From: Rhodobiaceae bacterium
GTDB taxonomy: Bacteria; Pseudomonadota; Alphaproteobacteria; Parvibaculales; Parvibaculaceae
Length of the DNA stretch: 64,000 nucleotides
Direction of reading: 5' to 3'
NCBI GenBank assembly: GCA_003330885.1
Contig: CP030277.1
Location: 1,798,001-1,862,000 of the forward strand
Within the stretch, counting starts at the first letter, position 1, and every line of letters begins with the position of its first letter. A model generated the notes under the pieces. It saw nothing but the letters and a program-made list of their open reading frames with translations. It searched no databases and was not told where the DNA came from. Below are positions 1 to 64,000 of the stretch, in pieces. Made by a program: the position numbers and the translations under genes.

Positions 1-316
1 GGATGTCTCGAAGCTGGGCCATTTTCCGCTCAACCTCTTCGAGTTTCGCCGAGGCCCGGGTTCGCACACTGCTGCATTCGGTATTTGGGTCTGCGTGGAG
101 TGCAAGCAATTCATGAATTTCCCGCAGCGAAAAACCCAACGCTTGTGCGTTGCGGATAAATTGGATGCGCTCTACTATTTTATTTGAATAGGATCGGTAA
201 CCATTGTGTCGCGGCTTTGGCGGTTGTGTTATGAGGCCTTTGCGCTCATAGAATCTGATCGTTTCCACGCCGACGCCCGCTTCCCTAGCTGCGTTGCCTA
301 TTGTTCTCTGAGTCAT
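1..316 (-). CDS. MerR-family regulator, 3' end cut by the window edge
   Basis: The N-terminal 105 residues of a MerR-family metal-sensing activator are visible; the C-terminal metal loop lies outside the window. The winged-helix part begins MTQRTIGNAAREAGV and carries the usual ETIRFYERKGLI segment, then a GYRSYS motif. Near residue 80 there is an ECSSV cysteine followed by a dimerisation helix ending in KMAQLRDI, which resembles mercury-type MerR proteins where Cys82 binds Hg(II). The exact metal is therefore likely but not proven. The start is the ATG at 316, just downstream of a MerR-type promoter on the same strand. It differs clearly in sequence from the two merR copies at 3.1 and 15.5 kb, so it is not a third copy of those. 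Its regulated genes are probably left of the window. Confidence 0.85.
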   Translation of the reverse strand, partial: MTQRTIGNAAREAGVGVETIRFYERKGLITQPPKPRHNGYRSYSNKIVERIQFIRNAQALGFSLREIHELLALHADPNTECSSVRTRASAKLEEVERKMAQLRDI

Positions 317-334
317 TTTTGATCTCCAAGTCCA

Positions 335-366
335 AATCTACAGCCCGTACTATAGTACGGTGTCAA
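335..366 (-). promoter_or_regulatory. MerR-type promoter/operator of the left-edge regulator
   Basis: Read on the minus strand there is a -35 box TTGACA (366-361), a 20-bp spacer holding the perfect dyad CCGTACTATAGTACGG (360-345), and a -10-like TAGATT (340-335). An over-long 19-20 bp spacer filled by a dyad is the hallmark of MerR-activated promoters. It points into the regulator that starts at 316, so that gene is probably autoregulated together with genes beyond the window. Confidence 0.75.
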
Positions 367-377
367 GGCGCCGTTTA

Positions 378-543
378 GCTGTCCCCGCCAAAAACTACAT
401 CCGTACTAACCCGCACCCCTAAAATCTCTGGATTTAGAGGTTAGTCTGTTCCTTGATTTGGGAGACGGACGATGAAGCGATCACAGTCCAGGGAAGACCA
501 GACGAACAAGCGAACAACCGCAAGTTGGGCAAATCTTAGTTAG
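378..543 (+). mobile_element. 5' fragment of an IS3-type insertion sequence
   Basis: The segment ends in a short open frame (472-543, 23 codons) that begins MKRSQSREDQ. This start and its leader (GGGAGACGGACG just before the ATG) closely resemble the beginning of orfA of IS3-family elements, whose protein usually starts MKRSRFSEDQI. The similarity breaks down after about ten codons and no orfB or second end is present. I read it as a left-end scar of an IS3-type element between the regulator and merA. Identification is from memory of the family and is tentative. Confidence 0.35.
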
Positions 544-570
544 AGGTTCCATTGACTCCCTCGCGCTCGC

Positions 571-1998
571 TCACCCCGCGCAGCAGGAGAGCTTCTTTAC
601 ATCCTTATCAAAACTCTGAGCCGCCAGCTTCAGCCCTTCTACAGCTGTGAGATAGGGGAAGATTGTATCTCCCAACTCACGGGTTGTGAGGCCACCCTTG
701 AGCGCCATCACGACGGTCTGAATGATGTCACCAGCTTCTGGGGCAAAGACAGATGCGCCAATCAACTTGTCAGTCGGAACATCTGCTACGATTTTGATTA
801 AGCCTGTTGTCTCACGCGCGGCAATAAACCGTGGGACATTATCGAGCGCGATAACGCTGGTTTTCATCTCAATGCCCTTTGCCTTCGCCTCCGCTTCAGT
901 CAGGCCGACCGTGGCGACCTGTGGATCGGTGAAAACAACAGCAGGCATGGTTGAGTTGTCATACGCGTGTTCATTTTCACTCAGGGCGTTTCGCGCTGCA
1001 AGCTTGCCGCCATAAGCGGCCATATAAACGAACATGTCTGTCCCAGTTACATCCCCTACTGCGTACACATCAGGATGCGTTGTCTGCATGAACGCGTCTA
1101 CTGCGACCCCACCATTCTTCCGCAAGTCAATGCCGACACTGTCGAGATTAAGTGTTTTGGTGTTTGGCCTCCGGCCAGCTGTAGCAAGAACCTGTTCGAC
1201 TTCAATGATCGTTTTTCCCTGGTCGGTCTCACAGAAGAGCGCAATCCCGTTACTGCTTTTCTCAATCTTTTGATAACCGACGCCTTCGCAAACGCGCACA
1301 CCTTCCCGACGCAAACTCTCAGCAAGTGCGGCGCTGATTTCTGGTTCAGTGTCCGGTAAAAGTCTGCTTCGGCAACAAATGGTCACATCGACACCTGCGC
1401 GCACGAACATGTTGCCTAGTTCGCAGCCTATGACGCCGCCACCGATAATCAGCAATGATTTAGGCAGGGAAACCAGTTCAAGAGCCGCCGTGCTATCCAG
1501 CACATCAATGCTCTGGATGCCATTGATTGGCGGCAAAGCTGAAGACGATCCCGTAGCGATTATAACCTTCTTGGGACTGTAGATCGTATCGCCAACAGCG
1601 ATTTCAGTACCGTTCCCGGTGAATTCTGCGTGTCCCACTACGTAGGAAATTGATGGATACTCCGGTATCAAGTCCTCGTATTTGGCTTTACGCAGCTCAT
1701 CAACAAGAGCTTGCTTTTGCTCAACCAATGCTCGCCAATCGACCAGCTTGGAACTCGCTTCTACGCCTGCAAACCGATCCGCAATTGTCGGTTTGTGCAG
1801 GCTCTCCGTTGCTCGGATCAAGTTTTTGGACGGCACGCAGCCAACGTTCACACAAGTTCCGCCTATCGTACCTTCACCAACAACAACAATCTCGGCTCCT
1901 GCTTCCGCTGCAGTGATCGCTGCAGAAAAGCCCCCTGATCCGCCTCCGATAACCAGGATGTCGGGCGAGGTGTTTTTCGTTTCACAGCAATCCGACAT
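571..1998 (-). CDS. merA: Mercuric reductase MerA (left copy)
   Basis: Flavoprotein disulfide oxidoreductase of 475 residues that reduces Hg(II) to volatile Hg(0) with NADPH in the cytoplasm. The FAD-binding GGGSGG motif is at about residues 18-23, the redox-active pair is Cys49/Cys54 in GGTCVNVGC, a second Rossmann motif (IIGGGVIG) binds NADPH near residue 185, and the C-terminal vicinal pair Cys472/Cys473 (LSCCAG) is the Hg-accepting site of the partner subunit. The N-terminal NmerA (HMA) domain of longer MerA proteins is absent. It is the last gene of merT-merP-merF-merA on the minus strand, starting one base after the merF stop. By my count it differs from the right copy (17767-19194) at 23 of 475 positions. 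Confidence 0.96.
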   Translation of the reverse strand: MSDCCETKNTSPDILVIGGGSGGFSAAITAAEAGAEIVVVGEGTIGGTCVNVGCVPSKNLIRATESLHKPTIADRFAGVEASSKLVDWRALVEQKQALVDELRKAKYEDLIPEYPSISYVVGHAEFTGNGTEIAVGDTIYSPKKVIIATGSSSALPPINGIQSIDVLDSTAALELVSLPKSLLIIGGGVIGCELGNMFVRAGVDVTICCRSRLLPDTEPEISAALAESLRREGVRVCEGVGYQKIEKSSNGIALFCETDQGKTIIEVEQVLATAGRRPNTKTLNLDSVGIDLRKNGGVAVDAFMQTTHPDVYAVGDVTGTDMFVYMAAYGGKLAARNALSENEHAYDNSTMPAVVFTDPQVATVGLTEAEAKAKGIEMKTSVIALDNVPRFIAARETTGLIKIVADVPTDKLIGASVFAPEAGDIIQTVVMALKGGLTTRELGDTIFPYLTAVEGLKLAAQSFDKDVKKLSCCAG

Positions 1999-2232
1999 TT
2001 AGCGGTCTCCATCTTCGAGTGTTGGCGCAACTGCGCACTGCCTGCGCCAAACGGCATACGCGCTAAGAGCAATAAAAAAGGCGAGGGCTGGGAATAGGAC
2101 GATATCGAGATATCCCGTTACAGCTGACAGTCCGACGATACCTACGAGCACAACCAGAAGCGGGGTAAAACAGCACAAGGCGACAATCACCGTTCCGATG
2201 ATACCAATGCGAAGCAATAAGGCGTCTGACAT
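1999..2232 (-). CDS. merF: Mercury transporter MerF (left copy)
   Basis: Small inner-membrane protein of 77 residues that passes Hg(II) into the cytoplasm. Two hydrophobic helices are visible (about residues 6-30 and 38-60), with the vicinal cysteine pair in VALCCFTPL inside the first helix, which is the diagnostic MerF feature. A further Cys lies in the C-terminal tail (RRQCAV); canonical MerF has a second Cys pair there, so this is a reduced version, and the right copy has lost even this residue (RRQHAG). It sits directly upstream of merA and 9 bases downstream of merP, in one operon. Confidence 0.9.
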   Translation of the reverse strand: MSDALLLRIGIIGTVIVALCCFTPLLVVLVGIVGLSAVTGYLDIVLFPALAFFIALSAYAVWRRQCAVAPTLEDGDR

Positions 2233-2241
2233 TTTTCAGTT

Positions 2242-2586
2242 CTATAAAATTGGGGTTGCGGGATATCCGGCATTCGCTGATGCCGCCCCAATTTGCGCCG
2301 CACTCGTTTCAGCTGCATCAAAAACGACGGTCGCCGTTTTTGCGTCAAAGTCCACGCTGACGCTTGTAACGCCGTCAACACCTTGCATCGCTGCGCGTAC
2401 AGTGATGGGACACGCCGCGCAGGTCATTTTCTCAATTGCAAATGTGACTGTTTGTTCGGCAACGGCGACGCTTTGCGCTGTGATTATTCCGGCTTGCGCA
2501 AAAGGCATTGAGGTCAGTCCGATGGTGCCAACACCGGCCACTGCAAGGAGCGCAATGGATGCGATAATGAAAGATTTACGGTTCAT
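2242..2586 (-). CDS. merP: Periplasmic mercury-binding protein MerP (left copy)
   Basis: A 114-residue protein with a signal peptide (about residues 1-32, hydrophobic core ASIALLAVAGVG, ending near FAQA) and one HMA domain. The metal motif is KMTCAACP, equivalent to the GMTCxxC motif of MerP, which scavenges Hg(II) in the periplasm and hands it to MerT or MerF. The start chosen is the ATG at 2586, where the signal peptide begins; a longer open frame upstream is only a read-through of the merT region in another frame. It follows merT by 11 bases. Confidence 0.94.
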   Translation of the reverse strand: MNRKSFIIASIALLAVAGVGTIGLTSMPFAQAGIITAQSVAVAEQTVTFAIEKMTCAACPITVRAAMQGVDGVTSVSVDFDAKTATVVFDAAETSAAQIGAASANAGYPATPIL

Positions 2587-2597
2587 ATTTGCTTCTC

Positions 2598-2996
2598 CTA
2601 ATAAAATAGTGGCGCCCAGAAATCGACGGTTGCTGAAAGAGCCGCCAATGCTGTGGCACCCCATAGAACTGATTTGGTGATAAGGCTTGCTGACGGTCGG
2701 GCACAATAAGAACCATCTTCGCAGACTTCTTTCGGCTTGAAGTAGACATGCCAGAACCCCGCCGCGAGCAATATTGCGGTCACCCCCAAAAAGTACGCTT
2801 TGTAAGGTTCCAGAGCCGTGAGGTTGCCAACCCATGCCCCGCCCACGCCAAGCGTCACAAGCACCAGAGGTGCGACACAACATGAGGACGCCAGCAACGC
2901 TGCAAGAATGCCGCCTGTCGCCAGTAAACGTTCTTGTTGTGGCGTTCTGTCATCAGACCCATCAATAGGGGTGTTCTGGTCAACTGTTTCACTCAT
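2598..2996 (-). CDS. merT: Mercury transporter MerT (left copy)
   Basis: Inner-membrane Hg(II) importer of 132 residues and first gene of the left mer operon. After a polar N-terminus of about 25 residues there are three hydrophobic helices. The first contains the vicinal cysteines of SSCCVAPLVLVTLG, and the cytoplasmic loop between helices 2 and 3 contains a second pair (VCEDGSYC), both as expected for MerT. It is transcribed divergently from merR at 3100, with the MerR operator in between. The right copy at 16769 is nearly the same protein. Confidence 0.94.
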   Translation of the reverse strand: MSETVDQNTPIDGSDDRTPQQERLLATGGILAALLASSCCVAPLVLVTLGVGGAWVGNLTALEPYKAYFLGVTAILLAAGFWHVYFKPKEVCEDGSYCARPSASLITKSVLWGATALAALSATVDFWAPLFY

Positions 2997-3037
2997 AGTG
3001 TCACTTTTATTTCTTGCAAATTTTTGTTCACTCCATC

Positions 3038-3068
3038 AGGCTAATCCCTGTAGTAACTACAGGGTCAA
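3038..3068 (-). promoter_or_regulatory. mer operator/promoter of the left copy
   Basis: On the minus strand a TTGACC -35 box (3068-3063) is followed by a 19-bp spacer and TAGCCT (3043-3038). The perfect dyad CCCTGTAG-TAA-CTACAGGG occupies 3046-3064. This is the standard layout of merT promoters, silenced by apo-MerR and activated by Hg-MerR. The same site lies between the divergent merT (minus) and merR (plus) genes, so MerR probably also controls its own synthesis. Confidence 0.85.
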
Positions 3069-3099
3069 GAAATAGTTTGAATGAAGGCGAGACTTGAGA

Positions 3100-3510
3100 A
3101 TGACGGTCGCAGACATAACACGAGGTCAGCTCGCGAAACGTACAGGCTGCAACGCTGAAACCATTCGCTATTACGAAAAAACAGGCATCATGCCAGATCC
3201 TCGTCGTGCCGATTCAGGCTATCGTTATTACGATGAAAACCACGTGCGCCGACTGCATTTTGTAATGCAAAGCCGCAAACTTGGTTTCTCAATAGAAGAA
3301 ATTAGAAGCCTTCTCGACCTTGTTGACCGACGGGCGGTCTCTTGTAGTGAAGTGGAGAAGCTTGGTAAGGCGCATCTGCACATGGTGCGCAAAAAAATAA
3401 AAGACCTAAAACAAATGGCTGATGTTCTAGGCAGGACGGTAAGCGCGTGCAGTGGCGAAGACGTGCCAGAATGCCCTCTCATTGAAACATTATTCGGCGA
3501 GGTGGCTTAG
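3100..3510 (+). CDS. merR: Mercury-responsive regulator MerR (left copy)
   Basis: MerR of 136 residues. The winged helix has the family segment ETIRYYEKTGI, and the three Hg(II) ligands of classical MerR are present at Cys82 (AVSC), Cys117 (VSAC) and Cys125 (PECPLIETLF). It represses and, with Hg(II), activates the divergent merTPFA operon. I chose the ATG at 3100, preceded by a GAAGGCGAG ribosome site; a TTG two codons upstream is also open. Compared with the right copy it has changes around residues 37-40 and in the C-terminal tail. Confidence 0.93.
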   Translation: MTVADITRGQLAKRTGCNAETIRYYEKTGIMPDPRRADSGYRYYDENHVRRLHFVMQSRKLGFSIEEIRSLLDLVDRRAVSCSEVEKLGKAHLHMVRKKIKDLKQMADVLGRTVSACSGEDVPECPLIETLFGEVA

Positions 3511-3668
3511 ATGCGTTTCGGTGAATTTAGGCTCGCCTCGCTACTTCCCAGTTGTGCGCTGGTGTTGGCGAACCATTGGGCAATGTGTTCTTTGGTGGTT
3601 TGTCCCGAAACCAAAGACCAGAGATGATGCAATGTGCACATCTCACACCCAGGCGTTCGGATGAGAGC
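3510..3668 (-). pseudogene. Remnant of the mer-linked membrane protein found intact at 16029
   Basis: On the minus strand a stretch reading ALIRTPGCEMCTLHHLW followed by SLVSGQTTKEHI matches the C-terminal tail of the 180-residue protein at 16029-16571. After the KEHI position the frame is shifted relative to the intact gene, although the DNA still aligns (an AACTGGGAAG block is shared). Everything upstream, including all membrane helices, is missing. It lies tail-to-tail against merR, so the left mer copy once had this gene too, in a different place or orientation. Confidence 0.8.
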
Positions 3669-3681
3669 TGATGTTGGAGAG

Positions 3682-5115
3682 TTAGACGTATCTGACTTCA
3701 CGGGCCATACCAGCTTCCATGTGATAAATATTGTGGCAATGAAAGAACCAGCGCCCCGGATTGTCCGCAACGAAATCGAACTCGGCCCGGCCCATGTGTG
3801 CTGCCACCAGTACTGTGTCCTTCAGGGCGTTGCCGATACGGAAGAAATGCCCGTGCAGATGCATGGGATGCAACATCATGCTATGATTTCTCATACGGAA
3901 TCTTATTCGTTCACCTGCGCTAATTGTGATTGGATCCGCGTCGGGGTAAGCCTGCCCGTTGATGGTCCAGGCGGAACCCATCATCCCTCCTCGTAGCAGC
4001 AGATCAAATACACGATCCGGTCGCCCCGTTGGTAGCGTCTCAAGCGATTGCAAATCCTCATAGTGAAGGGGGCGACCGCTCGTGAAGCCCTCCGGCAAGC
4101 CCTCGCGCAATGTAGAAGCCGCGGCGTCGGTGTATCGGAGAACAGCGCGACCGGGTGATACATCACCCTCGATTGCCACCACACTGATAGGCCACACACC
4201 GGGATTATTCGCCTCTACAATCACATCATAGCGCTCAGCCGTACCAAGGACGAAGCTATCAACAGTGACGGATTCAACGGGACGACCATCACAGTGGCTC
4301 ACCGTCATTCGGTGGCCTGCTATGGCCACCCTAATAGTCGAGGCACCCGATGGGTTGACGAAGCGAAGCCGAACGCGCTCGCCCCGTTTTGTATCGAATA
4401 CACGCGGGTTGTCAGGTAGCTGCCCCCCGATCAGCAGGCCCTGATAAGGTGGCATCTGCCCTGTCATCCCCATCATGCCGCCTCCCCGCCGCCAACCACC
4501 CCCCATCATCCCGCCCCACCCGGCGCTGCCGCCAAGTGGCTGCGGGGCGCCAGGAAGATAGTCATCAAGAACGAGCACATAGTCACGATCATAGGCGACA
4601 TGAGGCGTCGCCTCCTCGATCACCAAGGCTCCGATCAGGCCACGATCAATCTGCAGACCGACGTGAGAGTGATAGATGTAGCTGCCAGCAGGCGTGGCCT
4701 CAAACGCATACTCAAAACTTTCGCTAGGTGCGATTGGCTTCTGGGTCAAGCCAGGGACACCATCCATCGCATTCGGCACGGGCACACCATGCCAATGAAC
4801 TGTCGTTTCTTCGGGTAATTCATTCTTGACCGTAATTTGAAGCCGTTCGCCCTCCTTCACACGGATCTCAGGCCCGGGGAACTGGCCGTTGTAGAGCCAA
4901 GTTTTAAAGGTCTCGTCGGGACCTATTTCAACCTCGCCCTGCTGGGCTACGAGACGGAATTCCCGCAATGCGCCACCAGACCCCTGGGAGGACACGGAGC
5001 TGGGAAGAACATTGTTGGGGGCAACATCAATGTCTGCTGCAGTTGCAGAACCGTTCAACAAACCAACCGACGCAACGCCGGTTGCCGCACTCATCAAAAA
5101 TTTTCGGCGGTCCAT
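3682..5115 (-). CDS. Tat-exported multicopper oxidase
   Basis: Periplasmic multicopper oxidase of 477 residues, probably oxidising Cu(I) or another metal. The N-terminus MDRRKFLMSAATGVASVG is a twin-arginine signal. The copper motifs are all present: HWHGVP near residue 108, YIYHSHVG near 147, HPMHLHGHFF near 420 and HCHNIYHMEAGM near 460, the last giving the type-1 site with Met as axial ligand. A Gly/Met-rich insertion (WGGMMGGGW onward, about residues 205-225) resembles the Met-rich loops of copper oxidases such as CueO and CopA. It lies 39 bases downstream of the CDF gene on the same strand and so probably shares its MerR-controlled promoter. The substrate is not determined. Confidence 0.9.
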   Translation of the reverse strand: MDRRKFLMSAATGVASVGLLNGSATAADIDVAPNNVLPSSVSSQGSGGALREFRLVAQQGEVEIGPDETFKTWLYNGQFPGPEIRVKEGERLQITVKNELPEETTVHWHGVPVPNAMDGVPGLTQKPIAPSESFEYAFEATPAGSYIYHSHVGLQIDRGLIGALVIEEATPHVAYDRDYVLVLDDYLPGAPQPLGGSAGWGGMMGGGWRRGGGMMGMTGQMPPYQGLLIGGQLPDNPRVFDTKRGERVRLRFVNPSGASTIRVAIAGHRMTVSHCDGRPVESVTVDSFVLGTAERYDVIVEANNPGVWPISVVAIEGDVSPGRAVLRYTDAAASTLREGLPEGFTSGRPLHYEDLQSLETLPTGRPDRVFDLLLRGGMMGSAWTINGQAYPDADPITISAGERIRFRMRNHSMMLHPMHLHGHFFRIGNALKDTVLVAAHMGRAEFDFVADNPGRWFFHCHNIYHMEAGMAREVRYV

Positions 5116-5154
5116 GTGAAGTATCCTTCCGACTGGCTAAGGTTTCAAAAGCCT

Positions 5155-5793
5155 CTATCTGGCCACTCCTACTCCGGGTTGTGGTGTGCGTAGTTCCATA
5201 ATTGCCTGATTGACAATTTGCATTGACGACCAAAGGAACAGGCCCGCCATTACCCCGGCGACAATCAGGTCTGGCCAGGCTGTGTTGGTTGCCCAAACGC
5301 CACTCGCCGCCAGAATTACTGCCATGTTTCCGATAGCGTCGTTCCGACTGCACAGCCAGACAGAGCGAACGTTCGCGTCGCCATCGCGATGTTGCAAGAG
5401 CAGCAGGACGCTGACAAGGTTGGCGACAAGTGCCAAAAACCCTATTGCGCCCATCATCTCAGCTTGCGGTACACCAAGTATAAATGTGCTGTAGACAGTC
5501 GAGCCAAGAACCCAAATTCCCATGAGCCCCAGGCTTAGCCCTTTGAAAAGAGCAGCCCGCGCCCGCCATACCAGTGGCATGCCAATCACCATCAGCGTGA
5601 TCATATAGGTTGCCGTATCGCCTAAAAAATCAAGAGCGTCTGCTTTCAGAGCCTGAGAACTGGCGAACATGCCTGCCGTCATTTCAACCAGAAACATAGT
5701 CCCGTTAATGGCAATAACTGCCCAAAGAGCCCTTCTGTAACCTATCGAAACACCATCAAACTTTACATTTTCTTCGCAACCACAACCGCTCAT
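5155..5793 (-). CDS. CDF-family cation efflux protein lacking the cytoplasmic domain
   Basis: Cation diffusion facilitator of 212 residues with six hydrophobic segments that exchanges a divalent metal for protons across the inner membrane. Metal-site residues are visible in helix 2 (KADALDFLGD) and helix 5 (SRNDAIGNMAV). The protein stops shortly after helix 6, so the usual ~90-residue cytoplasmic domain is missing; several MerR-linked CDF proteins are this short, so it is not necessarily truncated. The N-terminus MSGCGCEE carries a CGC that could bind metal. Divergent from the regulator at 5882, it is first gene of a two-gene unit with the multicopper oxidase. Confidence 0.88.
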   Translation of the reverse strand: MSGCGCEENVKFDGVSIGYRRALWAVIAINGTMFLVEMTAGMFASSQALKADALDFLGDTATYMITLMVIGMPLVWRARAALFKGLSLGLMGIWVLGSTVYSTFILGVPQAEMMGAIGFLALVANLVSVLLLLQHRDGDANVRSVWLCSRNDAIGNMAVILAASGVWATNTAWPDLIVAGVMAGLFLWSSMQIVNQAIMELRTPQPGVGVAR

Positions 5794-5833
5794 GAGGCTT
5801 CCTCACTGTTCATAGGCTCTCTTGTCTGGGTCT

Positions 5834-5864
5834 AAACTACTTCCTATAGTAACTATAGATTCAA
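5834..5864 (-). promoter_or_regulatory. MerR-type operator/promoter of the CDF-oxidase unit
   Basis: Minus-strand TTGAAT (5864-5859), a 19-bp spacer containing the dyad CTATAG-TTA-CTATAG (5858-5844), then TAGTTT (5839-5834). The layout matches a MerR-activated promoter, but the dyad differs from the mer operators, in line with a distinct regulator and metal. It sits between divergent genes. Confidence 0.75.
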
Positions 5865-5881
5865 GAGAAAAGAGATACAAA

Positions 5882-6292
5882 ATGGTTGAATTTACGATTG
5901 GCCAATTGGCAAAGGAAACCGGCTGCAAAATTCCCACAATCCGCTACTACGAAAAAATCGGGCTCCTTCCAGATCCACCGCGCTCCGGGGGCAATACGCG
6001 GCGCTATTGCGCAACCCATAAAGCACGCCTCTTCTTCATCTGCCATTGCAGAGAGCTTGGCTTTTCACAAAGCATGATCCGCGACATGTTGAGCCTCTCA
6101 GATCAGCCGGATCGCTCATGTGAGGGGGTCGCGGAGATTGCGCGTACTCAATTGGATCACGTGACACGGCGGATTAAACGACTTGCCCAATTGAAAAAGG
6201 AGCTTGAACGCATGATCGCTGATTGTCATGGAGGTCGGGTTGGGGAATGTCGGATTGTTGAGGCTTTGACTTCCGGCTCTGCAGTGACCTAA
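5882..6292 (+). CDS. MerR-family metal regulator of the CadR/PbrR/ZntR type
   Basis: Activator of 136 residues with the usual winged helix (IPTIRYYEKIGLLPDPPR). Likely metal ligands are the Cys in DRSCEGV near residue 79 and the C-terminal pair in DCHGGRVGECRIVEAL, a pattern typical of Cd/Pb/Zn sensors rather than of MerR(Hg). The start is the ATG at 5882; the open frame extends 20 codons further upstream but would run through the operator. It controls the divergent CDF and multicopper oxidase genes. The cognate metal cannot be named from sequence; Cd, Pb or Zn are the candidates. Confidence 0.88.
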   Translation: MVEFTIGQLAKETGCKIPTIRYYEKIGLLPDPPRSGGNTRRYCATHKARLFFICHCRELGFSQSMIRDMLSLSDQPDRSCEGVAEIARTQLDHVTRRIKRLAQLKKELERMIADCHGGRVGECRIVEALTSGSAVT

Positions 6293-6372
6293 CGAGACAG
6301 AAAAACAGAAACAGTTTCTATGCTTCGTTCGGCCTGTATCATTTCAGTCAACGGAATGAGGGAAAGATTTTA

Positions 6373-6867
6373 ATGTACAAAAAATTGGGTTTTGTTGTTG
6401 CGTTTATCGCACTGGCTGCTGACCTCGCAACGAAGTGGATAATGCTCAGCATAGTCATGCAGCCGCCGAAAATGATTGAAATATCTTCTTTCTTTAGTCT
6501 GAATCTGGGCTTTAATCGGGGCATCAGTTTTGGCCTTCTCAGCTCACCTCATTTTGCAACCCCCTATCTTTTGTCAACATTCGCACTCATTGTCGTCCTA
6601 TTTTTAGTTACTCAGTTATGGCGGGGCACATCTAAGATCGAAGCGATTGGTATTGGATCTATCGTCGGCGGAGCCACTGCCAACGTTATCGATAGATTGG
6701 CTGATGGGACAGTAACCGATTTTCTTGATTTCCAGATTTACTCCTATCACTGGCCAACATTCAATGTCGCAGATACAGCTATTTTCTGCGGTGTCGTTCT
6801 GTTTATTGCGGCCAGCATTTTCGACGAAAAGCTTTCTCCAGGACAAACTGAACCTGGTGAGAAATAG
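6373..6867 (+). CDS. lspA: Lipoprotein signal peptidase LspA, island copy
   Basis: Signal peptidase II of 164 residues with four hydrophobic helices; it cleaves prolipoprotein signal peptides in the inner membrane. The catalytic aspartates are in NVIDRL (about residue 115) and FNVADTAI (about residue 136), with the conserved GTVTDFLDF between them. A second lspA next to a CDF/P-type exporter and a MerR-type regulator is a recurring arrangement in metal-resistance clusters. It is 80 bases downstream of the regulator and may be co-transcribed with it. A housekeeping lspA is expected elsewhere in the genome. Confidence 0.93.
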   Translation: MYKKLGFVVAFIALAADLATKWIMLSIVMQPPKMIEISSFFSLNLGFNRGISFGLLSSPHFATPYLLSTFALIVVLFLVTQLWRGTSKIEAIGIGSIVGGATANVIDRLADGTVTDFLDFQIYSYHWPTFNVADTAIFCGVVLFIAASIFDEKLSPGQTEPGEK

Positions 6868-7290
6868 GTGTGTGGACACCCCAGAGGAGAGACAAACATG
6901 ATCCTCTGTTTGCAATGGGTTGCCTTTCAAACGTGAACGCCATCAAAGCTCAATGCAAGATGGCCAGTCAATCGCCGCCCGTCTGTTAAAGGGGCGAATT
7001 GGTACGCACTAGCTTGTTCAATCGGCTGACCACCTTAGTAGTCCTCGTTTGAGAGGTTGCTTGCCCTAACCTAGGTCATCGTGTGTCCAGGTTACATCAC
7101 CCTACGGAAGGTTATGTGGAGTCCGTGGGTGTTGCAATCAGACGTCATGTCCAACTCCAGCGACGCGTATAGTGCTTGGCGTTGAATAGATACTCAGTCA
7201 GATGCTCATCACTGATGTTGACCGTTGCCTGTCTCTACAAGCCACCTGTTTGGAACTCCGACCGACAGTGCAATACAATTCAGTCGACTT
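6868..7290. other. Intergenic stretch without a supported gene
   Basis: No start-anchored frame longer than about 40 codons with family resemblance was found on either strand. A minus-strand piece around 7150-7220 reads like coding sequence for about 25 codons (NISDEHLTEYLFNAKHY) and then stops; I could not assign it. Confidence 0.5.
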
Positions 7291-8679
7291 TCAGTTCTCC
7301 TGTTCTAATTCCATACGAATTTTCGCGAGCAAATTGCGACTAGATTGATCTGCACCATCGAGTTTCACCGCGTCCTGAGCATAAGACAACGCATCAGAAA
7401 TCTCCCCGGCAGAATACAACGTCTCAGCAATTCGGCGATGGTACGAAGAATTCAAACCATCCAACTCCACAACCTGCTCGAAATCAGAATGCGCTAGCTG
7501 AATACCGTCTAAACGAAGCATAGCTATGCCACGCCCCATAAACGCCTCAACAAATTTCGGATCAAGACGGATTGCTTCATCGTAGTCTGCAACGGAGCGT
7601 GTAACTTGACCGTCCTCAAGGTATGCATTTCCACGGTTGTTGTAGGCAACCTCATAAGCTGGATCCAATCTGACAGCCTCGGTATAATCGGCGATAGCCA
7701 TTTGCAATTGGCCCTGCTCACGGTATGTCCTACCTCGATTATTGAACGCGAATGCAAAGGTTGGAGCGATTTCGATGGCGCGAGAAAAATCAGCCAGTGC
7801 GAGCTCTAAATTTCCCCGCTCGCGATATATGTTCCCGCGATTATTTAATGCGGACGTGGAGTTTGGATTCAGGTTCAGTGCTTCTCCATAGTCAGAAATT
7901 GCCTTCTCTGGGCGGTCCAGATCGCGGTAGGCATTCCCCCGATTGAGGTACGGGAGTTCATAGTCTGGCGTGAGCTCAATTGCCTTAGTGTAGTCAGCAA
8001 TTGCCAGATCGAGACCGCCTTGTTCTTGATAGACATTTCCGCGGCCGTTATATGCAAATGCATATTTCGGATCCAACCCGATCGCCTCAGAATAGTCAGC
8101 TATGGCTCCATCAAACTGACCCAATTCACGCCTTACATTTCCACGACCGTTGTATGCAAGGGGGGATCTAGGGTCCAAGCGGATTGCCTCAGTGTAGTCT
8201 GCAACTGCAAGGTCAAGCTTTGCTTGTTCGCGGTACACAATTCCGCGATTTATGTATCCACTTGCGATATATGGCTGAATGCGAATTGCCTCATCATAAT
8301 CGGCGATCGCTAGATCCAACTTCCCCAGCTGACGGTAAGCATTTCCTCTGGCGATGAAGAGAACACCAGCACTCGCGTCAATTCGGATCGCCGCCGTGAA
8401 CGCCTCAACAGCGTCCTCGTAAGACCCTTGCTCCAAACTGGCCTTCCCTCTCTCCCAATGCCCCACTTGTTCCCTCAACGCACTCTCAGGTGGCTGTTGC
8501 GGATATCCACACCCGGCGCTTGCCTCCGCGCCACACGGACGTGATGCACCTCCGGTATTCGGAGACTCCTTACCGTGAGCAGTCGATGCCAACGCAAGGA
8601 CCGTGAGCAATATTATTGGCGTGCGCAGTCCTCTAGTTACCGCTGCAAGAGGTCCTTCATTTGTCGTCGAATTTTTCAC
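7291..8679 (-). CDS. Secreted TPR-repeat protein at the end of the RND operon
   Basis: Protein of 462 residues made almost wholly of tetratricopeptide repeats. An N-terminal signal anchor or peptide (hydrophobic RTPIILLTVLALASTAHG, about residues 19-36) is followed by a Cys-containing linker and then about ten tandem 34-residue repeats (pattern AIADYxxAIRLDPxxxxAYNNRGNxYxxxG), so it is probably periplasmic and a protein-binding scaffold. Its ATG overlaps the stop of the RND pump gene as ATGA (8676-8679), which implies translational coupling. No enzymatic domain is seen. A role in pump assembly or in metal-stress sensing is inference only. Confidence 0.85.
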   Translation of the reverse strand: MKNSTTNEGPLAAVTRGLRTPIILLTVLALASTAHGKESPNTGGASRPCGAEASAGCGYPQQPPESALREQVGHWERGKASLEQGSYEDAVEAFTAAIRIDASAGVLFIARGNAYRQLGKLDLAIADYDEAIRIQPYIASGYINRGIVYREQAKLDLAVADYTEAIRLDPRSPLAYNGRGNVRRELGQFDGAIADYSEAIGLDPKYAFAYNGRGNVYQEQGGLDLAIADYTKAIELTPDYELPYLNRGNAYRDLDRPEKAISDYGEALNLNPNSTSALNNRGNIYRERGNLELALADFSRAIEIAPTFAFAFNNRGRTYREQGQLQMAIADYTEAVRLDPAYEVAYNNRGNAYLEDGQVTRSVADYDEAIRLDPKFVEAFMGRGIAMLRLDGIQLAHSDFEQVVELDGLNSSYHRRIAETLYSAGEISDALSYAQDAVKLDGADQSSRNLLAKIRMELEQEN

Positions 8680-11600
8680 AGGGAAGCTCCTTCAGTCACT
8701 GTTGTATGACTGCTTTGATGGGTGTGTCGCCACTCACCCAATTTTGCTCGGGAAAATGTTCGATAGAGAGTCGGCAAAACGAAGAGTGTCAGAGCCGTTG
8801 ATGAGATAAGACCGCCAACAACGACGGTCGCTAACGGCCGCTGAACTTCCGACCCAACTCCGCTTGATAACAACATTGGAATAAGTCCAAGTGCTGTAGT
8901 AAGCGCGGTCATCAGCACGGGTCGCAAGCGGGACATGGCACCAGCAAATACCGCATCATCAACCACCTGCCCTCCAAGCACATTTTGATTGATCGCGCTG
9001 ACCATCACCACGCCGTTCAAAACAGCAACGCCAAACAACGTGATAAACCCGATTGAGCTTGGGACCGATAAATATTGTCCAGTTAGCAGAAGGGAGAATA
9101 TTCCCCCGATAAGCGCCAGCGGCACATTCACCATAATGAGCATTGCTTGCCCAACGGATCCGAACGCAAAGTAGAGCAGCAAAAATATAAGACACAAGGA
9201 TAGCGGCACCACGATCATCAGGCGTGCTTGAGCTCGCTCCTGGTTCTCAAATTGCCCTCCGAAGATCACTGTGTATCCCGTAGGCAGGTCGATCTCCTGC
9301 GCGATCCTTTCTCGCAACTCAGCAACAAGCCCACCCATATCGCGCTCCTCGACATTGGTCTGGATTACAATACGCCTTTGGACATCATCACGCCTGATCT
9401 GTGGCGGACCTGCCTCAATTTCTACACTCGCAACATCACTAAGGCGAACCCACGCCCCGTGCACTGACCTTAGAATAAGATTGCGGATGGCTTCCGGGTT
9501 TGCACGGAATTGATCAGCGAGGCGAACGTAGATGTCATACCGCTCATTCCCTTGAATAACCTGACCAGCCTCCCTGCCGCCTATCGCGTCAGATACAAGG
9601 TCCATCACGGCATCAACTGGCAATCCATAGCGCGCAAGCTTGTCGCGATCAGGACGAATAACCAGCTGTGCCTCTCCAGCAATCGGTTCCATCGCGACAT
9701 CACGTGTCCCTTGCGTATTCCGCACCAATGTTTCGATCTCTCTTCCTTTTTCAGCAAGGGTATCGAGATCAGAGCCAAACAACTTCACCGCCAGCTGGGC
9801 CTTAACTCCCGAGAGGAGCTCATCGACACGCGTCGCAATCGGCTGTGAAAACGAAAATAGAAGGCCCGGGTGCACCGAGAGCTTTTCCTCCATCACTCGT
9901 TGCAACTCAAACCGATTTGTTGCGGACACCCAATCAGACACGGGTTTTAGCCCAATATATATCTCAATATTGGAGACAGGTTCTGGGTCGCCCCCTAGTT
10001 CGGGTCTCCCTACTCTGCTGGATGCGTAAGTTACTTCAGGAAATTCGAGGAGCCTTTTCTCTAGCTTCTCAGCAACACCCAACGAGGTCTCGAGGCTGGA
10101 TGAGGGCGCAAGGGTTACTCGTAGATTGATGGTGCCTTCTTCAAGCTCTGGCACAAACTCTGTCCCCAAGAAGGGAACCGACAAAAGAGAAACAAACAAT
10201 AATGCAATTGCGCCCACTACTACTTTCTTCGGAGAGGCAATCGTACGATTGAGAGCCGATTTGTATAGGTTCTCAATCACGGGAAGAATTGGACTTTCTC
10301 GATGTGTGACTCCACCGCGAAAGAGGTAGGTGGCAAAAGCAGGTACCACTATTAGAGCAACAAAGAGCGACGCCACCATTGCCAAAACAATGCTAATCGC
10401 CATTGGCTGAAACAATTTCCCTTCTACACCTTCAAGTGAGAAGAGAGGTGCAAACACAACTATGATGATGAGAACAGCATAAAAAACAGGCCGCCCCATC
10501 TCACGAGCTGCCTCCTGCACCCGGAGCTGCAATCCATGTGGTTCGACGCCGACCGAGGCAGCGGTCTCATCAGCCTGTTTAGTCAGATGGCTAAATATGT
10601 TCTCCATCATCACAACGGAACCATCGATCATCATACCGATAGCAATTGTTAAACCGCCTAGTGACATGAGATTGGCTGATATCCCCCAAATTGACATCGC
10701 CATAAGAGCAAGACCAATAGAAATAGGCACGGAAATCAAAACAAGAAGCGTCGCGCGCACATTCATCAAAAACAAAGCCAAGATCGCGACAATCAAAACA
10801 AATGCTTGGACAAGCGCACGGCTAACTGTGCTCACAGCCTGATCAACAAGATCAGCCTGGTCATAAATCGGCTCAAGAACAACACCTTCTGGCAAAGCAA
10901 GTGCGACAGTTTCCAATCGCTCCTTAACACCATCGATCGCAACCTTCGTATTCGCTCCAAGACGCTTCAGCACAACTCCAAGTACGACTTCGCCCTGCTG
11001 TTGCGCGCTCCCATCTTCACCCCGAATTGTAAGAGTAGTTGCACCCTGACGGATTTCTCCACCCAAGCTGACATCTGCGACGTCCGCGATACTCACAACG
11101 AAGCCATCTTCTTCTTTCAGAGGAACGTTACCGATATCGCGCAGTCCGTTGGCACCGCTGCGGACCCACCCAACACCACGAATGACGAGTTGCTCCGCTC
11201 CCCGGTCTAGATACCATCCTCCAGAGTTTCTATTGCTTTCTTCGATAGCCCCCCGCACTTCATCAACGGTAAGACCATAAGAAAGTAATTTCTGGGGATC
11301 TATATTCACTTGGTACTGCAGCACGTCACCACCAAACGACAGGACGTCGGTAACACCATCTACGGGCATCAACAGAAGCTTCACAACCCAATCATTGAGG
11401 CTCCGCAGAGTTTTGATGTCGACCTGCCCTGGCTCTTCGGCGCGCAGGACGTATTGGAAAATCTGCCCTAGCCCTGATGTGTTGGGGCCCATTTCGGGTG
11501 TCCCGACACCGTCAGGTATCTGATCCATCGCCGCCTGCAAACGCTCGAAAACAAGCTGGCGGGCAAAATAGATGTCTGTTCCTTCCTGAAAAACCACGGT

Positions 11601-11879
11601 AATTATAGAGAGGCCCGTCTTCGAAATGGAGCGCACCTCCTGAACATCCGGCAGTGCGTACATCACGGCTTCAATTGGGTAAGTGATGAGCTGTTCAACT
11701 TCCTCAGAGGCCAACCCGCGCGCTTCGGTGTTGATCGACACTTGCACATTGGTCACATCTGGAAATGCATCAAGATTGAGACCAGGCAGAACCAAAAAGC
11801 TACCAACTGCCGCCGCGCCTAGTGCCAAGACCACCAGGAGCCGACCGCGTATACCAAGATCAATTATGCTATTGAGCAT
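8676..11879 (-). CDS. Heavy-metal RND efflux pump, CzcA/CusA family
   Basis: Inner-membrane proton-driven pump of 1067 residues (usual length 1030-1070) that exports heavy-metal cations through the tripartite complex. The N-terminal helix with FPDVTNVQVSI, the two large periplasmic loops and the second half beginning near residue 540 are all present. The diagnostic helix-4 motif reads GLTIAIGMMIDGSVVMMEN: it lacks the leading Asp of the DFG motif used by Co/Zn/Cd pumps (HME1) and looks more like the IAIGxMxD pattern of Cu/Ag pumps (CusA), yet the partner fusion protein is His-rich as in zinc systems. The substrate is therefore left open. It follows the fusion-protein gene by 9 bases. Confidence 0.94.
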   Translation of the reverse strand: MLNSIIDLGIRGRLLVVLALGAAAVGSFLVLPGLNLDAFPDVTNVQVSINTEARGLASEEVEQLITYPIEAVMYALPDVQEVRSISKTGLSIITVVFQEGTDIYFARQLVFERLQAAMDQIPDGVGTPEMGPNTSGLGQIFQYVLRAEEPGQVDIKTLRSLNDWVVKLLLMPVDGVTDVLSFGGDVLQYQVNIDPQKLLSYGLTVDEVRGAIEESNRNSGGWYLDRGAEQLVIRGVGWVRSGANGLRDIGNVPLKEEDGFVVSIADVADVSLGGEIRQGATTLTIRGEDGSAQQQGEVVLGVVLKRLGANTKVAIDGVKERLETVALALPEGVVLEPIYDQADLVDQAVSTVSRALVQAFVLIVAILALFLMNVRATLLVLISVPISIGLALMAMSIWGISANLMSLGGLTIAIGMMIDGSVVMMENIFSHLTKQADETAASVGVEPHGLQLRVQEAAREMGRPVFYAVLIIIVVFAPLFSLEGVEGKLFQPMAISIVLAMVASLFVALIVVPAFATYLFRGGVTHRESPILPVIENLYKSALNRTIASPKKVVVGAIALLFVSLLSVPFLGTEFVPELEEGTINLRVTLAPSSSLETSLGVAEKLEKRLLEFPEVTYASSRVGRPELGGDPEPVSNIEIYIGLKPVSDWVSATNRFELQRVMEEKLSVHPGLLFSFSQPIATRVDELLSGVKAQLAVKLFGSDLDTLAEKGREIETLVRNTQGTRDVAMEPIAGEAQLVIRPDRDKLARYGLPVDAVMDLVSDAIGGREAGQVIQGNERYDIYVRLADQFRANPEAIRNLILRSVHGAWVRLSDVASVEIEAGPPQIRRDDVQRRIVIQTNVEERDMGGLVAELRERIAQEIDLPTGYTVIFGGQFENQERAQARLMIVVPLSLCLIFLLLYFAFGSVGQAMLIMVNVPLALIGGIFSLLLTGQYLSVPSSIGFITLFGVAVLNGVVMVSAINQNVLGGQVVDDAVFAGAMSRLRPVLMTALTTALGLIPMLLSSGVGSEVQRPLATVVVGGLISSTALTLFVLPTLYRTFSRAKLGEWRHTHQSSHTTVTEGASL

Positions 11880-11888
11880 TGCCGCCTC

Positions 11889-13181
11889 CTAGTGGTTGTG
11901 AATATCAAACCCGCTTTTGGCGAGTTCAGATTGAAGGAAAAAGGCACCGGAGATTGCGACAACTGATCCAGCGGGAATGCCTTCGATTACAGTCTGTCTG
12001 CCAACGACACGAACTCGCTCTATTTCGGCAGGTTTCAACCCAAGGTCTTCGTCTTGCACAAAGACGACCCAATCGCCGTCAGCGCTTCGTACGAGCGCCT
12101 CGTTCGGCACCGCAAGCACTGGCTCTCCCCCAACGCTTTCAATTTCCGCTTGAGCGAATTGTCCAGGCCTCAACGCTCGATCTATGTTTGAGACAAGCAA
12201 TCTCACGTTCACAGTTCGTGTTTCCGTGTCTACGGTTGAGTAGACTTGTTCAACCTTGGCTTCCTGAACACTGCCATTGTATCGCACCCAAGCACGCGCG
12301 CCCAAGTTGATACGCGCAGCTTCTTCCGGGTTCATCCGGGCAATCGCCCAGACACTATCAAGATCCACAACATCAAACAGCGTTTGTCCTGGTTCGACCA
12401 ACTCACCAATTCTAAAGTCGTCAGAAACAATGGTCCCACTCTGATTTGCTAAGAGTATGAACTCACCGTGGCGGTGCCCCTCTCGCCTACTCGGCAGAGC
12501 GGCAGCATCAATCGCCTCCTGCCCCAGACCATAGGAAAGCAACTGAGCTTCAGCTCTATCTCGAGCAACCTCCGCTTCGACGTAACGTCTCTCGGACACA
12601 ACTTGTCGGCCGAGATTTCGCACCCGCCGCCACTCCCGGTCTGCAACAAAAAAAACTCCCTCTGCATCCGCAACATCGCGGCTGAATAAGGTAACCAGCG
12701 GTTCACCTGCTTCCACCGCGTCGCTCAACGTCACATGGCGCTCAACCACAATCGCCGGAATTCGCGGCGTAACAATGCTAGAGCGATACGCATTCGCTTG
12801 AATTTCCGCAGGGCCCGTCAGGACCTCACCCAAGACAACCGGTGCCAGCGCCTCAATACGAATACCCGCCACCGCCAGACTCTCCTCAGACAGAGTCAGC
12901 TCCTCAGCTTCTTCGTCATGCCCGCCATGTCCGCCATGTTCATCATGCCCGTCTGGCTCTTCGTCATGTCCGCCATGCTCGTCATGCTCGTCTGGCTCTT
13001 CATCATGTCCATCATGGCCGCCATGCTCGTCGTGGTGCTCGCCAGACCCGGTGTGGTGTAATTCTTCAGCACTCGCCTCAATGTTAAGCAGTACTTCCTC
13101 TTCGCCGCCACTTGCTATGTAACCACCTGCGATTGCGAGAGTCCCGACCGTCAGAACGGCTGTTGTCATCTTCCAGTTCAT
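11889..13181 (-). CDS. RND membrane-fusion protein with a His/Asp/Glu-rich metal-binding segment
   Basis: Periplasmic adaptor of 430 residues linking the RND pump to the outer-membrane channel (CzcB/CusB type). An N-terminal anchor (TTAVLTVGTLAIAGGYIA) is followed by a strongly repetitive stretch of about 50 residues rich in HDEHGGHD and HDEEPD units, then the hairpin, lipoyl and beta-barrel domains. The start is the ATG at 13181, whose ATGA overlaps the stop of the upstream channel gene, with GGAG seven bases before it; an ATG six codons earlier is also open. The His/acid-rich segment probably captures divalent cations in the periplasm. Confidence 0.93.
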   Translation of the reverse strand: MNWKMTTAVLTVGTLAIAGGYIASGGEEEVLLNIEASAEELHHTGSGEHHDEHGGHDGHDEEPDEHDEHGGHDEEPDGHDEHGGHGGHDEEAEELTLSEESLAVAGIRIEALAPVVLGEVLTGPAEIQANAYRSSIVTPRIPAIVVERHVTLSDAVEAGEPLVTLFSRDVADAEGVFFVADREWRRVRNLGRQVVSERRYVEAEVARDRAEAQLLSYGLGQEAIDAAALPSRREGHRHGEFILLANQSGTIVSDDFRIGELVEPGQTLFDVVDLDSVWAIARMNPEEAARINLGARAWVRYNGSVQEAKVEQVYSTVDTETRTVNVRLLVSNIDRALRPGQFAQAEIESVGGEPVLAVPNEALVRSADGDWVVFVQDEDLGLKPAEIERVRVVGRQTVIEGIPAGSVVAISGAFFLQSELAKSGFDIHNH

Positions 13182-14410
13182 CGTTCTACTCCGATCCATT
13201 CTTCAACGACGCCTGCCGCCTGTAACAATTGGAACCAAGCGACCCACGCCTGGCCTTGTAATTCGATTGAAGATTCTTGCGCGTCATAGAGTTGCTGCAG
13301 CTGGACGAGATATTCGACAACACCGATGTCACCGCCATCCAATCGCCGCTGAAGTACATCGGTTTGTTGCGTGAGGGCATTTTCGCCACTCTGCTGCCAA
13401 AGAACTTGGCTAGATCTCAGTGCCTCATACCGACGGGCTGTTTCCCTCAAAAGAATTGAGGCGGAGCGCTGTGCTGCTTGTAGGTCTACCGCTGCAGAAA
13501 GAGCGTCCGCGCGAGCCGCTGCAACTTCGGAGCGACCAGAATTGAGGACCGGTATTGGGATGGATATACTCAAGCCAAAGAGGTCAGAATTTCCCTCGTC
13601 TCCCCAGCGAACGCCGATGGAGGGATCAGGGACACGGTCCCATCGGGCCACATCGATATCTCGCTCAGCAGCTTCTCGGCGAAACCGCGCGGCTAGGACG
13701 GAAGGAAGCTGCTCCACATCTACGTCATCTACGTTCAACGGTTCCGGCAGGGATGTATCAAAACTTGGCCATGCGATAGGTGCAAAACCCGCCAATTCGG
13801 CCAGTTCCTGCTCTGCATTCGATAGATCAATTAGGGCAACCTGCTCTTCCATAACAGCCTGAGTGGCGGCCAACCGGGCCGCTTGGACAGCTGATGGAGA
13901 GATATCACCCTCCTGGAAAAGCCGTTCAGATAGTGCTGCGAACCGTGACATCGACTGGGTACGATCAGACGCAAGCTCAACCTTTGCTCTCCTTTGGTCG
14001 ACCAACACAAAACCTGAGAGAACACCGGCGATTACCTGCTGTCGAACAATTGCGACTTCCCTCGCAAAGCTCTCAGTCCTGCTATCGGCGGCACGCCCGC
14101 GTGCAGCTGGCTTGGAAAACCACTCCACCGTTTGACTGACGCCAACTGTCTCTGTACGGACTTCAGAGCTCTCCCTCTCATATTCAATTTCAGGGTTATT
14201 GCGCCAAAGTCCTGCACCCTCTGCACGAGCCTCTGCAGCGGTCAATCGGGCTTGCGCCGCAGCAATCGACGGATTTTCTCTAACTACGTTGGCGACTATG
14301 GCGGCTAGCGCCGCGGGAGCCTGCCCTTCTGGCTTAGCTGGAGCTGCAGCAATAGCCTGCCCCGTAACGAGGACGGCGCATAGCCATCCCTTCGCTATCA
14401 AACGAAACAT
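13178..14410 (-). CDS. RND outer-membrane channel, CzcC/CusC family
   Basis: TolC-like outer-membrane factor of 410 residues. A signal peptide (WLCAVLVTGQAIAAAPA, cleavage near residue 23) leads into the duplicated helical repeat of the OEP family, with motifs such as NPSIAAAQARLTAAEARAEGAG and, in the second half, SISIPIPVLNSGR. It forms the exit duct of the efflux complex and is first of the three pump genes, in the order channel, adaptor, pump, TPR protein, all with overlaps or short gaps, so one operon is likely. Confidence 0.93.
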   Translation of the reverse strand: MFRLIAKGWLCAVLVTGQAIAAAPAKPEGQAPAALAAIVANVVRENPSIAAAQARLTAAEARAEGAGLWRNNPEIEYERESSEVRTETVGVSQTVEWFSKPAARGRAADSRTESFAREVAIVRQQVIAGVLSGFVLVDQRRAKVELASDRTQSMSRFAALSERLFQEGDISPSAVQAARLAATQAVMEEQVALIDLSNAEQELAELAGFAPIAWPSFDTSLPEPLNVDDVDVEQLPSVLAARFRREAAERDIDVARWDRVPDPSIGVRWGDEGNSDLFGLSISIPIPVLNSGRSEVAAARADALSAAVDLQAAQRSASILLRETARRYEALRSSQVLWQQSGENALTQQTDVLQRRLDGGDIGVVEYLVQLQQLYDAQESSIELQGQAWVAWFQLLQAAGVVEEWIGVER

Positions 14411-14495
14411 AAATTATCCTCACGAACATGTAGATGACTCCCCCTAGCAAAACATGCAGGTGGGCATTGTGCCTAAAAGGAACTTTCCGAGAGGA

Positions 14496-14810
14496 TTAGT
14501 GGCGCGGTGGTTTTTCGGCCCGAGCGACCAGTATCAGACGTGGAACGTCGACCAGCCCAATATGTGTCGAGATTTGATCACCCGACTGCGCGATGGTCAA
14601 AGATTCCGGACGCAACGGCATTGGTACACAATGTCCGCAGTGCTCCGCGCCACGGTCAGGTGCAGGCTGATCGCTGCCAATATTTTCATGATCTGTGAGT
14701 TGAGCAGATACAGTAGTGTCCAAGGCCTGAACGTGGCCTTCGTCAGCAAAGGTACTTACTGGCACGATGAACAAGGCCAGCATTACGATCAGGATCCACA
14801 TCTGTCTCAT
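14496..14810 (-). CDS. Small secreted protein with an HCGHC motif upstream of the RND operon
   Basis: Predicted 104-residue exported protein. A clear signal peptide (MWILIVMLALFIVPVSTFA) is followed by a polar segment with EHCGHCVPMP near residues 57-66, a plausible metal-binding motif, and a basic tail. I chose the ATG at 14810 because it opens the signal peptide; the frame extends 28 codons upstream. It is 85 bases upstream of the channel gene on the same strand and may be the first gene of that operon. Small Cys/His-bearing leader proteins are common at the head of Czc/Cus operons; I cannot name a family. Confidence 0.6.
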   Translation of the reverse strand: MRQMWILIVMLALFIVPVSTFADEGHVQALDTTVSAQLTDHENIGSDQPAPDRGAEHCGHCVPMPLRPESLTIAQSGDQISTHIGLVDVPRLILVARAEKPPRH

Positions 14811-15114
14811 GAATTGCACAATACGGATGAAATCTGCACGGTCAATACCTATCCATCTCACAAGACTAGCGATGTTGGTAGAAATCTCGCTCAATCATAG
14901 AAAACCATGATTGCTGCGACACTTAGTCGTATCGCCGTAGATTGGTGGTTCAGCAGGCCCGAGACCGGGGAGAACATAATTCGATAGGTGCACATTTTCA
15001 AACGACTGTGCCGCCGCGCGAATTGAAAACACCTGCAAAAAACGTCTTTGGCCAGACTTGTCCGAGCAGAGAAGTGACGTCCCAAGAAGGTCAAACCCCA
15101 GGCGACAAGAGCGA

Positions 15115-15360
15115 ATGAAAAATGTTGAGCAAGCGGACCCCCGATATGATCGTCAAAGCCGAATGTTCGGGGATCGTGGGCAGAAAATCTTAGAAAGCTC
15201 GCATATTGCCGTCATCGAGTGCGGTGGCAGTCCCAGCTTTCTCAATACAGAGTTGTTACAGCCAGGGAGAAGTACTCCGATGACGCTCAACATTAGAAGG
15301 TGTTTCAGCACTAGGTATTCCTTGCGGCTGCACAAGAGAAATCGCAAATTGTTGCAGTGA
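15115..15360 (+). pseudogene. N-terminal fragment of a ThiF/MoeB-like adenylyltransferase
   Basis: The open frame contains YDRQSRMFGDRGQ and then LESSHIAVIECGG, which match the N-terminal signature of ThiF/E1-like enzymes (RY-RQ--MFG--GQ, then AVIGxGGxGS). After the CGG the expected glycine-rich nucleotide site and the catalytic core are missing and the frame ends after about 40 unrelated residues. It is therefore a short scar from a larger gene, abutting the right mer copy. Confidence 0.6.
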
Positions 15361-15468
15361 GGTTGTGTTCGAACTAGGTCACGCATCCCGTTTCCGCGAG
15401 TTCTGGCCAGCGTTTTTGTGGGGGTTTTCTGGACCCTCCAAAACAATCCTGAACTTACCGAAACGCTT

Positions 15469-15879
15469 CTAAGCCAACTCACTGAATAACGTTTCAATGA
15501 GAGGGCACTCTGGCACATCTTCGCCGCTGCACGCGCTAACGGTCCTGTCTAGAACATCTGCCATTTGTTCTAGGTCGGATATCTTCTTGCGCACCATATG
15601 CAGATGAGCCTTGCCAAGTTTTTCTACCTCGCCACAGGAAACAGCCCGACGGTCAACGAGGTCGAGAAGGCTTCTAATTTCCTCTATTGAAAAACCAAGC
15701 TCGCGGCTTTGCATTACAAAATGCAGTCGGCGCACATGCTTCTCATCGTAATAGCGATAAACTGAAACGACACGACGGGGGTCTGGCATGATGCCTGTCT
15801 TCTCGTAATACCGAATTGTTTCAGCGTTGCAGCCTGTGCGCTTCGCTAGCTGACCACGCGTTATGTCTGCTGTCGTCAT
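15469..15879 (-). CDS. merR: Mercury-responsive regulator MerR (right copy)
   Basis: MerR of 136 residues and a close relative of the left copy, with all three Hg ligands kept (Cys82, Cys117, Cys125). It differs mainly at residues 37-40 (VVSV instead of ADSG), in the dimerisation helix and in the last residues (LFSELA). It is divergent from the membrane-protein gene at 16029, with operator 1 between them. DNA similarity to the left copy continues for about 25 bases past the stop codon. Confidence 0.93.
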   Translation of the reverse strand: MTTADITRGQLAKRTGCNAETIRYYEKTGIMPDPRRVVSVYRYYDEKHVRRLHFVMQSRELGFSIEEIRSLLDLVDRRAVSCGEVEKLGKAHLHMVRKKISDLEQMADVLDRTVSACSGEDVPECPLIETLFSELA

Positions 15880-15910
15880 TGGTCTGTTTCGCTTTCATGC
15901 AAAGTATCGC

Positions 15911-15941
15911 TTGACCCTGTAGTTACTACAGGGATTAACCT
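15911..15941 (+). promoter_or_regulatory. mer operator 1 of the right copy
   Basis: TTGACC (15911-15916), 19-bp spacer with the perfect dyad CCCTGTAG-TTA-CTACAGGG (15915-15933), and TAACCT (15936-15941). It serves the membrane-protein gene at 16029 and the divergent merR. The leader that follows still resembles the merT leader, including an ATGAGTGAAA block at about 15982 that looks like a relic of a merT start. Confidence 0.85.
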
Positions 15942-16028
15942 GATCGAGTGAACAAAACATTGCAAGCGATAGAAGCAGCGCAATGAGTGAAATTGTTGCG
16001 CGGGTTAGAATAATGGAGATGGCAGCAC

Positions 16029-16571
16029 ATGGCGACGACTGACCTCAAATTGACTGATGCGGGGGAACTCCCCAAACCCGGGCCAATGGGGCGTCTGGTT
16101 CGATTGGCGCTTGGAGCACTATGCCTGTTCTATGTCGCTGATCTCTGGAGTATTCGCGGCAATCCAATCACTGATGCCGGTCACATACAAACCCCGTTGT
16201 GGACCGGCATTATCTTCGGTCTGTTTCTCGTAAACTACGTGGTCAATATTGGGTTTTCTCAATCATGGAAAAAGTGGCCAGCCATATTAAGCGGTCTTGG
16301 CCTTGTCGGAGTAGCTGGCATATCCAAAGTCTTCTATGGCGAATATGAGAGCACCTTGATGGCTTATACTTTGCTTGTCTGGCTTCTCTACATATTCACT
16401 CATCTTGGAATGGCCTTTGTCCTTGCGGCCCTCATCCAAACGCCCGGATGTGAGATGCGCACGTTTCATCATCTTTGGTCATTGGTTTCGGGACAAACCA
16501 CCAAAGAGCACATCTGTCCCATTGGGCCGCTCACACCAATAGACAACTGGGAAGCGGCGAGGCAGGTCTGA
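16029..16571 (+). CDS. Uncharacterised membrane protein inserted in the right mer operon
   Basis: Protein of 180 residues with four predicted membrane helices (about residues 22-40, 57-75, 84-101 and 110-135) and a short C-terminal tail. The tail carries conserved-looking PGCEMRTFHHLW and KEHICPIGPL segments, with Cys141, Cys163 and several His that could bind metal. I do not recognise a named family. It lies between two MerR operators, so Hg(II)-dependent expression is likely, and a role in mercury transport or handling is inference. A decayed fragment of the same gene is at 3510-3668. Confidence 0.82.
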   Translation: MATTDLKLTDAGELPKPGPMGRLVRLALGALCLFYVADLWSIRGNPITDAGHIQTPLWTGIIFGLFLVNYVVNIGFSQSWKKWPAILSGLGLVGVAGISKVFYGEYESTLMAYTLLVWLLYIFTHLGMAFVLAALIQTPGCEMRTFHHLWSLVSGQTTKEHICPIGPLTPIDNWEAARQV

Positions 16572-16696
16572 CACTCCTGTGCAAACGCATGACGCATTCG
16601 TTGCCGACAATTGAATGCACAAGAATTGCGGACGTTGTCACAAACGCAAAGTCCAGGCGCATGAGGATCATCGTTCAACGCCGAAACATTTATCAC

Positions 16697-16727
16697 TTGA
16701 CCCTGTAGTTACCACAGGGATTAGCGT
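16697..16727 (+). promoter_or_regulatory. mer operator 2 of the right copy
   Basis: TTGACC (16697-16702), 19-bp spacer and TAGCGT (16722-16727). The dyad (16701-16719) has one mismatch, CCCTGTAG-TTA-CCACAGGG, compared with the perfect sites at 3046 and 15915. It lies 42 bases before merT and should drive the merTPFA genes. Confidence 0.82.
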
Positions 16728-16768
16728 GATCGAGTGAACAAAAATTTGCAAGAAATTGAAGTGACGCC

Positions 16769-17167
16769 ATGAGTGAAACAGTTGAACAGAACAACCCTAT
16801 TGAAGGGTCTGATGACAGAAAGCCCCAGCAAGAGCGTTTGCTGGCGACAGGCGGCATTCTTGCAGCATTGTTGGCGTCCTCATGTTGTGTCGCACCTTTG
16901 GTGCTTGTGACGCTCGGTGTTGGCGGGGCATGGGTTGGCAACCTCACAGCCTTGGAACCCTATAAAGCGTACTTTTTGGGCCTCACCGCATTATTGCTCG
17001 TGGCGGGGTTCTGGCATGTCTACTTCAAGCCGAAAGAAGTCTGTGAAGATGGTTCTTATTGCGCCCGACCGTCATCAAGCCTCATCACCAAGTCAGTTTT
17101 ATGGGGCGCCACAGCATTGGCGCTTCTTTCGGCAACCGTGGATTTCTGGGCCCCACTATTTTATTAG
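16769..17167 (+). CDS. merT: Mercury transporter MerT (right copy)
   Basis: Same 132-residue length as the left copy, with the helix-1 pair SSCCVAPL and the loop pair VCEDGSYC kept. Substitutions are confined to the polar N-terminus (for example ETVEQNNPIEGS) and to helix positions, so function is probably intact. Unlike the left copy, its promoter is operator 2 and merR is 890 bases away rather than directly adjacent. Confidence 0.94.
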   Translation: MSETVEQNNPIEGSDDRKPQQERLLATGGILAALLASSCCVAPLVLVTLGVGGAWVGNLTALEPYKAYFLGLTALLLVAGFWHVYFKPKEVCEDGSYCARPSSSLITKSVLWGATALALLSATVDFWAPLFY

Positions 17168-17178
17168 GAGAAACAGCT

Positions 17179-17523
17179 ATGAACCGTAAATCTTTCGTTA
17201 TCTCATCCGTTGCGCTCCTTGCAGTAGCCGGTGTTGGCACTATCGGACTAACCTCAATGCCTTTTGCGCAAGCTGAAACAACTACAGCGCAAAACGTCGC
17301 GGTCGCCGAGCAAACAGTCACATTCGCAATTGAGAAAATGACCTGCGCGGCGTGTCCCATCACTGTACGCGCAGCGATGCAAGGTGTTGATGGCGTTACA
17401 AGCGTCAGCATGGATTTTGACGCAAAGACAGCGACCGTCGTTTTTGACGCAGCGCAGACGAGTACTGCAGAAATAGGTGCGGCATCAGCGAATGCTGGAT
17501 ACCCCACAACACCCGTTTCCTAG
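17179..17523 (+). CDS. merP: Periplasmic mercury-binding protein MerP (right copy)
   Basis: 114 residues with signal peptide, HMA fold and intact KMTCAACP metal motif. The ATG at 17179 is preceded by TTAGGAG eight bases upstream. The main differences from the left copy are at the mature N-terminus (AETTTAQNV versus AGIITAQSV) and the last residues (TTPVS versus ATPIL). Confidence 0.94.
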   Translation: MNRKSFVISSVALLAVAGVGTIGLTSMPFAQAETTTAQNVAVAEQTVTFAIEKMTCAACPITVRAAMQGVDGVTSVSMDFDAKTATVVFDAAQTSTAEIGAASANAGYPTTPVS

Positions 17524-17532
17524 GCCCCGGAA

Positions 17533-17766
17533 ATGTCAAACGCCTCATTGCTTCGCATCGGCATCATTGGAACAGTCATTGTGGCCCTGTGCTGCTTTAC
17601 CCCTTTGCTGGTTGTGCTCGTAGGTATCGTCGGGCTGTCAGCTTTGACGGGATATCTCGATATCGTCTTGTTCCCAGCCCTCGCCTTTTTTATTGCTCTT
17701 AGCGTGTATGCCGTTTGGCGCAGGCAGCACGCAGGTACGCCAACACCCGAAGATGGAGACCGCTAA
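17533..17766 (+). CDS. merF: Mercury transporter MerF (right copy)
   Basis: 77 residues with two helices and the vicinal pair in VALCCFTPL. The tail Cys of the left copy is replaced (RRQHAGTP), so only the membrane pair remains. It ends one base before the merA start. Confidence 0.9.
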   Translation: MSNASLLRIGIIGTVIVALCCFTPLLVVLVGIVGLSALTGYLDIVLFPALAFFIALSVYAVWRRQHAGTPTPEDGDR

Positions 17767-19194
17767 ATGTCGGATTGCTGTGAAACGAAAAATACCTCGC
17801 CCGATATTTTGGTAATCGGAGGCGGATCCGGAGGCTTTTCCGCAGCGATCACGGCAGCGGAAGCAGGAGCCCAGATTGTTGTTGTTGGTGAAGGTACAAT
17901 AGGCGGAACTTGTGTGAACGTTGGTTGCGTGCCTTCCAAAAACTTGATCCGAGCAACGGAAAGCCTGCACAAACCGACAGTTGCAGATCGGTTTGCAGGC
18001 GTAGAAGCGAGTTCCAAGCTGGTCGATTGGCGAGCTTTGGTAGAGCAAAAGCAAGCTCTCGTTGATGATTTACGTAAAGCCAAATACGAGGATTTGATAC
18101 CAGAGTACCCATCAATTTCTTACGTGGTGGGACACGCAGAGTTCACCGGGAACGGTACTGAAATCGCTGTTGGCGATACGATCTACAGTCCCAAGAAAAT
18201 CATAATCGCCACGGGATCGTCTTCAGCTTTGCCGCCGATCAACGGCATCCAGAGTATCGACGTGCTGGATAGCACGTCGGCTCTGGAACTGGTTGCCCTG
18301 CCTAAATCATTGTTGATTATCGGTGGTGGCGTCATTGGCTGCGAATTAGGCAACATGTTCGTACGCGCGGGTGTTGATGTGACCATTTGTTGCCGAAGCC
18401 GACTTTTGCCGGACACTGAACCAGAAATCAGCGCCGCTCTTGCTGAGAGTTTAAGGCGAGAAGGCGTGCGAGTTTGCGAAGGCGTCGGTTATCAAAAGAT
18501 TGAGAAAAGCAGCAACGGGATTGCGCTTTCTTGTGAGACCGAACAGGGGAAAACCATCATTGAAGCCGAGCAAGTCCTTGCTACAACGGGCCGGAGGCCA
18601 AATACAAAGACGCTTAATCTCGAAAGTGTCGGTATTGACCTGCGGAACAATGGTGGGGTCGCAATAGACGCGTTCATGCAGACAACCCATCCCGATGTGT
18701 ATGCAGTGGGAGATGTAACGGGGACAGACATGTTCGTCTATATGGCCGCTTATGGAGGCAAGCTCGCAGCGCGAAACGCACTGAGTGAAAACGAACACGC
18801 GTATGACAACTCAACCATGCCTGCTGTTGTTTTTACCGATCCACAGGTCGCCACGGTCGGCCTGACTGAAGCGGACGCGAAGGCAAAAGGCGTTGAGGTG
18901 AAAACCAGCGTTATTACCCTTGATAACGTCCCACGGTTCACTGTCGCGCGTGAGACAATAGGCTTAATCAAACTTGTAGCGGATGCTCAGACAGACAAGT
19001 TGATTGGCGCATCTGTCTTCGCCCCGGAAGCTGGCGACATCATTCAGACTGTCGTGATGGCGCTCAAGGGCGGCCTCACAACCCGCGAGCTGGGCGACAC
19101 AATCTTCCCGTATCTCACAGCTGTAGAAGGGCTGAAACTAGCGGCTCAGAGCTTTGATAAGGATGTAAAGAAACTCTCTTGCTGCGCGGGGTGA
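17767..19194 (+). CDS. merA: Mercuric reductase MerA (right copy)
   Basis: 475 residues with active-site Cys49/Cys54 and C-terminal Cys472/Cys473 intact, so both copies should be functional. Differences from the left copy cluster in residues 375-410 (for example EADAKAKGVEVKTSVITL and FTVARETIGLIKLVADAQ). Homology between the two operons ends at the stop codon (TGCTGCGCGGGGTGA), beyond which the flanks are unrelated except for a short merA-like scar at 19201. Confidence 0.96.
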   Translation: MSDCCETKNTSPDILVIGGGSGGFSAAITAAEAGAQIVVVGEGTIGGTCVNVGCVPSKNLIRATESLHKPTVADRFAGVEASSKLVDWRALVEQKQALVDDLRKAKYEDLIPEYPSISYVVGHAEFTGNGTEIAVGDTIYSPKKIIIATGSSSALPPINGIQSIDVLDSTSALELVALPKSLLIIGGGVIGCELGNMFVRAGVDVTICCRSRLLPDTEPEISAALAESLRREGVRVCEGVGYQKIEKSSNGIALSCETEQGKTIIEAEQVLATTGRRPNTKTLNLESVGIDLRNNGGVAIDAFMQTTHPDVYAVGDVTGTDMFVYMAAYGGKLAARNALSENEHAYDNSTMPAVVFTDPQVATVGLTEADAKAKGVEVKTSVITLDNVPRFTVARETIGLIKLVADAQTDKLIGASVFAPEAGDIIQTVVMALKGGLTTRELGDTIFPYLTAVEGLKLAAQSFDKDVKKLSCCAG

Positions 19195-19200
19195 CGTGGC

Positions 19201-19232
19201 GTGTCGGCATTGACCTGCAGAACAATGGTGGG
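19201..19232 (+). repeat. 32-bp displaced copy of an internal merA segment
   Basis: The segment GTGTCGGCATTGACCTGCAG and the following AACAATGGTGGG repeat merA positions 18630-18661 with two mismatches; the first mismatch (C for T) instead agrees with the left merA copy. It begins six bases after the merA stop. It looks like the footprint of a recombination event within merA. Confidence 0.75.
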
Positions 19233-19500
19233 AGATAAAGTAGTCTCACGAGGAGTTTAAGAATTCTGAACCCTATCCAATTCTATGCTGATTGCACCCA
19301 CCGCAATCATTTCGCTAGACCTAGATAAGTGTGATCGGCAGGTTGTTCTTGAACGCAATGACCACCAAACTCTTTCGGCAGGGTTTGGTTTGTTCAGTCA
19401 AACACGAGAGCCCTGGCCTCCCGGCTCCGTCGACGTGACGCTCAGTTCCACAAGATGGCGGAAGTCGAGCGCCGACTAAGCACAGGGTCACAGGACAAAC
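19233..19500. other. Intergenic stretch between merA scar and pump remnant
   Basis: No coding frame with family resemblance was seen. It is flanked by two rearrangement scars and is probably debris. Confidence 0.5.
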
Positions 19501-19777
19501 TTATTGGACATTTGTCTCCAGTGGTTTATGAGGCCCGGATTCCAGCGAACGACGGCGCAACACGAAATAGGCAACCGGAACAACAACCAGAGCCAGCACT
19601 GTCGCACTGATCATTCCACCGACTATGGGGCTGCAATGCGCCGCATCACTTCCGCACCAGTTCCACTACCACAATTATGGGGGTGAGCCCCGCGAAGATG
19701 ACTGCAAATGTCATCACAATCGGTCGTAGACGACGCAACGCACCATTACCGATCGCCTCGCGAAGGTCATAAAGCCT
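19501..19777 (-). pseudogene. C-terminal remnant of a second CzcA/CusA-type pump
   Basis: Read on the minus strand, pieces in shifting frames give LREAIGNGALRRLRPIVMT and FAVIFAGLTPI, then GSGTGAEVMRRIAAP, then GGMISATVLALVVVPVAYF, in the order found in the last ~90 residues of CzcA/CusA. At least two frameshifts and a stop directly after IAAP interrupt it, and the original stop is at 19501-19503. It differs from the pump at 8676 (which has LRPVLMTALTTALGLIPML there), so it came from a different efflux system, and its 5' part is cut off at the IS1-type fragment. Confidence 0.85.
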
Positions 19778-19785
19778 ATCTATAA

Positions 19786-20238
19786 GCTGTTGAAGGTGCC
19801 TTTGGTGGCGATGTTGATTATGCCCAGCTCATCAAAATCTACGGTAATGCCCCCGAAAGCATGACGGGACGCTACTCACCAGGTGGCTGCACTGGTATCC
19901 GCAAAAAACGAGTAGAGGGTGATCCAGATATTGACCATATGAGCACATCTTTTGTGGAACGCCAGGACCTTACGATGTGGATACGCATGCGCCACTTCAC
20001 TCGCCTGACCAATGGCTTCTCAAAGAAGGTTGAGAACCACGCTCATGTCGTTGCCTTGCATTTCATGTATTACAATTTCGTTCGTATCCATCAAACTTTG
20101 AAAATGGCTCCCGCTATGGCAGCTGGCGTGACTGATAAGCTTTGGGAAGTATCAAACATCGTTGCTCTGCTGGGAGAACGAGAAGCAGAGGCTGCTCCGA
20201 AAAATCGGGGCGCTTATAAGAAAAGAAATTCAAACTGA
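19786..20238 (+). pseudogene. 3' part of an IS1-type transposase
   Basis: The frame is open from 19786 and reads VEGAFGGDVDYAQLIKIYG, then STSFVERQDLTMWIRM and RRFTRLTNGFSKK-like sequence, VALHFMYYNFVRIHQTL and AMAAGVTDKLWE. This matches the C-terminal DDE region of the transposases usually annotated as IS1 family. The N-terminal half is missing and no terminal inverted repeats are evident, so the element cannot move by itself. Its truncation point coincides with that of the pump remnant. Confidence 0.8.
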
Positions 20239-20264
20239 CCCACTAGCTGATTTTCGTATTGCTG

Positions 20265-20555
20265 CTAACCACTAGCTCTTTCCGACACGCTTTTGCCCAT
20301 AGGTTCAAAAATCATGGCGACGAAGGGAGCGGCAAAGACGATGATGGTTATGTAGAGGAAGGCGTTTGACCCGCCCACTTTCTCTACTGCGAATGCGGCA
20401 AGAGCTAATGGACTAAAGAACAGCGTGCTAATTACTGCAATGATCGGTGTTGCTGTTGCAAACACGCGGTCACCGGCAAACGCTGCAATAACGTCCAGGA
20501 TGGCGGCGAACCACGACACGTAAAGCCCAAACAGCGGTGCACCGGGGGCAGCCAT
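20265..20555 (-). CDS. Small hypothetical membrane protein
   Basis: 96-residue open frame with three hydrophobic segments (about residues 6-28, 34-56 and 64-82) and a short polar tail. I do not recognise the family. It has no obvious ribosome site and overlaps the start of an HTH remnant on the other strand, so it may itself be a remnant of a larger membrane protein. Confidence 0.4.
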   Translation of the reverse strand: MAAPGAPLFGLYVSWFAAILDVIAAFAGDRVFATATPIIAVISTLFFSPLALAAFAVEKVGGSNAFLYITIIVFAAPFVAMIFEPMGKSVSERASG

Positions 20556-20709
20556 CTACCTAGGGCTGGCCATATCCACCCTGAACAAATGGCGCTGCTA
20601 TGGCGAAGGACCGCAGTTCATCAAACTCGGTCGCGCGGTACGGTATCGGCAGGATGATCTTGATATCTTTGTCGAAATTGGCAGGCGCAGTTCTACTGAA
20701 AGGACATGA
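20548..20709 (+). pseudogene. Remnant of a small AlpA-like helix-turn-helix protein
   Basis: The plus strand reads YLGLAISTLNKWRCYGEGP, then FIKLGRAVRYRQDDLDIF and a short tail ending at a TGA at 20707. This is the C-terminal two thirds of the HTH domain found in excisionase-like and plasmid- or island-borne DNA-binding proteins (usual pattern YLGLSxxTLxKWRxxGxGPxFxKLGRxVRYRxxDLDxW). No start codon or N-terminal part is present. It points to a lost mobile element. Confidence 0.7.
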
Positions 20710-20875
20710 ACAAAAATCTCTTCTTTTTGCCCGATAAAAGCGGAACAGCGTGACTTCGCTAAAACAGCATTTTTGACTATGTCCGCGCAGCGCTTGCGAC
20801 ACCTTATTTGACTTCTTCGCTTGCACTTGTCACGTGCCCAAGTCTCTCCAGAAATCGCAGAGTTTCTCCAAATAG

Positions 20876-22531
20876 TTATCTGCGAGCCTGAGATATTCTG
20901 TCTTGGACAGGTTGAACGCCCAACAAAGACAGACTTCTAGCGCTCAACGTAATCCACAATGGTGTCAGCGCTAGCAGGTCGCCGTCAGCCTGGACGGGAA
21001 GAGGCTCTGACGCCGATATATGTACTTTTGTTGCATTCCGAAATTCAACATCCTTCAAATTGGATAGCCTCCCTAGAAGGATTGCCACAGCATATCGGAT
21101 CAACGGCCAGCGCCCTGGGGTTTTCAACAACACAACTGTTAGATGATTGTCCCTGAGATGCGCTTGTGGGGCTAGGACGAAGGCTCCGCCATACCGGGAA
21201 GCATGCGTTACGATGACATGAGCTGCGAGCGCGGGTTCTCCATCAATAACCACATTCACAAGCGTTCCTTTCTCCCGCACGAACTCACGTGTCGCTGCAA
21301 TCACATATGCGGCCTTCCCAAATTTGGTTTTGAGGGAATGGTTGATGTTCTGAACGACACGTGCATCAAAACCCACGCTTGCCATGAGAACAAAACCCGT
21401 CGCATCAGCAAATGGCATTTTAATGCTGGTTGGAAGACCTCTGAGCACACATGCCACCAAGCTGCGCATGTCTTTGGGTTGGCGGAGCTCCTGAGACAGC
21501 ACGTTGGCCGTGCCGATGGGAAGAACTGCGAGCGGTATCGCCTCGTCGAGGAGGCCGTTCGCCACCTCCCGCACAGTTCCATCTCCCCCCGCAGCAACCA
21601 CAACATCCACATCCTCAGGCCGTAAAGCAGCCGCTATCTCTTCAGCGCCGCCAGAATACTCCGTCACGAGCGTCGTAACCTCACAACCACGTGCCTCCAA
21701 GTCCGCAACAAACTCGGTGACAGTTCGCTGACCTCCGCGACCAGCAGTCGGGTTGTGAATAATGGTGATCTTATGTCTTTCACGGGGTGCATTTTCCGAC
21801 CGCAATGATAGTGCCAAATCGTTTTTCTCCTGAGCCTCGCGGCGCTTCTGAAGCTTCACAACGACAAGCAGGGCAAGGCTTGATATTGCCCACGCTATCA
21901 ACATTGTAGCGACTGTATGAGACAAATAATGTTGTCCACGTGCCATTTGATAGAAGCCCATGGTCCACCCGACCAACAAACCGAGGGCGAGCCACTTCCA
22001 TTCCATACCGTTGTTCTGGCGCCACAAGCGCGCTGCCAGCAGAGCAAAACCACCCGAAGCGTGCCCTGCAGGCCAACAGTGCAAGCTTTGTTCCTGAGAC
22101 GTCCAGTTACTTAGCTGATCCCAGATGGCAACATGCAGTACAGCGCCTCCAAAGAACTCCTCCTGTACCGGACAGGAGACCCCGGTTGACTGCTTAAGAA
22201 TTCCGACAATAACCGGAATGGAGATTGCCGCCGCGAGACCAACAGAAACTTGGGTCGCTAGATCATCCCATCCCGCCACCCAACTGCGAAATATGAGCCA
22301 AGAGACAAGGCCAACTCCAGCAAGAACAAGGAGAATTTTTATCCCCCGATAGAACACTAGATGAGAAAACCCGCGTGCTTGTGGCTGGACCAGCCAACCA
22401 CCGCCAGACCGGTCAAACAAAAGTTCTTGAACCCAGTGATCAAGACCACTCATCACCGGGAGTACACAAATTATTGCCAAACCAATTGCACAGACCACAA
22501 TTTCCAATGCGCATCTACTAGAGACGCTCAT
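20876..22531 (-). CDS. Fused PAP2 phosphatase - diacylglycerol kinase
   Basis: 551-residue two-domain protein. Residues 1-230 form a membrane PAP2 phosphatase: a variant KX6(R)P motif in KQSTGVSCP (K113), PAGH at 154-157 and RGQHYLSH at 198-205. Residues about 253-551 form a soluble lipid kinase of the YegS/DAGK-catalytic type, with NPTAGRGG near 260 and GGDGT at 315-319. It starts at the ATG at 22531, whose ATGA overlaps the eptA stop, so the two are coupled. EptA releases diacylglycerol when it takes phosphoethanolamine from PE; the kinase domain could rephosphorylate it. The phosphatase substrate (lipid A, undecaprenyl or phosphatidate) is not known. Confidence 0.85.
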   Translation of the reverse strand: MSVSSRCALEIVVCAIGLAIICVLPVMSGLDHWVQELLFDRSGGGWLVQPQARGFSHLVFYRGIKILLVLAGVGLVSWLIFRSWVAGWDDLATQVSVGLAAAISIPVIVGILKQSTGVSCPVQEEFFGGAVLHVAIWDQLSNWTSQEQSLHCWPAGHASGGFALLAARLWRQNNGMEWKWLALGLLVGWTMGFYQMARGQHYLSHTVATMLIAWAISSLALLVVVKLQKRREAQEKNDLALSLRSENAPRERHKITIIHNPTAGRGGQRTVTEFVADLEARGCEVTTLVTEYSGGAEEIAAALRPEDVDVVVAAGGDGTVREVANGLLDEAIPLAVLPIGTANVLSQELRQPKDMRSLVACVLRGLPTSIKMPFADATGFVLMASVGFDARVVQNINHSLKTKFGKAAYVIAATREFVREKGTLVNVVIDGEPALAAHVIVTHASRYGGAFVLAPQAHLRDNHLTVVLLKTPGRWPLIRYAVAILLGRLSNLKDVEFRNATKVHISASEPLPVQADGDLLALTPLWITLSARSLSLLGVQPVQDRISQARR

Positions 22532-24261
22532 TCGCTGTGATTTGCAGTCTGCCTGTCGGCGACCAGTGGCAACTTTGGTGTTACCTGCATGCATGGCTCT
22601 GCGAAGTCGAGGGAGCCCTCATAAACATCAGTTTCAACCTTGAGCATTCCCAACACAGTGTGAAAAATGTTGTCGTGGGAGAAAGGCCTTTCTGCGATAT
22701 CTCTGATACACCCACTGTCAATTTCCTGCCTTTGCGCGAACTCCGTTCCCAACCAGAGGATCATCGGAACCTCACGCTGTTCAGCCGGGGAAAAAGCATA
22801 GGGCATACCGTGAAGGTACATACCCCGTTCACCAAGTGACTCACCGTGGTCGGAGACGTAGAGCATCGATGCATCTAACTTATCAGACGAGGTCTGTAGC
22901 TCATGTACAATTTGTGAGATCACTTGATCTGTATACAGGATGGAATTGTCGTAACTATTGGATATCTGCTCTTGTGTACAAAGTTGAATTTGGGTTGTGT
23001 CGCAAGTAGGAAAAAATTTGCGATAAGCTTCTGGATACCGCCGGTAGTAAGCTGGACCATGACTACCGATTTGGTGCATTACGATCACTGTGTCGGTCGT
23101 TATTTCCTCAAGTTTTGTTTTCAAGCTTTCAACGAGTGCTTCGTCATTGCACGATTGGTCCTTGCAAAACTCGGGAAACTTCTCGGGTGTCATCCGCTCC
23201 GTGGGCACGCGAGCACACACGCCTTTACACCCAGTATTGTTCTCCAGCCACATAACGTCGAACTTGGCCCTAACTAGAATATCGAGCAAATTTTCCCGCC
23301 ACTTTGCTTCGTCTACTGAAAATTCAGACCGCGCTTCTGCCGAAAATAGACACGGGACGGAAACGGCGGTCGATGTACCGCAGGAAACGACATTGCCAAA
23401 GCTGACAATTGGCAATGCAGATAGTGAAGGGTTGGTCTGACGATTGTAACCATTGATGCTAAACCGGTCAGCCCTCGCCGTCTCGCCCACCACAAGGACA
23501 AAGACCATAGGACGATCATCATTTGAGACATCGCGCGCAGCGGACATGGCGACCTGTCGATATGTTTCATCGACATTCCCAATACTAGGTGCAAGTGCAC
23601 GAAAGGTATAATAGATCGGCGATGTTGGGTTGATTGTGTAGCGAATTTGCCGGTTGTTGCGAACAAATGATGCATATTCTTGATAGAAACTCGCAGCGGT
23701 CACCGAGATTAAAAGTAGGCAACCCATCGCCGTTGCCAGGCGGATGATGCCCTCTTTTTTCCATGTGAATACTTTGATTGGCGTCGTCACAATAAGCCAT
23801 GAAGGTACTGCGCCGTACAACAATAGGTGCGAAATCAGTTCGGTAGACAGGAAGTCGCTTGCCTCGCCCACGTCAGTGCCGGTGATGTTCAGGATCATCG
23901 TTTTGTCAAAGACAATCCCGTAGTTACTCGAGAAGTAAGAAACGGTTCCTGAAAAAAAGACAAGAAAAACCAGTGCAGGTTTTACGGTCCGAGAACTCGA
24001 GAACAGAAGAGACACCAAGGTGAAAGCTGACGCCAATACAGCACCGATGGACAGCAAAAAAAGATAGTCCCGAAGACTTCTGCCATCCCACTTGGAGAAA
24101 GTAAAACTCCAGAGGCTGTTGTTGTAAAGCGCGACCAGCGCCACTGAAACAATTAGACACAATAGCACTGGGTGAACTGATGGAAGTGCTGACCAAGTCC
24201 AGTTGCGAGGAAAGGCAATGCGCATGAGCCGGGAACCAATCGAGACCATAGCGACTGACAT
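22528..24261 (-). CDS. eptA: Lipid A phosphoethanolamine transferase, EptA/MCR family
   Basis: Inner-membrane enzyme of 577 residues that moves phosphoethanolamine from phosphatidylethanolamine to lipid A, lowering its negative charge. Five N-terminal helices (to about residue 190) precede a periplasmic sulfatase-fold domain. Zinc and catalytic residues are visible in VVGETARADRFS, in the nucleophile region SCGTSTAVSVPC, and in SDHGESLGERGMYLHGMPY; the paired cysteines of MCR/EptA (GCKGVC, CDTTQIQLC) are present. Start taken as the ATG at 24261; in-frame ATGs 4 and 12 codons later are possible. The adjacent two-component system probably controls it. Known family members cause polymyxin resistance; the level here cannot be inferred. 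Confidence 0.93.
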   Translation of the reverse strand: MSVAMVSIGSRLMRIAFPRNWTWSALPSVHPVLLCLIVSVALVALYNNSLWSFTFSKWDGRSLRDYLFLLSIGAVLASAFTLVSLLFSSSRTVKPALVFLVFFSGTVSYFSSNYGIVFDKTMILNITGTDVGEASDFLSTELISHLLLYGAVPSWLIVTTPIKVFTWKKEGIIRLATAMGCLLLISVTAASFYQEYASFVRNNRQIRYTINPTSPIYYTFRALAPSIGNVDETYRQVAMSAARDVSNDDRPMVFVLVVGETARADRFSINGYNRQTNPSLSALPIVSFGNVVSCGTSTAVSVPCLFSAEARSEFSVDEAKWRENLLDILVRAKFDVMWLENNTGCKGVCARVPTERMTPEKFPEFCKDQSCNDEALVESLKTKLEEITTDTVIVMHQIGSHGPAYYRRYPEAYRKFFPTCDTTQIQLCTQEQISNSYDNSILYTDQVISQIVHELQTSSDKLDASMLYVSDHGESLGERGMYLHGMPYAFSPAEQREVPMILWLGTEFAQRQEIDSGCIRDIAERPFSHDNIFHTVLGMLKVETDVYEGSLDFAEPCMQVTPKLPLVADRQTANHSE

Positions 24262-24279
24262 CGTCCCAACGAGCAGCCG

Positions 24280-24291
24280 TCCCTATAGGGA
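24280..24291. promoter_or_regulatory. Palindrome upstream of eptA
   Basis: The perfect 12-bp palindrome TCCCTATAGGGA lies 19 bases upstream of the eptA start. A near copy (TCCTATAGGGA, 26456-26466) lies upstream of the response-regulator gene. The role is unknown. Confidence 0.35.
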
Positions 24292-24318
24292 AGAACTGCT
24301 GCCTTCGTATACCCCGTG

Positions 24319-24336
24319 ACTTACACAGACCTTACA
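24319..24336 (-). promoter_or_regulatory. Tandem response-regulator box upstream of eptA
   Basis: On the minus strand TGTAAG-N5-TGTAAG (24336-24320) gives two half-sites 11 bp apart, the spacing used by OmpR/PmrA-type regulators. The same arrangement occurs upstream of the response regulator gene at 26535-26551. It lies about 60 bases from the eptA start, a suitable place for an activator. Confidence 0.6.
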
Positions 24337-24359
24337 ACGCTGCAAAATAATCCAAATTA

Positions 24360-25727
24360 CTACTCTGCGTTCAACGTAATAGTAAACGCAGCACCGTGAC
24401 CTTCTTCGCTATCAACATGAACGCTCCCACCGTGAGCGGCCACTATGCGTTCCACAATTGACAGCCCCAGGCCCGCACCGCTGAACTTTGTGGTTTCACC
24501 ACGAACAAACCTGGAGAAGATGCGCTTCGTCTGATCAGGTGGAACTCCGGGACCATCGTCCAGTACGCTCAGGCTCGCCGGATCATGCAAAACGACCAAT
24601 ACCGTTGATCCAACCGGCGACACTGTCAGTGCATTTTCCAGCAAGTTTCGGATAGCCATGCAAAGATATTCTTCATCGCCTTTGACCGTTAGTGGTCCTT
24701 CCGCTCCCTGAAGCTCGATCTCTTTACCTTGTTTGAAAGCTGTCGGGGCCATCAAACTGATGGCTGTCGTCGCAGCCTGCCGAAGACTTGCCTGCTGGGT
24801 ATGCTCAATAACGAGATTGTCTGCTTGGGCAAGCCTCAAGAGCTGAGCAACTATTCGCTCGATCTTGCCCAAATCACGTAGAAGATCTGGAACGCCGTCA
24901 AGACTTGTGAGAGTTTCAGCACGAGAATGCAGAACAGCCAGCGGTGTGCGCAGCTCATGAGCTGCGTTCGCTGCAAATTCTCTCTCGCGGCCATACCCTT
25001 CCTCAATTTGGTCAAGCGCAATATTCACCGCCCTTACGAGCGGGAGAACCTCGTCTGGAACATTTCCCTCGGACAATCTCCGGTTCATCGTCGATGGTCC
25101 GATCGTCGCAGCCTCAGCGCTAATTTCTGTCAGCGGCGCAAGGGACCGGCGGACTGTCCACACAAGCAGAGGTAGCAGCAGCGGGAGAAACAAAAGCCCC
25201 CACGAGAACTCGAGAAGCTCCTCTGCGAGCGTCTCTTCGGATACAAGATCCGAGTGCTCCATACCGGCCTGTAGCACATAAAGTTGTCCAGCAAGAATGA
25301 ATGGGAATGAGATACCGTTTGAATGCTCACTTGAGACCGGGTCTTCGTAGTCGAAATAGGCAAGCTCGGACGACTGGGCAAGGCGGGCTAGAAACGCCAT
25401 TTTTCGACCATGCGACGACGCCACAGCTTGGCCCAGAGGGTCCAAAATTACAAATTCAACAGCCTCCTCAATGTCTTCGACACTCGCTGGCTTCTCGAAC
25501 ACAAACAGCGGTGTTCCTTCCGATGAGGAGGTGTGGGTCGCCACATATTGCATGGAAACGTGCATCGCAAATGAATTCAAGGCAAGATATCGGTCATCGT
25601 TCTCTTCAGTCCCAAAATGAACGTAGGCGGCACCAAAAATGATCAGGAAATTAGCAATGGACAACGCTAGCACCCGTCCCACCAAGAGCTGACTGAGTGA
25701 ACGTGTCGACAGAACGAATTTGGTCAT
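24360..25727 (-). CDS. Sensor histidine kinase (PmrB/QseC-like) of the eptA module
   Basis: 455-residue membrane kinase. Helix 1 (about 15-36), a periplasmic domain of about 130 residues, helix 2 (about 170-192) and a HAMP-like segment lead to the phospho-acceptor His257 in FAANAAHELRTPLAV. The ATPase has the N box (NLLENAL), G1 (DDGPGVP) and G2 (GAGLGLSI) motifs. Its start overlaps the regulator stop as ATGA. Located between the regulator and eptA on one strand, it probably senses envelope or cationic stress; the ligand is unknown. Confidence 0.92.
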   Translation of the reverse strand: MTKFVLSTRSLSQLLVGRVLALSIANFLIIFGAAYVHFGTEENDDRYLALNSFAMHVSMQYVATHTSSSEGTPLFVFEKPASVEDIEEAVEFVILDPLGQAVASSHGRKMAFLARLAQSSELAYFDYEDPVSSEHSNGISFPFILAGQLYVLQAGMEHSDLVSEETLAEELLEFSWGLLFLPLLLPLLVWTVRRSLAPLTEISAEAATIGPSTMNRRLSEGNVPDEVLPLVRAVNIALDQIEEGYGREREFAANAAHELRTPLAVLHSRAETLTSLDGVPDLLRDLGKIERIVAQLLRLAQADNLVIEHTQQASLRQAATTAISLMAPTAFKQGKEIELQGAEGPLTVKGDEEYLCMAIRNLLENALTVSPVGSTVLVVLHDPASLSVLDDGPGVPPDQTKRIFSRFVRGETTKFSGAGLGLSIVERIVAAHGGSVHVDSEEGHGAAFTITLNAE

Positions 25728-26401
25728 GGGGAAATTTCATCCAGAAGGTAACCAACACCGCGCACGGTGTGCACGGCAATGGATGCATTGTGCGCGATAA
25801 GCTTTTTGCGAAGCCTGTGAACTGTGACTTCAACAGCGTTTGGGGTAATCCCCTCCGAAGAATAAGTCATGCCGTCCAGGAGTACCTCTTTAGGGACGAC
25901 ACGACCGAAGCGACGCATGAGAAATTCGAGGAAAATGATTTCCATGCGAGTTGCGGGAAGAACACTGCCATCCACAGTTGCATCTCGTGCCGTTGTGTCC
26001 AATGTCACATTCCCGCACTCCAGCACAACACCCAGTGCGGCTCCAGGCCTTCGCAGAAGTGCCCTCAAACGAGCGATGAGCTCGGCCATCTCAAACGGTT
26101 TTGTTAGATAGTCATCTGCACCAGCATTAAGCCCGCCCACTCGGTCGCCAACGCCATCGCGCGCCGAAAGTATAAGCATCGGCAAATCCAGGCCGAGCCC
26201 ACGTACGTGTGTTATAAGGCTGCCTCCGTCCCCATCAGGCAACCCGAGATCAACAATAGCAGCGTCGTAGCTTGTAGCAGCAACAGCAGTTGTCGCAGTC
26301 GCCAGATCGGGACAGTGATTGACAGAAAATCCTGAATTCGCGCACCCTTTTTCGATTAGGTGGGCAAGGCTGTCATTGTCTTCAACCAGCAACAAACGCA
26401 T
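25724..26401 (-). CDS. OmpR-family response regulator of the eptA module
   Basis: 225-residue regulator with a receiver domain (acidic pair ED at 7-8, phospho-acceptor Asp51 in IVDLGLPDGDGG, Lys in YLTKPFEM) and a C-terminal winged helix (EVTVHRLRKKL, VHTVRGVGYLL). Resembles PmrA/QseB. It is first of regulator-kinase-eptA-PAP2/DAGK. Likely binds the 11-bp-spaced repeats at 26535-26551 and 24319-24336, which would give autoregulation and eptA activation. Confidence 0.93.
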   Translation of the reverse strand: MRLLLVEDNDSLAHLIEKGCANSGFSVNHCPDLATATTAVAATSYDAAIVDLGLPDGDGGSLITHVRGLGLDLPMLILSARDGVGDRVGGLNAGADDYLTKPFEMAELIARLRALLRRPGAALGVVLECGNVTLDTTARDATVDGSVLPATRMEIIFLEFLMRRFGRVVPKEVLLDGMTYSSEGITPNAVEVTVHRLRKKLIAHNASIAVHTVRGVGYLLDEISP

Positions 26402-27369
26402 AGCATCTTCCGGTGGGTCCTAGGGAGGCGCAGCTCGAATATTTGGGCAACCATATCCTATAGGGATAACGATCATAGAACTGAGGTGCCGCATCAGATT
26501 TCTCAGGCCACCCTGTCGCACTGTCACCGACTTACCTTACCCCCGCCTTACAAGAGATTGATCTTAGAAAATATTTGCGCCGGAAGAGAGAACTGCTTCT
26601 TTACCTCATAAGCCATTGATTTAGCTCAGAGATCAAACTCAAATTGCACCAAAAAGTGTCATATTTACGACCAGCAGACATATTGAACGGCGGATCTTTT
26701 GGCGCTGGTTATCAGCGCATTCATAAGATCCACCACTGCTACCATCCAGCGACGACCTACGTCCTGGCATTCAGCACGCCCACAATACTGATCGATAGAT
26801 CACAGCGCCCTGGTTTCGTCCAGGGGCAAAAGACATTGGCTATTGCGCCCCACCCACGTCTCGCCAAACCGAATATTGGAAACAGGAAGACGGCGAAGCC
26901 GCTCCCCCTGGGTCGCGGACTTGCGCAAAGCGCTCAGCCCAAAGCGGATGCTCAAAATCTTGGATCATGTCGCCGCTAAACGGCGGTCCTAAAGTTTTGG
27001 CAAATGCTCATCAAGTTGCGCTTTCACGATATCGCCAAAATCCACGCCCCGTTCAAGTAACAACAAAGCCCTATCGCCTCTTCCCATCTGACAAAAAGGG
27101 GACGAAATTCCTCTTCTCGGTAGCCAGCGCGCTCCTAACAAGTCGCTTGCTACCCGCAAAACACGCTGCTTAACTGAGAGCCAGACACTCCAATAGATCA
27201 GATAACAAAATGTCTCAAACCATCTGATGGCGGAGATGCGCCTTTATTGAAAGCTTTTGAAGGGAGCATCCGTTGGATGCGTGCTCCCAGCTGGTTATTG
27301 TCACGATAGAAGAGCGATAGATGACGTGCAGCATAGGTGGTGGAAACACCCGACCGAGAGGCTTCCTGG
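26402..27369. other. Long intergenic stretch with a regulator promoter and no supported gene
   Basis: The first 150 bases hold the promoter region of the response regulator. The rest has several overlapping open frames on both strands, none with a recognisable family; a minus-strand frame around 26650-26950 keeps a coding look (for example RLRRLPVSNIRFGETWVG) across a stop, so it may be debris of an unknown gene. Confidence 0.5.
26535..26551 (-). promoter_or_regulatory. Tandem response-regulator box upstream of the regulator gene
   Basis: Two GTAAGG half-sites on the minus strand with an 11-bp period (plus strand CCTTAC at 26535 and 26546). It matches the box upstream of eptA and suggests autoregulation. 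The distance to the regulator start (134 bases) is long. Confidence 0.5.
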
Positions 27370-28563
27370 ATGGCTGGTAAGAGAAAACTGCCAAGCGGCA
27401 TTTTGGCACTTGGTCTGGTCAGTCTGTTTATGGACGCGTCTTCAGAGCTGGTGCACAGCTTGTTGCCCGCTCTTTTCGTATCCCTTGGCGTTGGCATGGC
27501 CGCGATTGGCCTCATTGAAGGCGTCGCCGAAGCAACAGCTGCAATCACCAAAGTCTTTTCAGGTTCGATAAGTGATTGGCTTGGAAAACGAAAAATACTG
27601 GCCGTGATCGGCTATGGTCTGGCGGCCATAACAAAGCCTCTCTTTCCGCTTGCTCAATCAGCTGAGCTGATTTTTGCTGCCCGTTTCATCGACCGTGTTG
27701 GCAAGGGCATCAGAGGCGCTCCCCGTGATGCGCTCATTGCTGACCTCACCTCCCCAGGTAATCGGGGGGCTGCATACGGTTTGCGCCAATCGTTGGACAC
27801 GGTGGGTGCTTTTTTGGGACCGCTTGCCGCGTTTGTTCTGATGATCGTGTTTGTCGACGATGTGCGCAGCGTCTTGTGGTTTGCCCTCATTCCCGCGGCG
27901 CTGTGCATCGCCTTTCTGGTTTTCGGGGTAAAGGAACCCAAAAACATTCCCGCTGGCCGGGACCGGGAAGGCGCTGGCCGGTTTCCCCTGCGACGCGCAG
28001 ATCTGGCCGCGCTCAGTCGCAGCTATTGGCTTGTTGTTGCCATTGGCGGTCTTTTTGCGCTGGCGCGTTTCAGTGAGGCGTTTCTCACCCTTCGTGCGCT
28101 CGACCTTGGCCTGCCCATAGGAGTCTCGCCGCTGATCATGGTGCTGATGAGCATTGTCTATTCACTCACTGCCTATCCTGTCGGTTTGCTTGCCGACAGA
28201 ATGCAGCGCGGGCCCTTGTTGGCATTGGGTCTTGGGGCACTCATTTGTGCGGGCTTGGTGCTGAGCATTGCAGATGACCTGTATCTGGTAACAATAGGCA
28301 TCATCCTATGGGGGCTCCACATGGGGCTAACGCAAGGCTTGCTGTCTGCAATGGTCGCCGACAGCGCCCCAGATACACTGAGAGGTACCGCCTTTGGTGT
28401 GTTCAACCTCATCAATGGGGTGGCCCTCTTGATTGCCAGTGTGGTTGCGGGCCTTTTGTGGCAAATGGTTGGCGCATCTACGACATTTTTTGCTGGCGCA
28501 GGGTTCGCCACCTTTGCGCTTGTCCTTCTATTGATTTCCCGTCAGCTGACGAGCCGAGAATAG
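27370..28563 (+). CDS. MFS transporter of unknown substrate
   Basis: 397-residue major facilitator with twelve hydrophobic segments. The loop 2-3 motif is SGSISDWLGKRKILAVIGYG, a good version of the MFS signature, followed by the FIDRVGKGIRGAPRDALIAD segment typical of a subgroup of bacterial MFS exporters. The start is the ATG at 27370, preceded by GAGAGG eight bases away; a GTG eleven codons upstream is open. It stands alone on the plus strand between two oppositely oriented regulatory modules. Export of a metal complex or drug is possible but not shown. Confidence 0.88.
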   Translation: MAGKRKLPSGILALGLVSLFMDASSELVHSLLPALFVSLGVGMAAIGLIEGVAEATAAITKVFSGSISDWLGKRKILAVIGYGLAAITKPLFPLAQSAELIFAARFIDRVGKGIRGAPRDALIADLTSPGNRGAAYGLRQSLDTVGAFLGPLAAFVLMIVFVDDVRSVLWFALIPAALCIAFLVFGVKEPKNIPAGRDREGAGRFPLRRADLAALSRSYWLVVAIGGLFALARFSEAFLTLRALDLGLPIGVSPLIMVLMSIVYSLTAYPVGLLADRMQRGPLLALGLGALICAGLVLSIADDLYLVTIGIILWGLHMGLTQGLLSAMVADSAPDTLRGTAFGVFNLINGVALLIASVVAGLLWQMVGASTTFFAGAGFATFALVLLLISRQLTSRE

Positions 28564-28851
28564 AATTCTTAGTTGGTCAGACAATAAGGGGATCTGAGAA
28601 ACAACCACTATGGAATTGGGTTGGGCGGCCAGCACGTCTGCACCTGCCACTTGGCTGAGGCTCCGACACTCTGCAGTCATCCTTGGGCTTGACGCGAGGA
28701 TGGCCGAGCGACGACCATAGGTATAAAATCAACACTTCAGTGCTTCTTCTATGCAAGGGCGTCGGAGGCTCCGGCCTCACTTTATGTGAAAAGCCTGGGG
28801 GTCAGAGTTTGCGTAAACAGCAATAATGGCAAGCGAGGCCGCACTCAACGG
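28564..28851. other. Intergenic stretch with a short palindromic repeat
   Basis: No gene is supported. It contains the imperfect palindrome CATCCTTGGGCTTGACGCGAG with GATG closing it (28679-28703), similar to short GTCATCC-rich intergenic palindromes common in alphaproteobacteria. Confidence 0.5.
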
Positions 28852-29001
28852 TCAGGAAGGGTCACGAGAATATGCGCGACTCGCGTCTAACATCGTCGAC
28901 TCATTGGCGGATGGTAACAGCTGATTTTCACTGACTATTTGCGCGCATCCTAAGACCGATATTGATACGCTTGCTACGGCCAATGTGGTCACCAGTCGCA
29001 T
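28852..29001 (-). CDS. Very small predicted lipoprotein
   Basis: 49-residue open frame beginning MRLVTTLAVASVSISVLGC, a complete lipoprotein signal with lipobox VLGC, followed by 30 polar residues. I chose the ATG at 29001 for that reason. It may be a genuine small lipoprotein or the 5' part of a truncated gene; no family is recognised. Confidence 0.45.
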   Translation of the reverse strand: MRLVTTLAVASVSISVLGCAQIVSENQLLPSANESTMLDASRAYSRDPS

Positions 29002-29084
29002 GTTGTTTCCCCAAAATTTGGACAAGTCATTCGTGACGCACAAAATTGCGGCAGATGTTTTTTGGAACGGCTCCGAAGTCAACG

Positions 29085-30470
29085 TCATTTGTCACCCACT
29101 TGGCCGTTGTATCTCGGAAAATCCAACCGCACGGTAAGGCCGGGATCATTGTCGTCAATGGTTAGCGTCGCATCGTGCAGAAGTGCAACAGCCTTTACCA
29201 AAGCAAGTCCAAGGCCTGTTCCCAGCGTATGGCGCGCTTTGTCTAGACGATAAAAGCGCCGCAACACTTTGTCATGTTCGTCAGGAGGAATACCAGGACC
29301 ATCATCCGCGACCAGCGCATATGCGCATCCATTTTCAACGCCAACAGTCAGACGAATAGAAGACCCAGAGGGGCAGTGCCGAATGGCATTTTCAATGAGA
29401 TTGGCAAATAGCTGTGTCAAAAACTCGCGATCACCATATACCCACGCCTCCGCGTCTTTTCCACCCACCAAACAAAGTGTGTGTCCATTTTCCTCTGCTA
29501 CGGGAAGATACGTTTCAGCCAGAATATTGAGCCTATCGGTAAGAGACACTTTTTCGAAACTCTTCTTACGGGCCCCTGCCTCTATCTGAGCAATTCTCAT
29601 GAGCGCATCGAATGTCTTTGTTATATCTCCAACAGCAGCAACAGCTTCGTCAAGTTGTTCCAATAGGTTCGAGTCCCCAGAAATGGGAGTGCTCGTACGC
29701 GCCCGTTCAAGCAATATCCCCAACCGGTTCACCGGTGTCCTCAGGTCATGAGCAATATCTGTACTTACTTGCTGAATGCCGCCAACGGTCTCTTCCAATT
29801 GCTTAAGAGCCTCGTTTATCCCGCCGGACAGGCGATCTAAATCATCTCCTGACCCTGAAATCGGAGCTCTGGCCTTCATGTCACCAATGGAAACAGCCTT
29901 CAACGTAGAGATGATGGCATCAATGCGCCTTTGTCCACGGCGCGCCAATAGTGCAGCAAAAAAAACAGCGAATATGATTGTCGCTGCGGTTGCCCAAGCA
30001 AAAGCTGCAAGCACGACTTCTTGAATGTCATCTGCTTCTTCGTAGCTGAGTGCTACGATCAGCCGAAAATTGCCTATCGGCCTAACTAAAACTCGATAAC
30101 GATCGTCCGCTTCCGAGGCAAAAGAAACGCCTTCGATGTCTCCGGACTTCATATTCACTGTGCCAGAAATTGGAGAACCTGCAACCCGGCTGCCATCCAG
30201 CGTTCCCAGCCAGACCACTTCATCTTCACTATCTATGGAGCTTGCCCGCATTGAGACCGCAGCAATGAGAGCTTCCTCTCCACCTGCACGATAGTGTTCT
30301 TCAAACCCCACCACTATCAATTCAGCCCCGTGGACCACCCGCGCGCTCAATTCTTCATTGACCCTTTGAAGAGCGAAAAAGCCCGCGGTAAGATAGGCCG
30401 TGAGAAATACTGCCGTTAGTGCAAAAGCTAATCGGACAGATGTAGAATTTACAACGTCAACTTTCCGCAC
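29085..30470 (-). CDS. Sensor histidine kinase of the PepSY-linked system
   Basis: 461-residue kinase starting at a GTG at 30470 (14-bp overlap with the regulator gene); an ATG six codons upstream is also open. Helix 1 near residues 10-34, a periplasmic domain of about 120 residues, helix 2 near 155-175, HAMP, then His241 in VSTDIAHDLRTPVNR, N box NLIENAI and ATP motifs DDGPGIP and GTGLGLAL. It is related to the kinase at 32848, which has the same start codon, overlap and AHDLRTP motif. The signal is unknown; kinases of this kind often respond to metals. Confidence 0.92.
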   Translation of the reverse strand: MRKVDVVNSTSVRLAFALTAVFLTAYLTAGFFALQRVNEELSARVVHGAELIVVGFEEHYRAGGEEALIAAVSMRASSIDSEDEVVWLGTLDGSRVAGSPISGTVNMKSGDIEGVSFASEADDRYRVLVRPIGNFRLIVALSYEEADDIQEVVLAAFAWATAATIIFAVFFAALLARRGQRRIDAIISTLKAVSIGDMKARAPISGSGDDLDRLSGGINEALKQLEETVGGIQQVSTDIAHDLRTPVNRLGILLERARTSTPISGDSNLLEQLDEAVAAVGDITKTFDALMRIAQIEAGARKKSFEKVSLTDRLNILAETYLPVAEENGHTLCLVGGKDAEAWVYGDREFLTQLFANLIENAIRHCPSGSSIRLTVGVENGCAYALVADDGPGIPPDEHDKVLRRFYRLDKARHTLGTGLGLALVKAVALLHDATLTIDDNDPGLTVRLDFPRYNGQVGDK

Positions 30471-31134
30471 GAAGACAATACCCCACATTTTTGACAGTGT
30501 GGATCAGCGGCATATCGAATGGTTTATCGATTTTGGCGCGCAATCGACTGATGTGTGTCTCAACGACAGTGGTCTGCGGATCAAAATGAAAATCCCAGAC
30601 GCGCTCCAACAACATCGTTTTACTGAGAATTCTTCCTTCATTGCGCATAAAATATTCCAGAAGCGCGAATTCTCGCGGCAGCAAATTTATTGCCCTCCCC
30701 GCGCGCTTAACGGAACGCTGCATTAAGTCAACTTCCAAGTCAGCAACTTTTAGACACGTCAATTCGACGGCAACTTTCGGCCTGCGTCCAATGGCACCAA
30801 TACGCGCGCTTAGTTCAGAAAAGGCGAATGGCTTAACGAGATAGTCATCAGCGCCAGCCTCTAACCCCTGCACCCTGTCATCCACGTTCCCAACTGCAGT
30901 TAAGAAAAGCACGGGAGTTTGAATTTTGGCGGCACGCAGTGCCTGAATGACCGCCATCCCATCCATACCCGGGAGCATTCGATCCAATACGATGGCGTCG
31001 TATGCCCCGCTCAGTGCCATCGTTAACCCTTCAACCCCATCAACTGCTGAATCAACAATGTGACCGCCACCCTTTAACCCCGAAACGATGTACTCACATG
31101 TGAGGATATCGTCTTCCACAACCAAGATTTTCAT
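30457..31134 (-). CDS. OmpR-family response regulator of the PepSY-linked system
   Basis: 225 residues with phospho-acceptor Asp51 (IVLDRMLPGMDG), Lys in YLVKPFAF and a winged helix with VWDFHFDPQTTVVETHISRL. The latter segment is typical of the CopR/CusR/CzcR-like group of metal-responsive regulators. It shares about the same domain sequence with the regulator at 32184, so the two systems are probably a duplication. A hairpin at 31166-31198 separates it from the PepSY gene upstream. Confidence 0.93.
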   Translation of the reverse strand: MKILVVEDDILTCEYIVSGLKGGGHIVDSAVDGVEGLTMALSGAYDAIVLDRMLPGMDGMAVIQALRAAKIQTPVLFLTAVGNVDDRVQGLEAGADDYLVKPFAFSELSARIGAIGRRPKVAVELTCLKVADLEVDLMQRSVKRAGRAINLLPREFALLEYFMRNEGRILSKTMLLERVWDFHFDPQTTVVETHISRLRAKIDKPFDMPLIHTVKNVGYCLRAES

Positions 31135-31165
31135 CGGTCGAAGGCCCCGTCTTGTTGCTCATGCA

Positions 31166-31198
31166 CGACACTCGGCAATGAAATATTGCCGAGTGTCG
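31166..31198 (-). terminator. Strong hairpin between the PepSY gene and the regulator
   Basis: A perfect 14-bp stem (CGACACTCGGCAAT paired with its complement) with a 5-base loop. There is no T-run on the minus strand, so it is not a classic terminator; it may instead lower read-through or stabilise the PepSY message. Confidence 0.55.
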
Positions 31199-31215
31199 CA
31201 GTAATTATTGAAGCC

Positions 31216-31602
31216 TCAATCGTGATCAGATTCGTCTTCGTCTTCGTCTTCGTCAGAATCATTATCAGCGGCATCACTTTCTTCAGTTTCAACTTTCAGA
31301 ACTGAATAATTTTGTGCGTTTACTTTCGCCTCCAGTTCAGTGCCATCAGGCTTCAAAAGTTCGATTTCGTAGACGAATACGCCATCTTCCTCCCCGAAGT
31401 CCGCAGACATTGCACGGGCTCCAGTTTCATTTTCTGCAGCGGCGACGGCGTTCGAGAGGCTTCCAGAGGAAGACAGGAACGCCCTACTCTCAGCGACATC
31501 ATTGCTGCTTCCTTCATTAGAGTGTGCGATTGCGGCACCACCAGCGCCAAGGCCGATAAGGGCAGCGATTGCGACCGGAACAAATTTGAGTTTTCTAGGC
31601 AT
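31216..31602 (-). CDS. Exported PepSY-domain protein with an acidic tail
   Basis: 128-residue protein with a signal peptide (FVPVAIAALIGLGAGGAAIAHS) and one PepSY-like domain (about residues 50-105, ending LEAKVNAQNYSVLKVE). The C-terminus is extremely acidic (DNDSDEDEDEDESDHD), which could bind divalent cations. PepSY proteins next to a regulator-kinase pair are common and may modulate the sensor from the periplasm. Start is the ATG at 31602, after a TCTCCTGAGGAG region that supplies the ribosome site. Confidence 0.85.
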   Translation of the reverse strand: MPRKLKFVPVAIAALIGLGAGGAAIAHSNEGSSNDVAESRAFLSSSGSLSNAVAAAENETGARAMSADFGEEDGVFVYEIELLKPDGTELEAKVNAQNYSVLKVETEESDAADNDSDEDEDEDESDHD

Positions 31603-31684
31603 TTCTGTCTCCTGAGGAGTTTTGAGGTGAACAACCCGCCCCTTCACAACAGAAGTAATGCCTCTACCTTACTTCAGCTATTCG

Positions 31685-31710
31685 TTACCTTTACAAATTT
31701 GTAAAGGTAA
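31685..31710. promoter_or_regulatory. 26-bp perfect palindrome upstream of the PepSY gene
   Basis: Each half reads TTACCTTTACAAA and its exact complement follows with no spacer. It lies about 83 bases before the PepSY start and has no T-run, so an operator is more likely than a terminator. A CTTTACAAA-type site suggests a response-regulator or repressor dimer. Confidence 0.6.
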
Positions 31711-32183
31711 TTCTGGCGCCTCACCCACTCTCAAATTCAAGCTTCAGGTAGAAGGACAGCCGCGCCGACTGACATGAGCATTTGGCTGCGTTTAGTCATC
31801 GCTTCCGCCAAAAATTCTTCGTAAATTTCTAATTCCATCACGACGAGACCCGACAAACATTCGCCAATTAGTCCTTCAACAACCGAATGGACCTCGATGT
31901 TGGCGATGTTTCTTCTACCTACGGGAGAAACGCGAAAAGGTCCTGCGGCGCCTTTACCGTCTTGAGGTCAGCCGAACGATGGTCGGTTGTCTCAGGCCGC
32001 GAACGACCCTGGCTTGAGGGCTGTTGTTGATTTGCCCAAGCGAACGGTTCAAGATGAAGTTCGCAAAAGTAAATATTGCAGGCAATCCTTGTCCCCAAAA
32101 GGAAATCGAATCGGGGACAGGATGTTGGCCTGTGCCCGCGTTGCAGTCCGTCCACACGCCGTCGGAAAGAATAGCAAATCGCC
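31711..32183. other. Intergenic stretch between two regulatory modules
   Basis: No start-anchored gene was recognised. A minus-strand frame (31737 to about 31945) without a good start reads like coding sequence (for example VEGLIGECLSGLVVMELEIY) and may be the tail of a lost gene. Confidence 0.45.
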
Positions 32184-32861
32184 ATGAAAATATTGCTTGC
32201 TGAAGACGACCCGCAAACCTCTGAATTCATTCGAAAAGGATTAATGCAGGCTGGCCATAGCGTCGAAGCCGTCGATAATGGGCGGGATGCGTTGTCGTAC
32301 TGTCTTTACAATGAATGCGACGTCGTTGTCTTGGACCGGATGATGCCGGGGATGGATGGACTTACCGTTGTAACAGCTATGCGGTCAGTGGGTCGCAAGA
32401 TGCCCGTTCTGTTCTTGACAGCCCGATCTGCTGTAGATGACCGGGTCGAGGGACTGACAGCAGGAGCAGATGATTATCTGGTCAAACCATTCCAATTCAG
32501 TGAACTTGAAGCGCGGATAATTGCTTTGGGTCGCCGTCCCGTTACGGCAGCGGAATCCACAAAACTGGTGGTGCATGATCTGGAACTGGATTTGATGTCG
32601 CGTGTGGCCGAACGAGCTGGGCAACCAATTGCATTGCAGGCCAAGGAATTTGCCATCCTAGAAGTGCTCATGCGTAATCCAGGTCGCATTCAAACCCGCA
32701 CCATGCTGCTGGAGAAGGTGTGGGACTTCAATTTTGACCCCCAAACTTCGGTTGTCGAAACACATATCAGCCGTTTGCGGTCAAAAATTGACAAACCCTT
32801 TTCTACATCCCTGATCCGCAATGTGCGCAGCGCAGGGTACACGATCAGTGCGCCGGTTTAG
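32184..32861 (+). CDS. OmpR-family response regulator upstream of the cyo operon
   Basis: 225 residues with Asp51 (VVLDRMMPGMDG), YLVKPFQF and the winged-helix segment VWDFNFDPQTSVVETHISRL. Closely resembles the regulator at 30457. It is encoded on the plus strand, opposite to that paralogue, and is followed by its kinase and then cyoABCD on the same strand. Control of the quinol oxidase is a reasonable inference from gene order. Confidence 0.93.
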   Translation: MKILLAEDDPQTSEFIRKGLMQAGHSVEAVDNGRDALSYCLYNECDVVVLDRMMPGMDGLTVVTAMRSVGRKMPVLFLTARSAVDDRVEGLTAGADDYLVKPFQFSELEARIIALGRRPVTAAESTKLVVHDLELDLMSRVAERAGQPIALQAKEFAILEVLMRNPGRIQTRTMLLEKVWDFNFDPQTSVVETHISRLRSKIDKPFSTSLIRNVRSAGYTISAPV

Positions 32862-34227
32862 ACCCACATCTGCTCGCGCCCTTCGACTTAGTCGGCGTTT
32901 GGTGCCCCTGTTCTATCTGGCGGTTATTCTGGCAAGTGTTCTTATCCTTTTGACGGTGCGCAGTAGTCTAATCAGCACGATCGAGACCGGGCTACACAGC
33001 GCCATGACTGTCTTGGTCGATAACGAAATGGACGAAGGGGTTGTAGAGTTACAGCATGTTGTTTCGATCCTGTCTCGTCATTCCGATATCGCAAATGAAC
33101 AAGTTTACGGACTATTTGACCTGAACGGCCAGCATATCGTTGGCTTGATTGAAACGCTGCCCAATATTTCGACAGCACAGTCTCATCCCTTCGAGATCAG
33201 CATTAACGGATTGAAAGGCGACTACCTGATTCAACGCGCGAATCTGGCAGAAGCCATTTTGATTGTCGGTGTTTCGACACAAGTTCTAGATCGCTTGACC
33301 ACAGAGCTTTTGATCATAGTGCCACTTCTGGCTCTGTTTTTGATGGGTGCCGGGTTTTGGGTCAACTCGGTCTCAAATAGATCAATCGCAGATCATCTAG
33401 GCGAGGTGGAAGGTGCTCTACACAAGTTTGCTGGGGGCGACTTAAAGGCGCGGATTGCTATGCAAGACCCGCCCGAAGATCAAATTGGTGATCTGAGTTT
33501 TCAGGTGAATGACAACCTTGATCGGCTTGACCTTGCCATTGGATCAATCAAGCATGCGTCACAGGCGATCGCACATGACCTGCGCACGCCTCTAACCAGG
33601 ACATCACTGGCGCTTCAATCAGTGTTGAAGGATGAAGGCCTGTCAGATAGTACCCTGGAAAAGCTGGACAGCGCCACGATAGAGCTGGAGCAGTTGGGTA
33701 CAACGTTCGACACGATCTTGCGCATTTCCAACATCGAAGCGTCCCAAAGCAAGATCAATTTCACACTGTTTGATCTAGGTGCGATGGCCAATGAGATAGG
33801 AGAAAGCTACGCGCTAGCGCTAGAGGATGCCGGATACACGTTGCAAGTGACAACGCCAAAAATCGATAACGTTCTGGTCAGGGCTGATCGCAACATGATC
33901 GCGCAGTTGATCATCAATCTGGTCACAAATGTCATGAAGCACTGCCCCCATGGCACGGACGTTGAATTGATAATCGCTCAGACCGAAACAGGTGCTATGA
34001 TCCGTGTTACTGACAATGGGCCCGGAGTTCCCGAAGAGGCGCTGGCTTCCATCTTTACATCCTTCACTCGGCTGGACCCTAGTCGAAAATCTAGCGGATC
34101 TGGGCTGGGGCTGGCTTTGGTCAAAGCAATCGCAAACCATCACGATGCGCACGTCAACGCCACTGACAAAGCGCCTGGCTTACAGGTCGACGTACAATTT
34201 GGCCCAAGCGCGGGCGCCCCGGTTTGA
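32848..34227 (+). CDS. Sensor histidine kinase upstream of the cyo operon
   Basis: 459 residues from a GTG at 32848 (14-bp overlap with the regulator; an ATG nine codons earlier is open). Two helices (about 20-40 and 155-175) flank a periplasmic domain of about 115 residues, then HAMP, His243 in AIAHDLRTPLTR, N box NLVTNVM, DNGPGVP and GSGLGLAL. The periplasmic domain is not similar by eye to that of the kinase at 29085, so the two paralogues probably sense different things. Confidence 0.92.
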   Translation: MRRFRPTSARALRLSRRLVPLFYLAVILASVLILLTVRSSLISTIETGLHSAMTVLVDNEMDEGVVELQHVVSILSRHSDIANEQVYGLFDLNGQHIVGLIETLPNISTAQSHPFEISINGLKGDYLIQRANLAEAILIVGVSTQVLDRLTTELLIIVPLLALFLMGAGFWVNSVSNRSIADHLGEVEGALHKFAGGDLKARIAMQDPPEDQIGDLSFQVNDNLDRLDLAIGSIKHASQAIAHDLRTPLTRTSLALQSVLKDEGLSDSTLEKLDSATIELEQLGTTFDTILRISNIEASQSKINFTLFDLGAMANEIGESYALALEDAGYTLQVTTPKIDNVLVRADRNMIAQLIINLVTNVMKHCPHGTDVELIIAQTETGAMIRVTDNGPGVPEEALASIFTSFTRLDPSRKSSGSGLGLALVKAIANHHDAHVNATDKAPGLQVDVQFGPSAGAPV

Positions 34228-34363
34228 TGGGACAATTTACCAGTTGTGTGCCGGAAGAATTAGACATTCCTGACGCCTTTCGCTTCGTTTTACGGACTTT
34301 GATGACTTGCAAGCGTGCCCGGAATTGCGCCGTGCGTTCAGGCGTTGGTCGGAGATGTCGCTG

Positions 34364-35323
34364 ATGACAAGAAATAACATTTCACAACGTATTTCGTACA
34401 TTCTGATCGTAACGGTCAGTTTTTTTCTGCTGTCAGGCTGCGTGCAGGGCGAAGCCTCTTTCATGTCGCCACAAGGACCAGTTGCCGCTGCTCAAAAAGC
34501 ACATCTGATACGTGTCACTGCCATCACTATGATCGCTGTTTTGCCGGTACTGATATTAGTACCTTGGTTCCTGTGGCGGTACCGCTACAAGAACACCAAC
34601 GCTCGTTATACCCCCGATTGGGAATTTTCAGGGCCGCTCGATGTTGTGATGTGGGGAGTGCCCATTTTGATTATCGTGGTCCTGTCTGTCCAGCTGTGGT
34701 CGGCGACCAAGGCACTTGATCCTTATCGCCCGATTGATCCGGCGGAAGGTGACTTTCGCGTGCAGGTGATTGGTCTCGATTGGAAATGGCTGTTTATCTA
34801 TCCCGATCTAGGCATCGCCACAGTGGGCGAGGTTGCCTTTCCAGTTGGAGAGCCCGTCGGGTTCGAGATGACCAGCGACACCGTTATGCAATCTTTTGCA
34901 ATTGGTGCGCTTGCCGGACAAATATATGTGATGCCCGGCATGTCCACCACATTGCATGTTGAGGCAGATCAGCCCGGCACATTCGAGGGCGAAAATATGC
35001 AATTCAGCGGTGTCGGCTTTGCCGATCAAAAATTTCAAGCGATGGCCATGACGCCCGCCGAATTCGATGCTTGGGTGGCGCAGGTCCGCGCGGATGGTGT
35101 GGCCCTGGACGCGGACAGCTATAGAGCGTTGGCGGCGCCTTCGACTAAAGCGCAGGCTCAAACGGCGCTGGCCGTACCTGCGCGTCCCGGTGGCGTGATT
35201 TATTTTAACAACATTCCCGCTGATTTTCTGGCAACTGTGCGTGACAGATATACGAGCGGCAAACCCGTCGACGCCACGCAGCAACCGGGCAGCCCGACCT
35301 ATCAAAAAGGCGGCACACCATGA
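34364..35323 (+). CDS. cyoA: Cytochrome bo-type quinol oxidase subunit II
   Basis: 319-residue lipoprotein subunit. A lipobox (FFLLSGC, about residue 25) is followed by two helices and a periplasmic cupredoxin domain. The Cu(A) cysteine ligands of cytochrome c oxidases are absent, which marks it as a ubiquinol oxidase. I chose the ATG at 34364, with CGGAG nine bases upstream; a longer frame starts at 34307. First gene of cyoABCD, which oxidises ubiquinol and pumps protons. Confidence 0.94.
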   Translation: MTRNNISQRISYILIVTVSFFLLSGCVQGEASFMSPQGPVAAAQKAHLIRVTAITMIAVLPVLILVPWFLWRYRYKNTNARYTPDWEFSGPLDVVMWGVPILIIVVLSVQLWSATKALDPYRPIDPAEGDFRVQVIGLDWKWLFIYPDLGIATVGEVAFPVGEPVGFEMTSDTVMQSFAIGALAGQIYVMPGMSTTLHVEADQPGTFEGENMQFSGVGFADQKFQAMAMTPAEFDAWVAQVRADGVALDADSYRALAAPSTKAQAQTALAVPARPGGVIYFNNIPADFLATVRDRYTSGKPVDATQQPGSPTYQKGGTP

Positions 35324-37410
35324 CAACCTCGGCAGATTGGGGCTGGCCCTTGGGTGTGTTCATACCAGAACAACTGTCCTTCGTTAGGGCCTTTAACAAT
35401 CCGACCACAAGTGAGTTGATTGGGGCTGGGGCCGCATCTTTGGTTGTGCTGGGTGGATTGGCGCTGGCCGTGTTCCTGATCTGGTCTGGCTGGTGGCGGC
35501 CAATATGGCGCGACTGGCTGACCAGCACTGACCACAAACGCATCGGGATCATGTATATCGTGCTGTCGCTAGTCATGCTGTCTCGTGGCGTGATTGAAGG
35601 CGCGTTGATGCGGACTCAACAAGCGGCAGGGCTGAACGGCGGGTTTCTGACGCCAGACCATTTTGCCGAACTGTTCAGCACACATGGCACCATCATGGTG
35701 TTCTTTGTGGCGATGCCCTTTGTCACCGGCTTTATCAATTATATTATGCCGCTGCAGATTGGTGCGCGGGATATGTCGTTTCCGGTGATGAACCAGGTCA
35801 GTCTGGGGTTGACGGTTGTTGGCGCGACACTGGTGATGATCTCACTTGTCTTGGGGCAGTTCTCAACCGGGGGCTGGACCGCATATCCGCCGTATACCGG
35901 CAAAGTGTTTAGCCCCGGTGTCGGGCCGGATTATTGGATATGGTCGGTGGCGATTGCGGGCATTGGATCGACACTGACGGGGATTAATGTGGCAGTAACG
36001 ATCTACAAAGAACGCGCGCCAGGGATGCATCTGTTCCGTATGCCGCTGTTTACGTGGACAGCATTATGTGCCGCCATCATCCTGATTTTTGCCATGCCGC
36101 CACTAACAGTCTCGACCCTGATGCTCGCGATGGACCGCTATTTGGATTTCCATTTTTTCACCAATGACCTTGGCGGAAACATGATGAACTACGCCAACCT
36201 GTTCTGGCTGTTCGGACACCCTGAGGTATACCTGTTGGTTCTGCCAGCCTACGGCATCTTTTCCGAAGTGTTCGCGACCTATAGCGGCAAACGGCTTTAT
36301 AGCTACACATCTCTGGTCTACGCGACAATGGCCATCGCCGTGCTTAGTTTTACCGTCTGGCTGCACCATTTCTTCACCATGGGTCAGGGCGCCAACGTCA
36401 ATATCGCCTTTGGCATCGCCACGATGGTGATCGCGATCCCCACCGGTGTGAAAGTCTATGACTGGATGGCCACGATGTTCCGCGGGCGCATCCGGTTCAG
36501 CGTACCGATGGTCTATGCCACGGGATTTCTGATCTTGTTCGTTATTGGTGGGCTCACAGGTGTCATTCTGGCCAACCCGACCATAGATTATCAGGTCCAT
36601 AATTCTGTCTTTCTAGTGGCCCATTTCCACAACGTCCTGATCCCGGGCGTTCTGTACGGGATGCTGGCGGGATATCACTTCTGGTTTCCCAAGGCCTTCG
36701 GTTTTCGACTGAGCGAGGGATGGGGGTATGTCACCGCAACCCTTTGGATTTTCGGTTTCGCCTTTACGTTTTTCCCGATCTATTTCGTCGGGCTATTGGG
36801 GATGCCCCGCCGTTCGGTCAGTTACAGCGACCCGGCGTTCGAGCCGTTTATGTTGGTGGCGGTGTTCGGGGCGGCCATGATCCTTTCGGCATTGGGGGCG
36901 TTGGTCGTTCAGCTGCTTGTCAGTATCCGCAAACGCGAAACGTTCAGCGTGCCATTAGGAGATCCATGGAACGGGCGCACGCTGGAATGGGCCACGCCAT
37001 CACCGCCACCGGAATACAACTTTGCGATCATTCCCACTGTGACCGACCGTGATATGTTTGCAGTAGCCAAAGCGCAGGGCAATGCTTTTGAAAAACCTGC
37101 AGAGTACGAGGATATCACGCTCCCGAAAAACACCGCGATCGGCATGATGGTCTGGGTGAGCGGCACGGGTCTGGGCCTCGCATTGGTCTGGCAGGTTTGG
37201 TGGCTGGTGCTTGTCTGCGTCATCGGCATGCTGGTCGTGCTGATTGGCAACACGTTCCGCACAGACGCCCATAGGGTCATTCCAGCGGCAGAGGTCGCAG
37301 CGGCGCATCAGGCGTGGCTGGATCAGATCGCGGCGGCAACTCCGGTTGGCAGGTTGGGCGAGGCAACACCGCACAATAAAGGATTGGCCGCACAGGAGGC
37401 TGTGCAATGA
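35320..37410 (+). CDS. cyoB: Cytochrome bo-type quinol oxidase subunit I
   Basis: 696-residue haem-copper catalytic subunit with 14-15 helices. Haem and Cu(B) ligands are visible in STHGTIMVFF, GHPEVYLLVLPAYG (with the His-Tyr cross-link), LHHFFTMG and VAHFHNVL. Its ATGA overlaps the cyoA stop. Length and motifs match E. coli CyoB (663 residues) with a longer C-terminus. Confidence 0.96.
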   Translation: MTTSADWGWPLGVFIPEQLSFVRAFNNPTTSELIGAGAASLVVLGGLALAVFLIWSGWWRPIWRDWLTSTDHKRIGIMYIVLSLVMLSRGVIEGALMRTQQAAGLNGGFLTPDHFAELFSTHGTIMVFFVAMPFVTGFINYIMPLQIGARDMSFPVMNQVSLGLTVVGATLVMISLVLGQFSTGGWTAYPPYTGKVFSPGVGPDYWIWSVAIAGIGSTLTGINVAVTIYKERAPGMHLFRMPLFTWTALCAAIILIFAMPPLTVSTLMLAMDRYLDFHFFTNDLGGNMMNYANLFWLFGHPEVYLLVLPAYGIFSEVFATYSGKRLYSYTSLVYATMAIAVLSFTVWLHHFFTMGQGANVNIAFGIATMVIAIPTGVKVYDWMATMFRGRIRFSVPMVYATGFLILFVIGGLTGVILANPTIDYQVHNSVFLVAHFHNVLIPGVLYGMLAGYHFWFPKAFGFRLSEGWGYVTATLWIFGFAFTFFPIYFVGLLGMPRRSVSYSDPAFEPFMLVAVFGAAMILSALGALVVQLLVSIRKRETFSVPLGDPWNGRTLEWATPSPPPEYNFAIIPTVTDRDMFAVAKAQGNAFEKPAEYEDITLPKNTAIGMMVWVSGTGLGLALVWQVWWLVLVCVIGMLVVLIGNTFRTDAHRVIPAAEVAAAHQAWLDQIAAATPVGRLGEATPHNKGLAAQEAVQ

Positions 37411-38030
37411 CTGAGCAACTCCACCCCGGTTTGAACCTTGGGCCACAGCACGGAAAGGCGCATGAACACGCCGAAACTGTGATGTTCGGGTTCTGGGTTT
37501 TCCTGATGAGCGATCTTGTCATCTTTGGCGTGATCTTTGCGACCTATGTGACCACGGTGAATCCGATGGGCATTGCGGGCGGGCCGGGTCCGGCAGACAT
37601 ATTCGACCTCAAAAGTGTGTTCATCCAGACGATGCTGCTGCTGACCAGCAGCCTGACCTTTGGCATCGCCACCTTGATGCTGCGCCACAAAAAGGGGGTA
37701 CGCCATGTTGTTTTATGGTTGTCCGTCACGCTGGCGCTAGGCCTTGGGTTCCTTATCTTTGAGGTGCGCGATTTCAGCACGATGTTCGCAAATGGTGCCG
37801 CTCCCAGCCGCAGTGGGTTTTTGTCGGCGTTCTTTGCTCTTGTCCCGTTGCACGGATTACACGTGGCATCCGGTGCGGTCTGGCTTGTCGTGATGATGAT
37901 GCAGATTACTCTGTTCGGATTGGTGCCGATGGTCAAAACCCGCTTGTTACGGCTGGCACTGTTTTGGCACTTTCTTGATGTTATCTGGATTGGCATATTC
38001 TCGATCGTTTATCTTGGGGGGCTTGCATGA
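37407..38030 (+). CDS. cyoC: Cytochrome bo-type quinol oxidase subunit III
   Basis: 207 residues with five helices. Conserved GFWVFLMSDLVIFGVIF and the end-of-helix segment LHGLHVASGAVWL, then LFWHFLDVIWIGIFSIVYL, match CyoC. Starts with an ATGA overlap on cyoB. It stabilises the core oxidase. Confidence 0.95.
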   Translation: MTEQLHPGLNLGPQHGKAHEHAETVMFGFWVFLMSDLVIFGVIFATYVTTVNPMGIAGGPGPADIFDLKSVFIQTMLLLTSSLTFGIATLMLRHKKGVRHVVLWLSVTLALGLGFLIFEVRDFSTMFANGAAPSRSGFLSAFFALVPLHGLHVASGAVWLVVMMMQITLFGLVPMVKTRLLRLALFWHFLDVIWIGIFSIVYLGGLA

Positions 38031-38341
38031 CAGACGACAACGCTGAGTTACACCACGAGTTGCGCCAGTATCTGATCGGGTTTGCACTTTCTCTGGCACT
38101 GACCGTAGTGGCGTTTGGATTGGTGGCCTGGGGAGGGCTGGCATTTAAGACCGCACTTGCCACCATCGGAGCGTTGGCGATCATCCAGATTATCGTTCAG
38201 TTTCGCTACTTCTTGCACATTGATCTGTCTGCTCAAAAGCGGGAGGATTTGCACCTAGTCCTGTTTACGATTTTGCTGCTGACTATCATGGCGGCTGGAA
38301 CAATCTGGATCATGTCCAATCTGGCAGTGCGAATGATGTGA
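38027..38341 (+). CDS. cyoD: Cytochrome bo-type quinol oxidase subunit IV
   Basis: 104 residues with three helices (QYLIGFALSLALTVVAFG, IGALAIIQIIVQF, LVLFTILLLTIMAAG) and the conserved FLHID segment of CyoD. ATGA overlap with cyoC. Last gene of the operon; no cyoE or SURF1 gene follows. Confidence 0.94.
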   Translation: MTDDNAELHHELRQYLIGFALSLALTVVAFGLVAWGGLAFKTALATIGALAIIQIIVQFRYFLHIDLSAQKREDLHLVLFTILLLTIMAAGTIWIMSNLAVRMM

Positions 38342-38970
38342 TAGCGCAAGCATGAAATGAGCGGGAACTCTCAAAGCGGATGGTGGCGAGCACGAGTTGG
38401 CTGTCGACGCATATCTTCGTTATTGCCTGCTTAGCGTTGACAACCGTTGCCGTGGAATTTGTTTGCACCAGCGTCGGCCACCGCAATTAGCGGCGGCGCG
38501 GCTATTGTTCGTGTTGGGAACACTTCGCGGTGCCCTCCCGTTTTTTCTGGCCCTGAATTTTTGCAAGCTAGTATCGCGCTATCCGCCCATAGAAAGTCGC
38601 GACGCGCTAGGCGCGTCCACCGGCGCATCTGCTTGATCGTACATTCCGTTACCTTTGGATGCAGATGGCATCGACCAAGATGGGGAATAAGAATCGGAAG
38701 TTGGGCAAGGCCAAAGTGTTGGAAAATCTGCTTATGCCGAGCTTCCTTCTGAAAATCATCCTGCAGCTGGATTGCAATCCGCGGACTTGGGAGTTGGTCG
38801 AATATGCGCTCGAGGATCTCTCTATGAAACACGCTTGGGAAGGTCGTGCATGATTATCTGCTGGACAGACGTGGCCGACGTGCCTCTCAACTTTTTGTAA
38901 GTTTACGGATCGGTTGGTATTGTGAGAGGTTGAAAAACATTAGAAAGCCTACCTTCACCCGGAGCATGTT
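38342..38970. other. Intergenic stretch downstream of cyo
   Basis: A few open frames up to about 130 codons occur on both strands but none has a recognisable domain or ribosome site. The last 90 bases contain TTTTTGTAAGTTTACGG (about 38890-38906), a possible control site for the membrane gene at 38971. Confidence 0.5.
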
Positions 38971-39732
38971 ATGCAGTCATCAACCACCCACACCATCAAC
39001 AAGATTGCAGAAATAACGATATTTTTTTGGATCATGAAGATCCTCGCCACCACGCTGGGTGAGACAACCGGCGATTTCATCGCTCAAACCTTGAACCTTG
39101 GCTATGTAATTGGCTTGGCAATCACCATGACCTTGTTGATTGTGATCTTATATTTCCAAATCAAGGCCAAAAATTTCCACTCACCGCTGTTTTGGGCAGC
39201 TATCGTTGCGACCACCACCGCCGGTACTGAGATCTCGGATATGATGGATCGGACGCTTGGGCTTGGATACGTGTGGGGGTCTGTCATTTTGACGATTGGT
39301 CTGTTTGTGACGCTCTTTGTTTGGTGGAAACGTGACGGAAACCTGAACGTTGACCCAATCACTCGCAGGGACGCCGAGATCACGTTCTGGGTCGCTGTCG
39401 TTTTTTCCAACAGTCTTGGAACCGCGTTTGGTGACTTCTTAGTTGATGTGATCGGATTGAGCTACATTTACGGAGCGATGGTCACGATGGGCGTTATCGC
39501 CTTGGTGCTTTTGTTGCACTATACCAAGGCAATGAACGATATCGCCCTGTTCTGGATTGCCTTTGTGTTTACCCGCCCGTTCGGCGCGACATTCGGCGAT
39601 TTCTTGACCAAACCACTCGATCACGGAGGTCTTGATCTGGGAACTTATAATGCCTCGCTGATCTCGGTCGTTTTGCTGGCAATTGTTATGTGGTTCTCAT
39701 TGCGAAAACGGCGAGAGATGGGCATTGAATGA
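38971..39732 (+). CDS. DUF347-type multi-helix membrane protein (first copy)
   Basis: 253-residue membrane protein with about eight helices arranged as repeated units; the recurring element is GETTGDFI / GTEISDMM / GTAFGDFLVD / GATFGDFLTKPLDHGG, i.e. a G(x)3-5GD(F) signature of the DUF347/COG4705 repeat family. Function of the family is unknown to me; conserved Asp and Glu within helices suggest cation transport. The ATG at 38971 has GGAG seven bases upstream. A second family member is at 41045 on the opposite strand. Confidence 0.82.
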   Translation: MQSSTTHTINKIAEITIFFWIMKILATTLGETTGDFIAQTLNLGYVIGLAITMTLLIVILYFQIKAKNFHSPLFWAAIVATTTAGTEISDMMDRTLGLGYVWGSVILTIGLFVTLFVWWKRDGNLNVDPITRRDAEITFWVAVVFSNSLGTAFGDFLVDVIGLSYIYGAMVTMGVIALVLLLHYTKAMNDIALFWIAFVFTRPFGATFGDFLTKPLDHGGLDLGTYNASLISVVLLAIVMWFSLRKRREMGIE

Positions 39733-40464
39733 TGGGTCTGTGATCCCTGCACCCGGCTTCGATTGGTCAGTGTGTGGATGAGTATCAGGTTGCAGGCCTC
39801 AGGCAGGTAGGCCTGCAAACCCACTTACAGCTGCTTTGAGTCGCGTAAATTCGGCCAAGTTTACAAAAGTGCAATGTCCACGACGTCTCCACTCCAACTC
39901 AGCGCTGCGGGTAGAAGCCAACGCGAGATCAGGAGACGCAGAAACAAACCCCAACATACCAGCCCTGAAAACCCAAAACATGTATTTCTGATCCGTTTTG
40001 CGCCCATAGGACTGGCGGTGGATGTCATTGCGTAACTATTGACTAGTCTTGTGCTGTTGGCCCCCGCGCCTGATGCGCAGGGAAACTGGTACTTTGAGGT
40101 TCATGAAAATGGCGGGCTGGTCAGTTTAGTAATCTTCATTCGCCTGCCTCAGCGAACTTGGTTTGGGTTTATCTGATCGGCCATCCGAGCCTGGCAGTGG
40201 TCCACCACATTGCGCAAATTCTGAATTTGCCGGAAATGTGGTCGCTCAAGCGCTGCGAGCACCGCACCCCTCACCAAGAGGGCCCGCCTTTGAATTGAGA
40301 GCATCGTGGCGTGGGTAACTGACGTCAGACCTGCGAAGCATTTCGTGACCCCTTGCCCTTGCGATTCCGCACGAAGGCAGAAACTGGCATCATTCTGGAA
40401 ATGTTAGGTGAGGGGCTTTCCCCGTTGGTAACAGTCACAGCCATCTTATCTCATGGAGATAATC
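39733..40464. other. Intergenic stretch between the DUF347 gene and an SDR fragment
   Basis: No supported gene. The 60-codon minus-strand frame at 39799-39981 has no family signal. A repeated GCAGGCCT/AGGCCTGC pair (39786-39818) forms an imperfect hairpin just downstream of the DUF347 stop and may terminate it. Confidence 0.45.
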
Positions 40465-40605
40465 ATGAACCTGAACGGAAAAGTGTACATCGTCACAGGT
40501 GCGGACAATAGTATGGGCAAAGGCATCGCAGCACGCTACATCTCGAACGGTGCAATGGTTGCCATTGCTGACCTGCGTCTAGACGCGGCCGATACCATCG
40601 CCGTC
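40465..40605 (+). pseudogene. N-terminal fragment of a short-chain dehydrogenase
   Basis: The ATG at 40465, with GGAG upstream, opens MNLNGKVYIVTGADNSMGKG and continues to VAIADLRLDAADTIA, the classic SDR nucleotide-binding start (TGxxxxxGxG, then the acidic D of ADL). After about 46 residues the similarity stops, and the remaining frame is unrelated; the YxxxK catalytic motif is missing. It is a truncated gene with an intact 5' end. Confidence 0.75.
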
Positions 40606-41044
40606 TCGCTGCGGCTCTTGTTGGGCTACGCCGTTTGGATGTCTGCGGGCACATTTCGCACCCTGCCGCATGCGGCGGGTGCCACCTGAAGCCTTTGTAA
40701 GCCGCGTTCGGCGCGGGGCCACTTTCCCTGCTACGTTAAGTTCTAGATCGCAGGCGGTCGTCCCCGGCATCTGTTGGCGATACAATACGCGCTACCACAC
40801 CTAGCGAAGCGAGTTGCTGAGTCGCGACACCCACAATCCGAAGGATGGTACTGAGGGACAATCGCTGGAAGCGTAGTACCTGCACCTCAAAAGATACGCC
40901 GTAAAATCGATTTGGAAACTGCGACAGCACTCTCGGTGCAGAAGCGGCCTTCGGAACCCAACATTCTAGCGAGGCTGAGCAGGCGAAAAAATGGCCTATG
41001 CTCCAGTCAGGAACATAGGCCAGTGGGGGCAAGTCGAACGGACG
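40606..41044. other. Intergenic stretch left of the second DUF347 gene
   Basis: The break point of the SDR fragment lies at its left edge. A minus-strand frame (40736-41032) is open for 98 codons but has no recognised family or ribosome site. Confidence 0.4.
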
Positions 41045-41854
41045 TTAGTGTGCGACCTCCAGACCGTCTCTGGAGCGTGTCATGTAGAGTACCGTAGCAG
41101 CGATCGCGGCAAAGAAGATCACGCTCGTAATGACCGTTCCAAGACCAAGACCACCGGCATCCAGCGGTTGCGACATGTAGTCGCCAAATGAGGCGCCCAT
41201 CGGACGGGTGATTATATAGGCCAGCCAGAAGCCAAGAACGCTATTCATCCGACCACCATAGAACAGCCCTGAGATCACAGCGATCACGCCAGCATACATC
41301 AGACCCGATAGCAGGAAACCTGCTCCAAGACCTTCAGCCAATTGGTCACCCGCGGACGTACCAAGCGCGAAGGTGAACAGGATGGCCAGCCAGTAGAACG
41401 CCTCACGCCGGAACGTATAGATCGAGTGGATCGACAGTGTTTTTTCGACCGCGTACCAAACTGCAAATGTCACAGCCAGTGCAGTCGCAAACATCAAAGT
41501 GATGGGTGTAAAGTTCCAACCCAGGTTGTCGATGAAGTTGTCGGTAATCAAGGTGCCAACCACGCTGACCATTACAACCGCGACCCAGTAACAGACCGGA
41601 ATGTAACGTTTTTGCTTAAACTGGAATACCAGCGCAATGATCAGGAATACCGACATCAGCAAAGACGTTGTTGTTAGTCCCAATCCCAGCGCGCTGTTGA
41701 TGAAATCGGCAGCGGTTTCGCCAACGGTGACAGCGAGCAGTTTTACCAGCCAGAAATCCCAAGTGACTTGAGGCACGCGGTTGTAAATCGTGTCCCCAGT
41801 TTTGGGGTGCACCATCGACGACGCGTTCCCTTGACTTGCGTAAATGTCAGGCAT
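41045..41854 (-). CDS. DUF347-type multi-helix membrane protein (second copy)
   Basis: 269-residue paralogue of the protein at 38971. Repeated elements are GETAADFIN, GTLITDNFI, GTSAGDQLAEGL and GASFGDYMSQPLDAGGLGLG; the last closely matches GATFGDFLTKPLDHGGLDLG of the first copy. I chose the ATG at 41854, with GAGGA seven bases upstream; another ATG lies four codons earlier. Monocistronic on the minus strand. Function is not known. Confidence 0.82.
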   Translation of the reverse strand: MPDIYASQGNASSMVHPKTGDTIYNRVPQVTWDFWLVKLLAVTVGETAADFINSALGLGLTTTSLLMSVFLIIALVFQFKQKRYIPVCYWVAVVMVSVVGTLITDNFIDNLGWNFTPITLMFATALAVTFAVWYAVEKTLSIHSIYTFRREAFYWLAILFTFALGTSAGDQLAEGLGAGFLLSGLMYAGVIAVISGLFYGGRMNSVLGFWLAYIITRPMGASFGDYMSQPLDAGGLGLGTVITSVIFFAAIAATVLYMTRSRDGLEVAH

Positions 41855-42120
41855 GTTTTTCCTCATGTGTTGGGTCAGCCGCTAAGGCGCGCTATGCTCT
41901 ATTGAGCTGTAATTGAATTCCCTCATAGGTCTTTACGCTTTCTCTCTGATTGCTAGCTTTCGCCAGTCTTACTTTTTTGTAACAAATGGACGCCTGCAGC
42001 TGTTCTCGTGAAGGGTTTGGAGGTCGAGAGAGAGGCTGCCGACCGGCCGTCGCGGGAGATACCTATTGAATACGGAAGTTACGGACGGCCACCGCGCTGT
42101 ACAGATCAAGCTTCCGGAAA

Positions 42121-42399
42121 ATGATGGCCAACGGATCTGAAGCAGAGGCTGAAATTCTCAGAAATCGGGAAGACGCGAAGGCTGCTCAGGCAAGACCTTC
42201 GATTGCCGAAACCGCTCGAGGTGTCATCGAACTCCATCCCGCGTCTGTCGAGAGATATCTTGAAGCTCTCACCAGCTTATCGAGTGGGCGCCTGGATCTC
42301 GAAAACGACGAAGCAGTCGCCGTTTTGCGTGAACTGGGTAGCGCAGTGGTCATCACGCCCGCAGAACACAGTTTAGACATCGTTGTTGAATTTTTTTAG
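42121..42399 (+). pseudogene. C-terminal remnant of a serine site-specific recombinase
   Basis: The 92-residue frame contains HPASVERYLEALTSLSSG and DEAVAVLRELGSAVVITP, which match the coiled-coil tail of large serine recombinases (pattern HPxxxERYxxxVxxL and ALRxLIxxVVxxP). The catalytic domain and zinc ribbon are absent. Together with the integrase pseudogene to its right it marks the end of the island. Confidence 0.65.
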
Positions 42400-42624
42400 C
42401 AGCGTTGCTTGAAGAAAATCCAACTTGTCGGGTTTGATAGTAGCGGAAGAGAGAACCGCTGCCAGTAGTCTTGTTGCTTGGTCGTCGGCCAAGACGTCAA
42501 GATTATCATCAATGCCGTTATCTCGTTTCGGCGATGGTCTGAAAATGGGGCCCGTTCTCCGAAAAGTCCCTAGAGGGCTCCCCTTCCAATTTCGGCAAGC
42601 GGAGTGGAGTTGGTGATGTGAGTT

Positions 42625-43557
42625 TCAGTTTCTTTTGAGCCCATCAAGGTAATCAGCCCACCACTGCATCATATCAACGCGCTCCTTCCAGTGTTCGGCA
42701 CGCGCATACGCCCGACGCACCTCATCACTCTCAATATGGGAAAGCTGTCGCTCAATCGCATCTGGATGCCACTTTCCGCTTTCGTTCAACAGGCTTGACG
42801 CGGACGCTCTGAAACCATGAGCGGTCACTTCGTCTTTGGAGTATCCTAGCCGCCTCAGTGCGGCATTGAGCGTACCGTTTAAAATCGGACGATCCATGGT
42901 TCGCACGCTAGGGAGCACGAGTGGCGCCGCCCTGTGATCTCTCTCAATCCTTTTAAGATTGTGATCGCTTGCGTCGGAAGTAGCACGCGATGTTCACCGC
43001 GCATTTTCATGCGCCCCGCTGGGACCTTCCAAACCGCCGCTTCGAAATTAAACTCAGACCAGTCCGCCGCGAGCAATTCACCGGGCCTCGGAAACAATAA
43101 CGGCATGACATGAGCTTGAGCACTGCATGTGTGCTTGGCAGCCCTTCAAAATCATCAATGGCTCTCGACAACCCACCCAGCTTCTCAGGGTCCATGATCA
43201 CTGGGTAGGAATTGACAGTGGGACTTATTAACGCACGTTTGAGCGCAACCGTTGGATCAGTATCAGTTCGTGCGGTTGCGATGGCATAGCGAAATACGCT
43301 CCCGATAGTTGATCTCAGCCGCTGAGCAGTTTCCTAACGACCGCGTGTCTCAACATCTCGAAACACATCCAGGATCGCGGGCGCATTGATGTCTCTGACA
43401 AACCGGGCATCTAGTGTCGGATATGCAGAGGAGAGCATCCACCTGCCTTATTTCAAAGTCCTTTCGGCACGACTTTCCTGTTCGAGATTCGCAACTTATT
43501 CCTGGGCTACAATACGGAAGGTATCGCCATGTCGCTGTGCGTCTTCTTTTCGTTTCT
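42625..43557 (-). pseudogene. Decayed P4-type tyrosine integrase
   Basis: Reading on the minus strand from about 43557, one frame runs HGDTFRIVAQE, stop, ESRAERTLK, stop, RWMLSSAYPTLDARFVRDIN, stop, ETAQRLRSTIGSVFRYAIAT and EKLGGLSRAIDDFEG, then shifts to PRPGELLAADWSEFNFE and shifts again to RRLGYSKDEVTAHGFRASAS and AIERQLSHIESDEVRRAYAR. These are the consecutive core-binding and catalytic blocks of P4-like integrases (R of PGEL, H-x-x-R in HGFR, H of LSH, Y of RAYAR). Three in-frame stops and two frameshifts make it inactive. It lies about 470 bases from the 3' end of tRNA-Lys. Confidence 0.9.
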
Positions 43558-44022
43558 GAGAAGGGTATCCGCCGCAAGACGCGTTAACGTTATTCGTCTG
43601 AAGACAAATTGGGGTCGTGTTGGCGGGCTTACAAGGAGAAGACTCAATTGGCGAGCTTTGTCGTCAAGAAGGCATAGCCCAGAACCAGTATTACTTACTC
43701 TTGGTCAAAGGAATTCATGCAACATGGACGCAAGTGTTTCAGAGGTGACACTGCACGTGAAGCGAACACTGGCGAAGTACAGGGACTGCATCGTGAGGCG
43801 CGTGATCTGATTCCTGAGCACACGAGATCGGCCTCTGAGGTGCACGTACTTAGAACATATAGTAAGTGCAGGAGCGACAAATGTGTCGCCTTGGTAAAAC
43901 ACCTAACAAGTTACCGACATGCGACGACGCCAACCCGCGATAGTACGATATCGCGCGGTAGCTTATTGGTATCTATTAGAAACTCCAAATCAGATCGGAA
44001 ACAGCTAAGTCATTGAAATTAT
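43558..44022. other. Stretch between the integrase pseudogene and tRNA-Lys
   Basis: No gene was recognised. It should contain the attachment-site side of the island; I see no second copy of the tRNA 3' end inside the window. Confidence 0.5.
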
Positions 44023-44098
44023 TGGTGGGCCGTGTAGGATTCGAACCTACGACCTAGTGATTAAGAGTCACCCGCTCTACCAACTGAGCTAACGGCCC
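44023..44098 (-). tRNA. tRNA-Lys (anticodon CUU)
   Basis: 76 nt including an encoded CCA. The acceptor stem pairs GGGCCGT with ACGGCCC, the D arm has AGCTCAGTTGGTAGAGC, the anticodon loop is CTCTTAA (anticodon CUU), and the T arm is the usual GTTCGAATCC type. Its 3' end faces the integrase pseudogene, the normal position for an integrative element. Confidence 0.97.
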
Positions 44099-44215
44099 CA
44101 CCGACGATTGGGACGGCGCCCAACCGGATAGAGGCCGTGTTATAGGCGAGCGGCTCCCTACTAGCAAGCCTTTGAAATAGAAAGAAATTCGCCGCAAACA
44201 GGTGTTTTTAACGCC

Positions 44216-44644
44216 TTATTCCGGGTCTTCCAGAAGCGCCATATGGGTAACAGCCCAGCCATAGGACCGCAGCCGCCAGCTGTCAGCTTCCCGCACAAGC
44301 AGGAAGGCCCATCCGCCCTCCTCATAAAATGGGGTCCCATGCACCAGCCCACGCCAGCTTGTCGGCAACGTGAAAAAGGCTTGCCCGTCTGTCACAGAGA
44401 AATCCTGAGGATCTCCGAATTTGGGGCGAAGGTCTTCCAAATGCTCGGCGTGGGCCCGCATGCCCTCCTTCCACCTGGCGACTGCATCTGCGCCCTCAAA
44501 AAGATAAGGCGCAAAATTTTCAACAATCGTCACAGCTTGGTTTGAGAAAATGCCGTCTAACAGGGACTCATCACCACTCGCGATAAACCCCGCAATGGCA
44601 TTAGGCACCGCCATCATTGAGGCGTCTGGAACTTCAGGTTCCAT
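44216..44644 (-). CDS. NTF2-like (SnoaL/DUF4440-type) protein
   Basis: 142-residue cytoplasmic protein of the NTF2 fold: an N-terminal helix (AIAGFIASGDESLLDGIF), then VTIVENFAPYLFEGADAVARW, a pattern typical of this superfamily, and beta strands ending DSWRLRSYGWAVTHM. No catalytic assignment is possible. It follows rodA by 9 bases on the same strand and may be co-transcribed with the mre operon by read-through. Confidence 0.75.
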   Translation of the reverse strand: MEPEVPDASMMAVPNAIAGFIASGDESLLDGIFSNQAVTIVENFAPYLFEGADAVARWKEGMRAHAEHLEDLRPKFGDPQDFSVTDGQAFFTLPTSWRGLVHGTPFYEEGGWAFLLVREADSWRLRSYGWAVTHMALLEDPE

Positions 44645-44653
44645 GAAACAGCC

Positions 44654-45805
44654 TTACCAGAAAGCGCCAGGGTTGCGCGTGATTTCGTAGTTTCGGTGAA
44701 TATAGACGCTCATCAGAAAACCAAACCCGAGCATCAGGGTAAGCATAGCCGTGCCGCCATAGGACACCAGCGGCAGCGGAACCCCAACAACAGGAACCAG
44801 CCCCATTACCATGGCCGTGTTGATGAAGATGTAGAGGAAAAAATTCACGGTAATGCCAATAGCGAGCAAACGACCAAACTGGTTACGCGTCTGCAGACCA
44901 ACGGTGAGACCGAACATCAGAACCATGACGTAAAGCCCAAGCAGCGTTAGGCCACCTACAAGACCCAGTTCTTCAGCAAGCATCGTGAAAATAAAGTCAG
45001 TGTGTTTTTCAGGCAGGAAGTTCAGGTGGGACTGCGTCCCTTCCATAAAGCCCTTGCCGAACACACCGCCAGAGCCCAGCGCGATCTTGGACTGCAGAAT
45101 ATGATAGCCCGAGCCAAGTGGGTCACTCTCAGGGTCAAGGAAGGTCAATACGCGTTGCTTCTGATACTCGTGCAACATGCCCCAGGCCACAGGAACTGCC
45201 CCCAGCGCTGCCAACCCACCAACAATGAAGTATCGCCAGGCGAGCCCGGCCATAAAAAGAAGCACCACACCGACAATCGCGATCAGCATCGCCGTTCCAA
45301 GGTCCGGTTGCCGAAGGGTGAGATAAAATGGCGCCCCGATCATCAAAGCAGGCACAACGAGAAAGCGAAGACGAGAAACCTGATCGAGCGTCAGCCCATG
45401 GAAATAACGCGCGAGTGCTAAGATCAAAGTGATCTTCATAAGTTCCGATGGTTGCAGCTGAATAAAACCAAGATCAATCCACCGCTGCGCGCCCATACCT
45501 CGAAAGCCGATAAACTCAACGCCCACAAGCAGTGCAAGGGCTACCCCATAAGCTGGATAGGCCAGGTTCATCCAAACACGGATATCAACGAAGGCGACAA
45601 CAAAGAGAACACAAACACCGATACCGAACCGAACCGCCTGACGAGATGCCCAGGGATCAAAATTCCCCTCTGCCACGGAATAGAGCATCGCAAGCCCCAT
45701 CGCAGCGATAGCAAAGATGAGAAGAAGGAAGCCCCAATTGAACTCAAAGAACTTATCTTTGAGGCTCATTTCCCGGCCACTGGCATTCAGAAATGCATCG
45801 ACCAT
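44654..45805 (-). CDS. rodA: Rod-shape determining peptidoglycan polymerase RodA
   Basis: 383-residue SEDS glycosyltransferase with ten helices. Conserved blocks GAQRWIDLGFIQLQPSELMK, LRQPDLGTAML, PEKHTDFIFTMLAEELG (the HTDFI is the RodA-type signature) and LPLVSYGGTAML are all present. It polymerises lipid II during elongation with PBP2. Starts 3 bases after the PBP2 stop. Confidence 0.96.
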   Translation of the reverse strand: MVDAFLNASGREMSLKDKFFEFNWGFLLLIFAIAAMGLAMLYSVAEGNFDPWASRQAVRFGIGVCVLFVVAFVDIRVWMNLAYPAYGVALALLVGVEFIGFRGMGAQRWIDLGFIQLQPSELMKITLILALARYFHGLTLDQVSRLRFLVVPALMIGAPFYLTLRQPDLGTAMLIAIVGVVLLFMAGLAWRYFIVGGLAALGAVPVAWGMLHEYQKQRVLTFLDPESDPLGSGYHILQSKIALGSGGVFGKGFMEGTQSHLNFLPEKHTDFIFTMLAEELGLVGGLTLLGLYVMVLMFGLTVGLQTRNQFGRLLAIGITVNFFLYIFINTAMVMGLVPVVGVPLPLVSYGGTAMLTLMLGFGFLMSVYIHRNYEITRNPGAFW

Positions 45806-45808
45806 GAC

Positions 45809-47701
45809 CTAGCCCTCCTGCAATGGTGAAACTAGGGAACTGGCGGGCGCCTGAGGGGCCTCTGCCAATGTATTGGATGGGTCGCGCTCCAGAACCAATC
45901 TCATGATGTCGCGTGCAATTGGGGCCGCCGTCCGGCTACCGCTGCTGCCATGTTCAACGACCACCGACACTGCATATCTCGGGTCTTTGACCGGTGCAAA
46001 AGCAACAAAGAGAGCATGTTCACGCTGTTTCCATTCCAGTTCTTCATTTGTAAGAACGCCGGACTCTCTCTCCTCCCGACTGATACGACGAACCTGCGCA
46101 GATCCTGTTTTGCCTGCGAGCTGCATGCCAGGTTCTGTCAGCCGTGAACGATAGGCCGTTCCGCCGGGAACATTCGACACCATGTTCATCCCATCGCGAG
46201 CCACTGCCAGCGCAGCATCTGAAACCCCCATTGAAGGAGCAAGAGGCGAGTCCATAATCTCTTCACCGACGGAACGCACCAAACGTGGCTTCACGGCGCG
46301 GCCACCATTGGCAAGTCGCGATGTCATGACCGCAAGCTGTAACGGTGTCGCCAGAAGGTATCCCTGTCCGACACCCGCAATAAGCGTCTCCCCCTGCTGC
46401 CAAGGGGCCCCTGTCGTTGCCCGCTTCCAGCCTCGACTTGGGACAAGTCCTGACTTCTCGCCGGGAACTTCATACCCATAGGACTCACCCAGGCCAAACC
46501 GATGGGCCATCTCGTTGATGCGATCAATGCCCAGACGTTTGGCAGCCTCGTAGAAGTAGGTATTGCAAGAGTGCATGATGGCCTGGCGCATATCGACATA
46601 CCCATGACCTCGTCGTTTCCAGCAATGGAACTCATGGTTTCCGAGAGTCGTCTTCCCAGTGCAACGGATCCGCTCGGTCGGCGGCATAACCTTATGTTCA
46701 ACCGCCGCCGCAGCTACGATCATCTTGAACGTTGACCCTGGAGGGTACTGACCCGCGATCGTTTTGTTGACGAGAGGCTTATACGGATTTTGGATCAAGC
46801 CATCCCAGGTTGCCTGACTGAGCCCAACATTGAAATCATTTGGATCATAAGCAGGTGTCGACACGCTCGCTAGCACATCGCCGGTATGAATATCCATAAC
46901 CACAGCTGCCGCCGCTTCACCGGCAAGCCGCTCTGTTGCATATTTCTGCAGATCCATATCAAGAGTTAGAACGACCTTTGACCCTGGCGTGCCCGGGTCT
47001 TTCGAGAGCTCTCGGATCACACGGCCATAGGCGTTGACTTCAACATGGCTCGCGCCGGCAGCGCCACGCAGCTCCCGATCAAGGCGCCGTTCCAATCCGC
47101 TCTTGCCGATCCGGAAGCCCGGCAGTTTCAATAGCGGGTCTTCATCACCGAGATCATTCTCCGAGACTGGAGCAACATACCCAACCACATGCGCCAACGC
47201 CGGCCCATGGGGATAATGTCGTGTCTCCCCCACATCCGGTTCAATGCCTGGCAGATCTGGCTCGTGAATATTGACCTGCGCAAACTGCGCCCAAGAAAGA
47301 TTTTCTGAAACCGTTATGGGCAGAAAAGCAGGTGACCGCCGCGCATCCCGTAGCACCCGCTTCCATTGCGTTTCAGAAAGCGGCACAACGCGATTGAGTT
47401 TGGTCAGTGTTTCTTCAATGTCTGGGGTTTGCTCTGGGATAAGGAGCACACGGAAGTTCTGTCGATTAGAGGCAAGCACAGTCCCGAAGCGGTCGAGAAT
47501 TTCACCGCGAAGCGGCGCCAGCAGCCGCATGTTCACGCGATTTTCTTCTGCCAGCATCTGGTATTCAGAACTTTTGAGGACCTGCAGATAGTACATGCGG
47601 CTCGCCAGCCCACCGAACACGAGCAGCTGTGCACCGCCAAGAATGGCCGCGCGCCGAGAAAAGGTTTTAAACCTCGCATTGTCCGTGCCGTCAGTCAGCA
47701 T
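45809..47701 (-). CDS. mrdA: Penicillin-binding protein 2 (elongation transpeptidase)
   Basis: 630-residue class B PBP with an N-terminal membrane anchor (AAILGGAQLLVFGGLASRMY). Transpeptidase motifs: SxxK in PPGSTFKM, SxN in HSCNTYFYE and KTG in GKTGSAQVRR. Partner of RodA in the elongasome. Fourth gene of mreB-mreC-mreD-mrdA-rodA. Confidence 0.96.
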   Translation of the reverse strand: MLTDGTDNARFKTFSRRAAILGGAQLLVFGGLASRMYYLQVLKSSEYQMLAEENRVNMRLLAPLRGEILDRFGTVLASNRQNFRVLLIPEQTPDIEETLTKLNRVVPLSETQWKRVLRDARRSPAFLPITVSENLSWAQFAQVNIHEPDLPGIEPDVGETRHYPHGPALAHVVGYVAPVSENDLGDEDPLLKLPGFRIGKSGLERRLDRELRGAAGASHVEVNAYGRVIRELSKDPGTPGSKVVLTLDMDLQKYATERLAGEAAAAVVMDIHTGDVLASVSTPAYDPNDFNVGLSQATWDGLIQNPYKPLVNKTIAGQYPPGSTFKMIVAAAAVEHKVMPPTERIRCTGKTTLGNHEFHCWKRRGHGYVDMRQAIMHSCNTYFYEAAKRLGIDRINEMAHRFGLGESYGYEVPGEKSGLVPSRGWKRATTGAPWQQGETLIAGVGQGYLLATPLQLAVMTSRLANGGRAVKPRLVRSVGEEIMDSPLAPSMGVSDAALAVARDGMNMVSNVPGGTAYRSRLTEPGMQLAGKTGSAQVRRISREERESGVLTNEELEWKQREHALFVAFAPVKDPRYAVSVVVEHGSSGSRTAAPIARDIMRLVLERDPSNTLAEAPQAPASSLVSPLQEG

Positions 47702-47707
47702 GGATCC

Positions 47708-48238
47708 CTAACCCTGTACCAACAGCCGCTGGAGCAGCTGTTCAAAAAGTTTAGCAAAAACAGGAAAAAGCGCCACTGTTGCGGCCATCTGCACAAGGAC
47801 AGGCGCCGGCGAAAGAACCTGGCCAAAATAGAGCGTCGCCAGGACCCAGCCCAGGAACCCGGCAATGATCGAAGAAACCAGGAAACCCAGCCAAAACAAG
47901 CTAAACGTCCGGCCAATCATCAATTGTCGTTGCGAGACCACTAGGCCGAACACAATAAGGTAAACAAGCGCCCACAATCCCAATGGCCCAGCAGAGAGAA
48001 GGTCATAAAAGAGACCGATCGCAAAAACACCGTATGGCGGAAACACGTCTGGTCGCTGCACAGCCCAGTAATAAACGGCGATCAGGCCAAAGGCCGGGGC
48101 AATCTCCACGCCAAAAATCCGAGAAAACGGTACGAAGCTGAGCAACATACAGAGAAAACCCGCAAGGAAAGGGAGCACAAGGAGTGCGACCTTGCCGGCG
48201 CGACCCGCCGATGACGGGGTAATCGGTTCAAAGCTCAT
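47708..48238 (-). CDS. mreD: Rod-shape determining protein MreD
   Basis: 176-residue protein with five to six helices and the family-typical segments APAFGLIAVYYWAVQRPDVFPP and FAIGLFYDLLSAGPLGLWAL. The ATGA start overlaps the mreC stop. It links MreC and the PBP2/RodA complex in the inner membrane. Confidence 0.92.
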   Translation of the reverse strand: MSFEPITPSSAGRAGKVALLVLPFLAGFLCMLLSFVPFSRIFGVEIAPAFGLIAVYYWAVQRPDVFPPYGVFAIGLFYDLLSAGPLGLWALVYLIVFGLVVSQRQLMIGRTFSLFWLGFLVSSIIAGFLGWVLATLYFGQVLSPAPVLVQMAATVALFPVFAKLFEQLLQRLLVQG

Positions 48239-49176
48239 GTACCGCCCTCCGTCGTTGGGGCGGCAGCTGGTGCTGACGCGGACGGCGTTTCACTTTGAGC
48301 ATCAGAGGCAAGGGGCTGCAGAGCCGCCGGTGCATCCTGTGCATCAATCTCTCTGGGGAACTCATATTGCAGGACCCGGATCATATCGAGACGGGATCGA
48401 TCAGAGAAAGTTTGCACACGCAGAAAACCATCGTCAGCCTCGACGAGCGCGCCGATGGGAAGACCTGGCGGTAGCAACCCACCATCCCCGGAGGTTACAA
48501 CTCGGTCACCAGCCGACACTGATGCGAGTGCCGGAAGAAACTCCAGGCGCGGCCAAATACTATTGTCACCCGCGAGCACAGCCCGTGTCTGCGACGGCTC
48601 CACCACAACGGGCACCCGACTGTTCAGGTCTGTGAGCAAAAGAATTCGGCTGGCTTCAGATCCAGTAGCCACGATACGGCCAATCAGACCATCAGAGTCG
48701 ATAACCGCCTGCCCGCTTTCCACACCCTGTGTAGAGCCGACATTGGCGATGATGGTTTCAACGAACGGCCCCCCGCTGTCGCCTACCACGCGCCCCGTGA
48801 CATAGCTGATACTTGGATCGACTTGAACATTCAGAAGAGCCTCAAAGCGGGCAACTTTTGCTTCAAGCTTGAGGGCCGCTTCCTTCCACGCGAGCAGGCG
48901 GGCGTTTTCTTCCCGCAGCCGTTCATTTTCGTCAAAAACGTAAGCGTATTGATCGGTGCTTTCGACAACCCGGCGCGCCGCAGACACGGGCCGCGAGGCT
49001 AGCTCCAGAAGAGGCGCCGCCAAATCAGTAACAACCTGACGCGCCCGATCAACAACATAGGTCTCCGCCCGGCCGAGCAGTAAAAGCGCAGCCGCAAGGG
49101 TCACCATAAAGATCAAGGATACCCGTCCGGAGACATCTCGGATAGGAAGCGCAGGTCTGTTTGTCTGATCCATCAC
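48235..49176 (-). CDS. mreC: Rod-shape determining protein MreC
   Basis: 313 residues: one N-terminal helix (VSLIFMVTLAAALLLLG), a coiled-coil region (ENERLREENARLLAWKEAAL) and two beta domains with VVGDSGGPFVETIIANVGS and GLIGRIVATG segments, then a Pro/Ala/Ser-rich tail. Periplasmic scaffold that activates PBP2. Confidence 0.95.
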   Translation of the reverse strand: MMDQTNRPALPIRDVSGRVSLIFMVTLAAALLLLGRAETYVVDRARQVVTDLAAPLLELASRPVSAARRVVESTDQYAYVFDENERLREENARLLAWKEAALKLEAKVARFEALLNVQVDPSISYVTGRVVGDSGGPFVETIIANVGSTQGVESGQAVIDSDGLIGRIVATGSEASRILLLTDLNSRVPVVVEPSQTRAVLAGDNSIWPRLEFLPALASVSAGDRVVTSGDGGLLPPGLPIGALVEADDGFLRVQTFSDRSRLDMIRVLQYEFPREIDAQDAPAALQPLASDAQSETPSASAPAAAPTTEGGT

Positions 49177-49216
49177 AGATCAACGCCCCACAGGGGGCTC
49201 CCATATCCAGATCGGC

Positions 49217-50263
<1,047 letters not shown>

Positions 50264-50451
50264 TTATCTCGTCCGTTGTGGTTGTACAGGCGACCCCGCA
50301 AGCGTGGGGGTCGCCGCAAAGCCCCTCAATTACCAATGAAGTGTCACCAAACATGGTGGCCAAATGGTTAATAGCGCCAAAAAGGCGGCATAAAAAGGGC
50401 GATGAGGCCTTATCTGCCCCTAAGTCCCTGCTTTTTTTGACAATTAGGAGA

Positions 50452-52017
50452 TCAGGAAGCCTGAAGAGCTTCCGGCGCCGACTTCCGACGTTTCACGATG
50501 AGCTTGTTGAGCGCACTGACATAGGCTCTCGCAGAAGCCACCAGCGTATCGGTTTCCGCCCCACGCCCCGTAACTGTCTTCCCATCTTCTTCCAGACGAA
50601 CGCTTACCTCTGCCTGAGCATCAGTTCCTTCAGTCACAGCGTGCACCTGATAGAGCTGGAGATGTGCCTTATGAGGAAATATCTCGCCAATTGCATTGAA
50701 TGTAGCATCCACCGGCCCATCACCGGTTGCCACAACCGTTTTCTCTTCGCCTGAAACATCCAGTGTCAAAGTCGCTTCCTGCGGGCCTTCCGTGCCACAG
50801 ACGATCTTGAGCGCAACAACTTTCAACACGCCCTCGCCGCTCGCCATTCCATCATCAACAAGCGCAACAATGTCATCATCAAACACGTGCTTCTTTTTGT
50901 CGGCGAGGTCTTTGAAACGGCGGAACGCATCTTCAACAGCATTCTGTCCCAGATCATAGCCAAGCTCTTCGAGCTTTTTCCGGAACGCGTGACGACCGGA
51001 ATGCTTTCCCATTACCAACGAGGATTTCGAGATGCCGACACTTTCAGGTGTCATGATTTCATAGGTCTGCGTGTTCTTCAGCATCCCATCCTGATGAATG
51101 CCGCTCTCATGGGCGAAGGCATTCTGGCCGACAATGGCCTTGTTATACTGCACCGGAAACGCTGTAACCGAGGATACCAGCTTGGACGCACGCGCGATCA
51201 TTTCGCTCTTAATGCCGGTGTCAAACGGCATCGCGTCACTGCGAACCTTAAGCGCCATGACAATCTCTTCTAGCGCCGCATTCCCTGCACGCTCCCCGAT
51301 TCCGTTAATCGTGCACTCAATCTGTCGCGCGCCGTTGGACACACCGGCAAGCGAATTCGCAACCGCCAAGCCCAGATCATTATGGCAATGGGTCGAGATC
51401 ACGGCCTTATCAATATTTGGCACACGCGTCTTCAACATCGAGATCAAAGCCCCATACTCTTCAGGCACGGTATAGCCAACAGTATCCGGGATGTTGATCG
51501 TTGTGGCACCGGCCTTGATCGCCGCTTCAACACAGGCGCACAAATAGTCATGCTCAGTACGCGTCGCATCTTCTGGTGACCATTCCACATTGTCTGTCCA
51601 GTTGCGCGCACGTGTGACACTGGAGATCACTGCATCCAGGACATCTTCCGGTTCCATTTGAAGCTTATGCTTCATGTGGACAGGGCTTGTGGAGATAAAC
51701 GTATGAATTCGACCCTGTTTGGCATCGCGCAGTGCTTCACCTGCGCGGTCGATATCCTTTTCGCCAGCGCGTGCAAGACCACAGACCACAGCGTTCTTCA
51801 CCACCCGTGCAACCTCCTGCACGGATTCGAAATCACCGTTTGATGCGATAGGGAAACCCGCTTCGATAACATCGACGCCCATCTCATCCAGAAGCTCGGC
51901 CACCTGCAGCTTCTCTTCCAGCGTCATGGAAGCCCCCGGCGACTGCTCACCATCGCGAAGCGTCGTATCGAAAATCAACACTCGATTGGCAGATTGGTCG
52001 GTCTGAGATTGGCTCAT
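50452..52017 (-). CDS. leuA: 2-isopropylmalate synthase
   Basis: 521 residues from the ATG at 52017 (the open frame runs 31 codons further without a domain). It condenses acetyl-CoA and 2-oxoisovalerate, the first step of leucine synthesis. The DTTLRDGEQSPG motif, HCHNDLG metal site, NGIGERAGN and the C-terminal LeuA regulatory domain (from about residue 385) are all present, so feedback control by leucine is expected. Confidence 0.96.
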   Translation of the reverse strand: MSQSQTDQSANRVLIFDTTLRDGEQSPGASMTLEEKLQVAELLDEMGVDVIEAGFPIASNGDFESVQEVARVVKNAVVCGLARAGEKDIDRAGEALRDAKQGRIHTFISTSPVHMKHKLQMEPEDVLDAVISSVTRARNWTDNVEWSPEDATRTEHDYLCACVEAAIKAGATTINIPDTVGYTVPEEYGALISMLKTRVPNIDKAVISTHCHNDLGLAVANSLAGVSNGARQIECTINGIGERAGNAALEEIVMALKVRSDAMPFDTGIKSEMIARASKLVSSVTAFPVQYNKAIVGQNAFAHESGIHQDGMLKNTQTYEIMTPESVGISKSSLVMGKHSGRHAFRKKLEELGYDLGQNAVEDAFRRFKDLADKKKHVFDDDIVALVDDGMASGEGVLKVVALKIVCGTEGPQEATLTLDVSGEEKTVVATGDGPVDATFNAIGEIFPHKAHLQLYQVHAVTEGTDAQAEVSVRLEEDGKTVTGRGAETDTLVASARAYVSALNKLIVKRRKSAPEALQAS

Positions 52018-52034
52018 CGGTTGCGTCCTTCTAC

Positions 52035-52082
52035 GAGCATTTCCAGGTGAAGTGGTTTTAGGCCTCACGGTCCGGAAATACG
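52035..52082. repeat. Intergenic repeat of the GAGCATTTCC family, copy A
   Basis: GAGCATTTCC at one end and GGTCCGGAAATACG at the other form an imperfect hairpin of about 48 bases directly upstream of leuA. The family is common in intergenic regions of alphaproteobacteria. Confidence 0.8.
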
Positions 52083-52241
52083 TCCCAATAACAAACCCGG
52101 CTTCCGTCAAAGAGAATCACTCCCTCACAACGATAGGAAGTGGCTGTTTAACGATCTGTTAAGCATGACGGATCGGGCTGTATTTGGCAGTTTTATGCCC
52201 TTGGAGAGGGTCGCGCAACCAGCTTAAGAGAGCCCAGAATA

Positions 52242-53189
52242 TCAGTCGCGAGCTGCATGTTCTGTGATTGTCCGTAGGTTACCGGAAAGCGCACCCTTGG
52301 CTGCCTTGATGGCATCCACCGCAAAATCCATGACAGCACGCACATGGGCCATCTGCGCCAAATCATTTCGAGCCATGAGCCAAAGCTCAAAGGAGCCAAG
52401 CTGATCAGGACCAATGACACGCTCCAGGTCCGAGTCACGGTCTCCCAGAATGCAGGGCAATGCCGCAAGCCCCAGATGCCCACGGGCCGCCTCCGCCCGC
52501 GCGATGGCACTCGATGAGCGCAACGCTGTATCGCAAGCCTTCTCAGCCCGGGAAAGCCACCAGATGGGACCCAACGGACTTTCTGTCCGCGGAAATCCGA
52601 TCAGTTGATGACCCTTCAAACCGCTCATATCAGACGGCTTATTCTGGTCTGAGAGATATTCCGGCGTGGCATAGAGCCCATAGGCCATTTCCCCGACCTT
52701 GCGCATCAACATGTCCCCCTGCGTCGGACGCGCCGCACGGATCGCCACGTCCACATCCTTCAACGGGTTCATGATGCGGGGCGCCTTTGTTGGGCCCATC
52801 AGGGTCGGATCTGTCAGCAATTCCATATCGAGAGCCGGATGGGCCACCCGAAAGGCCGGGACTGCCGGCGCAATCACGTGTGCGGCGACAATCTCTGTTG
52901 CCGCCATCCGCACCTGTCCCTCAGAACCAGCACCTGATGCCGCAAAATCACGTGCTAGCGATGAAAGGCGCTGATCAACCGGCTCAAGCGACTGAAGCAA
53001 CCGCTCCCCTGCAGCCGTGACCTTGTATCCCGTGCGTTCCCGGTCAAAGAGCCGCGCGTCGAGATCTTCTTCCAGCGAGGCGACGCGCCGCAACACAGTG
53101 GTCGTGTTGACGCCCAACTGTGCAGCTGCACCAGAGAGAGACCCCGCCGCAGAAACCGCCAGAAAATATCGAAGATCATCCCAATTCAT
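52242..53189 (-). CDS. LysR-family transcriptional regulator
   Basis: 315 residues with an N-terminal winged HTH (MNWDDLRYFLAVSAAGSLSG, then AAQLGVNTTTVLRRVASLEE) and a LysR substrate-binding domain. The HTH variant with TTVLRR is typical of a subgroup near AmpR/GcvA. Target genes are unknown; it stands between leuA and purT as a single gene. Confidence 0.9.
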   Translation of the reverse strand: MNWDDLRYFLAVSAAGSLSGAAAQLGVNTTTVLRRVASLEEDLDARLFDRERTGYKVTAAGERLLQSLEPVDQRLSSLARDFAASGAGSEGQVRMAATEIVAAHVIAPAVPAFRVAHPALDMELLTDPTLMGPTKAPRIMNPLKDVDVAIRAARPTQGDMLMRKVGEMAYGLYATPEYLSDQNKPSDMSGLKGHQLIGFPRTESPLGPIWWLSRAEKACDTALRSSSAIARAEAARGHLGLAALPCILGDRDSDLERVIGPDQLGSFELWLMARNDLAQMAHVRAVMDFAVDAIKAAKGALSGNLRTITEHAARD

Positions 53190-53291
53190 GCGCCACCACC
53201 TCTTAAGTCCCAGAAACTTAGCGAGCTTTCAGGTGGCCATCACCCTATTTTTGCAAAAATCACTATGCGAAATTGCATTATTGAAGTGATT

Positions 53292-54488
53292 TCAAGGCTT
53301 TACGGGGGTTATGCGGCCTGCTGCGATCTTTGCGGCCCCCCTAGCTGCATCTGTATCCGCGCCTGGCGCCAAAGCGACGCCCATCCGTCGCCGCAGATAG
53401 GCTTCAGGTTTTCCGAACAGGCGAACTTCCGCCCCATCGACTTGCAGCGCCGAATCCAGGCCCTCAAATGCTATGCCCATCTCATCCATTCCGCCATAAA
53501 TGACCGCAGATGCCCCGGGCTCACGGGCTGCGGTATCAACCGGCAGGCCAAGGATAGCTCGGGCATGAAGCGCAAACTCGCTCTGGCGCTGACTGACCAG
53601 GGTGACGAGCCCGGTGTCATGGGGTCTAGGGCTCACTTCCGAGAACCAGACATCATCGCCCTTCACGAACAGCTCAACACCGAAAAGCCCGCGCCCACCC
53701 AGATCGCTGGTAACTTTGCCAGCAATCTCCTCCGCCCGTTCCAGGGCGGCAGCGCTCATCTGTTGAGGTTGCCAGCTTTCCACATAGTCACCGCTTTGCT
53801 GAATATGCCCAACAGGCGCACAGAAACTTGTCTCAACGTCGCCACTTGCACCCACCGCGCGAACCGTGAGCAAGGTGATCTCATAGTCAAAATCCACCAG
53901 ACCCTCGACAATCACCCGCGCCTGCTCAACCCGGCCGCCTGACAACGCGGTTTCCCAGGCCGCATCAATCTCGTCTGCCGACTTCACCAGGCTTTGGCCT
54001 TTGCCAGAAGACGACATGACCGGTTTGATGAAGCAGGGAAACCCGATCTCCTCAATGGCGGCGCGCATCTCCGCAGCGCTGGAGGCAAATGCATAAGGCG
54101 ATGTGGGCAGCCCAAGTTCTTCTGCGGCGAGCTTGCGAATACCTTCCCGGTTCATGGTGAGCTGGGTGGCGCGCGCCGTCGGAATGACCTCCGCCAATCC
54201 CTCAGCTTCAATCTCTGCCAACATGTCGGTGGCAATAGCCTCAATCTCAGGAACAATCAGATCAGGCTTTTCGCTTGCTACGAGTGCTTTAAGAGCAGTC
54301 CCGTCAGTCATATCGATCACATGGGCCCGGTGCGCAACCTGATGTGCCGGCGCATTTGGATAGCGGTCCACGGCAATCACCTCGACCCCAAACCGCTGCA
54401 GCTCAATCACCACTTCTTTGCCGAGCTCGCCCGAGCCCAACATCATGATTTTTGTTGCCGACGGGCTTAGAGGTGTTCCGATACGCAT
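53292..54488 (-). CDS. purT: Formate-dependent phosphoribosylglycinamide formyltransferase
   Basis: 398-residue ATP-grasp enzyme of purine synthesis using formate. Conserved [51 protein letters not shown] and [14 protein letters not shown] mark PurT. Start set at the ATG at 54488; the frame extends 18 codons upstream through a repeat element. Confidence 0.95.
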
Positions 54489-54515
54489 GACCGCTCTCCT
54501 ATATGTGCACCGCTC

Positions 54516-54568
54516 GAGCATTTCCCGCTGTAGTTGAAGCACTTCAGCGTCCAGAAAGGCGACAAAAC
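54516..54568. repeat. Intergenic repeat of the GAGCATTTCC family, copy B
   Basis: GAGCATTTCCCGC with a diverged partner GTCCAGAAAGGCGACAAAA about 30 bases on. It lies just upstream of purT. Confidence 0.65.
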
Positions 54569-54636
54569 CAGACTCAAGGGATGCGAGCTTGTTTTCCGCC
54601 CTTTTAGCACTTTTTTAGTCATGGCCAGACTCCCTC

Positions 54637-54682
54637 TTGACGCCGAGAGAATATACAAATATATGAATATCTATTCATATAT
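54637..54682 (+). promoter_or_regulatory. ArsR/SmtB-type promoter and operator
   Basis: TTGACG (54637-54642), a 17-bp spacer and TATATG (54660-54665) form the promoter. An exact inverted repeat of two 11-bp arms (ATATATGAATA and its complement) with a 2-base centre covers 54659-54682, overlapping the -10 box. Size and AT-rich sequence fit the operators of zinc-sensing SmtB/CzrA repressors. Confidence 0.8.
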
Positions 54683-54693
54683 AGAGGTGATGC

Positions 54694-55005
54694 ATGAAGA
54701 AGCTAGATCAGCCAGATGACGAAGAAACCATCCTCGTCGCTGAAACGTTCAAGCTCTTAGGCGACCCAAGCCGCCTGCGCATCGCGCTTGCCGTGATGGA
54801 TGAGCCGGTGGCTGTCGGCGCCATCGCGGTACAACTCGACCTCTCCCCCTCGCTTGTGAGCCATCATCTGCGCCTCCTCCGAGCGGCACGGCTGGTGCGC
54901 CCTGAACGGGAAGGACGCACCGTCCGCTATTCCATCCACGACCATCACATTGAACATGTGGTGAAAGACATGCTGGACCATATCCGCGAAGGAGACAGGT
55001 CATGA
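54694..55005 (+). CDS. ArsR/SmtB-family zinc-type repressor
   Basis: 103-residue winged-helix repressor. The HTH is LDLSPSLVSHHLRLLRAA. The C-terminal alpha5 helix carries Asp83, His85, His96 and Glu99, exactly the D-x-H...H-x2-E ligand set of SmtB-type zinc sensors. Derepressed by Zn(II), it should control itself and the CDF exporter with which it overlaps (ATGA at 55002). Confidence 0.92.
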   Translation: MKKLDQPDDEETILVAETFKLLGDPSRLRIALAVMDEPVAVGAIAVQLDLSPSLVSHHLRLLRAARLVRPEREGRTVRYSIHDHHIEHVVKDMLDHIREGDRS

Positions 55006-55922
55006 GCCATACCAACAGTCACGAGCATGATCACGGGCCGGATCATACCCACAGCCATGCGCCAGATGTTAACCGTGGCAATCAACGGCGCGTGCTCGCA
55101 GCCATGTGTCTGACCGCGGGCTTCATGGTGGCGGAAGTCGTTGGCGGCGTTCTGTCTGGATCTCTCGCGCTCATTGCCGATGCTGGGCATATGGCGACAG
55201 ATGCAGCCGCACTTTTCCTTGCCTATATTGCTTTTCGGCTTGTAAACCGACCGGCCGACGCCAATCAATCCTATGGATATCACCGCGCAGAGACCTTGGC
55301 AGCGTTCGTCAACGCTCTCACCATGATCGCCCTTGTTGGCTGGATCCTGTTCGAAGCGGTCCAGCGCTTTTTTGAGCCGGTTGAAATTCTCGGGGGTCTG
55401 ATGCTCTGGGTCGCTATCGGTGGTTTGCTTGTAAACGTGCTCGCCTTCTGGCTTCTGCATTCAGGCGAGAAAGAAAACCTCAACATGCAAGGCGCTGCCG
55501 TGCACGTCTTGGGAGATCTGTTAGGCTCTGTTGCAGCTATCGCAGCGGCAATTGTCATCCTCTATACCGGTTGGACGCCTATTGACCCGCTTCTGTCGAT
55601 CTTCGTGGCATTACTCATCCTGCGCTCAGCCATCGCCCTTGCCCGCCAATCCGGACACATCCTGATGGAGGGCACACCGATGGGCTTGGACATTGAGGAA
55701 ATCAAGAATGACCTCCTCAATTCCGTTGCAGGCGTCGAAGACGTTCATCACCTACACGCCTGGTCCCTGACCGCGACGCGGGATGTGATGACCCTTCACG
55801 CACGCATCGCAGAAGGCGTCAATCCAGATCAGGTTCTTGCGGCGATCAATGACCGCCTGCGCCACAAGTTCCAGATTGACCACGCCACCGTCCAGATTGA
55901 GACGGAAGCATGTGCACATTGA
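55002..55922 (+). CDS. CDF-family zinc exporter (ZitB/CzcD-like)
   Basis: 306-residue cation diffusion facilitator with six helices and a full cytoplasmic domain. A His-rich N-terminus (HEHDHGPDHTHSHAPD) precedes helix 1; metal-site residues are in IADAGHMATDAAAL (H and D of helix 2) and VHVLGDLLGS (helix 5). Exchange of Zn(II) for protons is likely; Cd or Co are possible. Co-transcribed with its repressor. Confidence 0.93.
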   Translation: MSHTNSHEHDHGPDHTHSHAPDVNRGNQRRVLAAMCLTAGFMVAEVVGGVLSGSLALIADAGHMATDAAALFLAYIAFRLVNRPADANQSYGYHRAETLAAFVNALTMIALVGWILFEAVQRFFEPVEILGGLMLWVAIGGLLVNVLAFWLLHSGEKENLNMQGAAVHVLGDLLGSVAAIAAAIVILYTGWTPIDPLLSIFVALLILRSAIALARQSGHILMEGTPMGLDIEEIKNDLLNSVAGVEDVHHLHAWSLTATRDVMTLHARIAEGVNPDQVLAAINDRLRHKFQIDHATVQIETEACAH

Positions 55923-55939
55923 TCTGACAGACCTACCGC

Positions 55940-56644
55940 CTAAGCCGACAACATTTCCGGCACCATGTCCGCAATCGCTGCTTTGAAGCCAGTGACAGGG
56001 CTGGAAAGAACTGGCACACCAATATCACCACAGATCTCGGCAGCAGGCGCCATGGAGGCTTGGGCCAGCACAACGACATCGGCTGTCATAGCGACATCGC
56101 GAAGCCGCGCCGCGATGCCCTCGTGATAGTCGCGCAAGCGCCCTTCGCGAAAATCTTCCCAGACGCCGTCAAATACCCGCGCCTGAACTGTCGTGAGACG
56201 GCCCGTCTTGGAAATCTCTTCCTCAACCAGTGACAAAGTCGGCCCGATTGTCTCCGGCAATGCCGCGCACACGGCAATACGCCCGCCGATCCAGGCAGCC
56301 TGCGCGCCCATGGGCCGGTCAATCCGCATCACATGGGCGCCTGGCACATCCGCCCGTTCGGCGATGCCACCAAGGGTTGAACAAGTGCAGACAATCCGTG
56401 TCGCCCCCGCCCGCACAGCCTCATTGAGGGCTTCTTCCAGCTTGAGCTCAACCGCAATACTGACCGCACCTGCTTTCTGCACCGCGCAGAGCAGGTCTTC
56501 ACGAACAATATGTCCGATCGGCATGCCTGGGGCGAGTTCATCGCGCAGCCGGTTGAAGGTCGCGATATGCGCTGGTGACGTATGTAAGAACACAAGGCTG
56601 GGCCTCTGTGTTCGGGAGGTATTGAGCAGTGACGTGCTGGTCAT
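55940..56644 (-). CDS. Aspartate/glutamate racemase-superfamily protein
   Basis: 234 residues. Two Cys expected at catalytic positions occur in VCTCSTLGG (about residue 85), whereas the second catalytic Cys region reads VVLAQASMAPAA, with Ala/Ser instead of Cys; so true racemase activity is doubtful. Similar proteins are annotated as arylsulfatase-regulator or Asp/Glu racemase-like. Convergent with the zinc exporter. Confidence 0.75.
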   Translation of the reverse strand: MTSTSLLNTSRTQRPSLVFLHTSPAHIATFNRLRDELAPGMPIGHIVREDLLCAVQKAGAVSIAVELKLEEALNEAVRAGATRIVCTCSTLGGIAERADVPGAHVMRIDRPMGAQAAWIGGRIAVCAALPETIGPTLSLVEEEISKTGRLTTVQARVFDGVWEDFREGRLRDYHEGIAARLRDVAMTADVVVLAQASMAPAAEICGDIGVPVLSSPVTGFKAAIADMVPEMLSA

Positions 56645-56670
56645 GGGTATTTCCTTTCAGGTCAGCACCG

Positions 56671-56716
56671 GAGCATTTGCAATAAAAGCTGCAGACTTTT
56701 GTGTTTTGAAAATGCG
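56671..56716. repeat. Intergenic repeat of the GAGCATTTCC family, degenerate copy E
   Basis: GAGCATTTGC and TTGAAAATGCG about 30 bases apart; the arms are more diverged than in the other copies. Confidence 0.5.
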
Positions 56717-56729
56717 TTAGATAATGAAA

Positions 56730-56760
56730 AAGGCCCCCCGCGATCTTCGCGGAGGGCCTT
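56730..56760 (-). terminator. Terminator hairpin downstream of the 55-residue gene
   Basis: On the minus strand AAGGCCCTCCGCG pairs with CGCGGGGGGCCTT around a short loop, followed by TTTTTCATT. It closes the transcript of the small gene at 56789. Confidence 0.85.
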
Positions 56761-56788
56761 TAGAAATTCGGCTTGTCGCTTGATCACA

Positions 56789-56956
56789 CTATGTCGGGGT
56801 AACACCTACAATTTTGGCCACCACAAGTTTGTTGGCGAGTTTCGCCACCACGAGCACGCCCACCGCCGCGGCAGCAGGTGTCATGGTCGCAAGCGCAACA
56901 GGTGCGGTGCACGCACCGCATGTAGTCAGGCCATCAAATGTGATCTCGTTATTCAT
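56789..56956 (-). CDS. 55-residue hydrophobic peptide with a CGAC motif
   Basis: A small gene with its own terminator. The peptide begins MNNEITFDGLTTCGAC, followed by TAPVALATMTPAAAAVGV and a Val/Ala/Lys-rich hydrophobic segment to the end. The ATG at 56956 has AAGAGAG upstream. The two cysteines near residues 13 and 16 and the amphipathic tail are unlike housekeeping small proteins. A precursor peptide (a bacteriocin-like or RiPP-type product) or a small membrane protein are possible; there are no modification genes next to it, and I assign no function. Confidence 0.65.
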   Translation of the reverse strand: MNNEITFDGLTTCGACTAPVALATMTPAAAAVGVLVVAKLANKLVVAKIVGVTPT

Positions 56957-57006
56957 AAGTCTCTCTTAAGCCGCTTCTATAGAAATGTCACGACACTTTT
57001 CTATCA

Positions 57007-58851
57007 TTAGCGTTCAATTTGCGTGACATCACGGACAGCACCCTTCGATGCATTCGTGACCATGGCCGCATAAGCCCGCAAAGCCGGGGAGATTTTTCGC
57101 TCGCGAGGCTCCACCGGTTTCCAGCCTTTCGCATCCATCGCTGCTCGGCGTTTCGCTATTTCGTCATCCGACAGAACCGCATTAATGGACCGATTAGGAA
57201 TGTCGATCTCGATCATATCGCCCTCTTCAATCAACCCGATGAGGCCACCTTCTGCCGCTTCAGGGGAAACATGCCCGATAGAAAGGCCGGACGTGCCACC
57301 AGAGAAACGACCATCAGTAACGAGTGCACACTCTTTTCCGAGACCCATCGATTTCAGATAGGAGGTTGGGTAGAGCATTTCCTGCATGCCCGGACCACCC
57401 TTTGGACCTTCATAGCGAATGACGACGACGTCACCTGCTTTGATGTCCTTGGTGGTGATGCGCTTCACCGCCTCATCCTGGCTCTCACACACCCGTGCAG
57501 GGCCAGAGAATTTCCAGATGCTTTCGTCCACACCGGCCGTCTTCACAATGCAACCTTCTTCAGACAGGTTGCCAGACAAGACTGCCAGCCCGCCCTCTTT
57601 AGTAAAAGCAGCGGGAACAGAGCGAATAACACCTGTCTCCCGATCCGTGTCCAGATCTTTGAAACGACTTTGCTGACTGAAGGCCACGGTTGTGCGTACA
57701 CCGCCAGGTGCGGCCTTATAGAGCGTATGTACATCTTCGTCATTGGTGCGCGTGATATCCCACTGATCCAACGCGTCACCCATGGTTGGTGTATGAACTG
57801 TCGAGACATCCCTGTGCAAAAGACCGCCACGCTCCAGCTGCCCCAAGATAGACATGATGCCACCCGCCCGATGCACGTCTTCGATGTGTACATCCGGCAC
57901 GGCTGGTGCAACTTTTGAAAGACAGGGAACGCGCCGCGATAGCTCATCCATATCCTTGAGGGTGAAATCAACTTCAGCTTCCCGCGCAATTGCGAGCAGA
58001 TGCAGGATCGTATTGGTTGACCCGCCCATCGCGATATCAAGCGCCATCGCATTCTGGAAAGCTTTGAACGTGGCGATACCCCGAGGCAAGACACTTGCGT
58101 CTTCCTCCTGGTAGTACCGACGAGTCAGCTCAACGATCTGCCGAGCCGCACCGAGGAAAAGCTCTTTGCGGTCCGCATGCGTCGCCACAACGGTGCCATT
58201 GCCGGGTAGCGCCAAGCCCAGAGCCTCAGCCAGACAGTTCATAGAATTCGCCGTGAACATGCCCGAACACGATCCGCAGGTCGGGCAGGCATTTTTTTCG
58301 ATCTCTTCGACTTCGGCGTCGGTCCGGTCCGGATTAACCGCCTCAACGATTGCATCCACCAGGTCGACAGCAATCTCCTTGCCGTCGATCACAACCCTGC
58401 CCGCTTCCATGGGCCCACCGGTGACAAAGATGGTCGGGATGTTGAGACGCATCGTTGCCATCATCATGCCCGGCGTGATCTTGTCACAATTGGAGATACA
58501 GACCATCGCGTCCGCACAGTGCGCGTTGACCATATATTCAACTGAGTCCGCAATCAGATCCCGCGAGGGGAGCGAATAGAGCATGCCGTCATGACCCATC
58601 GCGATCCCATCATCAACGGCGATCGTATTAAATTCTTTGGCAACACCACCTGCAGCTTCAATCTCTCGCGCCACCATCTGACCGAGATCCTTCAGATGCA
58701 CATGACCCGGCACGAACTGCGTGAAAGAATTCACGACAGCAATAATCGGCTTACCGAAATCTTCATCGGTCATACCAGTGGCGCGCCAAAGGCCGCGTGC
58801 ACCAGCCATGTTACGACCATGGGTCGATGTGCGGGAGCGGTACGGGATCAT
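57007..58851 (-). CDS. ilvD: Dihydroxy-acid dehydratase
   Basis: 614 residues, the usual length for IlvD, which makes 2-oxoacids for isoleucine and valine. Fe-S cysteines occur in [13 protein letters not shown] and in [19 protein letters not shown], and the C-terminal [23 protein letters not shown] is conserved. The start has AGGAG seven bases upstream. Confidence 0.97.
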
Positions 58852-58877
58852 GTCTATCTCCTCAGAAGGTGGTCTCA

Positions 58878-58930
58878 GAGCATTTCCAGTTGAAATTGCA
58901 GGACTTCAACGTCCGGAAATGCGGTAAAAA
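58878..58930. repeat. Intergenic repeat of the GAGCATTTCC family, copy C
   Basis: GAGCATTTCCAGTTGAAATT and GTCCGGAAATGCGGTAAAAA, the best preserved copy in the window. It lies just upstream of ilvD. Confidence 0.85.
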
Positions 58931-59002
58931 ATCAGAGCGTTCTCATAATCCCATTTTGCGAGAAAGCTCCACAGAACCAGATAAGTCTCAGTTGATCACA
59001 AA

Positions 59003-59037
59003 AAAGGGGCCTTCGTGAACCTCACGAAAGCCCCTTT
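59003..59037 (-). terminator. Terminator downstream of ilvC
   Basis: A GGGGCTTTCGTGA / TCACGAAGGCCCC stem with a 3-base loop, followed on the minus strand by TTTTTT. It lies 26 bases after the ilvC stop. The T-run on the other strand is poor, so it acts mainly on ilvC. Confidence 0.88.
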
Positions 59038-59062
59038 AATTTTGTGGCTAAGCGAGGTCGCT

Positions 59063-60154
<1,092 letters not shown>

Positions 60155-60670
60155 TCACATGCCTTCCGCGCCGCGCGCGATGGCAACAACGCCCGTGCGC
60201 GACACATCCACGAGACCCAAAGGCCGCATGAGATTTATGAAGGCTTCAATCTTGTCTGGTGTGCCCGTCACTTCAAAAACGAACGAGCTGTGCGTCGTAT
60301 CAATCACCCGCGCGCGGAACGCTTCAGAAAGCCGCAAGGCCTCCACCCGCTTTTCCCCAGTCGAGGCTACTTTAATGAGCGCCATTTCCCGGTTTACCGA
60401 AGGGACATCATCGACGGAGAGGTCGACCACCTTGTGCACTGGCACCAGGCGGTCAAGCTGCGCCAGGATCTGCTCAACGACAGCAGGTGTCGCTTTCGTC
60501 ACAACCGTGATGCGCGACATATGTTCAGCCGCATCGACCTCAGCCACGGTCAAGCTTTCAATATTATAGCCCCGGCCGGAGAAGAGCCCGATGACACGCG
60601 CAAGCACGCCTGCCTCATTGTCCACCAGGACAGCAAGCACATGTCGTTCGGATTTACTCAGATCACTCAT
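60155..60670 (-). CDS. ilvN: Acetolactate synthase regulatory subunit
   Basis: 171 residues with an N-terminal ACT domain (HVLAVLVDNEAGVLARVIGL, GYNIESLTV) and a C-terminal domain with HSSFVFEVTGTPDKIEAFI. It binds valine and controls the catalytic subunit encoded 157 bases upstream. Sometimes named ilvH. Confidence 0.95.
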   Translation of the reverse strand: MSDLSKSERHVLAVLVDNEAGVLARVIGLFSGRGYNIESLTVAEVDAAEHMSRITVVTKATPAVVEQILAQLDRLVPVHKVVDLSVDDVPSVNREMALIKVASTGEKRVEALRLSEAFRARVIDTTHSSFVFEVTGTPDKIEAFINLMRPLGLVDVSRTGVVAIARGAEGM

Positions 60671-60827
60671 TGCGTTTCATGCCAAATCTTGAAAACACCC
60701 GGAGGGCAGTAATTGAAAGGGAAAACGGGCCAAAAGCCCGCCCCCAAGGCTTTATTAAGTGAGGGCTTATAGCGGATCAGGGGCAAAAGGCGAACCTTTA
60801 TCACCCCCTCCTCTTTACCCATCCTCG

Positions 60828-62588
60828 TTAGACGAGCATTTTGCCCTCTTCCGTGACCGTTGGCGCATTCGGATCTTCGCCGAGGATCATCTCATTGTGG
60901 GGCGCTCCAGATGGGATCATCGGGTAGCAGTTCTCCGCTGGATCCACGAGACAGTCGAAAATGACCGGCCCAGGAGCATCCAGCATCTCTGTGATCTTTA
61001 CGTCCAACTCGTCAGGCTTGCTGGCCCGGATACCCGTCCCGCCATAGGCTTCTGCGAGTTTCACAAAGTCCGGCAGCGCTTCTGAGTAAGAATGGCTGTA
61101 GCGCCCACCGTGAAGCAGCTCCTGCCACTGACGCACCATGCCCATATACTCATTGTTCAGAATGAAGATCTTGACCGGCAGCCGGAACTGGATGGCTGTC
61201 GACATTTCCTGCATACACATCTGGATGGACGCCTCACCGGCAATATCGATCACGAGCGCATCTGGATGCGCAATCTGCGCCCCAATGGCAGCTGGCAGCC
61301 CATAGCCCATCGTGCCAAGACCACCAGAAGTCAGCCAGCGGTTCGGCTCATCAAAATGATAGTGCTGCGCCGCCCACATCTGGTGCTGGCCGACTTCCGT
61401 CGTAATAAACGTCTTACGGTCTTTCGTCAGCTCATAGAGACGCTGAATAGCCTGTTGCGGCTTGATAGGGCCTTCTTTACCCTGAACAAATCCAAGCGAC
61501 TTCCGGCCCCGCCAGGTATCGATCTGCCGCCACCAGTCTGCAAGCGCTTCTTTGTCCGGCTGCGCAACCTTGGATTTCCAGATGCGGATCATGTCTTCCA
61601 GAACATGGGCGCAATCACCAATAATCGGAACATCAACGTGAACATTCTTATTGATCGACGAGGGATCAATGTCGATGTGGATTTTCTTTGAATTCGGCGA
61701 GAACGCGTCCAACCGGCCCGTAACGCGGTCGTCAAAGCGCGCACCAACGCAGATCATGACGTCACAGTCATGCATCGCATTATTGGCTTCATAGGTCCCG
61801 TGCATGCCGAGCATGCCGAGCCACTGGTCCTCATGCGCCGGATAGGCCCCAAGGCCCATCAGCGTTGAAGTCACTGGGTAGCCGGTCATTTCCGCCAGCT
61901 GCCGCAGCAGCAGGCTCGCATTCGGGCCTGAATTAATCACGCCACCGCCCGTGTAGAAGATCGGTTTCTTGGCACCGGCCATAAGCTCAACCGCACGGGT
62001 GATCGCAGACGCATCCCCCTTGATCTGCGGGCGATAGGTCTTGTGAACAACATTCGCTGGGCCCTCATAGGTGCCGCTCGCGAACTGAACATCCTTTGGA
62101 ATATCAACAACAACCGGTCCAGGCCGCCCGTTAGTGGCAACATAGAAAGACTCGTGCATAACCCGCGTCAGTTCATCAACTGAATTGACCAGCCAATTGT
62201 GCTTTGTGCAGGGACGCGTAATACCAACCGTGTCGCATTCCTGAAACGCGTCCGAGCCAATGAGATGTGTCGGCACCTGCCCCGTCAGACAAATGAGTGG
62301 GATGGAATCCATCAAAGCATCCGTGAGACCCGTAACGGCGTTCGTTGCGCCAGGCCCCGATGTCACCAGAACAACACCGGGCTTCCCTGTCGACCGGGCA
62401 TAGCCTTCCGCCGCATGAACAGCACCCTGCTCATGGCGAACCAGAATATGCTTGATGCCTTCCTGCTTGAAGATTTCATCATAGATGGGAAGGACAGCAC
62501 CCCCGGGATACCCGAAAATGGTATCGACACCGTGATCCAACAATGCGCGGATGACGATTTGAGCACCTGTCATCTCCTGGCCGGACAT
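60828..62588 (-). CDS. ilvB: Acetolactate synthase catalytic subunit
   Basis: 586-residue TPP- and FAD-dependent enzyme. Start at the ATG at 62588, with AAGGAAGG upstream. Motifs: GYPGGAVLPIYDE, the catalytic Glu in RHEQGAVHAAEGYAR, and the TPP motif GEASIQMCMQE...NNEYMGMVRQWQ. Often called ilvI in some genomes. First gene of the ilvB-ilvN-ilvC run. Confidence 0.97.
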   Translation of the reverse strand: MSGQEMTGAQIVIRALLDHGVDTIFGYPGGAVLPIYDEIFKQEGIKHILVRHEQGAVHAAEGYARSTGKPGVVLVTSGPGATNAVTGLTDALMDSIPLICLTGQVPTHLIGSDAFQECDTVGITRPCTKHNWLVNSVDELTRVMHESFYVATNGRPGPVVVDIPKDVQFASGTYEGPANVVHKTYRPQIKGDASAITRAVELMAGAKKPIFYTGGGVINSGPNASLLLRQLAEMTGYPVTSTLMGLGAYPAHEDQWLGMLGMHGTYEANNAMHDCDVMICVGARFDDRVTGRLDAFSPNSKKIHIDIDPSSINKNVHVDVPIIGDCAHVLEDMIRIWKSKVAQPDKEALADWWRQIDTWRGRKSLGFVQGKEGPIKPQQAIQRLYELTKDRKTFITTEVGQHQMWAAQHYHFDEPNRWLTSGGLGTMGYGLPAAIGAQIAHPDALVIDIAGEASIQMCMQEMSTAIQFRLPVKIFILNNEYMGMVRQWQELLHGGRYSHSYSEALPDFVKLAEAYGGTGIRASKPDELDVKITEMLDAPGPVIFDCLVDPAENCYPMIPSGAPHNEMILGEDPNAPTVTEEGKMLV

Positions 62589-62611
62589 GAGGTTTCCTTC
62601 CTTCATTCTGA

Positions 62612-62630
62612 GGGGCTCAGCACGAGCCCC
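62612..62630 (-). promoter_or_regulatory. Hairpin in the ilvB leader
   Basis: A 7-bp GGGGCTC/GAGCCCC stem with a 5-base loop lies directly before the ilvB ribosome site. No branched-chain-codon leader peptide was found, so attenuation is not supported; a modest effect on translation is possible. Confidence 0.3.
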
Positions 62631-62756
62631 CGTGAAACAGACAAACCGCGGCCCAAATTGCACGAAACCGGTGAAAACAAGAGAATTTCAGGGTTTTTGG
62701 CGCAAAGCCGCGGAAAACGAGGGCAATCTATCCACTCGTTGCCTCAGGGTCAAGGA

Positions 62757-63701
62757 CTATTCGTCAATAAATGAAAAGATTTTGGCGATCTGACTTTCCA
62801 AATCTTGCGCAAAAACCTTGTTCCACGAAATCATTTGTTGCCGAAACCAGGTCGACTGGCGTTTAGCATATTGGCGGCTCTTGATCGCCGCCGCCTCAAT
62901 CGCTTCATCCAGGGACATTTCGCCTGCAAGATACCCCCCAAGCTCGGGCACGCCCAACGCCTTCATGGCTGGCAATGACGGCGCTAAACGCCGTTTGAGG
63001 AGAGCCTCCACCTCCTCCACTGCCCCCGCCTCGACCATCAGGTGAAACCGTCGGTGAATGCGCTCAACGAGCCATTCGCGATCTGGCTCCAGCACAATCT
63101 TGGCAACAGGCCCGAGATCTGGCGCGGCAACCGGTTCTGCCTGCCAGGCAGATAGCGGCCGCCCTGTAGCCCGAAAGACCTCAAGCCCCCGCGCTATGCG
63201 CTGCGGGTCATTTTCGTGGACCTGAGCGGCCCAATCAGGATCCGCGTCACGAAGAAGTTCATGCGCCGCCACCGGCCCGATTTCTTCAACCTCCGCTCGC
63301 GTCGCACCGCGGATATCGTCCGGAATATCAGGGACATCCACAAACCCTTCAGTCAGGGCGCGGAAATAGAGCCCCGTTCCTCCCAAAACGATGGGGACCT
63401 TGCCCCGCGCCTGCACTCGGCCAATCGCAGAAATCGCATCAGTGAGCCACTGTCCAGTTGAAAAGACTGTATCGGCCGAGACATGCCCATAGAGATGATG
63501 AGGCGCTTGCGCCTCTTCTTCCGCCGAGGGTCGAGCCGTTACAATCCGCAAGTCACCATAGACCTGCATGGAATCCGCATTAATGATCTCTCCATCCAGC
63601 AGATCAGCCAGAGCGAGCCCCAAAGCAGACTTGCCGCTGGCCGTTGGCCCTGCGATAAGGACCGCCAATGGGTCATCCCGGTCTCTGCTGGTCTGGCTCA
63701 C
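62757..63701 (-). CDS. miaA: tRNA dimethylallyltransferase
   Basis: 314 residues. The P-loop GPTASGKSAL, the DSMQVYGDLRIVTARPS block and the ESRQYAKRQSTWFR-like segment (KSRQYAKRQ) mark MiaA, which modifies A37 of tRNAs reading UNN codons. I prefer the GTG start at 63701, preceded by AAGGAG six bases away. The ATG six codons upstream lies inside the intergenic repeat and has no ribosome site. Confidence 0.93.
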   Translation of the reverse strand: MSQTSRDRDDPLAVLIAGPTASGKSALGLALADLLDGEIINADSMQVYGDLRIVTARPSAEEEAQAPHHLYGHVSADTVFSTGQWLTDAISAIGRVQARGKVPIVLGGTGLYFRALTEGFVDVPDIPDDIRGATRAEVEEIGPVAAHELLRDADPDWAAQVHENDPQRIARGLEVFRATGRPLSAWQAEPVAAPDLGPVAKIVLEPDREWLVERIHRRFHLMVEAGAVEEVEALLKRRLAPSLPAMKALGVPELGGYLAGEMSLDEAIEAAAIKSRQYAKRQSTWFRQQMISWNKVFAQDLESQIAKIFSFIDE

Positions 63702-63713
63702 CCTGTACTCCTT

Positions 63714-63769
63714 GAGCATTTTCAGGAAAGGTCGACGCACCTATCCGTCCGAAAATGCGATAAACAAAA
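63714..63769. repeat. Intergenic repeat of the GAGCATTTCC family, copy D
   Basis: GAGCATTTTCAGGAAAGG and CCGTCCGAAAATGCGATAAA; lies between miaA and serB, at the 5' ends of both genes. Confidence 0.8.
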
Positions 63770-63840
63770 CATCTGGAGCCCGGTTTTGAAACCTTCAAAA
63801 CCGAAACGGCTCCATTAACGAAAGCGCCGTTGCTTGCATC

Positions 63841-64000
63841 ATGTCCCATGTTCTCACTCTTATAGGCAATACCAGCACAGAGCTCACGCAAGATCACGTT
63901 GATGCCGTTGCCAGCGCCCTAAAGACCCCTGGCGCGTCCGACTGGTTGAACGCCGGACATGCCTGCGATCTACCCCTGGAAGCAGTAGATACATCAACGA
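63841..64000 (+). CDS. serB: Phosphoserine phosphatase, N-terminal part, cut by the window edge
   Basis: The first 53 residues are visible, beginning MSHVLTLIGNTSTELTQDHV and ending in a segment like the N-terminal non-catalytic domain of alphaproteobacterial SerB (WLNAGHACDLPL). The divergent miaA-serB pair is a common arrangement in this class. The catalytic haloacid-dehalogenase domain lies outside the window, so the call rests on the start and the context. Confidence 0.75.
   Translation, partial: MSHVLTLIGNTSTELTQDHVDAVASALKTPGASDWLNAGHACDLPLEAVDTST

Follow-up and report, generated by a model that had tools for sequence, protein, structure and literature searches.

Phosphoethanolamine transferase genes of the eptA/mcr type are often followed by a pap2 or a dgkA gene. 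A preliminary description of the locus presented here had stated as much, and the available text of two published accounts bears it out (PMC7559476, PMC10285318). There, the diacylglycerol (DAG) arising from EptA is recycled by DgkA, the transferase gene of the mcr-7.1, mcr-3 and mcr-1 sets adjoins a PAP2 gene, a DAG kinase gene or both, and the mcr-7 set has both pap2 and dgkA. In the LpxE–EptA operons of H. pylori, Capnocytophaga and Xanthomonas, a lipid A phosphatase gene overlaps or adjoins eptA, and in Xanthomonas a two-component system lies alongside; the available passages of these reports name no kinase (PMC4730577, PMC8306577). A PAP2 domain can also share one protein with a further enzyme of its pathway. 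In Sutterella and its relatives, PAP2 is joined to the MCR transferase itself and, in the portion of the source at hand, no lipid kinase is involved (PMC8296556). In addition, a protein of a Gram-positive actinomycete, likened here by name alone, carries both of the named domains, PAP2 and lipid kinase; its available record does not mention EptA. DgkA and EptA are reportedly also the subject of Purcell et al. 2022, which PMC10285318 cites.

The window, i.e. the whole stretch of 64,000 nucleotides that was analysed, differs from the mcr sets as described in the available sources in two respects: a two-component system belongs to the gene set, and in place of the small membrane protein DgkA an unrelated kinase of the YegS/DgkB type is fused to PAP2. 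On the minus strand the order is response regulator, sensor kinase, eptA and fusion gene:

25724..26401, minus strand: response regulator of the OmpR family (TctD/PmrA/QseB-like, under the cut-offs of those models), from Pfam/NCBIfam and a homologue at the same position in relatives
24360..25727, minus strand: sensor histidine kinase (CzcS/QseC/PmrB-like, under the cut-offs of those models), on the same kinds of evidence
22528..24261, minus strand: eptA, lipid A phosphoethanolamine transferase, 577 aa, from Pfam, NCBIfam and motifs
20876..22531, minus strand: fusion gene encoding 551 aa, a PAP2 phosphatase joined to a lipid kinase of the YegS/DgkB type; its probable start overlaps the stop of eptA (ATGA)
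21827..22531, minus strand: PAP2 part, about residues 1–235, from Pfam, alignment and a helical PAP2 fold
20876..21787, minus strand: lipid kinase part, about residues 249–551, DAGK_cat plus YegS_C, from Pfam, NCBIfam, motifs and Foldseek
21795..21856, minus strand: linker, where AGGAG precedes an in-frame TTG (codon 239) by nine bases, weakly suggestive of a vestigial or alternative start for a free kinase

The stop of the response regulator gene overlaps the start of the sensor kinase gene (ATGA). When a conserved operator was sought upstream of eptA, only short inverted repeats were seen.

The transferase matches Pfam EptA_B_N (145 bits, cut-off 22.3) and Sulfatase (211, cut-off 25) and passes the NCBIfam model for phosphoethanolamine–lipid A transferases, NF028537 (589 bits, cut-off 500). 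It scores below the narrow EptA equivalog models (NF008619, 538.3 vs 660 bits; NF007160, 329.3 vs 561) and below the cut-off of every MCR model, the best MCR-named one giving 450.6 bits vs 1075. On these profiles the protein is EptA-like by the broader model only. The catalytic motifs VGETAR (258), CGTSTA (294) and SDHGESLGE (470) are present, and 10 of the 12 cysteines (294/304, 345/349, 366/371, 420/428, 518/557) are spaced as the five known disulfides, the pairing being read from this spacing. The protein thereby matches the catalytic residues (Glu, Thr, Asp-His) and the five Cys pairs listed for N. meningitidis EptA (PMC8306577, available text). This gene is the single EptA_B_N match in the whole genome.

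For the fusion gene, the program-made list of open reading frames gives 20876–22594 next to 22528–24261 for eptA, both on the minus strand, and places the start at ATG 22594. An alternative ATG at 22531 overlaps the eptA TGA as ATGA and appears the likelier start, because a start codon lies at the same offset in 13/13 split relatives read. The overlap then amounts to 4 nt and the protein to 551 aa. The preliminary description had placed both functions in one protein whose start overlaps eptA, and this is borne out by the ATGA overlap and by a single stop-free frame matched by the profiles of both domains (Pfam, bits with cut-offs in brackets: PAP2 37.8 (27.2), DAGK_cat 90.4 (23.6), YegS_C 76.4 (27)). 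A simple hydropathy scan finds only four strong membrane segments in the PAP2 part, which counts against the explanation proposed below. After the hydrophobic segment of its last helix comes the K/R-rich stretch KLQKRREAQEK, as would be expected of a cytoplasmic C-terminus; the kinase part follows this helix and by inference lies in the cytoplasm.

Canonical PAP2 proteins carry the three-motif signature K-x6-RP, PSGH and SR-x5-H-x3-D. The PAP2 part departs from it, reading KQSTGVSCP at 113, PAGH at 154 (residues 154–157) and HYLSH at 201: the Lys (K113), the Pro (P121) and both His (H157, H201) are kept, the Arg of motif 1 is replaced by C120 and the Asp of motif 3 by H205. Neither the kept residues nor the replacements vary across the 14 aligned proteins, 13 of which are PAP2 proteins without a fused kinase. 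The six residues named for LpxE in the available text of PMC8306577 (Lys, Pro, Pro, Gly, His, His) all have counterparts: K113, P121, P154, G156, H157 and H201. The score against the lipid A phosphatase model NF028538 (116.4 bits, E 1.4e-33) lies below the cut-off of 275, and by this measure the PAP2 part is a relative rather than a member of that family. This shortfall and the replaced Arg and Asp weigh against the explanation proposed below. In contrast to LpxE, whose activity is shown or predicted in the available reports, the PAP2 part is known from sequence. It is distantly related to PAP2 genes on enterobacterial plasmids, which we take to be the mcr-1 neighbour, with 30–32% identity over 71–89% of PAP2 in typical rows. 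A scan of genome contigs, for which patterns came from the PAP2 part alone, gave 80 stretches and 21 relatives. The structure model reaches a pLDDT of about 80–95 except at about residues 111–160. VIA-align superposes it on the B. subtilis PAP2 phosphatase 5jki (Z 13.7, rmsd 4.2, 188 residues) and on PgpB 8bm3 (Z 9.1), values reachable by chance in helical folds, which makes the fold support and not proof. Foldseek with the whole fusion model returned no PAP2 chain among the 50 matches listed, and a PAP2 profile gave only chance matches to solved structures.

In the kinase part the motifs NPTAG (260), GGDGT (315), GTAN (340) and DGD (516) are intact; loss of the kinase motif, which would have spoken against the proposed activity, is not seen. 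It passes the broad model TIGR00147 for YegS/Rv2252/BmrU lipid kinases (123.2 bits, cut-off 118.65). The narrow models are not reached: PRK13057 gives 153.6 bits against 274, PRK13337 (diacylglycerol kinase) 105.2 against 385, YegS 101 and 81.7 against 284 and 387, and MamU 68.1 against 400. The fusion protein has no match to the DgkA-type DAGK_prokar domain (PF01219). The best Foldseek matches of the kinase model are DgkB 2qvl/2qv7; modelled alone, the kinase has a mean pLDDT of 70, which is low confidence, and a TM of about 0.4 to DgkB, and most of this part falls below a pLDDT of 50 when the fusion is modelled. By sequence, the closest solved relatives are named diacylglycerol kinases (mostly putative) or BmrU. 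The kinase belongs with the soluble YegS/DgkB enzymes and is unrelated to DgkA. Two further DAGK_cat genes lie elsewhere in this genome; they could recycle DAG, which counts against the DAG-recycling explanation.

Within the order, 17 of the 18 EptA-bearing genomes, the window included, have a PAP2 of this type adjoining eptA. G004 has an EptA at 38% identity and no PAP2 match; its locus is outside those read. A DAGK_cat gene follows 97–122 nt downstream, with no overlap, in 13 of these 17. In these 13 genomes, whose loci were read (a set that excludes G033, where the contig ends, and two Tepidicaulis-type loci), regulator, sensor, eptA, pap2 and dagK are separate genes. The Parvibaculum-type cluster shares with the window the gene order and the eptA/pap2 overlap at -3 but keeps pap2 and dagK apart. 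The two Tepidicaulis-type genomes have eptA–pap2 and no DAGK in the region read. Four candidates for further fused copies were rejected: G020, G028 and G034 have open frames of 615–766 aa, G018 has a single match that spans both parts and contains three stops, and all four loci show separate genes.

The PAP2 and kinase domains were aligned separately, since a joint alignment put kinase rows on the PAP2 part and was left unused; the kinase profile was built from 28 of 36 rows, those with GGDGT. Among the comparisons listed, the Parvibaculum-type pap2-linked kinases are 53–60% identical to stand-alone kinases of the window's own genus, and the window kinase domain is 34–39% identical to both. 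In a tree made by a quick method (SH-aLRT support only; loci read on both strands), it lies outside a family clade (20 rows, SH-aLRT 99) that contains the second copy from this genome together with six of the 13 pap2-linked kinases, those included in the tree. It groups instead with two other genomes of the class (SH-aLRT 87). Orthology with the Parvibaculum-type dagK behind pap2 is rejected by the identities and the tree. As the window kinase branches outside the clade of Parvibaculum-type kinases, a lipid kinase has probably been linked to eptA–pap2 twice, with a separate linkage in Parvibaculum. The Parvibaculum kinase is the family's ordinary copy, downstream with no overlap, and this too counts against the DAG-recycling explanation. 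Among stand-alone kinases, the one nearest in the tree (genome G143) has no eptA within 1.5 kb; its four scanned neighbours include a glycosyltransferase and a metallophosphatase.

DgkA (PF01219) is absent from this genome and from all 40 genomes of the order. In the class sample it is commoner in genomes with EptA (10/25 vs 44/360, p = 8e-4, Fisher; the test ignores kinship between genomes and the 10/25 were counted by eye), and EptA and DgkA matches lie within about 1 kb in four genomes. Of the 25 EptA regions, only 2 (those of the window and of one Parvibaculum) have a DAGK_cat gene beside eptA, and 5 have a PAP2 of this group there; these regions include short contigs (L103, L108), and no EptA was recovered in L112. 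Judging from these counts, EptA in general needs neither neighbour. Among the 15 EptA genomes of the class lacking DgkA, 13 have no DAGK_cat in the region read. These counts, like the Tepidicaulis-type loci with no DAGK in the region read, weigh against the DAG-recycling explanation. The domain-order search proposed in the preliminary description has now been run, and no second fused PAP2–kinase copy appeared among 385 class genomes, 398 phylum genomes and 72,556 plasmids. These searches list matches up to E 1e-40 or E 1e-20 with at most three candidates scored per genome, and they may have missed remote fusions. Likewise, the matches listed in a search of open-licence literature held no PAP2–DAGK fusion with EptA. 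The merger beside eptA is rare, and its known kin is the mcr/eptA–pap2–dgkA gene set.

We see roughly even chances that the fusion protein is an accessory enzyme of EptA, combining a periplasmic phosphatase with a cytoplasmic kinase that recycles the DAG of EptA. In this reading, a two-component-regulated eptA operon would end in a bifunctional enzyme. EptA would take phosphoethanolamine from phosphatidylethanolamine at the periplasmic side and leave DAG in the membrane. The PAP2 helices would hold the C-terminal kinase at the inner face, where it could turn DAG into phosphatidic acid for return to phospholipid synthesis, filling the role that DgkA, missing in this lineage, has for EptA/MCR in enterobacteria. 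Removal of the DAG by-product, as originally suggested, is plausible for the predicted kinase given an order lacking DgkA; the kinase itself is not related to DgkA. The active sites of PAP2 proteins face the periplasm (PMC7559476, available text), and the phosphatase would remove phosphate near the EptA reaction, most likely from lipid A. The earlier suggestion that it acts on the same pool as the kinase is unlikely, with the two sites predicted on opposite faces of the membrane, since it would undo the work of the kinase. A lipid A phosphate is the better guess, and PAP2 would act like LpxE of H. pylori and Capnocytophaga, not on the kinase's own product. A bolder version, which we hold to be improbable, couples paired steps across the membrane to EptA in lineages lacking DgkA: a lipid phosphate would be removed outside and the flipped lipid phosphorylated inside, replacing DgkA.

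Both substrates could differ from this proposal. It is somewhat unlikely, though worth weighing, that PAP2 acts on undecaprenyl pyrophosphate, phosphatidylglycerol phosphate, phosphatidic acid or a lipid A bis-phosphate made by an LpxT-like enzyme, and not on lipid A 1-phosphate itself. The best structural match, 5jki (Z 13.7), is a phosphatidylglycerol phosphate phosphatase and, in the available text of PMC7559476, Gallardo et al. argue for bis-phosphate removal by the hPAP2 of mcr-1, which alone gave no rise in colistin resistance. However, the Asp of the third motif is His here (H205), hPAP2 proteins likewise mismatch the catalytic triad and had no bacitracin effect according to the same authors, and the six LpxE residues are all matched. 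That the kinase uses ceramide, phosphatidylglycerol or polyprenol, its tie to EptA being incidental or serving another envelope change, we consider unlikely. Precedents exist in the available text of PMC10331486: Caulobacter CpgB handled ceramide and DAG comparably in vitro but was concluded to act on ceramide in vivo, YegS is called a phosphatidylglycerol kinase, and the wider family has varied substrates. The match to TIGR00147 alone fits such breadth, whereas the overlap of the fusion gene with eptA, the repeated linkage of lipid kinases to eptA and the names of the nearest solved relatives weigh against another substrate.

It is also quite improbable that the join does not function as one protein, whether because the linker was misassembled or because a free kinase is made from an internal start. 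The 13 relatives read have separate genes, the fused form was found once in the sampled genomes and plasmids, and the linker combines a run of five A with the AGGAG–TTG signal. Yet the genome is a single contig with a completeness score of 100%, the frame is continuous, an AGGAG-type signal as good precedes 55 of 680 internal in-frame start codons in 24 window genes, and the last PAP2 helix of the modelled fusion extends without a break from residue 203 to 247 towards the kinase. Least probable, we think, is that the PAP2 part serves mainly as an inner-membrane anchor keeping the kinase near EptA; C120 and H205 in place of canonical residues would suit this, but the invariance of kept and replaced residues in proteins mostly not fused to a kinase argues against it.

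Polymyxin resistance is conferred by EptA and MCR, but their reaction also yields a by-product that disturbs the membrane, and little is understood about the helper genes handling it. A fused helper whose kinase is unrelated to DgkA, in an order whose 40 sampled genomes showed no DgkA, would mean that the same need is met by a different enzyme family. Being compact, the fusion protein also lends itself to assays of the two helper activities.

The gene cluster under study is transcribed from the minus strand in the following order:

26401-25724, minus strand: response regulator gene, first in transcription order
25727-24360, minus strand: sensor kinase gene, ATGA overlap with the response regulator gene
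24261-22528, minus strand: eptA, third in transcription order
22531-20876, minus strand: gene for a PAP2-lipid kinase fusion (551 residues), ATGA overlap with eptA

The sensor gene is separated from eptA by 98 bases and the gene layout suggests a four-gene operon. The fusion gene contains a further, earlier ATG at 22594. Like the window, each of the 13 split relatives read (Parvibaculum-type loci in which pap2 and dagK are separate genes) has a start codon at offset -3 relative to the eptA stop, so 22531 is the likely start. Within its N-terminal 200 residues, the sensor kinase carries the ExxE-type motifs EDIE, EAVE and ELLE (residues 84-91 and 170-173); by analogy with PmrB/ColS, metal sensing is possible.

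The EptA protein, the sole EptA_B_N match of its genome, scores above the cut-off of the broad phosphoethanolamine-lipid A transferase model (589/500 bits), below both narrow EptA models (538/660 and 329/561 bits) and passes none of the MCR models. Its catalytic motifs are present. Furthermore, ten of its 12 cysteines are spaced like the five disulfides listed for Neisseria meningitidis EptA (PMC8306577).

In the PAP2 part (residues 1-235), K113, P121, P154, G156, H157 and H201 correspond in kind and nearly in spacing to six LpxE residues reported in PMC8306577. The position of the canonical motif 3 aspartate is occupied by His205, a histidine in 14/14 aligned proteins; the catalytic triad is described as mismatched in the hPAP2 proteins found beside mcr-1 as well (Gallardo et al., PMC7559476). 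The lipid A phosphatase model yields 116 bits against a cut-off of 275, and the PAP2 part is therefore not counted as a member. PAP2 genes on enterobacterial plasmids are typically 30-32% identical to it. A simple hydropathy scan detects four strong membrane segments; the structure model (pLDDT about 80-95 outside approximately residues 111-160) comprises six long helices, one of only 12 residues, and superimposes on a solved PAP2 phosphatase with Z 13.7 and rmsd 4.2 over 188 aligned residues.

The kinase part (residues 249-551) exceeds the Pfam cut-offs for DAGK_cat and YegS_C and that of TIGR00147, and misses those of narrower lipid kinase models. It contains the motifs NPTAG, GGDGT, GTAN and DGD. 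The solved structures closest by sequence are entries named (mostly putative) diacylglycerol kinases, BmrU and DgkB, followed by YegS. The kinase is of the soluble type, as distinct from DgkA, the small membrane diacylglycerol (DAG) kinase (PF01219). In the fusion model, helix 203-247 leads from the last PAP2 helix toward the kinase, and a Lys/Arg-rich stretch follows the hydrophobic segment; the kinase should thus be cytoplasmic, and the PAP2 site periplasmic, as in the general PAP2 topology (PMC7559476).

Among the matches listed for 40 genomes of the order, 385 of the class and 398 of the phylum, sets which overlap, none but the window's own extends across both parts without a stop. Of 72,556 plasmids, 1005 had a match, none covering 80% of the fusion. 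Among 21 named relatives, 12 possess DAGK as a reading frame of its own; one more (region L096) has a DAGK match, but the sequence extracted there contains a stop; in the other eight no DAGK was seen in the DNA read, some stretches ending close by.

EptA is present in 18/40 genomes of the order: the window's own, 14 of the Parvibaculum-type genus, two of the Tepidicaulis type and G004, a member of the window's genus with an EptA 38% identical. None was found in the other five genomes of that genus. PAP2 of this group adjoins eptA in 17 of the 18, the match in genome G038 being in two pieces, and in 13 of these 17 a separate DAGK_cat gene lies 97-122 nt downstream; in genome G033 the contig ends where it would be read. 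In a kinase tree of 60 rows, the window's domain falls outside the family clade (SH-aLRT 99), which takes in six of the 13 dagK genes and the window genome's own second copy. Two different DAGK genes thus appear to be tied to eptA-pap2, one through position and one through fusion.

DgkA was found in 0/40 genomes of the order. In the class sample EptA occurs in 25/385 genomes and DgkA in 54; DgkA accompanies EptA in 10/25 versus 44/360 genomes without EptA (Fisher p = 8e-4, kinship not corrected), and four genomes (G069, G076, G107 and G256) have the two matches no more than about 1 kb apart. Yet a profile scan of the 25 EptA regions detected DAGK_cat in only 2, and PAP2 of this group in 5. A lipid kinase near EptA therefore appears favoured but not general.

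The eptA cluster probably arrived on an island, since the GC content is 0.521 in the left 44 kb of the window but 0.554 in the right 20 kb, and the left part also contains putative genes for resistance to mercury and heavy metals, along with a weak match to a transposase. The GC step, at about 44000, is near a tRNA-Lys (44023-44098), a possible island edge. A putative mercuric reductase-like gene is present in two copies of opposite orientation (571-1998, minus; 17767-19194, plus), identical at 453/476 translated positions (stop included) and 1304/1428 bases, which flank a putative heavy-metal efflux operon. The transposase-like fragment (19861-20238; IS1, 18.6 bits, cut-off 24.1) is located between the mercury genes and the eptA cluster.

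The preliminary description, of an EptA coupled to a PAP2-DAG kinase fusion, was right about the fusion and partly right about the mechanism; of the two targets that it proposed for the phosphatase, the same lipid pool or the lipid A 1-phosphate, the former is the less likely. Dephosphorylating the kinase's own product is unlikely to be the purpose of the PAP2 part because a futile cycle would result. The substrate of the PAP2 part may also differ from lipid A phosphate, and that of the kinase from DAG: the conclusion for Caulobacter CpgB is that its in vivo substrate is ceramide (PMC10331486). Two other DAGK_cat genes in this genome cast doubt on DAG recycling by the fusion. The ordinary one, like that of a distant class member (regions L126 and L128), adjoins a calcineurin-like phosphoesterase gene. 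The third (L127:5259-7891; G000:C1 about 2631258-2633890 in the window's own genome) overlaps by 4 nt a glycerol-3-phosphate oxidase/dehydrogenase-like gene (DAO and DAO_C domains), with an FAD-linked oxidase gene next, possibly a glycerolipid operon.

In known systems, the DAG left by EptA is described as recycled by DgkA, mcr-7.1 is reported to precede an operon that carries pap2 together with dgkA (PMC10285318), and LpxE is reported to work before EptA in Capnocytophaga and Helicobacter pylori (PMC4730577). The fusion is real and rare, and stands in a known functional setting; by analogy with such systems, its kinase part would recycle DAG while its PAP2 part would act on lipid A phosphate.
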